44,818 nt of DNA from a virus. The translations under genes were made by a program, and so were the position numbers. Positions 1 to 44,818 of the stretch are shown here, piece after piece. The DNA lies in IMG/VR virus record IMGVR_UViG_3300017971_000407, positions 1-44,818 of that record; one strand, written 5' to 3'. The notes under the pieces were generated by a model. The model was not told where the DNA came from and searched no databases. It was given only the letters and a program-made list of their open reading frames with translations. How positions within the stretch are numbered: the first letter of the stretch is position 1; each line of letters opens with the position of its first letter.

Positions 1-27
1 ACGCATCCGCCTGGTCGTCATTGAGGC
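1..27. repeat. Terminal overlap with 44792-44818 (25 of 27 bases identical)
   Basis: Bases 1-27 equal the last 27 bases of the window except at two positions. The match starts at the very first base and ends at the very last base, which is what an overlap of a circular or circularly permuted molecule looks like. Twenty-seven is a multiple of three, so the beta-helix gene stays in frame whether or not the overlap is collapsed. The two mismatches could be strain variation or read error, or a genuine repeat of the NDxQxDA beta-helix motif. Confidence 0.75.
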
Positions 28-1213
28 GGTTCCGCGAAACCACCACGTCCGAGACCTCTGAGGTAACATTCATGCGAATGCAGAACACGTCGTCGCCAGA
101 ATCCGCCGTCACCACGTTGTCGGTAATCGTGATTTTGCTGACGGCGCTTGTGGCGTTCGTGAAGTCGATTGAGCCCGAGAAGACCTGATTCTTGGCAACG
201 ATTGCTTCGGCTACGCGGGTCAGCTCGATGTTCCCACGGGTCAGCCGGTTGTTTATGATCGTCAAGTCCCGGTCGCTAGACCCAGCCCCGGTGATCTCGA
301 TGTTCCTGTTCGTACCGGCAAGCCAATTCTCGGCGACCGTAACGCCTTGGCTAGATGATACGGCCAGCTCGCCGTTGGAAAGAATGTTCCCCTGTACCGT
401 GGCGTTCACCACGTCAGCCATTTGAATATCGCCAACAAACAGGGAGCAATCCTTCAGCCACACACGGTTAGTGGCGTTGGAATTGGCAAAGTTGAAGCCA
501 GTGCTGTTGGTCTTGACGTTGTAGATGCGAATATCGAGGTAGTCGCCAGTACCAGTAAACCCGATCTCGTCAAGGCCAACGACCGAATTCATGCTCGTTT
601 GCAGATCCGCGAGCATGATATTGGTCAGCGCCAACGGGGCCGTGAGGCCGTGGAAGTACATGAGGCCCTTGCCGGTAGAACCTGCGCGCAGTTGCAGTAT
701 TGTGTTGGGCGTACCGATGAACGCGGTGTTCGGCACGTTCCACGGCAAGCAGTGGGTTGCGTACAGTCCGGCGAGCGCAGCGTATTCCTCGAACTCGTAG
801 GTTTCGCTGGGGAAGAACACGATGCCGCCGCCATCGACTCGCAACTCGTCCTCGATGGTCTTCCACACGGATGTATTGAACTGAGCAACAGCCTGCGTCT
901 TGCCGGACCCAGGCACGCCGCCGTAGTGCTCGAAGTTCTTGGCCGTGTAGGCGTGGGTGCGAATGTCCCGGAGACACTCTTCCACGTCGCGGTCGGTTGC
1001 CGGCGTGATCTTGGAGAACGGGCTGCTTCCTGTGGCCCCCAAATAATGCGCGACCGGAGCATCCAGCACCGGCACGTGCTCGGAACTCACCGGATTGAGG
1101 GGCACCACTGCACCAGTCGAGCTGGTCCGGGTGGTGCCGGTTCCTGTACCAGCGCCAGCCGTTTCCCAGAGGATGTCCTCCTGGCCGAGCTGTTCTTTCG
1201 TAATGTCCGCCAC
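1..1213 (-). CDS. Tail spike / pectate-lyase-like right-handed beta-helix protein, N-terminal part (continues across the genome junction)
   Basis: A GTG start at 1213 lies 8 bases after a GGAGG and gives 404 open codons that run off the left edge. Residues about 93-140 (NFEHYGGVPGSGKT ... DGGGIVFFPSETYEF) match the opening of the pectate-lyase-3 beta-helix fold, where a D/N-F-G motif is followed by GGG-V-FP-G-Y. From about 200 onward come short N-rich strand repeats (NRLTRGNIEL, NRLNDDQADA) typical of parallel beta-helices. Such proteins are usually receptor-binding or polysaccharide-degrading spikes; no active site can be assigned. The reading frame continues at 44818 and ends at 44406. It lies just downstream of an adaptor-type gene. 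Fold confident, substrate unknown. Confidence 0.8.
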   Translation of the reverse strand, partial: MADITKEQLGQEDILWETAGAGTGTGTTRTSSTGAVVPLNPVSSEHVPVLDAPVAHYLGATGSSPFSKITPATDRDVEECLRDIRTHAYTAKNFEHYGGVPGSGKTQAVAQFNTSVWKTIEDELRVDGGGIVFFPSETYEFEEYAALAGLYATHCLPWNVPNTAFIGTPNTILQLRAGSTGKGLMYFHGLTAPLALTNIMLADLQTSMNSVVGLDEIGFTGTGDYLDIRIYNVKTNSTGFNFANSNATNRVWLKDCSLFVGDIQMADVVNATVQGNILSNGELAVSSSQGVTVAENWLAGTNRNIEITGAGSSDRDLTIINNRLTRGNIELTRVAEAIVAKNQVFSGSIDFTNATSAVSKITITDNVVTADSGDDVFCIRMNVTSEVSDVVVSRNRLNDDQADA

Positions 1214-1237
1214 TTCATCCACCTCCACCCAGTAGAG

Positions 1238-2155
1238 CTACGACCAGTACCCCTTCTTCGGCCAGCCGATACTGATGTTCCCAAGCCCCGGCACGCTCAT
1301 GTCCGGGGAGAACGGCAGGAATGAGCGGGACGATACCCGGCTCGTCTTCTGCCCGAGCTTGTGCACGATCCACGGAAGCGGCGTGTGTGCTCGCTGCCGT
1401 CCCTTCTCGACTTCATCGTTGAACTTGTCGCGATAGAAGCTCGCCAGCAACTTGTTATGGTGCTCGTGCTCCTCCTCGTAGGTGTGCCAGAGTGCGTACC
1501 AGAGACCCGCCTTCTCATAGGCGTTCTTGATCGGCACCTCGGAGTCAGTGTTGTCCATCTCGGCGATCTTCCGCGTGCCCCAGACCGTGCACTGCTTCAC
1601 CCGAGACTGGTTGAACTTACCCACCTCGCCGTACTCCGACGAGAACGGACCACCCAGATCAGAACCCTCCACCCGCACGACCACCCCGTACTCGGCGCTG
1701 TAGGTCGCATTCGTTCCGTCCTCGACCCAGCGCACCAGCGCGCCGTACTCGCCAGTCTGGTTGATTGACTGCGTAGAAGTGGCCGTGGGCTCCGGGTACA
1801 CCCGGAACTCGTTGTGGGCCACCCCCTGCGTCGTCCAGTCGAACGGATGTGGCCCCGTGCGGGTCTCCCACTTCGCATCCAGGGCGACCAACTCCTGCAC
1901 GGTTCGGGGACGCATCGTGTAGTCGTCGAATGCGATCCTCTGCACCCGCACGTTGATCTCCGGTAGATCGTAGGTGTGTGTGCCTGCGACCACCGGAACG
2001 TCCTGCCGATACCATTCGTCCTCGACCGTGCGGCGAAACTGCCGGCAGCCCTCGTTCATCAGATCGATCGCACGGTCACGGTCGAACTCGCGAGGGTTGT
2101 CCGGATTGTCGCCGACGATGAAAAAGAACCGTTGCAGCAGGTCGTCGAGCGTCAT
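1238..2155 (-). CDS. Adaptor-fold head-tail connector protein (second copy)
   Basis: 305 residues. The N-terminus (LQRFFFIVGDN, then DRDRAIDLMNEGCRQFRR, then VAGTHTYDLPE) follows the adaptor pattern also seen in the gene at 5444-6109: a short helix, a helix with LN/LMNEG, then a strand pair beginning after a hydrophobic helix. Such proteins form rings joining portal to tail. The C-terminal part carries a helical EEEHEHHNKLLASFYRDKF segment. The ATG at 2155 overlaps the upstream stop as TGATG; a GTG one codon earlier is possible. The stop lies 25 bases before the spike gene start. Function inferred from fold pattern and position; a tail-associated structural protein is the alternative. Confidence 0.6.
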   Translation of the reverse strand: MTLDDLLQRFFFIVGDNPDNPREFDRDRAIDLMNEGCRQFRRTVEDEWYRQDVPVVAGTHTYDLPEINVRVQRIAFDDYTMRPRTVQELVALDAKWETRTGPHPFDWTTQGVAHNEFRVYPEPTATSTQSINQTGEYGALVRWVEDGTNATYSAEYGVVVRVEGSDLGGPFSSEYGEVGKFNQSRVKQCTVWGTRKIAEMDNTDSEVPIKNAYEKAGLWYALWHTYEEEHEHHNKLLASFYRDKFNDEVEKGRQRAHTPLPWIVHKLGQKTSRVSSRSFLPFSPDMSVPGLGNISIGWPKKGYWS

Positions 2156-2394
2156 CACGGCGTTTCGTCCTCATCGAAGTCGTTCTGGATGCCCTGTGCC
2201 GCCTCGGCCAGCTCGGCCTGGAGCTGCGTCCGCAACTCTCCCTCGCGCTGCTGGCTCAAGTCCTGCACGCGCTTGTTCACCATCGCATCTCGAATGGTTC
2301 TTTTGATGGCACCGGGCAGTCGGTCGGTCCCGAAGAACGCCTCCAACTTCGGGCGCAGCGCATCGTTTGGGAACCGCAACGTGATCTCGAACAT
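2155..2394 (-). CDS. Small charged protein of unknown function in the tail gene cluster
   Basis: 79 residues, ATG at 2394 after a strong GAGGAGGAG ribosome site. It starts with a strand-like MFEITLRFP, is mainly helical and ends in an acidic tail (NDFDEDETP). No signal peptide, membrane segment or cysteine. It sits between a tail fibre-type gene and an adaptor-type gene with almost no spacing, so it is probably virion-associated or an assembly helper. I do not recognise the family. Confidence 0.65.
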   Translation of the reverse strand: MFEITLRFPNDALRPKLEAFFGTDRLPGAIKRTIRDAMVNKRVQDLSQQREGELRTQLQAELAEAAQGIQNDFDEDETP

Positions 2395-2403
2395 CTCTCC
2401 TCC

Positions 2404-3165
2404 TCAATCGTCCACGAGGTACAGATCGAAGCTGCCACTGATGAACGTGTTGCTTGTGTCTACATCTGCCCGCAGCCAAATGTCTGCCGGCCCCACCACT
2501 TCGAGGTACGGGTTGAAAGGGCGCGTCTTCGCTGTCGTGCCGGTCGAAACCAAGCCAATGTTTTCCTTCTGTTTCCTGACGCCTGTTCCGACGTTGATCG
2601 CGTCCTGCACCCACAACTGAATATCTACAGTCACGCCAGACGGCGACCCGCCGTTGATGGCGGAATGGAACTGGGTGATGTATGCCTTCGTGTTGATCGG
2701 CACCGTCCAGCAAGCGAAGTTGGTCTGGCTCTTTGTCGGAGAGATGATAAGCCTCGTGGCACCACCGCCCGACACGCGGATCGTCAGCGTCCCGACGTTG
2801 CTATTGGTGTTGCCGGCAGTCGCTACGAACGCCCGATACACGCGCCGCCACGTACCACTGATGGCCGCTGCAAGCGTGCCTGTAACCGTAACCGTCTGGC
2901 TCTGGTATGCGTAGGAGTTGTCGATTCCCTGCACTGTCACCGTGCGAGCCCCGGTGCCTGCCGCAACGTCGCTGCCGCTGTCGGAAATGATCTCCAGGCT
3001 CTCGGCGCTCGTGGGAAACGCGCAGTCCCCACCCTGCTCGATAACGTCCTCGTCGGTTCCCGAATCAATGTCCGCGTTGTACCCGTACTTCAGCACGTAG
3101 CTGTGGCCTGCGACGAGACCGCGAGAGACTGCGAGCGCGAAATCATAAGGATTCTGGTAGCTCAT
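2404..3165 (-). CDS. Phage tail structural protein with beta-rich fold
   Basis: 253 residues. The chosen ATG at 3165 overlaps the upstream stop as ATGA. The sequence has the pattern of a structural protein common in podoviruses: GYNADIDSGTDEDVIEQGG near the N-terminus, followed by SAESLEIISDSGSDVAAGTGARTVTVQGID and AFVATAGNTNSNVGTLTIRVSGG. These proteins are virion components, probably of the tail or fibre base. All beta, no cysteine pairs or membrane segments. It forms a unit with the large fibre gene upstream. Exact place in the virion is inferred. Confidence 0.7.
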   Translation of the reverse strand: MSYQNPYDFALAVSRGLVAGHSYVLKYGYNADIDSGTDEDVIEQGGDCAFPTSAESLEIISDSGSDVAAGTGARTVTVQGIDNSYAYQSQTVTVTGTLAAAISGTWRRVYRAFVATAGNTNSNVGTLTIRVSGGGATRLIISPTKSQTNFACWTVPINTKAYITQFHSAINGGSPSGVTVDIQLWVQDAINVGTGVRKQKENIGLVSTGTTAKTRPFNPYLEVVGPADIWLRADVDTSNTFISGSFDLYLVDD

Positions 3166-5444
3166 ATGATGTACCACCCCGTCCCGTCCGTGTAGACCGT
3201 GCGCGAGTCGTAGTCCACGATAATGTCGTGTGTCGCTGCGCCATCAATCGTTTCAGCCCCATTCCCATCAATCGTGATCTTGTTTGTGCTCGCTGCCCCA
3301 CCCTCGTCCTTCACTGTGTAGACGGTGCCGCTTGCCACTGTTGCTGCCGCCGGGAGCGTGATCGTCACGGTCCCGCCCGAGCTGTCAACGCCAATGATTT
3401 CGTCTGAAGTTGTTGCAGTGTAGCCGGCGCTTTTGGCTACGTAGGCTTTGCGGCGACCGCCGCGTGTCCGCAGTCTTCCGGAGCCCACGTCAACGGTTTC
3501 CGTAGGCGCACCAGCCAACGCCACGCCGAGCTGCGAATCCGCATACAAGATGCCGTCTACTTCCATCACGCCTCGCACGAGCGCCTGGCCGCTCGTGGTA
3601 AGGAAGTTGAGGTGCGTAGATACGACCGTCGAGGGGTCTTGGTTGTCTGCCGTGTCAACGATCAGGTTGCTGGACCCGACCATGACAGCACCATTGCTGC
3701 TTCGCAGCCCCACGCGACGGTTAGCCGCAACAAATGTTCCTGGGATGGCGAGAACTCCAACGGATCGCGCTGCTGTCGCTGCCGGTGTGTTCGAGACTTG
3801 GAGACCGATCGTACCACCAGTGTGTCCGATGCCAGAACGCGCCGACGCCTTGAAGGCCACGCAGTCTGCGGTGCCGTTGTTCAGCGCCAGGCCATAGACG
3901 CTCACCACGGGGGTCGTTGCAGCTCCAGTGCACTCCGACTTGAAATGATACCAGCCTTCGCTGGGCTGGTTCGGATGTGCGCTGGTCGCGACCGCGCTCC
4001 AGGGTTCGAGAAGGCCAACGGTCGAGATTTGTGTCGCTGCGTCACCAGTAAACCGCCAGCGCGCAAGCAGCGGGATGTCGAGCGAGAAGATCGTTGCGGT
4101 TGTCGTGTAGTTCGCCGCCACGTCTACGGGGAGCATCAGGTTGTTTCCGAGACCCGCGCCATTGTTGTAGTTGTAGTCATAGTCGAGCTGGAAGCCTCGA
4201 TACACAGCCCCGGCGAGCGATGCGGTTGCGGCTATATTGTGCCGCAGGAAGTGCACTGGCACCGTGTCGTCGCTGTACGTCTGCAAGCGCCCGACACCTA
4301 CAGATGGCACCACGTTGATCCCGGCGATCATGTTGACCGTATCGGTATCGATGAGTTGCGATACTCCAGCCGCGTCCCAGTTGGTGAAGTCACCGTAGTG
4401 GTTCATGTCGTGGGTTGCGCCACTGATGGTGGTAACGGTATTCACCCCATCGTCGAGGCTCAACAGCGGCCCAGCGGAGTAGTTGTTCCACACGGTCCCG
4501 CTGAAATAGCCGTCTTTCCACCGCTGCGCTGGCTCGCCGATGTTGTGGGTATTGTCGTTGCGCGGTGCCAACGTCCCGAGGAAGTACGCCCAGACCGGGG
4601 CGGCAGTGCCGCTTGCACCCACCTGGAGGTCCAGGGAGCCCGCGACACCATTGTTGAAGATGAGAGCGTCGGCCCCCCCGAAACTGTCGTATCGCATGAC
4701 CGACTGCGTAGTCGTCGCGTTCTTGACTTCCCAGGCGTTCGCGGTCGCGTCTGGGACATTGAACCCCACCGTCATCGAGGTACTGCCGCTCTGCCCCACT
4801 TGGAACTGGTGCGTGTATGTCGGCACGGCCGGCATGTTGAAGCCGATGGTCTGTATCGTGGCGTTTGCCATGATGAACTGCGGGTTCGACGCGCTCTCGA
4901 CACGGAACACCGGGTCTCCGCCGACGCCGCTCTCGTTGACTATCAGGCGGTCGTTGACCTTCACGTAATAGCCGCCGGGGGTGTCTGCCTTGAGGATCAC
5001 GTTGCCGTCGCCAGCCTGGAGGGTCGCATCAGCCCCAACTCCGACCGTTGCGAGAGTGATCGGCCCAGCGTTCGCAAGGCCAGTCCAGCTCGTTGCTGCC
5101 TCCAGCCGCAAATAGCCGGGATCGCTTTCCAGGCGCAGCCCCTCGAACGGGGCTGGTCCCGTGTCGAACATGGCCCCCTGTGTGCCGTACTGCACGAACC
5201 GCTTGTTGGCGGTGCCATCCGTAAAAATGGTAACGACCGGATCGCAAGAGCCACCGTTGACGTTGAACCGCGTCGGGCAGTCCATGAAGTCCACGGCACC
5301 CACGAATGTCGTCGTGCCGCTAGAGAACCCGAGAGGCGAGTTCTTGTGCCAATACTGCGGAAACGGATCCCCGATTGATCGGTTCCCGAGCGCGGTGGGC
5401 GCGTCCCCAACCTCAAGAATCTGGTGACCATTCCATACAAACAT
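3162..5444 (-). CDS. Large tail fibre protein
   Basis: 760 residues, start ATG at 5444 overlapping the upstream stop (TGATG). Low-complexity beta-rich sequence throughout, rich in G, T, V and N. The C-terminal hundred residues (YVAKSAGYTATTSDEIIGVDSSGGTVTITLPAAA and VYTVKDEGGAASTNKITIDGNG, ending VYTDGTGWYII) are the classic C-terminal module of phage fibres. A central segment contains the fibre-shaft phrase NIGEPAQRWKDGYFSG. No enzymatic motif visible. Likely receptor-binding fibre attached at the adaptor ring; host range determinant by inference. Confidence 0.8.
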   Translation of the reverse strand: MFVWNGHQILEVGDAPTALGNRSIGDPFPQYWHKNSPLGFSSGTTTFVGAVDFMDCPTRFNVNGGSCDPVVTIFTDGTANKRFVQYGTQGAMFDTGPAPFEGLRLESDPGYLRLEAATSWTGLANAGPITLATVGVGADATLQAGDGNVILKADTPGGYYVKVNDRLIVNESGVGGDPVFRVESASNPQFIMANATIQTIGFNMPAVPTYTHQFQVGQSGSTSMTVGFNVPDATANAWEVKNATTTQSVMRYDSFGGADALIFNNGVAGSLDLQVGASGTAAPVWAYFLGTLAPRNDNTHNIGEPAQRWKDGYFSGTVWNNYSAGPLLSLDDGVNTVTTISGATHDMNHYGDFTNWDAAGVSQLIDTDTVNMIAGINVVPSVGVGRLQTYSDDTVPVHFLRHNIAATASLAGAVYRGFQLDYDYNYNNGAGLGNNLMLPVDVAANYTTTATIFSLDIPLLARWRFTGDAATQISTVGLLEPWSAVATSAHPNQPSEGWYHFKSECTGAATTPVVSVYGLALNNGTADCVAFKASARSGIGHTGGTIGLQVSNTPAATAARSVGVLAIPGTFVAANRRVGLRSSNGAVMVGSSNLIVDTADNQDPSTVVSTHLNFLTTSGQALVRGVMEVDGILYADSQLGVALAGAPTETVDVGSGRLRTRGGRRKAYVAKSAGYTATTSDEIIGVDSSGGTVTITLPAAATVASGTVYTVKDEGGAASTNKITIDGNGAETIDGAATHDIIVDYDSRTVYTDGTGWYII

Positions 5445-6109
5445 CAGCCCAGCTCCAAGCGTGCAGGTGTCCGCAATCGGTTGCCGTAGACGGCGGTGCG
5501 GATGCCCTCGTGCCGATCGTTCGAGTAGTCCCGAACGTCTTCGAGCATCTCCCTGTAGTAACCGAGCTGCCGCAGCGCACGCCCCAAGCGTGGGCCATCG
5601 GCATCCTTGAGTAGCGCCCGGTGGTGTGCGTAGTGCACGAGCGCCTGGTGGTACTCCTCGGGAATGTCAGGCTCTTCGGAGTCCTGGCCGAATGCAACAG
5701 GCACGATCGCCTGCATCATGTTGATGGTGCCGGCGACGTTATAGGCCGGGTAGAGCAAGATATGCGTCAGCCCCCAGGAGGCGTACACCCAGGGGCGAGC
5801 ACGTGTGCGGCGAATCCAGAGCCGGTCCACCGAATCGATCCAGTGCCACGTGGTCGGATCGATCGGCCAGTCGGCTGCCAGATCCTTCACCGCAAGTGGG
5901 AACAGCGTGTTCGCAGGCAAGGGGACGAAGTGCTGACCCGCGCCAACGGCAATGTTGACGGTCTCGACCACCACCCCGGTCTTCTCTGCGATGTCCACGT
6001 AGGCATCGTCGATGTAGAGGTTCAGTTCAGCGTCCGAGAACCTCCGCAGTGGAGCCGCTTCCTCCCGCAAGGACCAGAGAACGCGGTTCCGGATTTCGCC
6101 GCGATTCAA
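5444..6109 (-). CDS. Head-tail adaptor protein (SU10 adaptor-like)
   Basis: 221 residues with a TTG start at 6109 preceded by GAGGTG at good spacing inside the end of the upstream gene. The N-terminus (RGEIRNRVLWSLREE ... FSDAELNLYIDDAYVDIAEKTG) followed by a strand region (VVVETVNIAVGAGQHFVPLPAN) is the adaptor ring-protein pattern of SU10-type podoviruses. The C-terminal half is helical with HQALVHYAHHRALLKDADGP, a motif frequent in these adaptors. It would dock beneath the portal and organise the fibres encoded just downstream. Family call moderately sure. Confidence 0.75.
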   Translation of the reverse strand: MNRGEIRNRVLWSLREEAAPLRRFSDAELNLYIDDAYVDIAEKTGVVVETVNIAVGAGQHFVPLPANTLFPLAVKDLAADWPIDPTTWHWIDSVDRLWIRRTRARPWVYASWGLTHILLYPAYNVAGTINMMQAIVPVAFGQDSEEPDIPEEYHQALVHYAHHRALLKDADGPRLGRALRQLGYYREMLEDVRDYSNDRHEGIRTAVYGNRLRTPARLELG

Positions 6110-7450
6110 TCACATGCACCTCACCATGACTCGGACCTCGGTTTCGAGGTTTTCGAGATACACGTCGTCCATCACGTAGGACTCGCCAGCACCCATCGTC
6201 GAGCATTCGATCGTGAAGTCTGCCGTCGAAGCACCCGCCTGACTGGTGAAGTCCACCGAATGCGTCCCCGTCGTCTGCGGCAGGTCTACTGCGACAGATG
6301 CGAAGTTGTTGGTGATCTGGAACGATGCCGGAGCGAAGCCACCGCCACCGACCGTGCCGGTGTAGGTGAACCGATACCGGGCGCTATCCGTCGCAACGAC
6401 GGCGCGCTGGATCTCGGTCTGTCCGAGTGTACCGTCACCCGTTACGGCGTGCGCGAAGGTCGCCACGTTGAGGGCCACCGTGCATTCACCCGTCGTGGTC
6501 CAGCTCGCGGGGACCGCGAAGCCTGGATCCGTCAGCTCGTTCGTCGGCCGATTGTGCCGTTCGAGCGTGTGTCCGACCACGAGATGCTGGCGGGCATCGT
6601 CGTTTTCAACCGCTGTCAGTGTCATGTGGTCCATTGCGAAGTCACCGGCAAGCGCAACGCCAGCGGCACCGCCGCCCACGTCGATCACGAAGTTGCCGAC
6701 CGTCGCGGCGGTCGTGAAGACGACTCGGTGCCACCCAAGCGTTGCTGGCAGCACGGTCTCCACAGACGCGAACGTGTTCGGGATCGTCATGGCGTTGGCT
6801 GGGTTGAGACCTGCCGTAACCGTTGTGACCTCGTAGTCCAGCGCATAAGTCGTGTTGGGTCTCACGCGCTCACGGAAATTCGCGATTGTCTGCGTGGCCC
6901 GCCCTGTCCCCGTAGCGGCGAAGACGTACTCCAGCTCGCCTGCTGGGGTAATCACCATCTCGGCAAGGATGACCCACTTGGTCTGGGTCGTGAATTCCGA
7001 CTCCGAGAGGACATTGCCGCCGCCAACGAACGGCCTGCACCAGCCCGACTTGTCCGGATCGGGAATGATGGCCGTACCCGAATTGATGACTGCCGTGGGG
7101 AAGTAGACCTTCGCCACAGCGGTCCCATACGCAGTGACATTGATCGGAGGAAAGGCATGCGTCGGGAACGTCGATAGCGCACGCCCCGGTTGGTCCTCGT
7201 CCAAGATTCCAGCAATGACCGGATCCTGCACCGCCGCGTTCGCCCCAGCCTTGAAGAGCCGGTATCCAGTCAGGTCGAGATCGACCGTGTTGCCTGCACC
7301 AATCGCCAGGCGACGGTCAGCGAAACCCGGTGTGCTTGCATTGCAGTAAGCGATCAGCATACCAGCTTCGCCTGCTGCGGTGTCCGCCCACGAACCGTGC
7401 AGCGTCACCCGGTCCTTGTCCCCCTCCGCATGTGGATGCGTGTATTGCAT
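6110..7450 (-). CDS. Virion protein with two carbohydrate-binding-like jelly-roll domains
   Basis: 446 residues from ATG 7450, two bases after the upstream stop. The N-terminal 130 residues (TLHGSWADTAAGEAGMLIAYCN ... NTVDLDLTGYRLFKAG) look like a capsid- or tail-bound anchor. Two CBM-like beta-sandwiches follow at about 145-300 and 310-440; the first contains RPNTTYALDYEV and ATVGNFVIDVG, the second ATDSARYRFTYTG and YVMDDVYLENLE. The first domain resembles an insert in the nozzle protein at 41788-44406. Such domains on virions usually bind glycans. The location after the capsid gene suggests a head or neck decoration. Binding activity is inference. Confidence 0.65.
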   Translation of the reverse strand: MQYTHPHAEGDKDRVTLHGSWADTAAGEAGMLIAYCNASTPGFADRRLAIGAGNTVDLDLTGYRLFKAGANAAVQDPVIAGILDEDQPGRALSTFPTHAFPPINVTAYGTAVAKVYFPTAVINSGTAIIPDPDKSGWCRPFVGGGNVLSESEFTTQTKWVILAEMVITPAGELEYVFAATGTGRATQTIANFRERVRPNTTYALDYEVTTVTAGLNPANAMTIPNTFASVETVLPATLGWHRVVFTTAATVGNFVIDVGGGAAGVALAGDFAMDHMTLTAVENDDARQHLVVGHTLERHNRPTNELTDPGFAVPASWTTTGECTVALNVATFAHAVTGDGTLGQTEIQRAVVATDSARYRFTYTGTVGGGGFAPASFQITNNFASVAVDLPQTTGTHSVDFTSQAGASTADFTIECSTMGAGESYVMDDVYLENLETEVRVMVRCM

Positions 7451-7452
7451 TC

Positions 7453-7755
7453 TCAGTACCCCCGAATCAGCGCCCAGAGGGCACGTCCTGTCGTCATCTT
7501 GCCGATAGCGTTCGTTGATTTCCTGCTGCCGCATTTACACTCAGACACGAGCTTGCGCCTGCGATACGTTCGGAGCTGACTGCATCCAGAACAACGCAGG
7601 AATACCCATCGGGGCGGCACCTGGCCTGGGCCGACGCACTTGCGCCACACCCACCGTCCGAAATACCAGTCGATTGCAGCCCAAGGCCGCCGCCACGAGG
7701 GCGGCGACCCGAGCCACGTCTCTTCGAGTTGAGCGAGCTGCTCTTCTCGATCCAT
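7453..7755 (-). CDS. Small Trp-rich zinc-ribbon protein
   Basis: 100 residues, ATG 7755 four bases after GGAGG. N-terminal half rich in Trp (WLGSPPSWRRPWAAIDWYFGRWVW); C-terminal half holds a CSGC ... CKC knuckle (residues about 55-77) set in basic sequence RTYRRRKL and RKSTNAIGK. Probably binds zinc and possibly nucleic acid. It lies between the probable decoration protein and a jelly-roll virion protein, so it is either a minor virion component or an assembly factor. Family not recognised. Confidence 0.65.
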   Translation of the reverse strand: MDREEQLAQLEETWLGSPPSWRRPWAAIDWYFGRWVWRKCVGPGQVPPRWVFLRCSGCSQLRTYRRRKLVSECKCGSRKSTNAIGKMTTGRALWALIRGY

Positions 7756-7763
7756 CCGGCCTC

Positions 7764-8285
7764 CTAGAGAAGACCCTTGATGAAAATGGGACCACGTGCA
7801 CCGCCGGCGATGTTCTCGAAGGCAAAACCGACTTGCCTCGGTCCATCACCACCAACCGCACCAGCTTGGTCTGTCACCGAACCGTGGACCAATGCCCCGG
7901 CTTCGATGGTTGTGCCCGCAGTACACCCAGCCGCATCTGCGAGCGCCGCATCGTGGAACCCGTAGACTTGGATCTCGAACGTGAACCCCGGACGGGTCTG
8001 CGCGAGATTGGTTGCCACACCGTTTGCAGCCGGCAACGTCTCGACAAATCCAGCCGCTCGCACCGAGCCAGCCTCGACGGCCTGCACAACCCGCAAGCCC
8101 TGCGTGTTAAACGCGGGGAGGTTGCCAGCCGTGAAGTTGCCCGACTCGTCAGCGAGATGCCACAGGACGAGATTGCCCCGAACGTAGGTTCCTAGAGCCG
8201 GCACAGCAGCAGCCACGTCGTCCGGCTCCACGTTGATGAAGATTTGCTCCTTCGCGGAGTAATCGTGAGGCTTCTGGTAACGCAA
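7764..8285 (-). CDS. Probable capsid decoration (cement) protein
   Basis: 173 residues, TTG start at 8285 with GGAGG four to five bases upstream. Beta-rich and Ala/Gly-rich, no cysteine pairs beyond a single AAGCTAG. It sits 15 bases downstream of the major capsid gene, the usual place for a cement or head-stabilising protein, and its size fits. Sequence phrases (GTYVRGNLVLWHLADESGNFTAGNL, FTFEIQVYGFHDAAL) are not ones I can tie to a named family. Role inferred from position. Confidence 0.55.
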   Translation of the reverse strand: MRYQKPHDYSAKEQIFINVEPDDVAAAVPALGTYVRGNLVLWHLADESGNFTAGNLPAFNTQGLRVVQAVEAGSVRAAGFVETLPAANGVATNLAQTRPGFTFEIQVYGFHDAALADAAGCTAGTTIEAGALVHGSVTDQAGAVGGDGPRQVGFAFENIAGGARGPIFIKGLL

Positions 8286-8300
8286 TGTACCTCCACCCCC

Positions 8301-9419
8301 TCACGCCACACAGGCCACAGCATCGACTCCGTGGTGGAGTCCCTGCTTGCGGCGCTGTTTGACTGTTTGCTGCCCCCGGAACAGGCTCTTGGCCCAGATA
8401 GAATCCTGCTCGTAGGGCTCGATGAAGTCGGTGCTCTTGAAGAACAGGTTCCGCGAGATCACAAGCTCGATCCAGCGGGTGTTCAGGAAGAACGCACCGG
8501 CCTGCGTAGCAGTTTGTGCGAGGGCCACCGTATCGGCTGCGGTGTCGCCGAAGTCGGGCATGTAGTCCGACCAGAACATCATCGCACCCTTGAACTTCAT
8601 CGCCTCGAACCCGGCGCTGGTGATACCGTCGTCTCCGTAGTTGCCGTACCGCTGGTTCGCAGTGAGCCCAGCCTCGTAGCACTCGAAGTAGTTCTGGTCT
8701 GCCAGAATCAGGTCGGGGTGATCTTGGTTGGAGCCACGGGAGCATTCGTTGTAGAGATGGGCCATCTCTCGCCGGAATGCCAATGCCGTGTTCGTACCGA
8801 CGGCCGAAAGCTGGATGCGGTTGCGCCACCAGTCCTCGGCACCTTCGTCGATGTTGTGAACCGAGTCTCCGGTGGTCCACTCCTTCTTGATTAGCCAGCC
8901 GAGCGGGAGTAGATCCTTCCCGCTGTTGCCTGCCACAAAGTTGAATGGAAGACCAGCCGGGGCCGGGTCCACGATTCCCTGGACGAGCTGCTGCTCGACC
9001 ATTTGCTTCAAGGTCATCTCTGCGATGTCTACCTTGTCGCGCAAGAGTTCCCGCTTTGCAGCGAGACCCTGGTTCTGATCCATCTCTTCGCCCGAGATTC
9101 CCACCGTGCAGGCAAGCTGCGCCAAGTCCTCGATCGTGACCGTGATCGAATCCGTGGGGTTGACGCTGAGAATCTCGAACTTCGAGTAGGAACCGGCGTT
9201 CGCGTTCTCTGCCCAAATCACGGGCACCTTCACCCGAGCGCCGCCGTTCTGGAATCGAATCCCGCGCCCCGCTCCACGGTCTCGACCACGACCCCTGTTC
9301 ATCATGTACCAGAGGTACGGGATGCCCAGGAATACGTTATCCGCCAAGTCCGGCGAATGGTCATCGAGAGTCGTGGAGAACAGCGCGGAATAGATCCGCA
9401 GTTCCGAAGTCGAAGCCAT
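8301..9419 (-). CDS. Major capsid protein
   Basis: 372 residues, ATG 9419 with GAGGTGAGG just upstream. The order scaffold then this gene then decoration, the length, and the content (N-terminal LYxALFSTTLDDHSPDLADNVFLGIPYLWYM, then a GGARVKVPV ... SYSKFEILSVNPTDSITVTIEDLAQLACTVGISGEEMDQN core, long helix KRELLRDKVDIAEMTLKQMVEQQLV, and C-terminal WSDYMPDFGDTA ... TRWIELVISRNLFF) fit an HK97-fold capsid subunit. The segment GISGEEMDQNQGLAAKRELL matches the E-loop to spine-helix transition seen in related podovirus capsids. No protease domain is seen. Confidence 0.85.
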   Translation of the reverse strand: MASTSELRIYSALFSTTLDDHSPDLADNVFLGIPYLWYMMNRGRGRDRGAGRGIRFQNGGARVKVPVIWAENANAGSYSKFEILSVNPTDSITVTIEDLAQLACTVGISGEEMDQNQGLAAKRELLRDKVDIAEMTLKQMVEQQLVQGIVDPAPAGLPFNFVAGNSGKDLLPLGWLIKKEWTTGDSVHNIDEGAEDWWRNRIQLSAVGTNTALAFRREMAHLYNECSRGSNQDHPDLILADQNYFECYEAGLTANQRYGNYGDDGITSAGFEAMKFKGAMMFWSDYMPDFGDTAADTVALAQTATQAGAFFLNTRWIELVISRNLFFKSTDFIEPYEQDSIWAKSLFRGQQTVKQRRKQGLHHGVDAVACVA

Positions 9420-9451
9420 TCCTCACCTCTCCTATGAAACGCGAGGCCCCG

Positions 9452-10309
9452 TCAGTAGCGCCTGCCCCTGGCGAGTTCCTCGTTGATCTTGTCCACATTG
9501 CGATCGAAGTGGTCTTCGAGCGATTTGCCCTTGCGGACTTCCGGTTCCGTGCGCGAACTGGTGCTCTTGCGAGTCGCCGAAGGCGGATTGGAGTTGCGCT
9601 TACCGCGCTTCGTCTTCTCCTCCTTCAGCGTGTTCAGTTCTTGCTCGTTCCGGTAGAGACGCACCACGTTCACGAGGCTCTTGCGGTCGTTGAAGCTGAG
9701 ACCGTTCTTTTCCACCCAATCGGCGATGGCCTTTTCCTCGCTATCGTCGATTTCGAGCTTCTCTTTCACGGTCTCTACGTCTTGCCGCTGCTGCCATTTC
9801 GTGATGTAGTCCTTCAGTCCCTTGACCTCTTTATCGAGTCGCATGTTCTCGGCGATCAGGAGCTTCCCCACTCGGTTCAGCGGCTCGCGGATGCCGTCAT
9901 AGGCTTCGTCGAGTTCACCGATGTCGAAGTCGATCTCGTTCAGATCGATGTCCTCGTCCTCGGTCTTCTCCGACGATTGCTTCTGTGCACGAAGCTCCGC
10001 GTTCTCCGCCTCCAGGCGTGCCAGGCGCATCTGGAGGGTTACTTCCTCCTTCACCTGCTCGCGCACTGCCGTTGTGGACTCCGTATCGGCCTTGGACGCA
10101 TCCGTTTCATCCGACTCCTCAGAGACGGTGGACTTGTCGTCCTCGGTCTGCTCCCCCGCAACGTTGTCTTCGTCGATGAGCTTCTTCTCGACCAGCGCGA
10201 GCTGCTCTTCGAGGCTCATCTCGGAATCATCGTCCTTCAGCTCACTGACGAGCGATGACCGTTTGAAGTCGCTGGGGGTCGAGACCGTATCAGCCTTTTG
10301 ATCTGCCAC
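9452..10309 (-). CDS. Scaffolding protein
   Basis: 285 residues, strongly acidic in the first half (long runs of D, E, S, T), then a coiled coil (VREQVKEEVTLQMRLARLEAENAELRAQ) and a second helical region (LLIAENMRLDKEVKGLKDYITKW), ending in a basic, Arg/Lys-rich tail (TKRGKRNSNPPSATRKST ... HFDRNVDKINEELARGRRY) of the kind that docks to capsid subunits. Position between portal and capsid genes is diagnostic. I prefer the GTG at 10309, which has AGGGTGG eight bases upstream, over the GTG at 10321, which has no properly spaced site. Confidence 0.75.
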   Translation of the reverse strand: MADQKADTVSTPSDFKRSSLVSELKDDDSEMSLEEQLALVEKKLIDEDNVAGEQTEDDKSTVSEESDETDASKADTESTTAVREQVKEEVTLQMRLARLEAENAELRAQKQSSEKTEDEDIDLNEIDFDIGELDEAYDGIREPLNRVGKLLIAENMRLDKEVKGLKDYITKWQQRQDVETVKEKLEIDDSEEKAIADWVEKNGLSFNDRKSLVNVVRLYRNEQELNTLKEEKTKRGKRNSNPPSATRKSTSSRTEPEVRKGKSLEDHFDRNVDKINEELARGRRY

Positions 10310-10363
10310 GTCGTCTACCACCCTTCACGCCAGGCCCCTGCCTGGCGGTGTCGTTCCCCCGGC

Positions 10364-10450
10364 CTACTTCATCCGGGAAGGAACATTCTTGATCGGCAAC
10401 TTGGTGGGCTTGTTTGGCCCACCTGCACCGCTCGGGTACGCCTTGCTCAT
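10364..10450 (-). CDS. 28-residue basic peptide between portal-side genes and scaffold
   Basis: ATG 10450 follows GAGGTG at normal spacing and gives a 28-residue peptide that starts MSKAYPSGAGGPNKP and ends NVPSRMK. It has no cysteine or membrane segment and is rich in K, P and G. It fills the only gap between the FmdB-like gene and the scaffold gene and keeps the operon continuous. A good ribosome site and absence of any other use of the space support it as real; function unknown. Confidence 0.55.
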   Translation of the reverse strand: MSKAYPSGAGGPNKPTKLPIKNVPSRMK

Positions 10451-10453
10451 CAC

Positions 10454-10837
10454 TCACCTCCCGCTACCCATGTGGAAGGTCTTACGCCTTGCCTCACGTG
10501 CTTTGATCCGAGAGTTCTCGGTCGGTCCCCTATCGTGTAGGTTCTGCTCACGCATGAGCTGTCGCCTATGTCTTTGTGACCGGACTTCCACCGGCTCGTG
10601 GCCGAGGTTCTCGTCTATGTAGGGGAAGATCCCCTTCTCACGACTCCACTCGGCAATACCTTGCTCGCTATAGATCCGCCCTGCGCGCTTGCCGCATGCA
10701 GTGCACGTCGGGTACTGCTCTTCGCCGTGCATTTCCGATGCCGGCATCCGCAGCGTGCACTCCCAGGTGACGACCTTATCGGGCGTCTCGCGCCGATCCG
10801 GACATTCCGGGTTGTTGCATCGGAAGTCGTAGATCAT
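10454..10837 (-). CDS. FmdB-like zinc-ribbon phage protein
   Basis: 127 residues. It opens MIYDFRCNNPECPDR and has a second knuckle YPTCTACGKRAGRIYSEQG near residue 45, which is the arrangement of FmdB-type zinc-ribbon proteins (hydrophobic YxFxC start, CxxC, then a ribbon closing CxxCG). The remaining part is basic and helical (EVRSQRHRRQLMREQNLH). ATG overlaps the portal stop as ATGA. Such proteins are frequent beside portal and capsid genes in phages, role unknown; nucleic acid or protein binding is plausible. Confidence 0.65.
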   Translation of the reverse strand: MIYDFRCNNPECPDRRETPDKVVTWECTLRMPASEMHGEEQYPTCTACGKRAGRIYSEQGIAEWSREKGIFPYIDENLGHEPVEVRSQRHRRQLMREQNLHDRGPTENSRIKAREARRKTFHMGSGR

Positions 10838-12846
10838 CCATTGCCCTCCGACGTGCGCGCAGTCCGGCCGTTGCTACGGCCCTCGGCGAATCGGTTGCCT
10901 TCCGGACCCTGCCCGGTCTGCTTCGGCCCGCCCTGCGAGCCCGGTCCCGGCCCTTCCTGCTGGCCGACCAGCATGGCCGCAACCTGCTGGAACTCGACCA
11001 CCATCTGTGGGTCGTTGAACCTGTGGGCGGTGAAGAACCGCTTGCTGAACGTCGGAGCCAGGAACGCCGCAGGCCCGAGGAGGGAGACGATGTTCCCAAG
11101 CTCCTGACGTTCGGCGGCGAGGTCATGCGGTTCCAGTTCGGTCAGGTCGATGCGTGTCTTGAAATCGCCCTGGATCTGAAGGCGCGAGAGCCGCCCCTCG
11201 AACGCCGTTCCGCGAGGTCCAGTGATGTTCACCTGCATGCGCTCGTCCATGTTGTACTGCATGGAGTCGAGCGTGATCTTGGCGTGCCGTTCCAGGCATC
11301 GGGCGACCGTGGCCCGTTTATCATTGTCCCTGGCAGTACCACTGCGTTCGATGATGGCGGCTTGCGTTGCCGTGTCGCTGTCGGCAATGCCCCGCGCCTC
11401 CGGGGAGTTCCCCAGGATCTCGCTCATGTCGTCGATGAACCGAGCCATCATGCGATAGATTGCCGGGTCCAATGGCGCGTCTTCGAGTGCTCCAATGTCT
11501 GTTCTGTTGCCCTTGCGGAATTCGACTACAACGCCATCGTCGGGATCGGCGAGCTTCGCCTTCTCGCTCTCATCGAGCATCCCGAACCGGGAGATGTATT
11601 TGCGCTTGAAGCGCCGGAAGTGGGTGAGCAACCCACTCCACATCTCGTTGTAGCCGAGCGCCAGCGGGCGGGCCGCCTCGATCTCGGTAATCGGCCAATA
11701 CTCTCCGGGCACCTCATGGATCTTGCAGTCGCTATACGGCGAGGTCTCGATGTACGGTGGAAACGGCATCTTGCCTACAAGTTTGTCGAATCCATCGACG
11801 ATGTACCGGATCTCGCGCTTCTTCAAATCCCAGATTTGGGTGCCCCAGATCCGCGAGAGGTGTCGATCGTTGGGTGTGAGTGTGAGCGGCTCCGCCGGAT
11901 TGAAGGCCGCATTACTGCCTTCCAGCCGTGCCCGCGTGTTGCGCGAGAGGCCGTCCCGGTCTACGAAGCGCAGAGCGTTGGTGATCTCCTTCTTGTGCTC
12001 GAAGAACTCCACCGCCTCGAACTCTTCGAGGGTCCAGCTCATACGCTCGCCGATCTTCTGGTGCTCCTGAAGGTCGTTCGCGCCCTCCGGATCGATCCGC
12101 ATGTCCAAAAAGTGCACCCAGTCGGTTCGGAAGTAGTCGGCCGGATTGCGGTTGTCTACGACGAACTTGGTGCGTCCGCGTCGGATGGGTGTACCGTCTG
12201 CGCGGAGCTTCGGAGTCCCGCCGACGAACTCGATGCGCTCTTCGCCCGTGAGCGGGTCCACCTCGTAGGCAACCTCGCCGAGCTGCTCGGGCTTGTCCTT
12301 CTCGGGGTCGATGCCCAGGTCCGGCACGTAGGTATGCTTCAGGAACCCGACTCCGAAGTGCGCCATCAACAACGTCAGGCGCGCATGCAGGAGGAAGTTG
12401 TTCTTTGGTGCCTGGAGCACGTAGTTGAGTGCGTGTTCTGCCGCCTCGCGCTGTTCATCGTCTCCGAGCCCAGACGCTCGACGGGCGTGCAGGTTGAACC
12501 ACGGGATCTGCCACATGATCTGCGCGTTCTGGCTCGCCAGGACCGCCAGGATGCGGTTGACGACGATGCGCTTTTCGGTGGGATCACCGTAGTCCCAGTC
12601 GTCGATCTCCCAGTCCCAGGTGAAACCGGGGTTCTGCTTGCCGACATAGAAGTCGATGTTCCGCTGGAAGGTCTTAAAGTAGTTCTCGGACTGCGCCTCT
12701 GCCATCCGCACGAAGGTCTCGTCGAGTCGCACGTCGTTCTGCCGACGCCGCCCTTTCCGCGTGTCCTTCAGACGTGCATTTGCAAGGCCGGCCCTACCCG
12801 ACCCTGGTGGTATGCTTGCCCTTGTCTTCTTCTTTCGCGCCGCCAT
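10834..12846 (-). CDS. Portal protein
   Basis: 670 residues, ATG 12846. Basic N-terminus, then a helical region DETFVRMAEAQSENYFKTFQRNIDFYVGKQNPGFTWDW and the clip/wing-like part KRIVVNRILAVLASQNAQIMWQIPWFNLHAR. Middle has a typical podovirus portal phrase VPGEYWPITEIEAARPLALGYNEMWSGLLTHFRRFKRKY, followed by the stem-like RKGNRTDIGALEDAPLDPAIYRMMARFIDDMSEILGNSPEARG and the SGTARDNDKRATVARCLERHAKITLDSM helices. The C-terminal tail is Q/G-rich. Located downstream of the terminase nuclease gene and upstream of scaffold, as expected. It forms the dodecameric DNA entry ring. Confidence 0.85.
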   Translation of the reverse strand: MAARKKKTRASIPPGSGRAGLANARLKDTRKGRRRQNDVRLDETFVRMAEAQSENYFKTFQRNIDFYVGKQNPGFTWDWEIDDWDYGDPTEKRIVVNRILAVLASQNAQIMWQIPWFNLHARRASGLGDDEQREAAEHALNYVLQAPKNNFLLHARLTLLMAHFGVGFLKHTYVPDLGIDPEKDKPEQLGEVAYEVDPLTGEERIEFVGGTPKLRADGTPIRRGRTKFVVDNRNPADYFRTDWVHFLDMRIDPEGANDLQEHQKIGERMSWTLEEFEAVEFFEHKKEITNALRFVDRDGLSRNTRARLEGSNAAFNPAEPLTLTPNDRHLSRIWGTQIWDLKKREIRYIVDGFDKLVGKMPFPPYIETSPYSDCKIHEVPGEYWPITEIEAARPLALGYNEMWSGLLTHFRRFKRKYISRFGMLDESEKAKLADPDDGVVVEFRKGNRTDIGALEDAPLDPAIYRMMARFIDDMSEILGNSPEARGIADSDTATQAAIIERSGTARDNDKRATVARCLERHAKITLDSMQYNMDERMQVNITGPRGTAFEGRLSRLQIQGDFKTRIDLTELEPHDLAAERQELGNIVSLLGPAAFLAPTFSKRFFTAHRFNDPQMVVEFQQVAAMLVGQQEGPGPGSQGGPKQTGQGPEGNRFAEGRSNGRTARTSEGNG

Positions 12847-13087
12847 GTTTCACCGCCGCCCAGAACTTCTGTTCCTCTTCCTCACACTGGCGTTTGAACT
12901 TCCTGGCGCTATCGAGCGTCATGTTGTCCATCGTCGCCGCGAATTTCTCGTAGTGCGGCATGCAGTCGAAGCACAGATCGAGGACCACTGCCGAGGTGTC
13001 GCTCAACCGGACCTTCCCGAAGTTGGGTTCCACCAGCTCCTTCAGGTCGCCTCGGTGGTAGCACCCATCGCAGAAGGTTCGCTTCAT
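12794..13087 (-). CDS. Small two-CxxC zinc-finger protein next to the portal
   Basis: 97 residues from ATG 13087, which overlaps the upstream stop (ATGA). Two knuckles are visible: FCDGCYHRGDL at residues 5-15 and LDLCFDCMPHYE near 40, giving a likely four-Cys zinc site; the rest is helical with a highly charged C-terminus (KFKRQCEEEEQKFWAAVKHGG). Its 3' end overlaps the portal start by about fifty bases. Function unknown; together with the neighbouring Zn protein it may act in packaging or regulation. Confidence 0.65.
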   Translation of the reverse strand: MKRTFCDGCYHRGDLKELVEPNFGKVRLSDTSAVVLDLCFDCMPHYEKFAATMDNMTLDSARKFKRQCEEEEQKFWAAVKHGGAKEEDKGKHTTRVG

Positions 13088-13278
13088 TTCTGCTCCCGCA
13101 CGATCCGTGGTCGAATGGGCTTCTCGCAATGAGCGCACATCAACTGCACGGGGATCAGGTCTGCGCGAACGTGTTTCTCGAACAGGCAGCGTCCGCACTT
13201 GTAGATCGCAGTCGGCTTGAATCGGCCCTGCTCTTCCGACAGCAGCTTCTCAACCTTCTTGGTCGTCTTGCTTCTCAT
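13084..13278 (-). CDS. Small zinc-ribbon protein downstream of terminase nuclease
   Basis: 64 residues. ATG 13278 overlaps the terminase nuclease stop as ATGA. A CGRC and CAHC pair separated by about twenty residues (YKCGRCLFEKHV ... LMCAHCEKPIRP) make a zinc ribbon, flanked by a basic N-terminus (RSKTTKKVEKLLSEEQGRFKP). No other domain. Translationally coupled to terminase and to the next Zn protein. Nucleic acid binding is plausible, not shown. Confidence 0.65.
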   Translation of the reverse strand: MRSKTTKKVEKLLSEEQGRFKPTAIYKCGRCLFEKHVRADLIPVQLMCAHCEKPIRPRIVREQK

Positions 13279-14180
13279 GCCAGTACGTACTTCCCTCGTT
13301 GCTGCTTCTTCTCGATCTGCTCGGCCCACCAGCCCCAGGTTCCTGGCATCGAGACGATTGCGTCAGGCGTCTCGAACCCCCGAGACAGGAGGATGTACTT
13401 GTTCGCATCGAAGGCATCGATCCCCTTCTGCACGATGGCTTCGGGGTCGTCCATGTTGGCGATGGCGTGCGCGGTCGTATGCTGCTTCTTCCGCAGATTC
13501 CGGTAGCACTTGAGCGTCTCGACGCAGTGGTCGAAGATTTGGAACTTTGGCGAGTCCTTCTTTTGCCAGAGGTATCCGTCGAGCAGAGCAACATAGGCCA
13601 TGTCTACGCCCGGCTCGTTGCGCCCCTTCTCGATGTAGATGCCCTCGTCCTCGAACATCTCGCCAATGGATTTGAGTCGCTCTTCGTCCTGTCCCTGAGT
13701 GCGCCGCCAGATCGATGGATCTCCAACAATGCCCCGTATCCGTTCCCAGTAGGGCTTGGCTTTGATGGCCTTCGCCTGCTGGGGGACCGTGAGGCCCGTC
13801 ATTACGATTTCGTCGATCTGGACGCATTCGTCGATGGACTTGAATGCGATGGGAGTGAAGGCCATTGGGTTCGCAGTGCCGTAGTCGTAGCCCGCGTAGA
13901 GCGGCCACTCCTCGGGCACGTTGAACTTGGGCACGGCGACATGCGCCTGACGTTCGAGCCAATCGGGGTACACCTTGCGACCGCCGAAGATTTGGAAATT
14001 GATTTCCATTTCCTGCTGCCACTTGGAGCCCGCTTGCCCGCCTGGATAGCCCTTGACCTGCGACTGGAACCATCGCATTCCCTTCTCGGTGTCTGGGTCT
14101 TTGACCTCATCCGCCGAGTAGTGCAACCGCATGACGCGCACGCCATCGCGGGTGGTGTAGTATTCGATGCCTTTCGACAC
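13275..14180 (-). CDS. terL: Terminase large subunit, C-terminal nuclease half (separate gene)
   Basis: 301 residues from the GTG at 14180. It begins with the linker that normally follows the ATPase (YYTTRDGVRVMRLHYSADE ... GYPGGQAGSKWQQEMEINFQIFGG) and then has the RNase H-like nuclease: YAGYDYGTANPMAF with the first acidic residue, IVGDPSIWRRT with the second, and a distal ANMDD/AFDANKY region for the third. No Walker motif is present; the ATPase half is the separate gene at 16548-17336. The start is uncertain because GGAG sits only two bases from GTG; an ATG (MRLHYSADE) lies 15 codons in. Likely works with the ATPase half as a two-piece packaging motor. Confidence 0.8.
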   Translation of the reverse strand: MSKGIEYYTTRDGVRVMRLHYSADEVKDPDTEKGMRWFQSQVKGYPGGQAGSKWQQEMEINFQIFGGRKVYPDWLERQAHVAVPKFNVPEEWPLYAGYDYGTANPMAFTPIAFKSIDECVQIDEIVMTGLTVPQQAKAIKAKPYWERIRGIVGDPSIWRRTQGQDEERLKSIGEMFEDEGIYIEKGRNEPGVDMAYVALLDGYLWQKKDSPKFQIFDHCVETLKCYRNLRKKQHTTAHAIANMDDPEAIVQKGIDAFDANKYILLSRGFETPDAIVSMPGTWGWWAEQIEKKQQRGKYVLA

Positions 14181-14185
14181 TTCTC

Positions 14186-14710
14186 CTACTTCTTCTTTGC
14201 GCCGCCGGGCTTCGCCTCGGGGGACGCTGTTTCGGGGAAGTCCACGTCCCCAGCTTCTTCGATGGCGATGAGGAACTGCTCCACCGAGGAGATGTTCTGC
14301 GCGCATCGGTTGGCGTCGAACACGGTCATCCCTCCCCCAAGACCTGCCGAATTCGACTTCAGCAGCTCGTAGGAGAGCATTTGCCACATCTGAGCCACTG
14401 CCACGGCGTCCGTGTTCAGCGGCTTGCCGTCCACGCTGATGAGTTCCGGGGGAACCTGCGTGGTCATAAACGTCATCGGATGGACGGCAGGGAGATCCGG
14501 CATCGGCCTGCCTGCAAGGCCAGCCAGCCGGTCTCGTGCGTTCTGGATGTAGGCGCGTTGACGCCCCATCGCGTGTTGGTCGAGGCCCATCGTTGTGCCT
14601 GCCGACTGTTCACGGGCGGTTGTGACACACACCTCGTAGCTGAAGTCGGCGAGGCTGCCGAGTTCGGTGTTCTTGTACTCGAAGTCACCGAACAGATCCT
14701 CGAACGCCAT
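14186..14710 (-). CDS. Unknown protein between terminase halves
   Basis: 174 residues, ATG 14710 after GGTGG. Starts MAFEDLFGDFEYKNTELGSLADFSYEV, has a helical middle (MGRQRAYIQNARDRLAGLAG) and ends with a helix (NRCAQNISSVEQFLIAIEEAG) and Lys-rich tail. The mix resembles small virion or packaging accessory proteins but no family is recognised. Its stop (TAG) is five bases from the terminase nuclease start, so the two are probably coupled. A small-terminase-like DNA-binding role is possible but no helix-turn-helix is apparent. Confidence 0.6.
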   Translation of the reverse strand: MAFEDLFGDFEYKNTELGSLADFSYEVCVTTAREQSAGTTMGLDQHAMGRQRAYIQNARDRLAGLAGRPMPDLPAVHPMTFMTTQVPPELISVDGKPLNTDAVAVAQMWQMLSYELLKSNSAGLGGGMTVFDANRCAQNISSVEQFLIAIEEAGDVDFPETASPEAKPGGAKKK

Positions 14711-14736
14711 TGGTTACCACCTCTCGTTGCAAGTTG

Positions 14737-15072
14737 CTAACGAGTGACGGATCCGCTCGTCACGTACTTCCACGGCAGCCGCCGTAGAGCTTTCTGCACC
14801 TGATGCAGAAATACGTTGATGGCCGTATTCACGAGGGCCACCTTGAAGGGCTCGAACACCGACAACAATCCGGCGACGGCGTAGCCAATCGGTTTGATGG
14901 CAGCGTCGGAGCTGCCCGGTAGGTATCCCGCGCCATCCAAGAGCGCGCCGATGTACTGCCAAACGAGGATGACGAATGGGATCGCCTGGTTGTTGATCCA
15001 CTTCACTCGCTTGGCGATGATGCCGATGAGGGCACCAATCGTGATGAGAATTGCCATTGTTTCGGGGGTCAC
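14737..15072 (-). CDS. Small membrane protein, possible holin or virion membrane protein
   Basis: 111 residues from GTG 15072, with GGAGG six bases upstream. A hydrophobic N-terminal segment (ETMAILITIGALIGIIAKRV, residues 4-23), a second (AIPFVILVWQYIGALLDGAGYL, about 29-51) and a third weaker one (PIGYAVAGLLSVFEPFKVAL). The C-terminus is basic. This layout fits a phage holin, though a structural membrane-interacting role cannot be excluded because it lies in the packaging cluster, away from the endolysin. It follows the two tandem paralogues with 10 bases between. Confidence 0.55.
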   Translation of the reverse strand: MTPETMAILITIGALIGIIAKRVKWINNQAIPFVILVWQYIGALLDGAGYLPGSSDAAIKPIGYAVAGLLSVFEPFKVALVNTAINVFLHQVQKALRRLPWKYVTSGSVTR

Positions 15073-15082
15073 GTTGATCCTC

Positions 15083-15823
15083 CTATTCCTGATACAGTCC
15101 GATGCCCCACACTTTGCCGAGGATCCGAAGCGGCGTTGTGATCGCTCCCGCCCACTGGGGATCCCACATAAGGCTGACCATTATTTCGTCGTATGCCATG
15201 ACGCTCGGCAGCCCTTCCCAGGCCCCGAACATCGTGTTCCCCGAGACGCTCGGGTAACCGAGCCAAATCATCGAAGAGATAACATCGAGCGGGTTGACGT
15301 TCGCCACCGCACCCGAGCGCCAGCCCCAACTTGCCCACTGGTCACGTCCGTTCCGGGGAGCGCCAGCCAGGTTGCCGTCTGCGTCTGCTCGTATTCCCGC
15401 GAGAGAGACCTCGGCTGGCGTTTGCCAACAAATCTGGTGTTGGGCGTAGAGGGCATTCAAATGCTGGGCGGCGGGTGCGGCGTTCCAGGGGCTATTCAGC
15501 AGCGCGTTACCTTCGTGCATGCTTCCCACTGGGACCGGAACCGCCACGGTCGTTACCGGCGGAGTTGCAGTCCAATTCACTGCAACAGTGCCCTGCACGG
15601 GGCGCGTTACCGAATAGAGCCCGAACTTCTCGTAATTCTGCACGTTGATGCGGTCGAGGTATGTGGGGTTGTAGTAGTTGGCCGCACTCGTTGTATCCAC
15701 CACGTCGTTTGGTGGATCATCCACGTCGAGCGGGATGTTGTGCAGATTCCCGCTCGTGCCGAGCGTAATGTCGTTGGTCCCATCGCTGGACCACAGCAGG
15801 AATTGCTCTTTTCGCCAGCCCAT
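15083..15823 (-). CDS. Tandem paralogue B in the terminase locus
   Basis: 246 residues; the ATG at 15823 overlaps the stop of paralogue A as TGATG. It shares with A the opening MGWRK-QFLLWSSDGTNDITLGT, then NYYNP--LDRI-V--YEKF-LYSVTRPVQGT, VPVPVGS-HEGNALLNSPW, and near the C-terminus GAWEGLPSVMAYDE-MVSLMW-PQW-G-I-TPLRILG. No cysteine motif, no membrane segment, no recognisable catalytic motif. Beta-rich, like a virion structural protein. In-frame sequence upstream of 15823 belongs to paralogue A's region and is not part of this gene. Function unknown. Confidence 0.7.
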   Translation of the reverse strand: MGWRKEQFLLWSSDGTNDITLGTSGNLHNIPLDVDDPPNDVVDTTSAANYYNPTYLDRINVQNYEKFGLYSVTRPVQGTVAVNWTATPPVTTVAVPVPVGSMHEGNALLNSPWNAAPAAQHLNALYAQHQICWQTPAEVSLAGIRADADGNLAGAPRNGRDQWASWGWRSGAVANVNPLDVISSMIWLGYPSVSGNTMFGAWEGLPSVMAYDEIMVSLMWDPQWAGAITTPLRILGKVWGIGLYQE

Positions 15824-16548
15824 CACTGACCTCGCTCTTGGTAGTACCCGATGCCGTAGACCCTGCCGAGAATGCGAAGCGGCGTTGAGATGACTCCTCC
15901 CCACTGCGGCACCCACATGAGGCTCACCATGAGTTCGTCGTATGCCATGACGCTCGGCAGCCCTTCCCATGCTCCAGTCCACGGGCTTCCGGCTGCCGCC
16001 ATAGACGGATAGCCGAGGAAGATCATCGAAGAGGCAATATCGAGCGGATTGACGGACAGTCCCGCCTGACGCCAACCCCAGTACGTCCATTGCCCAGTAA
16101 CGCTTCCGTCTGCATTGCCCCGCGTGCCAGTCAGTGATGCTGTGGGGGCGTGGAATGTGATGCGGTGCTCGTTGTAAACGGCTGATGCGTGCTGGGCTGC
16201 GGGCGCGATGTCCCAGGGGCTATTCAGCAGCGCGTTGCCCTCGTGGGCGCTGCCGACCGGCACCGGGACCGAAACGACTGTCGCGGCCGGGTTGGCGGAG
16301 AACCCAACAGAGTCAGTGCCCTGCACGGGGCGCGTTACCGAGTAGAGCGCGAATTTCTCGTAGTGCGTCACGTCGATCCGGTCGAGTGACGCGGGGTTGT
16401 AGTAGTTCAGGCTCCCGATGTCCGCCACGTCGTTTGGGGGATTGTCTTTGTCGAGCGGGACGTTGTGGCACTGGTTCGTAGTGCCGAGTGTGATGTCGTT
16501 GGTGCCGTCACTCGACCAGAGCAAGAACTGGTCTTTTCTCCAGCCCAT
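15823..16548 (-). CDS. Tandem paralogue A in the terminase locus
   Basis: 241 residues; the ATG at 16548 overlaps the terminase ATPase stop as TGATG, so it is translated in tight coupling with it. Clearly homologous to paralogue B along its whole length, with the most different part in the middle (residues 125-165). The same phrases are conserved in both, including YSVTRPVQGT, VPVPVGS-HEGNALLNSPW and EGLPSVMAYDE. A recent tandem duplication is the simplest explanation. I do not recognise the family; a capsid or tail surface protein is the most likely role. Confidence 0.7.
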   Translation of the reverse strand: MGWRKDQFLLWSSDGTNDITLGTTNQCHNVPLDKDNPPNDVADIGSLNYYNPASLDRIDVTHYEKFALYSVTRPVQGTDSVGFSANPAATVVSVPVPVGSAHEGNALLNSPWDIAPAAQHASAVYNEHRITFHAPTASLTGTRGNADGSVTGQWTYWGWRQAGLSVNPLDIASSMIFLGYPSMAAAGSPWTGAWEGLPSVMAYDELMVSLMWVPQWGGVISTPLRILGRVYGIGYYQERGQ

Positions 16549-17336
16549 CAGGCCGCCTCCTTATCGTCCTCTTCCACGAGGGTTGCGTAGTAGCTACCGG
16601 CTGCGGCGGTCGTGATGAGAATGATGCGGCCACCGGAGTCGGGGTCATCCGGGTAGCCCTTCGCCATCGGAAGAGCTGCTTTGTATGCGTCCTCGAACTC
16701 GGGTTGGAAGGCAGCCTCGTCGCAGATCACCAGCGAGGCGGTGTAGGAACGGAACATATCGGCACCCTGCGGGATCCCAGCGATCACCGATCCGTTGGGA
16801 TACCACAGCTCACCTCGGGTCGGGGTCAGCTCGGTAGCGCGCATGAACAGCGGCATCGCCCTCTCGATGAACGCGCAACGGGCATGCAGCCACGAGTTGC
16901 GGTACACGAGGTTCCATGCGTCTTCTGCCTTCTTGGATTGGATCATCACCCGCGATTGCGGGTGGAAGCGGGCTTCCCAGGTTGCATACGCGCAGCAGAG
17001 CCAGGTCAACATCAACTGCCGCGACTTGGAAATCGCGGCTACGTCTCCTGATTCTTTGCCGTGGATGTGTTGGAGTGCTGCTCGGAGGTACTTCTTGTCG
17101 GTAGGGAAGGGTTTTCGGGGGAACTTGCGGGATCGCTCATCGAATGTCCGAACGAAACCGCCGAAGATGTAGTATTCGGGATCCTTCGTGCACTTCTCGA
17201 TGACCTTCTGGACCTTCGAGGTCGCACAACGGCGATTCATCCCGAGTTGCCGGAGCAGCTCGCGATCGAACGCTTCGAGATCCTTGAGCTGGGCTTGCGA
17301 CCGCAGGACGCGCTCGCTCGTCAACCGCTCGGGCAT
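16548..17336 (-). CDS. terL: Terminase large subunit, N-terminal ATPase half (separate gene)
   Basis: 262 residues from ATG 17336. It has the terminase ATPase signature: an SKSRQLMLTW Walker A-like motif at about residue 102 (the KSRQ form usual in large terminases), Walker B with catalytic glutamate SLVICDEAAF at about 207-216, and the coupling motif IILITTAAAG near the C-terminus. The gene then stops, with no nuclease domain. The nuclease half is 2.4 kb further down the operon at 13275-14180. No frameshift is seen: the end overlaps the next gene by TGATG, so the split looks evolved rather than a sequencing fault. A start at 17354 (GTG) is possible. Confidence 0.8.
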   Translation of the reverse strand: MPERLTSERVLRSQAQLKDLEAFDRELLRQLGMNRRCATSKVQKVIEKCTKDPEYYIFGGFVRTFDERSRKFPRKPFPTDKKYLRAALQHIHGKESGDVAAISKSRQLMLTWLCCAYATWEARFHPQSRVMIQSKKAEDAWNLVYRNSWLHARCAFIERAMPLFMRATELTPTRGELWYPNGSVIAGIPQGADMFRSYTASLVICDEAAFQPEFEDAYKAALPMAKGYPDDPDSGGRIILITTAAAGSYYATLVEEDDKEAA

Positions 17337-17410
17337 TCCACACCACCCCACCACACTTCACAACCCATGAAGAGCGTGGGCGATATGGCGCAGAAATGTC
17401 AAGTTGCCCG

Positions 17411-17447
17411 AAAACAGAACGGCTCCGGGTGTGTGAGCCGGAGCCGT
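17411..17447 (-). terminator. Hairpin terminator after the endolysin
   Basis: A perfect 10-base-pair stem, ACGGCTCCGG with its complement and a 9-base loop, at 17419-17447. On the minus strand it is followed by TTCTGTTTTC. It lies about 70 bases downstream of the endolysin stop and would end the SSB-endolysin transcript before the terminase gene. Confidence 0.6.
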
Positions 17448-17514
17448 CCCAAGGGGAACCAACGCACGTGGTACGAAGGTGTTTCAACGGGGGAACTGTA
17501 CCAGTCAGAGCCGG

Positions 17515-18015
17515 TTACTTCAACCCCCAACGTGCTCGATAACCACGGTTGTCGTAGTGGATGTGGCTGCGGTAGTACCCGAGACCGCCCTCACCCATGC
17601 GCGTGGGTCTGCCGATGCCGTAGCGCATCGTGGGCTCGCTCATCAGCTCGTCGGCAACCTTGTAAACCCGCTTCATGGATACACCTGGCACCTTGAAGTC
17701 CACCGCCATGATGCGCTTCGAGATCCATTTGGTGAGATGTCTGGAGTTTCGTGCTGAATCGGGGATGTAGCGGACGAGCCAGGTGGGCCGGAGACAGTCG
17801 GTGATGATGATAGGCTTGCGGAGCTTCTCGCGGAGCACCTCCAGACTATTCGCCAGTGCCGTCGCCGCGTCTACATCCTGACACACAACCGGGAACCGAT
17901 CGTGCTTACAGACCCGCTTGGGCCAATACACCCGAAAGTCGCTCAACCAGAAGTGATCCGAGACTTTCACGTCTGGGACATCCTGGCCGTCGATCCTCAC
18001 TACCCGTGTCTCCAT
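17515..18015 (-). CDS. Endolysin, peptidase M15 (D,D-carboxypeptidase-like, M15A_3 type)
   Basis: 166 residues from ATG 18015, with GGGAGGGG upstream. It carries the M15 zinc-ligand pattern: SRH at 91-93, AVDF at 104-107 and GGLGYYRSHIHYDNRGYRARW at 143-163, giving likely ligands His93, Asp106 and His153. The substrate would be peptide cross-bridges of peptidoglycan, releasing progeny. The His93 to Asp106 spacing (13) is longer than the usual S-x-H-x-x-G-x-A-x-D, so there is a short insertion. No signal peptide, so a holin is needed for export: candidates are 14737-15072 and 33229-33453. Confidence 0.8.
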   Translation of the reverse strand: METRVVRIDGQDVPDVKVSDHFWLSDFRVYWPKRVCKHDRFPVVCQDVDAATALANSLEVLREKLRKPIIITDCLRPTWLVRYIPDSARNSRHLTKWISKRIMAVDFKVPGVSMKRVYKVADELMSEPTMRYGIGRPTRMGEGGLGYYRSHIHYDNRGYRARWGLK

Positions 18016-18133
18016 CGCCACAACCCCTCCCGAGTGTGTCATTCTGTGCACGCCGAGGGGGATGCGCCCTCGTACCGCAGGCTCTCACGGCGGATCTGTG
18101 CGTGGAGCCGTTGGCCGGTCGGGCGCACCCGCC

Positions 18134-18514
18134 TCAGTCCTCTTCAACCTCCACGTCGTCGCCTTGCTGCCCCGCGAGGAGCAGGGCCACCTCCAGGCGT
18201 TCGGTCGCGTTCCGGTGGAACCCCAGCGAGATGGACTGCGCGACAACCTGCACCGCCTTGCGGAACTTGTCGCCGTCCTTCCACCGGGACGTGGTAAGCA
18301 CCCCATCGAGCTGGATCATCATGCCCTTGCGGAGATGCCGTCCGCAGTGTTCGGCGAGCGGCCCGTAGACCACGACCTTGTGCCAGTCGGCCTTCTTCGG
18401 GTCGTATGGTGATCGCACCCGCAGGTCGAGGATTGCCATTGCGCGTCTTCGTCCCTGTGCAGGGAACATCCTCGGGTCACTATCCAGAAATCCCGACAGC
18501 CGCACGCTGTTCAT
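18134..18514 (-). CDS. ssb: Single-stranded DNA-binding protein
   Basis: 126 residues from ATG 18514. OB-fold pattern: MNSVRLSGFLDSDPRMF opening, then AMAILDLRVRSPY, the W/Y strand WHKVVVYGPLAEHCGRHLRKGMMIQLDGVLTTSRWKDGDKFRKAVQVVAQSI, and an acidic C-terminal tail (DDVEVEED) as in SSB, though it lacks the usual final D-D-x-x-F. It would coat ssDNA and recruit partners in phage replication or recombination. It is divergently transcribed from the plus-strand cluster across a 71-base gap. A weak hairpin (18054-18072) lies between it and the endolysin. Confidence 0.8.
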   Translation of the reverse strand: MNSVRLSGFLDSDPRMFPAQGRRRAMAILDLRVRSPYDPKKADWHKVVVYGPLAEHCGRHLRKGMMIQLDGVLTTSRWKDGDKFRKAVQVVAQSISLGFHRNATERLEVALLLAGQQGDDVEVEED

Positions 18515-18585
18515 GCCCCACCCCGCAACCGCCCTGTGGTACAGTGGGTGTAGACCATTTTTCGTTCGGTGGCAAGGGGGAACCG
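18515..18585. promoter_or_regulatory. Divergent intergenic region between ssb and the plus-strand gene cluster
   Basis: This 71-base gap separates two divergent units and must hold the promoters for one or both. On the plus strand GTGTAGACC could act as an extended -10, with no convincing -35 at 16-18 bases. The element CCTGTGGTACAG includes TGTGGT, matching the first six bases of the operator found elsewhere (TGTGGTGTCATG), but differs after that. I cannot fix the promoters with confidence. Confidence 0.35.
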
Positions 18586-18786
18586 ATGGAAGACGGCAAG
18601 ATTGCAACTCGCTATATGGGCCTGTGCCACTACTGCGGGCTCGGGATCACGGTGCAGGAGATGTATCACAACGTCGGGCACGACAAGGTACACCAGAAGT
18701 GTTTGGAGGAACGCTTTGAGCGACGACAGGGTAACGCCGATTATCGAGGATCTGGCAAGCGTAACGACCCAGATCCAACTTCGTGA
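18586..18786 (+). CDS. Small Cys-containing protein, first gene of plus-strand cluster
   Basis: 66 residues, ATG 18586 with AGGGGG seven bases upstream. A CHYCG knuckle at residues 14-18 and a later His/Cys (HNVGHDKVHQKC, about 28-39) form a likely zinc site, resembling phage zinc-finger mini-proteins. The C-terminus is polar (RRQGNADYRGSGKRNDPDPTS). It overlaps the next gene by about 70 bases. Function unknown. Confidence 0.65.
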   Translation: MEDGKIATRYMGLCHYCGLGITVQEMYHNVGHDKVHQKCLEERFERRQGNADYRGSGKRNDPDPTS

Positions 18787-19027
18787 CCGACTCATTCGGT
18801 TGCTCGCGCACACGTCGCAGTGGATGCTAATGGACGGCTACGGGCACCGCGCAGTGATCCAAGACCATGACGTGACGAATATCGATCGGCTCCTACTGGA
18901 TGCCGAGCAGGTTGGCTGGGACGGGAGGGATGAGGAGTGGTGGAAGACACACGAGTCATTGCGGTGGACGAGTATAGCGTCCGAGAAGTCCGAATCTCCG
19001 AAGAGGACTATCACCGGCGGTTCTTGA
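18716..19027 (+). CDS. Hypothetical protein with TTG start
   Basis: 103 residues. The TTG at 18716 has GGAGG six bases upstream (GGAGGAACGCTTTG), which decides the start. Sequence is acidic, helical in the middle (TTQIQLRDRLIRLLAHTSQWMLMDGYGH) and then IDRLLLDAEQVGWDGRDEEWWKTHESLRW. No known family, membrane segment or cysteine motif. It overlaps both neighbours in other frames, which is typical of this densely packed cluster. Confidence 0.55.
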   Translation: MSDDRVTPIIEDLASVTTQIQLRDRLIRLLAHTSQWMLMDGYGHRAVIQDHDVTNIDRLLLDAEQVGWDGRDEEWWKTHESLRWTSIASEKSESPKRTITGGS

Positions 19028-19197
19028 TCGCGGAAGGCAAGCTCGCCGGAGCGGTGGATACGGCGAAGCTCCACAGGTGGCTGCGTGAGCAGGGGATCAA
19101 CCCGCACCAGGGCTACGGCACTGGCCGCGAGCACTCAAGCGAACACATCATCTTCTTCCAGACCTATTGGAAACGCGAGGTGCCCGATGGAATATAG
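18937..19197 (+). CDS. Hypothetical protein, 86 residues
   Basis: Starts GTG at 18937 or 18940 (two consecutive GTG codons) after GATGAGGAG. Sequence VEDTRVIAVDEYSVREVRISEEDYHRRFLIAEGKLAGAVD, then a helix TAKLHRWLREQGINPHQGYGTGREHSSEHIIFFQTYWKREV. The N-terminal strand pattern is compatible with a small alpha/beta fold. Its final bases overlap the ATG of the next gene. Not recognised. Confidence 0.55.
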   Translation: MVEDTRVIAVDEYSVREVRISEEDYHRRFLIAEGKLAGAVDTAKLHRWLREQGINPHQGYGTGREHSSEHIIFFQTYWKREVPDGI

Positions 19198-19381
19198 GCA
19201 TTACGATCGACTGCTCTTCGCATACGGGTGGGAGGAGAGGATCAACGATCAGATCATGCAGCTCAACGCCGAGGGCTTCGAGCTGATTTCGGCCGACGTG
19301 AACTCGCTCGGCAATGTCCTCGTACACATGAGTCGGAGCGAGGCAATGCCCGAGGCAAAGGAGCCCGATGTTGAAGGATAA
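19187..19381 (+). CDS. DUF4177-like small protein
   Basis: 64 residues, ATG 19187 overlapping the preceding gene. The central segment INDQIMQLNAEGFELISADVNSLGNVLVHMSR has the usual layout of small DUF4177-type proteins (helix with LN-xxGxE/W-EL then strand-turn-strand). Function of that family is unknown. The match is by eye and modest. Confidence 0.5.
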   Translation: MEYRHYDRLLFAYGWEERINDQIMQLNAEGFELISADVNSLGNVLVHMSRSEAMPEAKEPDVEG

Positions 19382-19652
19382 GAGGGAGGGGATCATCGAC
19401 TTCCCCGAAAAGGACGCGGAAGCGGAGTTGAAGAAGGCCAAGAAGTATGCAGCGGGGCTTTTGGTGGACGCAGAGCACTTCGCGCTCGTCACCAAAGGCC
19501 CTGACGATGAGGTCGTGTCCTACATCTTCGCCAAGGGGGGCAGGGTGGTGGTCGAGATGCACGAGCACATAACCAACGCCTGCATGGAGATGGTCCAGCA
19601 TCACATCAAAGAGCCGGGGTCGGTGCCGAACCACTCCCAGGAGCCGAATTGA
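19368..19652 (+). CDS. Hypothetical charged protein, 94 residues
   Basis: ATG 19368 overlaps the end of the previous gene. Highly charged N-terminal helix (DKREGIIDFPEKDAEAELKKAKKYAAGLLVDAEHFALVTKG), then strand-like VVSYIFAKGGRVVVEMHEHITNACMEMVQHH. No zinc or membrane motif. Unknown; conserved overlap supports translation within the cluster. Confidence 0.6.
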   Translation: MLKDKREGIIDFPEKDAEAELKKAKKYAAGLLVDAEHFALVTKGPDDEVVSYIFAKGGRVVVEMHEHITNACMEMVQHHIKEPGSVPNHSQEPN

Positions 19653-19658
19653 GGTGCC

Positions 19659-20015
19659 ATGTTACGTTCCCCTAGAGAGTGGGTTCGCTACAGGAACGAG
19701 GGGCAGTCCTTTGCTCGCTATCACTGCCTCGATCCGTCGTACCCCAGTCGCCAGCTTTGCCACCACCGCCACTGGGGGAATCTCCGTCCGGAGCGATGGA
19801 CAGAGCCCGGCGATCCACCAGTTGACCAGTGCTGCGCTACATGCCTGAAGATGCTCGGGGAGTTCGTATCCCCAGCAAAGAAGGCGAGGATTCTCCGCGA
19901 TCTTCAGTTTGTGTGTAGCCACCCGGAGCGGACCCGTAGGTGGGTGTATTGGACGGAGATGCTCTTCGAGGGTAGCCCCCACAAGGCTGCCTTCCGATAC
20001 AAGCGGGTGCCCTGA
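19659..20015 (+). CDS. Hypothetical protein, 118 residues, His/Arg/Cys-rich
   Basis: ATG 19659 with GAGGTG just upstream. Aromatic and His-rich start (YRNEGQSFARYHCLDPSYPSRQLCHHRHWG) and a CCATCLKM centre; with CLDP, QLCHHRH, CCATC and FVCSH it could bind zinc. The remaining part is basic (AKKARILRDLQFVCSHPERTRRWVYW). Its stop overlaps the next start as TGATG. Not recognised. Confidence 0.6.
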   Translation: MLRSPREWVRYRNEGQSFARYHCLDPSYPSRQLCHHRHWGNLRPERWTEPGDPPVDQCCATCLKMLGEFVSPAKKARILRDLQFVCSHPERTRRWVYWTEMLFEGSPHKAAFRYKRVP

Positions 20016-20191
20016 TGATCCGCTGCACGCCCGAGTATTTCGTCGGCGTGATCCTGGGCTTGGTGCTGGGGTTCATCATCGGCTCGTTCCTGGCGTGGGG
20101 CTACTACATGCGGGCGCGCAATCTGATGCGGATAGCCCAGCGAATGAGGGAGGAGATCGATGAGCGAGGAGACGAGGAATCTGGCTGCTGA
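20015..20191 (+). CDS. Single-pass mini-membrane protein
   Basis: 58 residues, ATG 20015 overlapping the upstream stop as TGATG. A single hydrophobic segment (FVGVILGLVLGFIIGSFLAWGYY, about residues 9-31) follows a short polar start, then a basic/acidic helix (MRARNLMRIAQRMREEIDERGDEESGC). The topology resembles small phage inner-membrane proteins. Its end overlaps the next gene by about 32 bases. A spanin-like or superinfection role is conjecture. Confidence 0.6.
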   Translation: MIRCTPEYFVGVILGLVLGFIIGSFLAWGYYMRARNLMRIAQRMREEIDERGDEESGC

Positions 20192-20474
20192 TGCACGTGA
20201 ACGGCTTACTGCGACGGAGCCCAGTGATGCTATGGCGCTGGGACCGGAGGTGACGCCACCCGGCAAAGAGGCTCCCGCTACTCGAAGGGGCTCCGCTTCG
20301 GAGCCCCGGTTGAAGCTCGTGACCGACTGCGACGAACGGGGCTGGCTCAAGTACAGCTTCACGGTACACGCGAAGCACATGGCATCTACGGTCCCCTCGG
20401 GTGGGCGCAACGGCATCGAGGCGGTGCTATTGGCACTGATGAAAGTCAACGACAAGGACATCAAGGATGGCTGA
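20160..20474 (+). CDS. Hypothetical protein, 104 residues
   Basis: ATG 20160 with GGGAGGAG well placed upstream. N-terminal 50 residues are acidic and low in order (MSEETRNLAADARERLTATEPSDAM ... PGKEAPATRRG); the last 50 (LKLVTDCDERGWLKYSFTVHAKHMASTVPSGGRNGIEAVLLALMKVNDKDIKDG) look folded. Not recognised. The stop overlaps the next gene start. Confidence 0.6.
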   Translation: MSEETRNLAADARERLTATEPSDAMALGPEVTPPGKEAPATRRGSASEPRLKLVTDCDERGWLKYSFTVHAKHMASTVPSGGRNGIEAVLLALMKVNDKDIKDG

Positions 20475-20835
20475 TGGATTGGACCGCGCAGTACAGCGGG
20501 TCATACGCGGCGACATCTTTTTCACCGAAGAGGGCTTTACGGTTGGGCGGTTCAAGCCGTGTCCCGTGTGCGGCATGCTTATGTTCTCCTCCGGAGCCGA
20601 GCACATTTGCAACGAGCCGCCCAACTACACCGGGATTGGCGTCATCAAGGACAGCGAGAAGAAGAGCAACTTCTCGCTACTGGAGCAGACGCTACGTGCG
20701 TGGATGCGGGTCATGGACAAGGCGTACAAGCGCGACATCGAGCGCAAGATATTCGGCAACCAGTGTCCGCAGTGCGGCAAGGCGACCAGTGAGCTGTGTC
20801 CTGGGTGCGGGCGCTGCGCGGGGTGCTGCGGATGA
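20467..20835 (+). CDS. Double zinc-ribbon protein
   Basis: 122 residues, ATG 20467 overlapping the previous end. First site PCPVCGMLMFSSGAEHIC at 31-48; second at the C-terminus CPQCG ... CPGCGRCAGCCG with a cluster of Cys. Between them a helix EQTLRAWMRVMDKAYKRDIERKIFGN. The eight or more Cys residues indicate one or two zinc ribbons. May act as a DNA- or protein-binding adaptor; function unknown. ATGA overlap joins it to the next gene. Confidence 0.65.
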   Translation: MADGLDRAVQRVIRGDIFFTEEGFTVGRFKPCPVCGMLMFSSGAEHICNEPPNYTGIGVIKDSEKKSNFSLLEQTLRAWMRVMDKAYKRDIERKIFGNQCPQCGKATSELCPGCGRCAGCCG

Positions 20836-21020
20836 TGAGCGTCCGGCCTGATGCGCTGTGGCATGAAATCTACGAGGGTCGCCTTTACGTCCCTTGGTGG
20901 AAAACGATTCTGCCAAGGCTGTTCGGATTCAAGGTGGTGCATTTCTCTGGCGATTACATGGTGACGGTATACTCGTGGCGCGGGAAGCTGTACTGCATGA
21001 AGGTGGAGAAGGTGCTATGA
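20832..21020 (+). CDS. Hypothetical protein, 62 residues
   Basis: ATG 20832 (or 20835) overlaps the upstream stop. Strand- and aromatic-rich (RLYVPWWKTILPRLFGFKVVHFSGDYMVTVYSWRGKLYCMKVEKVL). The segment WWKTILPRLFGFKVV may be membrane-active, but it is short. The following Tat-signal gene starts inside its stop (ATGA), so the two could form a unit. Family not recognised. Confidence 0.55.
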   Translation: MMSVRPDALWHEIYEGRLYVPWWKTILPRLFGFKVVHFSGDYMVTVYSWRGKLYCMKVEKVL

Positions 21021-21334
21021 AGAGACGTGACTTCCTAAAGCTCCTCGGAATCAGTGGTGGCGCAGCAGTCGCGGCGACCATCCCAGCATCAAAGGCCGAA
21101 GGTGACGCACCGCCGGACCCGAGAATGCGGTTCATGCTGACTGGCGGGGTGGCGTGCGTGAACTTCAACGACTGCATCATTGGGCGACCGCTGGACGAGA
21201 CTACGTGGTACGAGACGCGGGCGCAGGCGGAGATGGGTTGGCTGGCGACGGTTCGATCGGAGAGCTGGACCACGAAGCCGAAGCTGTACGAGTGGCGCAA
21301 TGCGCGCTGGGAAGACTTGGAGATGGGAAAATGA
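21017..21334 (+). CDS. Phage-encoded protein with twin-arginine (Tat) signal peptide
   Basis: 105 residues, ATG 21017 overlapping the upstream stop as ATGA. The N-terminus MKRRDFLKLLGISGGAAVAATIP contains RRDFLK, an exact R-R-x-F-L-K motif, then a hydrophobic stretch and SKA before EGD, a plausible cleavage site after Ala27. The rest is about 78 residues with aromatic and Cys positions (VACVNFNDC, TTWYETRAQAEMGWLATVRSESW, YEWRNARWEDLEMGK). A Tat signal means the protein should fold in the cytoplasm and be exported. Function of the mature part unknown; it could act in the envelope during infection. Confidence 0.75.
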   Translation: MKRRDFLKLLGISGGAAVAATIPASKAEGDAPPDPRMRFMLTGGVACVNFNDCIIGRPLDETTWYETRAQAEMGWLATVRSESWTTKPKLYEWRNARWEDLEMGK

Positions 21335-21408
21335 CCGACAAGAACTACACCGACATCACGCTCGTGAACACCTATCTCGAAGAGGAGCGCGAGGAAGCGG
21401 CCAAATGA
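21331..21408 (+). CDS. 25-residue acidic peptide
   Basis: ATG 21331 overlaps the upstream stop (ATGA) and its stop overlaps the next ATG. Sequence MTDKNYTDITLVNTYLEEEREEAAK. Perfect chain of ATGA overlaps on both sides supports that it is translated. No function can be inferred. Confidence 0.45.
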   Translation: MTDKNYTDITLVNTYLEEEREEAAK

Positions 21409-21857
21409 GACGCATCCTCTTCACCGGCAGCCGCAAGCAACGGATGCCTGACCGTGAGAAGGCGATCGTCTATGGGGTGCTGACGACGCTCGGGACCGAC
21501 TGGATCGCCATTACCGGCGGAGCCACGGGAGTCGATGACTGTGTGTACTCGTGGTGCCACGGGCACGGCATCCACGTGGCGGTGGTGAAGGCGTTGTGGT
21601 GGAAGCACGGCCGGGCTGCGGGTCCACGTCGCAACGCCGTCATGTTGGACCTTCGCCCAGACGAGGTGATTGCGTTCCCGAGGAAGGACTCGAAGGGGAC
21701 GCTCGACATGATCCGCAAGGCCAAGGCGAAGGGTGTGCCCGTGCGGGTCTATCCACTGGACCAGACAACGATTCCTGACGCCGAGGGGCCGAACGCCTGC
21801 TCGGGAACCGAACACCACGACCCCAACTGCGGGGGCACATGCGGGGTGCTGGAATGA
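21405..21857 (+). CDS. DUF2493 / YspA-like SLOG-family protein
   Basis: 150 residues, ATG 21405 overlapping the upstream stop. The SLOG Rossmann pattern is clear: RRILFTGSRKQRMP at the N-terminus, WIAITGGATGVDD (GGATGVD) at about 33-45, then HVAVVKALWWKHGRAAGPRRNAVMLDLRPDEVIAFP with the AGPxRN-xxM signature. Such proteins bind nucleotide-like ligands and are widespread in phages and defence systems; no activity is known for this group. The C-terminal extension (CSGTEHHDPNCGGTCGVLE) is Cys/His-rich and may bind zinc. Confidence 0.8.
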   Translation: MRRILFTGSRKQRMPDREKAIVYGVLTTLGTDWIAITGGATGVDDCVYSWCHGHGIHVAVVKALWWKHGRAAGPRRNAVMLDLRPDEVIAFPRKDSKGTLDMIRKAKAKGVPVRVYPLDQTTIPDAEGPNACSGTEHHDPNCGGTCGVLE

Positions 21858-22174
21858 CTGGAGACGCCATGAAACATATCCCCAACTGCGTCCACTGCGG
21901 CCAGCAGCTCGGCGCAAACGCGAACGCGCAGGAGGTCCACGAGTCCTTCTGGCGTCACAAGAACCCACGCGACTGCATCGACTTCTTCCGCCAGCGGCTC
22001 AACATGCTGGAGAACTTTGAGGAGGAGGACGACTGCTGGGGTTCGAGGATGACAGAGCGGGTAGATGGCATCGAGAACCGCCTGTCGATACTCGAAACCA
22101 TGTTCGGCGCTCACCACGTCCACCCCCCGGCTCCACCGGCTCCAGTGGACCCACGAGATCGAGGGAGTGAGTGA
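21854..22174 (+). CDS. Small zinc-knuckle protein with coiled coil
   Basis: 106 residues from ATG 21854 (ATGA overlap); a second ATG at 21869 has GGAG five bases upstream and could be used instead, giving 101 residues. NCVHCGQQLG near the N-terminus and a later RDC at about residue 40 suggest a zinc site. Helical TERVDGIENRLSILETMFG is probably a short coiled coil. Proline-rich end (VHPPAPPAPVDPRDRG). Not recognised. Confidence 0.55.
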   Translation: MTGDAMKHIPNCVHCGQQLGANANAQEVHESFWRHKNPRDCIDFFRQRLNMLENFEEEDDCWGSRMTERVDGIENRLSILETMFGAHHVHPPAPPAPVDPRDRGSE

Positions 22175-22449
22175 TGGGGTACTTCTCCAACGCCTGCGAG
22201 GGATCCGAGTACGAGGAGCGGTGGTGCCGGAGGTGCAAGCACGGAGAGACCTACGAAGGCCAGAGTTGCCCGGTGCTACAGCTCCACTTCGTCTGGAACT
22301 ACGCGCAGTTCGACCGCCGGGGCCTGGAAGCTCGCCCAGGAACCAAGGCGGCGCAGATCCGCGAGGGACTGTCCATCTTCATCCCGCGCAGCGACGATGG
22401 ACTCGACAATGAGCAGTGCAAGATGTTCCTACCCACGGATGAGGGGTGA
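22174..22449 (+). CDS. Cys-rich hypothetical protein, 91 residues
   Basis: ATG 22174 follows GGGAGTGAGTG. CEGSEYEERWCRRCKHGETYEGQSCPVL at about residues 7-34 forms a four-Cys arrangement, then aromatic and basic (LHFVWNYAQFDRRGLEARPGTKAAQIREG) and a further CKMF near the end. Probably zinc-binding. A GTG one codon upstream is an alternative start. Function unknown. Confidence 0.6.
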   Translation: MGYFSNACEGSEYEERWCRRCKHGETYEGQSCPVLQLHFVWNYAQFDRRGLEARPGTKAAQIREGLSIFIPRSDDGLDNEQCKMFLPTDEG

Positions 22450-22454
22450 TACGA

Positions 22455-22712
22455 ATGAACGAAGGAAACGAACCCCTCCACTGGGGCGACCAAGAGGTGC
22501 CGAACTGCACCAACTGCCAGGGACCGATCGATCTCACGGATCCGGACTGCTCTCGCAGCGTCCGTACACCCGTGGGGACCATGTTCTACCATGCACGTCT
22601 GGAATACTGTATCGGCGCGCTCCGGGACGAGACGAAGCTCCTACGTGCTCAACTGAAGAACACGGTTGAGAAGGTGGCCGAGCTTGCGCGAAAGGCGGAT
22701 CGACAACCATGA
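22455..22712 (+). CDS. Cys-rich hypothetical protein with C-terminal coiled coil
   Basis: 85 residues, ATG 22455 with GAGGGGTGAT upstream. EVPNCTNCQGPIDLTDPDCSRS at 14-35 has a CxxC plus Cys; YCIGALRDETKLLRAQLKNTVEKVAELARKAD is a clear helix, probably coiled coil. Its stop overlaps the next ATG (ATGA). Unknown; likely a zinc mini-protein dimer. Confidence 0.6.
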   Translation: MNEGNEPLHWGDQEVPNCTNCQGPIDLTDPDCSRSVRTPVGTMFYHARLEYCIGALRDETKLLRAQLKNTVEKVAELARKADRQP

Positions 22713-22987
22713 GTGACTTCTCTGGACTGATTGGCAAGAACCTGTGGGTTGCCTCCATCAACAAAACCACGCTGAATGCCGGCAAGCCGTACCTGCGTGG
22801 AACAGTCGGCGGAGCCTACGTGGAGAAGGTTCCAGATCCAGACTTCGAGGGTGACAGGGGCGTCTGGCTCGTCACCATCGACTGTGATGGCGCGGTCGAG
22901 GAGTTCTCTCTCTCTGGCCTGTTGTACACGCACGAGGTATGGCTGCTCGATACGACCGAGGCACCTGTCGTCAAGCAGGGCACATGA
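22709..22987 (+). CDS. Beta-rich hypothetical protein, 92 residues
   Basis: ATG 22709 overlaps the upstream stop. Alternating strands (NLWVASINKTTLNAGKPYLRGTVGGAYVEKVP, GVWLVTIDCDGAVEEFSLSGLLYTHEVWLLD) suggest a small beta barrel, perhaps SH3- or OB-like. No cysteine motif. Stop overlaps the next start as ATGA. Function unknown. Confidence 0.6.
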   Translation: MSDFSGLIGKNLWVASINKTTLNAGKPYLRGTVGGAYVEKVPDPDFEGDRGVWLVTIDCDGAVEEFSLSGLLYTHEVWLLDTTEAPVVKQGT

Positions 22988-23097
22988 GTGAGCCCATGAC
23001 ACTGAAGCAATGGCTCGTAGTCGGTCCGATCATCTTCTTCGGCAGCGCCGTAGTCGGCTTCATCGTCGCCTTCGTCGCCGGGCGGATCCGCCGATGA
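22984..23097 (+). CDS. 37-residue membrane peptide
   Basis: ATG 22984 overlaps the upstream stop. One hydrophobic segment (WLVVGPIIFFGSAVVGFIVAFVAG, about residues 10-33) and a basic tail (RIRR). Its stop overlaps the next start (ATGA). Shape fits a small inner-membrane peptide; possible roles include lysis inhibition or membrane depolarisation, but none is shown. Confidence 0.55.
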   Translation: MSEPMTLKQWLVVGPIIFFGSAVVGFIVAFVAGRIRR

Positions 23098-23333
23098 AAC
23101 GAACCATCGACCTCACCCGAGCTGCCACCCAAGGCAACCCGAAGGTCACAGGCTATGCCGTCAAATTGGGGAAATGCACCCACTGCCGCCATCGACTCGA
23201 AGCGCATGATGGCCTCGGATGCACCTTCGACAAGTGCCACTGCATGGCCTACATAGACCGATCGCCCGAAGCAGCAGCCTCCGCCAGAATCCGTATCCTT
23301 CGAGCTGCCAAGATGTTAGGTCAAAAGAGGTGA
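23094..23333 (+). CDS. Zinc-finger protein, last gene of plus-strand cluster
   Basis: 79 residues, ATG 23094 overlapping the upstream stop as ATGA. CTHCRHRLEAHDGLGCTFDKCHC at about 28-50 gives five Cys and two His, one zinc site; the C-terminal half is a basic helix (SPEAAASARIRILRAAKMLGQKR), suited to nucleic acid contact. After this gene the plus-strand cluster ends and the repeat region begins. Confidence 0.65.
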   Translation: MKRTIDLTRAATQGNPKVTGYAVKLGKCTHCRHRLEAHDGLGCTFDKCHCMAYIDRSPEAAASARIRILRAAKMLGQKR

Positions 23334-23356
23334 CCTAGATCGCCACCATCCGTTCC

Positions 23357-23414
23357 GCTACATCAGGCGTAGCGCCCGCTACATCAGGCGTAGCACTGCT
23401 ACATTTCCCGTAGC
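23357..23414. repeat. Three tandem inverted repeats, GCTAC-N7-GTAGC, 20-21 bp apart
   Basis: Copies at 23357-23373, 23378-23394 and 23398-23414. The first two share the same 7-base centre, atcaggc; the third has atttccc. Starts are 21 and 20 bases apart, close to two helical turns, so bound proteins would lie on one face of the DNA. It follows the last plus-strand gene. Candidates are an operator array, iterons of a replication origin, or RNA hairpins at the end of the transcript. The third copy is followed by a T-rich run (tgtctccttttt). Confidence 0.7.
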
Positions 23415-24096
23415 AACTTGTCTCCTTTTTGTAACTTCTCGCCCCGCGTGCCTCCCAAAGACACCACGAATCCGCCTAACTCACTCTCCCATAAGCACGT
23501 ACCTGCCCTTGACAGAGTGTGCTACCCTTTTCTCCTATACTCCCCTCCGGAAGCAACCCACGAAGCTCCTCCGATCTCTTAATCAGAGGCTCCGTTGCTT
23601 CCAACACCAACCGCACCATTTCTGCTCCACTTTCCCAGAATTGTGAAGGCAAGCTGTCCTGCCCTGGGCCGCGCAGAGGCGGCGGTCAGCGCGACCGCCT
23701 GCGGCGCTCCCGCCTCCCGCACCGCTCGGCGTCGTCCCACCCTGGCGACCACGAGCGCAGCAGCGGCGACCGGATGCAGCCTTCTTCACTCGTGCTTGCA
23801 TGGCAACGAGCGGAATGGACCTCGATCCCTGGAGTGCAATGCAGCGGCCGGATCATGGATGCACGAGTTACGACTCCTGGCGAGACTTGCACCGCAACCG
23901 GGTAGAGTTTGGAAGATACGTTGCCTGGATCCGCCCACGTTCGTACGTGTTGAATCCCTGCGAACGTCCGAGTGCAGGAACGTAGTTCGAGCTTGGATCC
24001 ACCCCGAAGAATGTCACCGATGAGCAGACACGAAGAAGGCCCCCGGAGCACCCAACCCCGAAGGCCATTGCAGACCGAACCGATGCGGCAGCGAGA
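23415..24096. other. Structured intergenic region without a convincing gene
   Basis: About 680 bases. Open frames here (for example 23595-24023 plus) lack a good ribosome site and have no family-like sequence. It holds a further GCTAC (23521), an operator-like AGACACCACG (23459-23468), TTGACA at 23509 with TATACT 21 bases later (spacing too long for a standard sigma70 promoter), a folded element at 23549-23602, a GC hairpin GGCGGTC-5-GACCGCC at 23681-23699, and an ACGTTCG/CGAACGT pair near 23938-23968. Best guesses are an origin, a non-coding RNA locus or decayed sequence. Confidence 0.5.
23549..23602. other. Cruciform or RNA hairpin element, possibly tRNA-like
   Basis: Outer arms GGAAGCAAC and GTTGCTTCC (9 bp, perfect) enclose an inner hairpin CCTC-c-GAT-ctctta-ATC-a-GAGG. 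The outer stem resembles an acceptor stem and the inner loop an anticodon loop, but there is no TPsiC arm and it is only 54 bases, so it is not a functional tRNA. It begins eight bases after a TATACT box, which is where transcription would start if that box is a -10. Confidence 0.5.
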
Positions 24097-25221
24097 CTAG
24101 CGCGGCCGCACCATCACCATTTCCTCGATCATGTCCCGTGCAGTTTCCTTCTCAATGTCACGCTCTCCCAGGAATGAACGGAACGCACGCCGCACACCGA
24201 CCGGCTGATCCTTTGCCTTGACTGGAGCAATATGATCCTCGAACCGAGTCACCCCTTGCAGCAACCCGTAGGCGCTGATCCCACTGCCGCCCAGCGCATG
24301 GTTTCCGAGGTCGTTCACGTCCTGCAACACCTGCAAGAACGACTCGCGCTGATTCTCGCGGATGCTTTGTGTGCGCTTCGTTGCGTCCTTGGGGATCGAG
24401 ATGTAACGATCGACGAACGCATCCACTTCCGAGCGACTCACGACCTTCGACGCCAGTTGCGCGAGCATTTGTTGCTCGGAGAGTGCACGCGCCCGACCGT
24501 CCGTGATCCAGGCTACCGCATCTCGCACGCGATCCTTTGCCGACACCGTATGCTTGATCGACTGCCACGCCCGCTCTACCCGCGCCCGTGCGTTGCCCTC
24601 GTCGGACGCATGCGACCGCTCGAATGCTTTGCCCGTGTTCTTGCAGATCACGCGGAAGTTATCGAACGCGCCCAGAATCCCCCGCGTCCCATCATGGCCC
24701 GCCAGAAGATTGAACAGTGTACGCATGGGAGAATGATCGCCGGGAACATGCCACTCGTCGGCAACCTGACAGCAGTGGAAGAAGGAACGCCCGCCGTCAA
24801 ACGTCCCCAGCGATTCCGGCTTGCCACCCGCACGCGCTAGGTTGAGCACCCACTCTGCGAACAGGAACCGACCCGAGACGGGTTGATAGCCTGACGTTAC
24901 CGTCCCGAGGTACCTACCAGATGGCGAGACCGTTGCAACGTGCGTCTCGATCGGCTCGCCCCGCACAATCCACTGGCCGTTGTCGTTCTTCTCCACGATC
25001 GCAATGGGTTCCGTGCCCGACACGTCGTTGTCCGACCCGTCTGGGAAGACGGCCGCGCCCATTGCGAGAACCGTTGACTCGTAGTCCGGTGAACCATCGG
25101 CGTTGAAGATGACAGGCACCTCCACGAGCGTACCGTTCTCAACCGTTTCGCCCGCGTGCCAGATCGTGCGTGTTTCCGTTGCGGCCATGTGATCCACGCC
25201 CGCTTGGATTCCGTGTGACAT
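24097..25221 (-). CDS. DUF932 / phage-plasmid conserved protein (TIGR03299-like)
   Basis: 374 residues from ATG 25221 (MSHGIQAGVDHMAAT) with an AAGGGGAAC ribosome site. The content follows the DUF932 family: HGIQAGVDHMA start, then a strand core with GRYLGTVTSGYQPVSGRFLFAEWVLNL, SFFHCCQVADEWHVPGDHSPMRTLFNLLAGHDGTRG, RVICKNTGKAFE, and a C-terminal helical part. Members occur in phages and plasmids; function unknown, linked to replication or recombination by context. It is the last gene of the early arm and has its own promoter with the operator element. Confidence 0.8.
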   Translation of the reverse strand: MSHGIQAGVDHMAATETRTIWHAGETVENGTLVEVPVIFNADGSPDYESTVLAMGAAVFPDGSDNDVSGTEPIAIVEKNDNGQWIVRGEPIETHVATVSPSGRYLGTVTSGYQPVSGRFLFAEWVLNLARAGGKPESLGTFDGGRSFFHCCQVADEWHVPGDHSPMRTLFNLLAGHDGTRGILGAFDNFRVICKNTGKAFERSHASDEGNARARVERAWQSIKHTVSAKDRVRDAVAWITDGRARALSEQQMLAQLASKVVSRSEVDAFVDRYISIPKDATKRTQSIRENQRESFLQVLQDVNDLGNHALGGSGISAYGLLQGVTRFEDHIAPVKAKDQPVGVRRAFRSFLGERDIEKETARDMIEEMVMVRPR

Positions 25222-25287
25222 TTCGTTCCCCTTGTCTTTTCGGGTTGTCGTTCTCTTCTCTCTCTCACACACACCCAACCCGATTAC

Positions 25288-25316
25288 ATTCTAGCATAGG
25301 TAACATGACACCACAA
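25288..25316 (-). promoter_or_regulatory. Promoter with operator element upstream of the DUF932 gene
   Basis: Minus strand: TTGTGG (25311-25316), 17 bases, TAGAAT (25288-25293), with TGC just before the -10 (extended -10). The operator CATGACACCACA is at 25304-25315 on the plus strand, covering the -35 and part of the spacer. It drives the DUF932 gene 66 bases downstream. The leader has a CGGGTTG/CAACCCG inverted pair (25241-25247 and 25276-25282). Confidence 0.6.
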
Positions 25317-25355
25317 GACCACGCCGACCCGTTGAACCCTGGCCCAGAATGAAGA

Positions 25356-25385
25356 GCGCGCCCGAGGAGTCAACCCCGAGCGCGC
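25356..25385 (-). terminator. GC-rich hairpin, probable terminator
   Basis: Arms of 12 bases (25356-25367 and 25374-25385) with two mismatches and a 6-base loop; on the minus strand it is followed by TCTTCATTCT. It lies between the gene at 25431 and the DUF932 promoter, so it would end the upstream unit. The U-tract is weak. Confidence 0.45.
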
Positions 25386-25430
25386 CCGCCCGCCCGCATG
25401 CAGATGCTCATGCGTCGGGTAGCACCGTTG

Positions 25431-25940
25431 CTACGTAGCACCGGAACGAAGCACAACCCACACCACAGCTTGATAGTGCACCGGAGCCACACCCGCCCGC
25501 GCCGCCTCACGCCGAAGCACCGTAGCGTAGCGATCGTAAGCAGCCTGGCGTCTGGTCGGGATATTGCGACCAGCCCCGCGCCACATCCAGACATCGAGCA
25601 CCACCGCATCCCGCTCCCCCAGGAGCGCACGGTAGAATGCTCTCGTTTTCATTGCTAGGACAGTATCAGGATCGGCACCGCGCCGGATCCAATACGCTGT
25701 CGTTCTGGCCCAGGGAAGCACACCCCGCACCCGTCCACCTCGCAAGCACACCCGCGCAAGGGCAAGGTTGCGGTCCCATCGCTGGCGCACCGATAGCGCC
25801 GCCACAACCCCCGCCGCTACACTCTCCCCCGTCCCAGTATCATGGGCCAGCGTCCGAACCTCGCCCCGAGCGCGAGCGTACCACCGCAACCCCGCCCGCC
25901 GTTGCTTCGGCGTTGCTTGGTTCCAGTATCGGGACCACAT
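25431..25940 (-). CDS. Conserved phage protein of unknown function, possible DNA glycosylase-like fold
   Basis: 169 residues, ATG 25940 overlapping the upstream stop as TGATG. Helical, Arg/Trp-rich: GLRWYARARGEVRTLAHDTG, SVAAGVVAALSVRQRWDRNLALAR, ADPDTVLAMKTRAFYRALLG, VVLDVWMWRGAG and HYQAVVWVVL. The order (ALS-xxxWxxNL, then KT-xxFYxxL, then V-DVW, then QA-xWV) resembles phage proteins suspected to share the HhH DNA glycosylase fold. No catalytic residue can be confirmed. The stop overlaps a GCTACGTAGC palindrome. Confidence 0.6.
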   Translation of the reverse strand: MWSRYWNQATPKQRRAGLRWYARARGEVRTLAHDTGTGESVAAGVVAALSVRQRWDRNLALARVCLRGGRVRGVLPWARTTAYWIRRGADPDTVLAMKTRAFYRALLGERDAVVLDVWMWRGAGRNIPTRRQAAYDRYATVLRREAARAGVAPVHYQAVVWVVLRSGAT

Positions 25941-26587
25941 CAGACCCGTAGCTCCGGGTCACTGTGGCACTCACCTGGCAGGCAACGCAGGATCGAGCGA
26001 CATCGGGTGCAAATCATTTGCAGCACCACACCGCTAGGTGGCGGGTTGGGAGCACCGCGCCGCAACCAAGCACGCCAGTTCGAGTAGACTTCGATCGCAC
26101 TGTCCCCCCGCACCTCGGTTGCTGCCTCGACACCGGAGAGAGGCTGATCCACACCCCCAGGGTCAGCGGGTTGCTCATCCTCGATGCCACAACCAGCGAA
26201 CCACATCCGGAGTAGCTCCGGGTTCTCGATGCGACAATACTCCTCGAATGTCCACGCCTTCCCCAGCAGTTCCGAGCTTGGTTCCCCTGCTAGCGTTGCA
26301 CCGTGCCAGCTCACCCGCCCGCCCTTGGGTTGCACATCCAGCAGGATAAGCGGGTAATTGACATCCAGGGAAGTGGAGGAGATGCCGTAACCAGTTTCCC
26401 AGTTATTCCCCCGCGCCGTCATTGCATCGAACACAATGCGGGTCAGGTACGGCGTATCCCCCCACCGCACATGACAGCGGAGAGCTTGCGCAACCGTAGT
26501 TGCCAGCTCCGGCCCGTCCCAGTGAGTGTAAAGGTAGACGCCTGGCGTTGAACCGTCATGGATGTAGACGCACGCACGCTCGCCCAT
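25940..26587 (-). CDS. Conserved phage protein with C-terminal zinc site
   Basis: 215 residues from ATG 26587 (MGERACVYIHDG) with AAGGGGAACAACA upstream. The N-terminal half (RACVYIHDGSTPGVYLYTHWDGPELATTVAQALRCHVRWGDTPYLTRIVFDAM) matches a conserved phage protein type of unknown role. The C-terminus adds CTRCRSILRCLPGECHSD, likely a zinc ribbon. No signal peptide. Transcribed from its own promoter at 26651-26679 together with the 25431-25940 gene. Confidence 0.7.
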   Translation of the reverse strand: MGERACVYIHDGSTPGVYLYTHWDGPELATTVAQALRCHVRWGDTPYLTRIVFDAMTARGNNWETGYGISSTSLDVNYPLILLDVQPKGGRVSWHGATLAGEPSSELLGKAWTFEEYCRIENPELLRMWFAGCGIEDEQPADPGGVDQPLSGVEAATEVRGDSAIEVYSNWRAWLRRGAPNPPPSGVVLQMICTRCRSILRCLPGECHSDPELRV

Positions 26588-26614
26588 TGTTGTTCCCCTT
26601 GTCAGAATGAAAGA

Positions 26615-26636
26615 GGCCGCGCCACCCGACACGGCC
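26615..26636 (-). terminator. Leader hairpin, possible attenuator
   Basis: Stem GGCCGTG / CGCGGCC (7 bp with one G-T wobble on the minus strand) with an 8-base loop, followed by TCTTTCATTCT. It lies between the promoter at 26651-26679 and the ATG at 26587, so it is inside the leader of this unit. The weak U-tract leaves terminator versus simple leader structure open. An ACAAGGGGA/TCCCCTTGT pair (26594-26602 and 26643-26651) brackets it. Confidence 0.4.
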
Positions 26637-26650
26637 CCACACACAAGGGG

Positions 26651-26679
26651 ATACTAGCAAACATGACACCACAAGTCAA
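26651..26679 (-). promoter_or_regulatory. Promoter with operator element, unit 26587-25431
   Basis: Minus strand: TTGACT (26674-26679), 17 bases, TAGTAT (26651-26656) preceded by TGC. The operator CATGACACCACA on the plus strand (26662-26673) fills the spacer directly next to the -35. Good sigma70 match, so a repressor bound here would block RNA polymerase. Confidence 0.65.
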
Positions 26680-26682
26680 GAG

Positions 26683-27426
26683 TCAGTTGTCGAACCAGAA
26701 CACCGCCCGCACGTCCTGACTGGACGCAAGCCCGCGCTTTGAAACTACCGCAGGCAAGACGACATCCCGCAGGCGAACGAAGTCCGGCGCAGCATCGGCG
26801 TAGCTCTCTCTCCACTGGACAGCAACGAACAGCCTTGCACCGTTGATCTTCTCCCCGTCCGTATCTGCAATGCCAAGCACCGCACCAGCATCGCCCTCGA
26901 ACGCAGGGTAGTCCGGATACTTCTCCAGCACCTCATCAGCTTGCGGCATCGAGATCGTCTGGATGTCCGCACCCGATACAGCACCGCTCCAGCCACCGGG
27001 GGGAGCACCGTTGCGGTCCCATGCCTTGTACTGCCCCAGGGAGATGACGCCGAAGCGCACCGTGCCCTGGTTCATGTCGTAGGCTTGCAGCTCCGCAAGC
27101 GTGAACCACGAGTGCGAGTGCCCATCCATGCCCCACTCGATGGACTCCGTTTGCACCGCCTCAGATACATCGTCAGGCAGCCCCCGAGGGTCGGCCATGT
27201 GCTTGTAGCCTTCCCCCGTAGGCACGCCCGCGAACCCGTATCCATTGCGGACGTTGGCAAGGATCGCAAAGCAGGCGTAGTTCCTGCCGTGATACCAACG
27301 AGGCCACCGCTTGTCCTTGTCCCAGGATGCGTAAGCGATCTCGGGTGGGTACTCCCGAACGTCCTCGAATACCCACTTGCCTTCCTCGTCACGTCGCTCG
27401 ACGTGGAGATGGATGTCACACCCCAT
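26683..27426 (-). CDS. Conserved phage protein (MGCDIH type), function unknown
   Basis: 247 residues from ATG 27426 (MGCDIHLHVERRDEEGKWVFEDV). The opening, followed by RWYHGRNYACFAILANVRNG, GLPDDVSEAVQTESIEWGMDGHSHSWFTLAELQAYD, is a protein found in many phages of GC-rich hosts; the role is unknown. Conserved acidic and His residues (CDIHLH, GMDGHSHS) could bind metal. ATG overlaps the upstream gene by 11 bases; it ends just before the next unit's promoter. Confidence 0.75.
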   Translation of the reverse strand: MGCDIHLHVERRDEEGKWVFEDVREYPPEIAYASWDKDKRWPRWYHGRNYACFAILANVRNGYGFAGVPTGEGYKHMADPRGLPDDVSEAVQTESIEWGMDGHSHSWFTLAELQAYDMNQGTVRFGVISLGQYKAWDRNGAPPGGWSGAVSGADIQTISMPQADEVLEKYPDYPAFEGDAGAVLGIADTDGEKINGARLFVAVQWRESYADAAPDFVRLRDVVLPAVVSKRGLASSQDVRAVFWFDN

Positions 27427-27667
27427 AGTCGGTCCCCTTGATTGGTGTCCAATGCGAGTAACACACGTGGTTGCCAGGCTGGAGTACGTATGTGAACCCA
27501 GCCCGATCGCTGCCTCGATTGTATTGGTCCTTGTAGGGCTTCGGGTCGAAAAAGTTGGCATCGGACACCCATTCGTCCTTCTCCAGCTTCACACCGACGC
27601 GGTTCGCCCACTCCGAGCGGATCTCATCAGTCCAGTCCGCCAGCTTGCCGTTGATCTTGGTAATCAT
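27416..27667 (-). CDS. Hypothetical protein, 83 residues
   Basis: ATG 27667 overlaps the upstream stop as ATGA. Sequence ITKINGKLADWTDEIRSEWANRVGVKLEKDEWVSDANFFDPKPYKDQYNRGSDRAGFTYVLQPGNHVCYSHWTPIKGTDYGV. Aromatic-rich, no zinc motif (single Cys). Probably a small folded enzyme or binding protein; not recognised. Confidence 0.6.
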   Translation of the reverse strand: MITKINGKLADWTDEIRSEWANRVGVKLEKDEWVSDANFFDPKPYKDQYNRGSDRAGFTYVLQPGNHVCYSHWTPIKGTDYGV

Positions 27668-27870
27668 GGCCGGATCTCCAGTTCCGCAAGCGGTGGTCCC
27701 TCTGCCTCAGTACCACGGAGAAACGCCTCGACGCGGACCACCTTGCCAGTGTGCACCAACATGATAGAAACATCGAAGTCCATGATAGGGACGCCGATCC
27801 ATACCGTTGACTCCTCACTGGGCTGCCACACGAAATCGTTCTTCTCGCCTCGCCTGTCTGGTTTCAGCAT
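27664..27870 (-). CDS. Hypothetical protein, 68 residues
   Basis: ATG 27870 with AGGGGGAACC upstream. Strand-rich: NDFVWQPSEESTVWIGVPIMDFDVSIMLVHTGKVVRVEAFLRGTE. It begins a three-gene unit transcribed from the promoter at 27891-27920. Not recognised. Confidence 0.6.
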   Translation of the reverse strand: MLKPDRRGEKNDFVWQPSEESTVWIGVPIMDFDVSIMLVHTGKVVRVEAFLRGTEAEGPPLAELEIRP

Positions 27871-27890
27871 GGTTCCCCCTTCCTGACATC

Positions 27891-27920
27891 ACAGTACCAT
27901 GACACCACATCCGGATGCAA
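27891..27920 (-). promoter_or_regulatory. Promoter with operator element, unit 27870-26683
   Basis: Minus strand: TTGCAT (27915-27920), 18 bases, TACTGT (27891-27896). The operator CATGACACCACA is at 27898-27909 on the plus strand, in the spacer. Downstream of it lies TGTGATGTCA, which resembles the operator (TGTGGTGTCA) and may be a second, weaker site. A strong terminator lies directly upstream. Confidence 0.55.
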
Positions 27921-27921
27921 C

Positions 27922-27953
27922 AAAAAAGCAGGGGCCATCCTCATAGCCCCCGC
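27922..27953 (-). terminator. Rho-independent terminator
   Basis: An 8-base-pair stem (GCGGGGGC with GCCCCTGC on the minus strand, one G-T pair), a 10-base loop, and a run of six T. It ends the transcript of the 28217-29365 gene and the basic peptide before the next promoter. The best terminator in the window. Confidence 0.8.
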
Positions 27954-28126
27954 TTCCCCGAGGAACCCTGCGGTGCCAGCCTAACAGGACTCCCGAACCA
28001 AGCTGCAATCCGGACCCTACCACACAAAAGAAGGAGCGAGCGAGGGTGGAGACGGTTCTCCCTGAAGGCCCATTGTTCCCCGCTCGCTCTCCCGCAACGG
28101 CACGTCCCCGTAACGGCCGCTGCACA
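27954..28126. other. Non-coding 3' region
   Basis: About 170 bases between the terminator and the peptide gene at 28127. I see no good gene, ribosome site or strong repeat. Confidence 0.6.
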
Positions 28127-28201
28127 TCATCGCTTCTTGCCGCCCTTGCTCCCCTTGCTGGTGCGACGGCTGCCCTTCTTCTTGCCACCCTTACACGGCA
28201 T
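28127..28201 (-). CDS. 24-residue Lys/Gly-rich basic peptide
   Basis: ATG 28201 has a perfect GGAGG five bases upstream. The peptide starts MPCKGGKKKGSRRTSKGSKG and ends GKKR: 13 of 24 residues are Lys or Arg. It lies 15 bases below the 28217-29365 gene in the same transcript. High positive charge suggests nucleic acid or membrane interaction. The strong ribosome site argues it is translated. Confidence 0.6.
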   Translation of the reverse strand: MPCKGGKKKGSRRTSKGSKGGKKR

Positions 28202-28216
28202 CACAACCTCCTAGAA

Positions 28217-29365
28217 TTAGGGCTCTACGGTCCCTTGCACCGCAGTATAGCGCAGTGCATCGAGGTTGCCCCCCGATACGGTAGTAGTACCGCTAAAAAT
28301 GTTGCCGCACATCGTAGTACCACCAGGGAAGAAGATGGCCCGCGTGGCCGTGCCTACCATCCCGTAGTTGGTTGCAGCGTGCCGGTCAGCGTTCATCGTG
28401 CCCATGAGTGCCCCAGTAGCAGTCTCCGGGGCTCCCCGCTTGCCGTAGAACGTGTGGTAGGGAACCACGCCGCCCGAGTCCGCCAGCTCGAAGAACTCCT
28501 CGACCGCACCCCCGAGATCCTGGGTGGCGCGCTGGTTGTACCTACCCTTGGAACGAGCGCACATCGCAAGCCCCGTGGCGTTGGGCTCCATCTCGATGCC
28601 AGGCTTCATCTTCGTGAGGATGTTCTTGGTCTGCTTGTGCGGGTTGCGCGACTTGCAAGCAGCCTTCGAGATGATGTCTACCAGTCCCCACGGCAAGCCC
28701 CAGCGATCCACGAGCTGCTTGTCGAACTGGCGGAAGTCCGTGCGGGTGGTCTTCTCCTTGCCCATCAGGGGCGTCAGTTCGAGAGCAGCAATGAACGCCT
28801 GGTGTAGCTCGTCGCGCTCCAGCTTCACCGGCAGACCGAGGAACTTGCGCTTCGTGATGTGGTCGAGTAGGCGCTCCGTCGCCTCGTCGTGCACCTCGCT
28901 GTCGTCCTTCCAGAGCTTCACCGGATCAGCGGATTGCTGGAGCATTCTGCGAGCAGGCTCAAAGTCGAACGCTCGGAAGGTGGTGTACGCCGGTCGGAGC
29001 CCTGGGTTCTCGCGCTCGCGTGCCGCCTGGAACGCAGCGTCCCATAGCGGTTCATCGGGAGGCCACCCGTGGACTGAATCTACATAGCGGTTGAACGCAT
29101 CCCGAATCTCGTCGGACGTTGCATAGTCGAGGTCGATGCGATCGAACTCGACGCGGCCGAAGTGTTCGTTCTGGTGGAAGTCCACGCCTCTGGGAATCGC
29201 CATGACCCCGAACCTCTGCCTGCGCTCGAAGTTAACCTCCATCTCGCGTCGCCAACGATCGTCGAACCCAACCAAGTCGGGTGGCGGTGCCGTGAAGGTC
29301 TGGTCCTTCGTGTTCTCTCGATCGAACACCGGGACTTCGGTAGTTGTGGTAGTGACGTTAGCCAT
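28217..29365 (-). CDS. Large unknown early-arm protein
   Basis: 382 residues from ATG 29365 (MANVTTTTTEVPVFDREN). Conserved-looking blocks: DDRWRREMEVNFERRQRFGVMAIPRGVDFHQNEHFGRVEFDRID, a helical charged middle (ERLLDHITKRKFLGLPVKLERDELHQAFIAALELTPLMGKE), KAACKSRNPHKQTKNILTKMKPGIEME, and a Gly/Thr-rich end (TTMCGNIFSGTTTVSGGN). No motif I can name. Its length and separate promoter-like region suggest an important function; it might be a nucleic acid-modifying or host takeover protein. Confidence 0.7.
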   Translation of the reverse strand: MANVTTTTTEVPVFDRENTKDQTFTAPPPDLVGFDDRWRREMEVNFERRQRFGVMAIPRGVDFHQNEHFGRVEFDRIDLDYATSDEIRDAFNRYVDSVHGWPPDEPLWDAAFQAARERENPGLRPAYTTFRAFDFEPARRMLQQSADPVKLWKDDSEVHDEATERLLDHITKRKFLGLPVKLERDELHQAFIAALELTPLMGKEKTTRTDFRQFDKQLVDRWGLPWGLVDIISKAACKSRNPHKQTKNILTKMKPGIEMEPNATGLAMCARSKGRYNQRATQDLGGAVEEFFELADSGGVVPYHTFYGKRGAPETATGALMGTMNADRHAATNYGMVGTATRAIFFPGGTTMCGNIFSGTTTVSGGNLDALRYTAVQGTVEP

Positions 29366-29398
29366 CGGGGCTCCCCTCGCTGGTGATGATGAGGCGGG

Positions 29399-29410
29399 CA
29401 TGATACCACA
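29399..29410. promoter_or_regulatory. Operator-like element, one mismatch
   Basis: CATGATACCACA on the plus strand (one change from CATGACACCACA) upstream of the 28217-29365 gene. TTGTGG (29406-29411) could serve as -35, but no convincing -10 follows at normal spacing. Confidence 0.45.
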
Positions 29411-29411
29411 A

Positions 29412-29445
29412 CGAAAGAGGGCCGGGTGCAAAAAGCGCCCGACCC
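29412..29445 (-). terminator. Hairpin terminator before the 28217-29365 unit
   Basis: Arms 29419-29429 and 29435-29445, 11 positions with one mismatch and one G-T pair on the minus strand, and a five-T loop. The minus strand continues TCTTTCG. It ends the unit of 29476-30435 just before the operator element at 29399. Confidence 0.5.
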
Positions 29446-29475
29446 CCTCCGAGGGGAACCACGATGGTTCCTGCG

Positions 29476-29694
29476 TCAGTTTCTAGGCGGTAGCACCTCT
29501 GCCAGCTCCCTCCAGAACATCAGCACGATGCACGTCGCGCACACTGGACTCGACCAGGCCGAGGCTCCGACGACCCAGGCACACCACAGAAGACGCACGG
29601 GTACTGGATCCTTGCAGTAGGAGCAAGGACAACGCTCCGGGGCACCTGGCCCCGGAACGTAGCGCCGTAACTTCTTCGTGATCGAGCCGCTCAT
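29476..29694 (-). CDS. Small Cys-rich protein with hydrophobic segment
   Basis: 72 residues; ATG 29694 overlaps the upstream stop as ATGA. CPCSYC at 22-27 and CATC about 26 residues later suggest a zinc site; the stretch between and after them (VRLLWCAWVVGASAWSSPV, CIVLMFWREL) is hydrophobic and could touch the membrane. Function unknown. Coupled to the winged-helix-like gene. Confidence 0.55.
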   Translation of the reverse strand: MSGSITKKLRRYVPGPGAPERCPCSYCKDPVPVRLLWCAWVVGASAWSSPVCATCIVLMFWRELAEVLPPRN

Positions 29695-39400: not shown

Positions 39401-39827
39401 TGTTGGCTTCGATGAGGATGTTCCGAGCTTCGAGCTGCGGGACGATCGAGAGCCGGGGAAGCTCCACGTCTTCCAGCTCTCGGAGCCCCTCGGGGGTCTC
39501 GATGTCGAAGTCCCCCTGGAGCACGTTGCCGATCGTCTGCCCTGCGGTGCCGAACAGGCGAGCGAGGTTGTTCCCCAGCGCGGAGAACTCCTCCATCACC
39601 GACATCGGCATGTCCCCGATCCCCTCCGCTACGCCCGCCCCCAACCGCAACACGGGCTGAACGAACGGCTGGAGTGCTCGGGGGATCGGGGACTGTGCCA
39701 TCTGCTGCTCGCGTCGGGTAGCGGGAGCTGCGGACTCGGTGGTGTCACCCAGGGATTTGGTCCGTAGATAGCGGGCCAGCTCTTCGGTCGAGAGCTTCTG
39801 GAGCTGGCGGGTGCTCAACTCGGGCAT
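33474..39827 (-). CDS. Giant internal virion / DNA ejection protein
   Basis: 2117 residues from ATG 39827, GGGAGG upstream. Several regions: an N-terminal part with SPIPRALQPFVQPVLRLGAGVAEGIGDMPMS and Ala/Gly-rich helices; residues about 450-850 low-complexity and highly charged (R, E, K, Q, P); a hydrophobic stretch near 1100 (PLLALGTAGALAWAAN, VIASAFLIPIG); and a long helical C-terminal half (SRQ, FAWADRMFSTPLEQLEEVWG, FRMTAEAFRMFNPRDPASPLRTPAGALRMLSGLIALGLPTSWVLLDLKRR). No lysozyme or transglycosylase motif is seen. Such long proteins are packed in the head and ejected to form a channel. Very large for a genome of this size. Confidence 0.7.
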   Translation of the reverse strand: MPELSTRQLQKLSTEELARYLRTKSLGDTTESAAPATRREQQMAQSPIPRALQPFVQPVLRLGAGVAEGIGDMPMSVMEEFSALGNNLARLFGTAGQTIGNVLQGDFDIETPEGLRELEDVELPRLSIVPQLEARNILIEANMLERIAQHGGEFASSFVYPVGVVGKAMTAKGFTKVLADMGLLTMASLAMQRAEARQAGVELTPRDYGTNVLFSSVAVPAGALTSKIAISSIQRLLNTELGETARRLASDIALGGAFGTFGSVQEGISPFSKEGLEKIATEIVGFTLGNTMAVLYPGPAKPFSKAQVEESLRISEEIIREYGIGLSEPPRPGQPTGKEPDYIRSVARSTYENLMTPLLETPGVRIEITPEALAAGTGVSLKQAGRIVRKPVPTEEILGEKWQAAQLEAAREAGLGVYNETAYRLKQLSPGDRKVYEAQREKLSPESRDALYMSRRRLEEAFQRDPEFAGDIAEVVEQRVGRARLRRSAGAEQAQREVEAMEADLSRPAREAQARELQEGMQPRFTEGEDTATPRGRGEPATRAEDVRPELAHEDRRLPGPGGRYVSGPARTREALQNRLEERRLKGENVRIVPTVEENGTRRFRILQERRGGPVSEPRREPEAEPTVTGRKRQAAVRKKTPEKTEGKEFPRALNDPEGLLSKLYSNKNRARKALERLEELNPNAEFKLRRSITTTSRKPGQPRQKRTMYSIEAPQTGGRQETVTRAEPQTRIVQERKPSKTAMRKARDKQRQADRAVSPVEVRRRPGGPDADEGGGGGRQAPIVPIDVSRETPAEAAVAGLQSRRKGGQTPASAAGQPSATPKVTGKGKTPQAPKTPEQRARLKPRVVPDAVPKTNTQTAARKQFGAPKEGKTLAEYNKEIRALEREIADTEARARVFANQARPPRGDARYKLWSKAKAMRAAARNLIFQRAQLKENRAAWKEVRKPRALTEMDVFGQRGGTSLRRYSAARPDFIDSGYASYLKRQAKRGEIVQKDDGTVAKPPEGKDPPEGGIGQVKPELSKKPIQAVLNDARAVKPNETTVRAEPKRLEGESEADFKARRDLEKWFEQQNEAKKRQEDLRKGSGSDDSPTLWQLPLLALGTAGALAWAANGEETEGAVPVIASAFLIPIGRKGFLAPAGRGGSGGRGKSKPRPMAISGGNTPIERWTKRILDREAKMAEPKSPVETKDDAIKADRSKPGPKKSQETLDEVNELVRKIETTEGKDALMTADELSEFAVGGVTNTGGDTYLRAQEAARGITPPKINSKTVTEFFRTIGHALTNKFGEWGKLIGTPIVSLVAESQRRWRVHNEDLVQLSDLRYDVPLSTHRRPGQKRSDYRNLHDIMRQLYWRTVMVRYHKRDIRYFERAKKRGQLGERVERLGTYKTLETAKRTLEEVRASRPRGNYRIKQTKLGYRIENVIHDRMTLTAEMADAEIARLKKDLAKAQAVKIDAPNSIKIESKVFAWADRMFSTPLEQLEEVWGRQVSNEAIREGDGFAKFVDAAFAKVKEEALARGLPFMAWQRGAYLPVMFPDFVFPPSDRFRFLTNFDQKMSVAQEYQALIAHDVSRRTRLPVGDALYILSGHANRQGDPFWRVSMEDVILKRAANLEKHRMLDTRVGIEWDFARISPKYFRSAFTRFEYAKRFGVNGELLERALAMAQRDGYNAAAMGRLIDLATGQGAALMRGERIRLLDEVSGWVAFAKLGGAGISQISSWPRIAEHVDPKSFFDAWRPALEASIEQSTILPRSFKDRWAPNGKFYARMVAETGSMGNAELVSAIMEMSGIGPKAAALLLKFNLTTSLDRFGRNWAAIAGRYYMSRLLREYGYARKSGNAEGARKSANRLRELFGRDPWMMEKALEGEWMKKFDPKKLETIGENARVEMDLLENAGAQLIGDRSHGRNLPIDMPLNYSHPVLGHLYKLQVFNFRMTAEAFRMFNPRDPASPLRTPAGALRMLSGLIALGLPTSWVLLDLKRRMRHEDPSRWAETPAWRKVADLLAFHGVFTAFIDGFDILTARYGPPIQRGTGVTGGTIAEAMNAMANTWKQSTKAGELQFGPLGRFGFRQIPSSLHNYFGVPTGKELGLKAFPPQRGGGGGIQSGISGGIESGIEGGTP

Positions 39828-39830
39828 GGA

Positions 39831-41126
39831 CTACCTCCCTGGCCGCGCTGCGGCTGCACCACTCTTTGCCAGTACCCCCGCGATCGAATTCACCAGCGAG
39901 GAAAGGTCTTGCTTCGCCTTCTTCCCGGCCTGGCCTCGAACGAAGTCCTCGACCATCTTGCGGGTCTCATCGGTCAACATCCCGCGCATGGCGAGCGCAG
40001 TCCACAGCTCGGTCTTCAACTCGTCGCGCTGGCTCGTCTTCATGCCGCCGAGTGCACCGAACTCGTACTTCTCGTCGATCTGTGCGAAGTCCTCTTCGAT
40101 GATCGCAGCGGGGTTGGTGTACCCTTCGCCCGTGCGTGGAGGTAGGTTCTGCGCCATGTCCGCGTTTGGCGTTTGCGCCTGCGGCTCAACGAAGTCTGGT
40201 TCTTCAGAGGGGGGCACCCCCTCACTTCCCGCCCCATCATCATCACCAGCAGGAGTGCCCCCACCCGTGAGCGAGTCCCAGGCCCGACGCCACATGCCTG
40301 GCTTCTTCGGATCCAAGAAGCCAGATCCCTCTATCTTCTTCCGAATGACCTCGCCGTCAATCTCATCCCGCGATGCGCCCTCGAACTGGTCGGCAATGTC
40401 GCCGATAACGCCTTCCCAACGCAGCCGTTGCTTGTCGTCCTTCCACTGGATCTTGTTGTCGTTCCCCACCGTGAACAGGTCGGGCCGAGCCTGGACGATT
40501 GCGCGGAAGCTGCGGTCGGTGATGTAGTCGCGCAGCTCGCGAGTGTTCATCGACGTGCGCTTGCGGGTACGAGATTCGATGATCGATGTAGCCATCGTCT
40601 TGTCGTAGACCGCTTCGGGATCCGGGAACGCTGCCTGTGCGTCCTGTAGCGAGATGTTCGGGTCTGCGGCCATGAGCCACTGGGCCATCTGCGCGCTGGT
40701 GTATTTCGTGGTCCGCTCTGTCGTCAGATCCCCGCTTGCTTGGGCGCGATACCTCGCTGCCTCGGTCTGCGATTGCTGCTGTTGCAGTTGGAGCCTGTTC
40801 AGCTCCATTTGCCGCTCGAACTGTAGCTTGTTCTGTTCGACCAACCTGCGCCACTCCTGCGTCTCCCTACGAAGCGAGAGGGCCTCGCGGAATGACGGAA
40901 TGTCCATGAACAGGTCGGCGCGGTCCTGTGCACCAATGGCAATATCAGGATCCGCTACCCGCTCGAACGCAGCGCGGAATTGTGGTGTCAGGCGTCGGCC
41001 GCGAATGAGCATGTCTTGCTCAATCTTCTGGCGCTGCGTGGTGCGGAATTCCTCTTCGATCTGGCGCGTCCGCTGGCGCTGCCCCAGCTCGAATCCTCGT
41101 GCGTACAGTTCGGCAAGGCTAGGCAT
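39831..41126 (-). CDS. Internal virion protein, medium
   Basis: 431 residues from ATG 41126. Strong coiled coil and Arg/Gln-rich helices (FELGQRQRTRQIEEEFRTTQRQKIEQDMLI, WRRLVEQNKLQFERQMELNRLQLQQQQSQTEAARYRA), then a globular helical part and an acidic, Pro-rich linker (GDDDGAGSEGVPPSEEPDFVEPQAQTPN) with a helical C-terminus. The make-up and order (small, medium, giant) match podovirus ejection proteins. Confidence 0.65.
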   Translation of the reverse strand: MPSLAELYARGFELGQRQRTRQIEEEFRTTQRQKIEQDMLIRGRRLTPQFRAAFERVADPDIAIGAQDRADLFMDIPSFREALSLRRETQEWRRLVEQNKLQFERQMELNRLQLQQQQSQTEAARYRAQASGDLTTERTTKYTSAQMAQWLMAADPNISLQDAQAAFPDPEAVYDKTMATSIIESRTRKRTSMNTRELRDYITDRSFRAIVQARPDLFTVGNDNKIQWKDDKQRLRWEGVIGDIADQFEGASRDEIDGEVIRKKIEGSGFLDPKKPGMWRRAWDSLTGGGTPAGDDDGAGSEGVPPSEEPDFVEPQAQTPNADMAQNLPPRTGEGYTNPAAIIEEDFAQIDEKYEFGALGGMKTSQRDELKTELWTALAMRGMLTDETRKMVEDFVRGQAGKKAKQDLSSLVNSIAGVLAKSGAAAARPGR

Positions 41127-41134
41127 GGTTCACC

Positions 41135-41785
41135 TCACGCCCGGTCGTAGTTCGAGAAGAGGTCGCTCGTGTCTCCAAGCTCCTCGTCGTTGTTCAAGTC
41201 GAACAGGTCACGGAGCTGCTGCTCGCGTGTCCTCGATGTCCGCGAACCGCCCTGGCGGATCCCCTCCATCAGTGCGAGGAACCCACCCGTCTCGCCCAGC
41301 GCGCCACCAAAGGCTTCCGAGTATCCCGGAGCTGCTTCCGTCGCTGCGATCTGGAACTTCGCCGAAGCGATGTCGCGCTCCAAGCCTCGTCGCTCGGACG
41401 CGCCTTGCGCTTGGACCGGGGCGATCGCCCCGGCAATCTCCCCGGCTGCGATGTTCGAGTCCAACATCCCACGGTCGGCAAGACCGCGAATGGTTCGGTC
41501 CACGACTCCTCGCATGAGACCGCCCTCGGCTTCGCTCGGGCCGAAGCTCAAGGTTGCCATGCGATCTTCCAGGGGACGCAATGCCTCGCGCTGCAAGCCC
41601 GCCATCTCCCGGCGGCGCTTGCGCTCACCGTAGATCGACAGCAGTGAGCCGAGGAGGTTCGCGCCAACGGAGAGGCCGGTCATCGGGGTGAAGCCCCAGT
41701 TCCCGAACTTGGCGCCTACGTTACCCCAGAACTCTTTGTTTTTATCGATACCTTGCTGGTAGTCGTACTCCTGTTCTCCGGGCAT
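41135..41785 (-). CDS. Internal virion protein, small
   Basis: 216 residues from ATG 41785, AGGGGTG upstream (a GTG at 41788 is less well placed). Begins with EQEYDYQQGIDKNKEFWGNVGAKFGNWGFTPMTGLSVGANLLGSLLSIYGERKRRREM, a Gly-rich amphipathic region, then helices with Ala and Glu, AGAIAPVQAQGASERRGLERDIASAKFQIAATEAAPGYSEAFGGALG. Short Gly/Ala-rich ejection proteins look like this. Between nozzle and medium internal virion genes. Confidence 0.65.
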   Translation of the reverse strand: MPGEQEYDYQQGIDKNKEFWGNVGAKFGNWGFTPMTGLSVGANLLGSLLSIYGERKRRREMAGLQREALRPLEDRMATLSFGPSEAEGGLMRGVVDRTIRGLADRGMLDSNIAAGEIAGAIAPVQAQGASERRGLERDIASAKFQIAATEAAPGYSEAFGGALGETGGFLALMEGIRQGGSRTSRTREQQLRDLFDLNNDEELGDTSDLFSNYDRA

Positions 41786-41787
41786 CA

Positions 41788-44406
41788 CTATTCACCCCTT
41801 TGCATCGCCTCGACGAAATGGTTGAAGATTTCCGGGCGGCCATTATCCTTCTCGTATGTCCCAATGAATCGCACGTCGAGGTATCGGCCCTTGAAGTGTG
41901 CCGGAAGGTTAGTGTCGATCGCGTCCCTCTCGACCGTGTTCATCACGAACTCGGCACTCAACGACGGCTGGCCGTCCACCATCAACTCGATCCGCATGTC
42001 GTTGCCCTTGGTGTTCGCCTCGACTCGGAACTGATAAAACTGACCCTCCAATCCATCGGCGGCGGCATACCAACGGAACCCGCACGTGTACGGGATGGTC
42101 TGCTCGGTCCTGGCATCGACGAGGGTGCCACCGATGTCTGTCAGTACCATCAGCTCGTCGGTGAGCCCCTCTTCGATGTAGTAGGCGTAGCCAGTGGTCG
42201 CAGCCTCGATGCCAAGCAGTCGTCCTTCGCGTCCGAGCCAGACGATTTCTCGCAGCGCCCTGCCACCGTCGATTGCCCACTGCGGACGTTCTCCTCCCTC
42301 GTGTGCCAGAGCGAGGTTGTAGTTCCAGGGAACAATCCGCCCCGGCTCTTCGGTGCGGTTCACCTTTGGCTCGGCGCTCACCGGATAGTTGAGGTAGTAC
42401 GCGCCCCGCCCGTAGCTCGCCGTCACGTTTGCCGGGAACCGCGAGTCGAACGAGTTGTAGTAACCAACGTAGTCGTCCTTGTGGAAGACCGGGCGTACCT
42501 CGTCGCTGATCTCCTCGACCGTTGCGCCGTTGAATAGGCGCGGGATGTTATCGGACCCGAGGAAGCGAATGCCGCGCTCGGTCTCAACGATGGAGTCCCT
42601 GGCCGCGCAACCCACCTTGGAATAGACGCGCTTCATAATGGGCGGCGGACCATCCTCGAAGACATAGATGCCAAGGTTCGTGAAGACGAAGACCTTCGCG
42701 CCAATCTCCGACAGACCCATCCCGATCTCGGAGCCGCGACCAATGCGGACGTAATCCTCCATCGAGCCGAGCTGCTTGCCATTGCCCCAGAAGAAGTACG
42801 ACGAATCCACCTTCTTCTCGGTGATGCGTGTGTTGTCCTCCAACTGGCCTGGCTGGTAGCCACTCGCCATGTGGGACTTCACGGGTCGGCGCTCATCGAG
42901 CCCGAGCATGCTTTCCCGATACACCACGTCAGGCGCAGCAATCCCAAAGGGAATACCATTGACGATGATTATGTCCTTGAGCCTCGGCGGGTGCCCATTG
43001 TCGCGCTCCCATAGGGGCGCATTCGGCCGTCGTTCCCGATCTTCCTCCCGGTAACGATGCGAACCCACCCCATCACCTACGGCACCATCTGGGTGTTCGT
43101 AGTTCTCGTATACCGAATCGAACAGCTTGTAGTCGCTGGCCGTCTCCTGGGCGCTCAACTCCTTCTGGTACTGCACGTAGATGTTGATTCGGATGGGGTT
43201 CTCGTCGGTCACGTCTCGCCAATCACTTCGCATGTGCGACCAGTCGATCCCGAGCGTGTTGGCCGCACCCGTCAGCGCGTAGGAACCAGGCAAACTACAA
43301 TTCGAGAGATGCCCCCACTTGTCCACAAGGCAAATCCGGAACCGATACAGCCCTTGCTCCAGAGGACCGGAACCACCGCCAGCAATCTCCACAATCTCGG
43401 GTGCTGGCGACGCCGGCTTCGGCCACCGCAGCCCAAGCTCGGTCCATTCGTACTGCGAGCGCGCAAGATGCTCCTGCTCCTTCAGCGGCTTCCGCCGTAG
43501 GTGCCGTGGACGGCTCGACTCGTCGGCAACCACCACCTCGGTTCCGTGGATTGCGAACTTTGCCTGTGTCGTAGAGCTTCGGAGCTGATCTGCACCATTC
43601 GCCGCCGTGACCGCCGGGTCAGACTTGTTGAGGTACAAGCGGTCCTTGGCCTTGAAGACGTAGTGTAGCCGCTGCGGGATCATCTCGACTCCAGCCTGTT
43701 TTTTCTCCCGCAGCGATACGCTCATAATCCAAAACGTCGCCGCCGTCACAACATTGGAGGCATTGATAACAAAGTTCCCAAGCGTTGCGTTCGAGCGCAG
43801 CGTGTACTCGTGGTAGCCCGCTTCTGTAGACATGGCTGGCCCAGTAGCAAACCCCGTGACGTTCAATGTCTCGTTCGAGGGTGTGCCCGAGAGTGCCTGC
43901 CGGTAGATGTAGTAACCGAAAATGTAATCCGTGTTCGGCTTGATCGTCTGCCGGAAGAGCGCAGAATTCTGCGTCAACGTATCGGTGCCCGGAGGTGCAA
44001 GATCGGCGTACTGTACATAGGCCCGGTATCGGGAGTTCGTAGTAACGATTGTAAAGGCACCGCCACCTCCAACCGTCCAGCCCGCAATGCCATCCTCCCT
44101 GCGGAAGTTGTTGTCCCGCAGCACCTCCGGGGTATCAGTCTCGATGCGCTGGTCGTAGTACGGCATGATCCCATGCGTATCACCAGGCCGGAACGGGTCG
44201 ATGGTCTCCGCATAGTCCGCCGCCGTCCCGAACTGCTCATCCGGATACACCAACGACACAGATTCGCGCCCGAGGCGTGGTGTCAGGGAGCCGTCAATGG
44301 CTATACGCATGCCGTCTGCGATGACCAGGCTGCCGGTCTTCGACGGATCGGTTCCGAGGTCCAGCCCCCGAAACCCAAGCAGTTTATCCTTCTTGACTTC
44401 CGCCAT
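41788..44406 (-). CDS. Tail nozzle / tubular protein with inserted jelly-roll domain
   Basis: 872 residues; ATG 44406 overlaps the spike stop (TGATG). The overall pattern is that of podovirus nozzle or stabilisation proteins: FRGLDLGTDPSKTGSLVIADGMRIAIDGSLTPRLGRE start, later SEIGAKVFVFTNLGIYVFEDGPPP, ARDSIVETERGIRFLGSDNIPRLFNG and WAIDGGRALREIVWLGREG, which are beta-propeller-like blade phrases. Residues about 95-235 form a CBM-like jelly roll (VLRDNNFRREDGIAGW ... QTIKPNTDYIFGYYIYRQ ... ATLGNFVINASN) resembling the domain in the 6110-7450 protein. It closes the tail tube until ejection. Confidence 0.75.
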   Translation of the reverse strand: MAEVKKDKLLGFRGLDLGTDPSKTGSLVIADGMRIAIDGSLTPRLGRESVSLVYPDEQFGTAADYAETIDPFRPGDTHGIMPYYDQRIETDTPEVLRDNNFRREDGIAGWTVGGGGAFTIVTTNSRYRAYVQYADLAPPGTDTLTQNSALFRQTIKPNTDYIFGYYIYRQALSGTPSNETLNVTGFATGPAMSTEAGYHEYTLRSNATLGNFVINASNVVTAATFWIMSVSLREKKQAGVEMIPQRLHYVFKAKDRLYLNKSDPAVTAANGADQLRSSTTQAKFAIHGTEVVVADESSRPRHLRRKPLKEQEHLARSQYEWTELGLRWPKPASPAPEIVEIAGGGSGPLEQGLYRFRICLVDKWGHLSNCSLPGSYALTGAANTLGIDWSHMRSDWRDVTDENPIRINIYVQYQKELSAQETASDYKLFDSVYENYEHPDGAVGDGVGSHRYREEDRERRPNAPLWERDNGHPPRLKDIIIVNGIPFGIAAPDVVYRESMLGLDERRPVKSHMASGYQPGQLEDNTRITEKKVDSSYFFWGNGKQLGSMEDYVRIGRGSEIGMGLSEIGAKVFVFTNLGIYVFEDGPPPIMKRVYSKVGCAARDSIVETERGIRFLGSDNIPRLFNGATVEEISDEVRPVFHKDDYVGYYNSFDSRFPANVTASYGRGAYYLNYPVSAEPKVNRTEEPGRIVPWNYNLALAHEGGERPQWAIDGGRALREIVWLGREGRLLGIEAATTGYAYYIEEGLTDELMVLTDIGGTLVDARTEQTIPYTCGFRWYAAADGLEGQFYQFRVEANTKGNDMRIELMVDGQPSLSAEFVMNTVERDAIDTNLPAHFKGRYLDVRFIGTYEKDNGRPEIFNHFVEAMQRGE

Positions 44407-44818
44407 CAGGGAGCTGCACCTCCATCGATGTTAGCGGCCGTCAGGCTCGTGGGCACTGGCCCACCAGCGTCGTAGATCGGGTACAGGAAACTGGCCCCGG
44501 TCAGGGCTGCTGTGACGTATCCACGGATGTAGTTGTGGTGGACGTAGGTGTTCGCAAACGATGTCGAGGCACCGTTCTGTTCGATCCCGTAGGCGGGCAG
44601 AAGACCCACCGTGTCCGACCGGATGTTGTTGTTGATGATGAGGAAGTCCTGCGTCCCATCCGTGTTGGCTCCCGAGAGCGCCTCGACCGTGATCCCGGAA
44701 TGTCCGTTCGTCAGCGCCCGGCTGGGGTTATGGATCAAGTTCTCGGACACCAGCCCGCGCTTCAGTAGCGCAGCATTCGTCGCCAGGAGCAACGCATCCT
44801 CCTGGGCGTCATTGAGGC
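44406..44818 (-). CDS. Tail spike beta-helix protein, C-terminal part (joins 1-1213)
   Basis: 137 codons and the end of the gene begun at 1213. It opens at the right edge with LNDAQEDALLLATNAALLKRGLVSENL and continues with beta-helix rungs (NNNIRSDTVGLLPAYGIEQNG, YVHHNYIRGYVTAALTG, YPIYDAGGPVPTS) to the stop at 44406. Joined to 1-1213 across the ends the protein has about 530-540 residues. Its start is missing from this end, as expected for a gene that crosses the origin of the numbering. Confidence 0.7.
   Translation of the reverse strand, partial: LNDAQEDALLLATNAALLKRGLVSENLIHNPSRALTNGHSGITVEALSGANTDGTQDFLIINNNIRSDTVGLLPAYGIEQNGASTSFANTYVHHNYIRGYVTAALTGASFLYPIYDAGGPVPTSLTAANIDGGAAP
44792..44818. 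repeat. Right-end copy of the terminal overlap
   Basis: Matches bases 1-27 at 25 of 27 positions and reaches exactly to the last base. It encodes LNDAQEDA on the minus strand where the left copy encodes LNDDQADA. See the entry at 1-27. Confidence 0.75.

What the first reader, a model, noticed from the sequence alone, without database searches (positions are those of the whole stretch)
13275..17336. Terminase large subunit split into two genes 2.4 kb apart
Seen: the 16548-17336 product has the KSRQ Walker A-like, DE Walker B and TTAAAG coupling motifs but ends there; the 13275-14180 product carries the linker and RNase H-like nuclease (DYGTAN, GDPSIW) with no ATPase. Four genes lie between. 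The ATPase gene ends in a clean TGATG overlap, so it is not an obvious frameshift. Established: large terminases are normally one polypeptide. Inference: a two-piece motor, or an ancestral insertion that became fixed.
Basis: partly seen in the sequence, partly recalled or inferred. Interest (0 to 1): 0.8.

Follow-up and report, generated by a model that had tools for sequence, protein, structure and literature searches.

The report
Phage packaging motor split in two
In this uncultured phage and dozens of its relatives, the single protein that normally pumps DNA into the virus shell is encoded as two separate proteins by two separated genes, cut at a precise point between the motor's ATP-burning core and the part that passes on the force, which gives a natural test of how that motor works.

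Summary
The ATPase piece (window 17336-16548, minus) and nuclease piece (14180-13275, minus) are separate genes, 2,367 bases and four genes apart, on an essentially complete circular map with no other terminase found. A second contig is 99.98-100% identical.

It is not a one-off. Two ATPase-profile scans of IMG/VR gave 68 contigs: one encodes a single-chain terminase; 58 encode both pieces as separate genes; nine show only a short ATPase gene (eight cut at contig edges, one unexplained). In 30 of the 58 the nuclease gene lies upstream, so cis-splicing cannot join the pieces there. The break is constant: ATPase chains stop 13-25 residues after the coupling motif; nuclease chains carry 86-106 residues before the first catalytic Asp. 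It falls inside the ATPase domain, between T4 gp17's "engine" subdomain and its "transmission" (lid), not at the hinge.

Most likely: one ancient split, later spread and shuffled, giving a two-chain motor held together non-covalently. Assembly is inferred, not shown.

Two-gene large terminases are in print for Arthrobacter cluster AY phages, but those are adjacent, without detectable sequence similarity, and cut at the domain border. Hence a new variant of a known kind.

The parts
16548..17336 (-). Large-terminase piece 1 (P0001, 262 aa): ATPase 'engine' subdomain; ends 18 residues after the coupling motif
   Evidence: phrog_2, E 2.1e-11; T4 gp17, E 1.2e-10; model matches gp17 residues 62-312, Z 19.6
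17016..17027 (-). Walker A-like KSRQ (residues 104-107)
   Evidence: K, S and R identical in all 35 rows aligned (P0001 and 34 representatives)
16716..16721 (-). Walker B / catalytic pair DE (residues 206-207)
   Evidence: E in 35 of 35, D in 34 of 35 rows
16596..16613 (-). Coupling motif TTAAAG (residues 242-247)
   Evidence: alignments A6 and A10; column A244 is A in 34 of 35 rows
15823..16548 (-). First gene between the pieces (P0003, 241 aa), function unknown; overlaps the ATPase stop as TGATG
   Evidence: no Pfam or PHROG match; related gene in L007
15083..15823 (-). Second gene between (P0004, 246 aa), tandem copy of P0003 (65% identity)
14737..15072 (-). Third gene between (P0005, 111 aa), holin-like
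   Evidence: weak holin matches: Pfam E 0.012, below its cut-off, phrog_1129 E 0.0025
14186..14710 (-). Fourth gene between (P0006, 174 aa), unknown; a 78% identical copy lies between the pieces in L007
13275..14180 (-). Large-terminase piece 2 (P0002, 301 aa): end of the ATPase domain (lid) + linker + RNase H-like nuclease
   Evidence: phrog_2, E 1.3e-7; solved large-terminase nucleases, E 2e-5 to 3e-5
13884..13886 (-). First nuclease Asp (D99, GYDYG)
   Evidence: D in 32 of 32 relatives aligned
13719..13721 (-). Nuclease Asp D154 (GDPSIW)
   Evidence: D in 32 of 32
13407..13409 (-). Nuclease Asp D258 (FDANKY)
   Evidence: D in 25 of 32, N in 7 of 32 (one clade)
10834..12846 (-). Portal protein (context; used to find relatives)
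   Evidence: phrog_156, E 2e-7; P22_portal E 5.4e-6, just under its cut-off
8301..9419 (-). Major capsid protein (context)
   Evidence: tblastn to annotated major capsid proteins, best E 2e-20
17515..18051 (-). M15-type peptidase, probable endolysin, directly upstream of the ATPase piece (context)
   Evidence: Peptidase_M15_3, E 5.6e-6, above its cut-off

Best explanation
The phage makes its large terminase as two polypeptides that must come together to form one motor subunit. Chain 1 is the ATP-hydrolysing core (the 'engine' subdomain of T4 gp17, up to about gp17 residue 312). Chain 2 is the lid ('transmission'), the linker and the nuclease in one piece. The cut lies just after the coupling motif, so the elements that pass force from lid to nuclease stay covalently joined, and only the interface between core and lid has to be rebuilt non-covalently. 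The split most likely happened once, long ago, in a lineage now seen only in uncultured phages. After that the two genes could be separated by other genes (one to four in the window's own clade), change order, and occasionally be exchanged; one member (L071) is a single chain, by re-fusion or because it kept the ancestral form. Shown: two genes, constant break point, conserved catalytic residues, purifying selection, phylogenetic depth. Inferred: that both are translated and assemble, that the complex packages DNA, and the direction of change.
For: (1) 68 distinct IMG/VR contigs with a related ATPase from two profile scans (65; 3 more among the 64): 67 have a short ATPase ORF, 1 is a single chain; 58 have a separate nuclease ORF on the same contig, 28 downstream and 30 upstream. 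The scan patterns lie in the ATPase part, so they do not select for the split itself. (2) Constant break: 13-25 residues after the coupling motif (35 rows) and 86-106 residues before the first nuclease Asp (33 rows). (3) Structure: the model of chain 1 (mean pLDDT 72) matches T4 gp17 with Foldseek E 1e-11 and VIA-align Z 19.6 over 219 residues, gp17 62-312. Each chain matches the consecutive part of phrog_2, and the single-chain relative L071 spans 262-596 of the same profile. (4) Both pieces are under purifying selection: dN/dS 0.03-0.13 (ATPase, 7 pairs) and 0.03-0.18 (nuclease, 6 of 7 pairs; in one dS is saturated). (5) ATPase tree: the split rows plus L071 form one group (98/96) apart from ten other single-chain rows; the inverted-order rows form one clade (100/100) in both trees. 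(6) No Rfam match, hence no known intron family, in the window or in nine relatives.
Against: No protein or RNA evidence of any kind. For T4 gp17 a review states that translocation needs both domains in the full-length protein and that, without the hinge, separate ATPase and nuclease domains keep their own activities but lose translocation (PMC9958956, passages). That separation was at the hinge, not here, yet it shows that separation can kill the motor. The chain 2 model was poor (pLDDT 46), so its lid is inferred from sequence order and residue spacing. L075 has a short ATPase gene and no detectable nuclease on its 8.5 kb contig. One clade has N in place of D258 (7 of 32). Placing L071 outside all split rows is rejected by the nuclease tree (p 0.018) but not by the ATPase tree (p 0.064), so the number of splits and fusions is open.
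Confidence: 0.82

Rival explanations
1. The two pieces are exons of one gene: an intron (group I or II), possibly carrying other genes, is spliced out, or the pieces are trans-spliced, and a single terminase is made.
For: Group I introns in phage large-terminase genes are real (PMC11878797, passages), one Campylobacter phage terminase has an intein and an intron (PMC3322345, passages), and herpesviruses splice their large terminase from two exons with two to five genes in between (PMC6466031, passages).
Against: In 30 contigs the nuclease gene is upstream of the ATPase gene, so cis-splicing cannot give the right order. In 13 of the 25 first-scan contigs with the nuclease downstream the genes abut or overlap by a few bases, leaving no room for an intron. 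No Rfam family matches in the window or nine relatives. Of 13 proteins from between the pieces that were scanned, none is a homing endonuclease; one (L076) is a metallophosphatase-type exonuclease.
Confidence: 0.04
2. Protein trans-splicing by a split intein joins the two chains after translation.
For: Inteins in phage large terminases are known (PMC7156551, abstract and passages; PMC3322345).
Against: There is no room: split ATPase chains end 13-25 residues after the coupling motif and the nuclease homology begins at or near the start of chain 2; no intein family matched either chain.
Confidence: 0.01
3. The two genes have parted functionally: chain 1 is a packaging ATPase that works without a covalently linked nuclease, and chain 2 is a free nuclease that makes the initial and final cuts only.
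For: In T4 the two domains keep ATPase and nuclease activity when separated (PMC9958956, passages). The two pieces show conflicting tree positions for L074 and L076, as loosely tied genes might.
Against: The break is not at the domain border. Chain 1 lacks the lid that large terminases use to couple hydrolysis to movement (PMC5727402 and PMC9958956, passages), and chain 2 keeps about 95 residues before its nuclease domain, with E57 and E59 identical in all 32 relatives. That is hard to explain unless chain 2 completes chain 1.
Confidence: 0.1
4. Assembly or sequencing artefact, or a decaying terminase.
For: These are metagenome contigs, and one bacterial MAG copy (L077) has a frameshifted nuclease.
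Against: Independent near-identical contig; 67 of 68 contigs agree; dN/dS well below 1 for both pieces; active-site residues kept.
Confidence: 0.01
5. Several independent splits at the same weak point rather than one origin.
For: L071 is single-chain and sits among split rows in both trees; two-gene large terminases did arise independently in Arthrobacter cluster AY phages.
Against: The break point is the same to within about 12 residues in all rows. Outside placement of L071, which would allow one split and no re-fusion, is not rejected by the ATPase tree (p 0.064). The fewest changes between fused and split on the ATPase tree is 2.
Confidence: 0.25

Closest known systems
T4 gp17-type large terminase (single chain)
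   Same: Chain 1 is homologous (sequence E 1.2e-10; fold Z 19.6); both chains match phrog_2 in order; Walker A-like, Walker B and coupling motifs and RNase H-type acidic residues present.
   Different: Two polypeptides instead of one; the break is at about gp17 residue 312, between the engine and transmission subdomains; gp17's ~100-residue N-terminal extension is largely absent.
Two-gene large terminase of Arthrobacter cluster AY phages (BillyTP, Tiff81)
   Same: ATPase and nuclease parts encoded by two genes (PMC11920828 and PMC12820723, passages; records fetched).
   Different: Consecutive, overlapping genes; HK97-type family (phrog_9) with no detectable similarity to the profiles made here; cut at the domain border, so the nuclease chain has only about 14 residues before its first Asp-containing motif.
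Intron- or intein-interrupted phage large terminases (Bastillevirinae, Campylobacter phage IBB_35, cyanophage Mic1)
   Same: Interrupted large-terminase genes in phages.
   Different: Those are rejoined by RNA or protein splicing; here no intron family, intein or homing endonuclease was found, and gene order is reversed in one clade.
Herpesvirus large terminase gene (UL15 and homologues)
   Same: Large terminase coded in two parts with unrelated genes lying between them (PMC6466031, passages).
   Different: Herpesviruses splice the two exons into one protein. The position of their exon border relative to this break was not tested.
Podovirus ct52p938 (MW202803.1, Manatee Spring), the only annotated record matched by the window's portal, capsid and ATPase profile alike
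   Same: Portal, major capsid and ATPase related.
   Different: Its large terminase is a single 1,683-base gene.

Membership tests
Phage large terminase (TerL), T4 gp17-like | ASCE-type ATPase core with Walker A/B and coupling motif | tested here: met
Phage large terminase (TerL), T4 gp17-like | RNase H-like nuclease with conserved acidic residues | tested here: met
   P0002 matches phrog_2 and solved terminase nucleases; D99 and D154 in 32 of 32 relatives, D258 in 25 of 32
Phage large terminase (TerL), T4 gp17-like | ATPase and nuclease in one polypeptide | tested here: not met
   two genes; the family claim is therefore 'homologue of TerL in two chains', not 'a standard TerL'
Phage large terminase (TerL), T4 gp17-like | Gene neighbourhood with portal and capsid genes | tested here: met
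   portal and capsid genes directly downstream
Phage large terminase (TerL), T4 gp17-like | ATP-driven packaging and DNA cutting | not testable with these tools
   needs biochemistry
Cluster AY-type two-gene large terminase | Sequence relationship to BillyTP gp2/gp3 | tested here: not met
   no match of profiles A6, A7, ATPall or NUCall to either protein of BillyTP or Tiff81 (best E 0.058, one-residue alignments); different PHROG families
Cluster AY-type two-gene large terminase | Adjacent genes | tested here: not met
   window gap 2,367 bases with four genes; adjacency does occur in other clades of this lineage
Intron- or intein-split TerL | Recognisable intron, intein or homing endonuclease between the parts | tested here: not met
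Intron- or intein-split TerL | Joined mature message or protein | not testable with these tools
   needs RNA or protein data; excluded for cis-splicing in the inverted-order clade by gene order

The most novel reading that the evidence does not exclude
A whole lineage of tailed phages runs a DNA-packaging motor whose engine (ATPase core) and whose transmission-plus-nuclease are separate, non-covalently assembled and historically exchangeable parts: the two genes are scattered, inverted in order in one clade, and in at least one case (L074/L076) inherited from different sources. If so, covalent linkage between engine and transmission is dispensable in the terminase motor, and large-terminase domain shuffling has a natural route through two-gene intermediates.
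Probability: 0.55. Interest if true: 0.82.

Novelty: new variant of a known kind. Interest (0 to 1): 0.7.

Why it matters
The large terminase is used throughout tailed phages and herpesviruses as a one-chain motor, and work on T4 is read as showing that its two domains must be linked for DNA translocation. A natural lineage with the chain cut at one fixed point, between the engine and transmission subdomains and not at the hinge, says which covalent link can be given up. It makes the mechanical question directly testable: cut T4 gp17 at residue ~312 and ask whether two chains still package DNA, when a separation at the hinge does not. It also matters for viral discovery: pipelines that look for one ~60 kDa terminase will miss these phages or see only a short ATPase and a nuclease; PHROGs already holds several short 'terminase large subunit' families that may include such halves.

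Tried and rejected
Intron, intein, frameshift, second terminase and assembly error were each examined and rejected or made unlikely. Isolates: tblastn with P0001, P0002, three other split ATPases and the single-chain L071 against 50,697 phage records gave no match above about 32% identity in the rows listed (only the best rows are listed, e.g. 40 of 79 and 30 of 363). Four matched records that were opened have single-gene terminases; a fifth is barely annotated and was not judged. The idea that the conserved ~200-residue protein between the pieces in the inverted-order clade is a second RNase H-like nuclease came from its look; profile comparison did not support it (hhalign probability 0.4%; no convincing relative with a solved structure). 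The structure of chain 2 was predicted with too few relatives and came out poor (pLDDT 46), so no fold search was made with it. A joint prediction of the two chains was not possible with the tool. Co-variation between the chains was not tried: too few independent pairs. An attempt to read Hilbert et al. 2017 failed (not held).

Rows dropped before counts: L015, L016 and L018 are other cuts of the contigs of L004, L009 and L010. L077 (bacterial MAG, frameshifted nuclease) was left out of the nuclease tree and of the nuclease column counts but kept in the ATPase tree and in the ATPase column counts. L078 was left out of the nuclease tree. L008 (nuclease and portal only, ATPase off the contig) is not among the 68. 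Trees used one representative per 95% ATPase cluster (44 of 75 rows; 34 of those 44 from IMG/VR). The groups tested were named after the trees had been seen, and long branches are present.

Literature: 'split terminase' gives 0 papers; combinations with 'terminase large subunit' and split, two genes or separate genes gave 0; others. The two-gene terminase of cluster AY was found only through, so further mentions under other wordings, and in papers not held, are likely. All papers were seen as passages or abstracts, none in full. The residue limits of the gp17 subdomains (I: about 59-313; II: 1-58 and 314-360) are recalled; the subdomain names and roles are from PMC9958956 passages.


Full report
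OBSERVATION. On the minus strand, 17336-16548 encodes a 262-aa protein and 14180-13275 a 301-aa protein. Between them lie four genes on the same strand: two tandem paralogues (65% identical), a holin-like gene (weak matches) and a gene of unknown function. Both end proteins match the large-terminase family phrog_2, in consecutive parts of the same profile (250-404 and 445-597). The window is a virus record. A second IMG/VR contig is 99.98-100% identical over the region and runs straight through the window's two ends with a 27-base overlap, so the window is an essentially complete circular map. Profiles built from all collected pieces find no other terminase in it at E<=1.

NOT A ONE-OFF. The first relatives found (L004, L007, L009, L010) all have the same split, with one to three genes between the parts in place of four. 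A profile of the five ATPase pieces found 65 IMG/VR loci; a broader profile of 13 found 64, of which three contigs were new. Of these 68 contigs, one (L071) encodes a single 556-aa chain. In 28 a separate nuclease gene lies downstream (25, 3) and in 30 upstream (29, plus L055, whose nuclease tail was found). In nine no nuclease was found: eight belong to the inverted-order clade, or are near-copies of its members, and are cut by the contig edge within 1.22 kb upstream of the ATPase gene, where the nuclease would lie 1.3-2.1 kb away; L075 is unexplained. The 65 contigs of the first scan fall into 34 ATPase clusters at 95% identity, 33 of them not single-chain. More distant relatives in bacterial genome contigs (10 loci, 25-30% identity) are single-chain in nine; the tenth, L077, has an ATPase that stops at the same place and a frameshifted nuclease region.

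WHERE THE CHAIN IS CUT. In all 35 rows of split ATPases the chain ends 13-25 residues after the coupling motif; in the 33 rows of nucleases 86-106 residues precede the first catalytic Asp. The model of chain 1 (pLDDT 72) matches T4 gp17 best (Foldseek E 1e-11; Z 19.6, gp17 62-312). In gp17 the first nuclease Asp is residue 401 (PMC9958956, passages), about 89 residues further on, which agrees with the spacing in chain 2. Against the D6E terminase, chain 1 ends near residue 189-195, before the lid residues Y213 and R224 and the linker 230-241 named in that structure paper (PMC5727402, passages), and the nuclease match begins at residue 260. So the cut lies at the end of the ATPase core (gp17 subdomain I, the 'engine'), and chain 2 carries the lid (subdomain II, the 'transmission'), the hinge and the nuclease. 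Subdomain residue limits are recalled; names and roles are from the T4 review. That chain 2's first ~95 residues fold as a lid is inferred: its own model was poor.

FUNCTIONAL CONSTRAINT. K104, S105 and R106 are identical in 35 of 35 rows, D206 in 34 and E207 in 35; D99 and D154 in 32 of 32, D258 in 25 of 32 with N in one clade. dN/dS is 0.03-0.13 for the ATPase in seven pairs and 0.03-0.18 for the nuclease in six pairs; in the seventh dS was saturated.

HISTORY. On the ATPase tree (45 rows) the split rows and L071 form one group (98/96) apart from ten other single-chain rows. Two changes between fused and split suffice. The inverted-order clade is one group (100/100) in both trees. L071 lies among split rows in both; forcing it outside is rejected by the nuclease tree (p 0.018) and not by the ATPase tree (p 0.064). 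Either one split and one re-fusion, or more than one split, remains possible. The deep lineages L070, L072, L073 and L074 have adjacent or overlapping genes, so I infer that the split began as adjacent genes, and that insertion and relocation came later. The rows L074 and L076 group with different clades in the two trees, and both alternatives are rejected (p 0.004 and 1.3e-5; groups named after seeing the trees): the two pieces have probably been exchanged between lineages.

MECHANISM. Chain 1 and chain 2 would form one motor subunit by rebuilding the core-lid interface. The T4 review says that separated ATPase and nuclease domains lose translocation in the absence of the hinge. The natural break avoids exactly that point: lid, hinge and nuclease remain one chain. 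This is inference. Introns and inteins are disfavoured by the reversed gene order, the abutting genes, and the lack of any recognisable intron, intein or homing endonuclease.

KNOWN WORK. Two separate and consecutive genes for the large terminase are described for most Arthrobacter cluster AY phages (PMC11920828 and PMC12820723, passages). I fetched two: they are of the HK97-type family phrog_9 (BillyTP), without detectable similarity to these profiles, cut at the domain border and overlapping. Herpesviruses code their large terminase in two exons with two to five genes in the intron (PMC6466031, passages) but splice it. [quoted passage not shown] No paper found describes the present lineage or a non-adjacent or inverted split; papers not held were not seen.

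VERDICT. Real, conserved and reasonably surprising; a new variant of a known kind. Direct proof of a two-chain motor needs the bench.

Noticed in passing
window 15083-16548: Tandem duplicate genes (65% identical) of unknown function directly after the ATPase piece. L007 has a related gene (27% identity) in the same place, and L009, L014 and L017 each have a 240-340-aa gene there with a similar start by eye.
   Followed up: partly
window 14737-15072; L004 8780-9049; L010 7498-7869; L017 3096-3497; L133 5485-5904: A short, often membrane-like gene lies between the two terminase pieces in several genomes (holin-like by weak family match in the window, by similarity to the L004 gene in L010, by look in the others), and an M15-type peptidase lies next to the packaging genes in the window and in L059: lysis and packaging genes are interleaved.
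   Followed up: partly
L059 7744-8385, L022 7903-8472 and relatives: A conserved ~200-aa protein with many invariant residues always seen between nuclease and ATPase genes in the 10 inverted-order members aligned; no family match apart from one weak hit to a PHROG of unknown function (E 0.002).
   Followed up: partly
L074, L076: ATPase and nuclease pieces fall in different clades, which suggests that the two halves were exchanged between lineages.
   Followed up: partly
L087 (Microbacterium phage Shocker gp17), L091 (HTVC103P): Single-chain terminases whose nuclease part resembles this lineage (E 2.7e-24 and 8e-14) while the ATPase part does not match: domain shuffling among large terminases.
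   Followed up: no
window 1-27 and 44792-44818: The window's ends are near-copies of 27 bases (2 differences), and another contig runs through the join: circular or circularly permuted genome of about 44.8 kb, though the ends are not an exact repeat.
   Followed up: yes
L076 5119-5940; L132 6877-8553: Other genes found between the two terminase pieces: a metallophosphatase-type exonuclease (L076) and a 558-aa BNR-repeat protein (L132).
   Followed up: no
L075: Short ATPase gene without any recognisable nuclease on an 8.5 kb contig.
   Followed up: partly

Follow-up and report, generated by a model that had tools for sequence, protein, structure and literature searches.

Small envelope exclusion proteins are known from several phages, such as T5 Llp and phage Cor, and these are Sec lipoproteins or membrane proteins. 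The pairing of a constant N-terminal module with a fast-changing body is known from conotoxins and polymorphic toxins. Here we describe a small gene of an uncultivated virus, whose predicted product begins with a twin-arginine translocation (Tat) signal. The analysed stretch, hereafter the window, is the whole record of this virus, 44,818 bases in length. We estimate the probability at about 0.6 that the gene product is an accessory protein which is targeted to Tat and acts at the envelope of the host.

The gene lies on the plus strand at 21017..21334 and encodes 105 aa, with MKRRDFLKLLGISGGAAVAATIPASKAEGDAPP as the N-terminal reading of the translation. The protein begins with MKRRDFLKLLGISGGAAVAATIPASKA, a predicted Tat signal peptide of 27 aa (21017..21097, plus strand), and continues with EGDAPP. 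MKRRDFLK occupies residues 1–8, and the arginine pair at residues 3–4 is encoded by positions 21023–21028 of the plus strand. A hydrophobic stretch without charged residues follows, and then S-K-A, immediately before the point, placed by eye, at which the signal is likely cleaved. The mature part of 78 aa (21098..21331, plus strand) has two cysteines and no recognised family. The curated model TIGR01409 (TAT_signal_seq) scored 21.6 bits on the protein, above its cut-off of 16.7, and in a six-frame search of the window its sole match was at this ORF, with 23.7 bits. Pfam PF10518 (TAT_signal) gave 11.6 bits on the same protein, under its cut-off of 22.7. The initial annotation had read an N-terminal RRDFLK, a hydrophobic stretch and an SKA site in 21017–21334, all of which are present in the translation, and its proposal that a small phage protein is targeted to Tat is supported by the MKRRDFLK start and the TIGR01409 score; the export of a folded protein and the effect on host surface or superinfection that it also proposed are putative. 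As far as the sequence can tell, Tat targeting of the protein is well supported.

The ORF overlaps each neighbour through ATGA. Its ATG overlaps the stop of an upstream ORF of 62 aa without a signal (20832..21020, plus strand), and its own stop overlaps the ATG at 21331 of a downstream ORF of 25 aa (21331..21408, plus strand). A Shine-Dalgarno-like GGAG was read at 21005..21008 on the plus strand and ends 8 nt ahead of the ATG of the Tat ORF. The frame stays open upstream as far as a TTG at 20894, and the start at 21017 is favoured over this TTG because of the ATGA overlaps and the Shine-Dalgarno-like sequence. The signal would be accidental if the start had been miscalled within this open frame, or if a hydrophobic N-terminus merely happened to read RRDFLK. 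When the window was shuffled 200 times by dinucleotides, 6 shuffles contained an ORF that was 60 aa or longer, matched a loose Tat regex and had a hydrophobic stretch, and a single loose match is therefore an event of about 3% by chance. However, the full RRDFLK motif, the curated-model score and the gene packing together make chance unlikely for this ORF. In addition, a related phage has an independent small Tat ORF. This phage (G017, locus L076) is the nearest other relative found via the large terminase subunit, TerL, which is 57% identical, and its one small Tat ORF encodes 85 aa starting with MDRRAFVKLLGLACGAMS, scores above the TIGR01409 cut-off and differs from the window ORF in its mature part. 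An accidental signal is, in our judgement, very improbable.

The Tat ORF is part of a run of small genes that overlap on the plus strand. The gene after the 25-aa ORF (21405..21857, plus strand, 150 aa) matched phrog_289 ('GTP-binding domain') with an E value of 1.2e-24, and another small ORF of the run (20016..20189, plus strand) has one hydrophobic, probable transmembrane segment by sequence reading. The minus strand carries the capsid protein (8301–9419, phrog_9953), which has about 26% identity to its counterparts in Mx8, Stenotrophomonas phage BUCT555 and others, and the terminase pieces (16548–17354 and 13275–14387). The large terminase subunit is split over two separate ORFs in the window (13275–17354, minus strand) and also in L076 (9890–11978); two tandem duplicated genes with about 77% DNA identity (15083–16090 and 15823–16548) lie between these ORFs in the window, and another small ORF lies between them in L076. 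The region 17515–18051 on the minus strand resembles an M15-type cell-wall peptidase by eye. A haloarchaeal host was considered as the reason for Tat use and rejected, as the window proteins are not uniformly acidic. The sole full-length copy of the Tat ORF that was found is in the near-identical contig 3300017963_000555, which is identical to the window across 12,615 bases (L002) and 99.98% identical across 17,081 bases (L075). Judged from these alignments, the contig and the window are the same virus.

The mature part was assigned to no family in Pfam, NCBIfam or PHROG scans, and no endolysin, spanin or holin domain was detected in it with the same three collections. A lipobox cysteine is absent from the signal end, and the first cysteine does not occur before residue 47. 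Searches of isolate phages by tblastn gave no relative, either with the whole protein, for which only weak matches with E values of 2 or worse were obtained, or with the signal alone. A PDB search gave one match, which was at chance level. AlphaFold on the single sequence, without an alignment, returned a mean pLDDT of 44, and therefore there is no sign that the mature part folds quickly. The gene could instead be a host-derived moron, i.e., a captured fragment of a cellular Tat protein with a host-related periplasmic role, and some members of the class described below do resemble cellular enzymes (GDSL, deacetylase). However, 590 stretches of genome_contigs matched a pattern and none was confirmed as a relative of the window protein, and the lack of any family in the three scans also argues against capture. 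We consider this origin unlikely.

The back-translated MKRRDFLK start was found in 71 stretches of viral_contigs, of which 59 were exact and 52 distinct; the other 12 were dropped as inexact, the degenerate pattern also admitting S or F. A scrambled, composition-matched control, MKDRFRLK, gave 2 stretches in the same collection. A hydrophobic stretch was present in 41 of the 52 distinct exact viral proteins, as compared with 263 of 1200 background ORFs, and some exact ORFs were only 13–37 aa long or had no such stretch. Closed viral MKRRDFLK proteins were small, with 38 of 40 at or below 200 aa and a median of 92.5 aa, while 6 of 83 closed cellular proteins were in this range, with a median of 363 aa, among the matches listed from a sample of at least 120 stretches in scan order. 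The variant start MKRREFLK gave 14 distinct viral proteins, 12 with a hydrophobic stretch and 8 of 10 closed ones at or below 200 aa, and MNRRDFLK gave 50, with 44 and 32 of 42, respectively. Apart from duplicate contigs, the mature parts in the viral MKRRDFLK set are mostly unrelated.

A loose RR regex detected 163 ORFs in 170 loci, a count that includes the ORFs by which the loci were chosen, some of the loci being overlapping or duplicate; the KK control gave 2 and the reversed-motif control 1. Strict RR matches numbered 5 in 53 loci chosen by their terminases (462,548 bases). Two of them were terminase N-termini and three were on the minus strand and likely due to chance, and a small sense-strand Tat ORF like that of the window was not among the five in these loci, which were chosen without regard to Tat. 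This result indicates that small Tat genes are uncommon in any one phage but occur in clusters. The initial annotation had called Tat signals rare on small phage proteins, which holds per phage and misses the recurrence across unrelated uncultivated phages, where 26 of the 170 loci have at least two Tat ORFs. The neighbours of the Tat loci (65 of 88 downstream and 61 of 92 upstream, short or opposite-strand neighbours being left out) include portals, terminases, and HNH and NinG families. None of these was common to more than three, and therefore no fixed partner gene was found. Class members with Tat signals include L242 (beta-helix), L265 (GDSL) and L270 (polysaccharide deacetylase), which look like proteins destined for the outside of the cytoplasm. 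At the level of abstracts the literature gave no description of a phage Tat-tag family (the search extended to a minority of subscription papers and to no preprints). The window ORF belongs to a scattered class of phage proteins that seems to be undescribed so far.

The signals behave as units that are separable from the mature parts. Between L035 and L072, 63 nt from the ATG to the signal end are 90.5% identical, and the flanks share nothing. In the contigs G001–G003, a start unit of about 60 nt is 85–100% identical between genes and the following 60 nt match at chance level, as in one pair with 60/60 identical positions in the unit and then 22/60. On this pattern, the Tat signals have evidently been copied as units of about 60 nt between unrelated genes of these contigs. 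G002d and G003a have in common about 19 nt upstream and the entire signal, whereas their mature parts are not shared, a pattern indicative of recombination at the signal. G001 (84.5 kb) has 13 TIGR01409 matches, all 13 above the cut-off, and G002 has six, of which four are above it. G009, the contig of L017, has three consecutive, almost abutting Tat ORFs upstream of TerL.

The copied signal unit of G001–G004 (L263, L266, L269, L273, L279, L290 and L297) includes, within the coding sequence, a perfect hairpin of 13 bp whose loop has four bases. The exact hairpin occurs in 7 viral stretches as 10 copies, every one of them inside such signals, and it is not evident in the window Tat signal. In L052, the first 19 nt of the Tat gene reappear just past its stop, 248 nt after the gene start, as if they were a remnant of duplication or recombination. 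Several other proteins of G001–G003 (L358–L367) begin with an M-x-F-R-x-W-L-like motif, which we take to be reminiscent of T4 capsid-targeting leaders.

The arginine pair was kept in all 11 pairs with homologous mature parts, with nucleotide matches in the signal down to 33/72; these pairs are other members of the class, listed because their genes carry signals. A homologue with its N-terminus present but without a signal was not found by tblastn over the contigs. L358 and L363 keep RR in spite of a codon change (AGA AGA versus CGT CGT), and the TerL pair L376/L378 keeps it in a diverged leader. In the paralogues L238 and L246, 11 signal codons are identical, 13 differ synonymously and 2 change the amino acid, as compared with 8, 13 and 40, respectively, after the signal. 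These paralogues and the L358/L363 pair point to selection on the tag. The idea that the signal is a mere DNA element was rejected, because most changes in the L238/L246 signal are synonymous. A Tat decoy is another reading: the peptide would occupy TatBC and slow host Tat export during infection, and the mature part would matter little. The strong consensus of the tags, the variable and sometimes tiny mature parts and the tandem copies of G009 are consistent with such a role. However, the mature parts are retained in homologues, with identities of 68.7% for G002a/G003a and 53.4% for G001c/G002c, and therefore are not free to drift. We give the decoy very little credence.

Tat-like leaders were also found on packaging proteins. 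Among the terminases, L200 (phrog_5653, 6.6e-28) and L241 (phrog_2, 1.5e-22) have such a leader, and in the contigs G019, G020 and G021 (L376, L378 and L418) both TerL_ATPase and TIGR01409 scored above their cut-offs. In the best 10 of 2164 isolate TerL records, the alignment with L376 begins at residue 46 or later. L290 is a capsid-like protein of the gp23 family (PF07068, 3.6e-14) with TAT_signal above the cut-off, and in the contig group of L290, L297 and L263 this protein stands among many Tat ORFs. The Tat-like N-termini of the terminases and of L290 do not fit easily with simple export. A strict A-x-A after the hydrophobic stretch was present in 25 of 92 viral signals as compared with 46 of 94 cellular signals among the matches listed, and in 2 of 80 viral downstream control segments. 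The lower frequency of A-x-A in viral signals suggests that cleavage may not be as universal in phages as in cells, and the tagged packaging proteins suggest that in some cases the role of the tag may be localisation instead of export.

The window tag, too, might target or anchor its protein to the inner membrane, on the cytoplasmic side, or to TatBC, with no release to the outside, as an address for assembly, packaging or regulation. The five terminases, L290, the RR retention in L376/L378 and the fewer A-x-A sites than in cells are all in line with this reading, which we regard as possible but doubtful: the class consists mostly of small orphans for which a packaging role is not known, a plausible SKA site ends the window signal, and L242, L265 and L270 resemble proteins meant for the outside of the cytoplasm. 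We also raise, tentatively, the idea that the Tat tag in some phages is a general, exchangeable address label, encoded by a short DNA unit that serves as a joint for recombination and has been copied to genes unrelated to each other, those of terminases and of the capsid family among them. Such a label could serve either to gather proteins at the inner membrane, in aid of packaging or assembly, or to shuffle envelope effectors. The window gene would represent it in a single copy.

We favour export to the envelope for the window protein. A genuine Tat signal would bring the product to the host TatABC, and its cleavage would leave a small domain of about 78 aa. We infer that this domain folds and most likely has its site of action at the inner membrane or outside it, i.e., in the periplasm or envelope, where it would, for example, shield the infected cell or counter an envelope defence. 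The gene is one member of a recurrent modular class, in which a standard Tat tag is joined to fast-changing and mostly unrelated mature domains. The sequences show the gene, its curated-model signal, its small size, the recurrence of the class, the recombination between tags and mature parts and the retention of RR; export, cleavage, folding and the envelope role go beyond what they show. If this is true, phages of uncultivated hosts use Tat more systematically than has been assumed, by joining a modular tag to small proteins that change quickly, and the tag is a searchable handle for finding phage envelope effectors. The Tat-tagged terminases raise the question of whether Tat serves, in some phages, to bring DNA packaging to the membrane.

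Among the known systems, TIGR02811 (formate dehydrogenase region TAT target) is comparable in that the window protein is also very small and Tat-tagged; this model (formate_TAT) scored 15.0 bits on the window protein, under its cut-off of 48.45, and no formate dehydrogenase region was seen in the window. The bacterial Tat substrates described by TIGR01409 share with the window protein an SRRxFLK-type motif, a hydrophobic stretch and a signal-peptidase-like end, but the window protein is encoded by a phage, its mature part is just 78 aa and it has no cofactor or enzyme family. Like T5 Llp and Cor, it is a small phage protein of an accessory region and is predicted to be exported; unlike them, it carries a Tat signal, and the signal end lacks a cysteine. 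By analogy only, the phage Tat class resembles the conotoxins and polymorphic toxins in pairing a constant leader with a variable body, although the constant module here is a Tat tag, and it is found across unrelated genes and phages.
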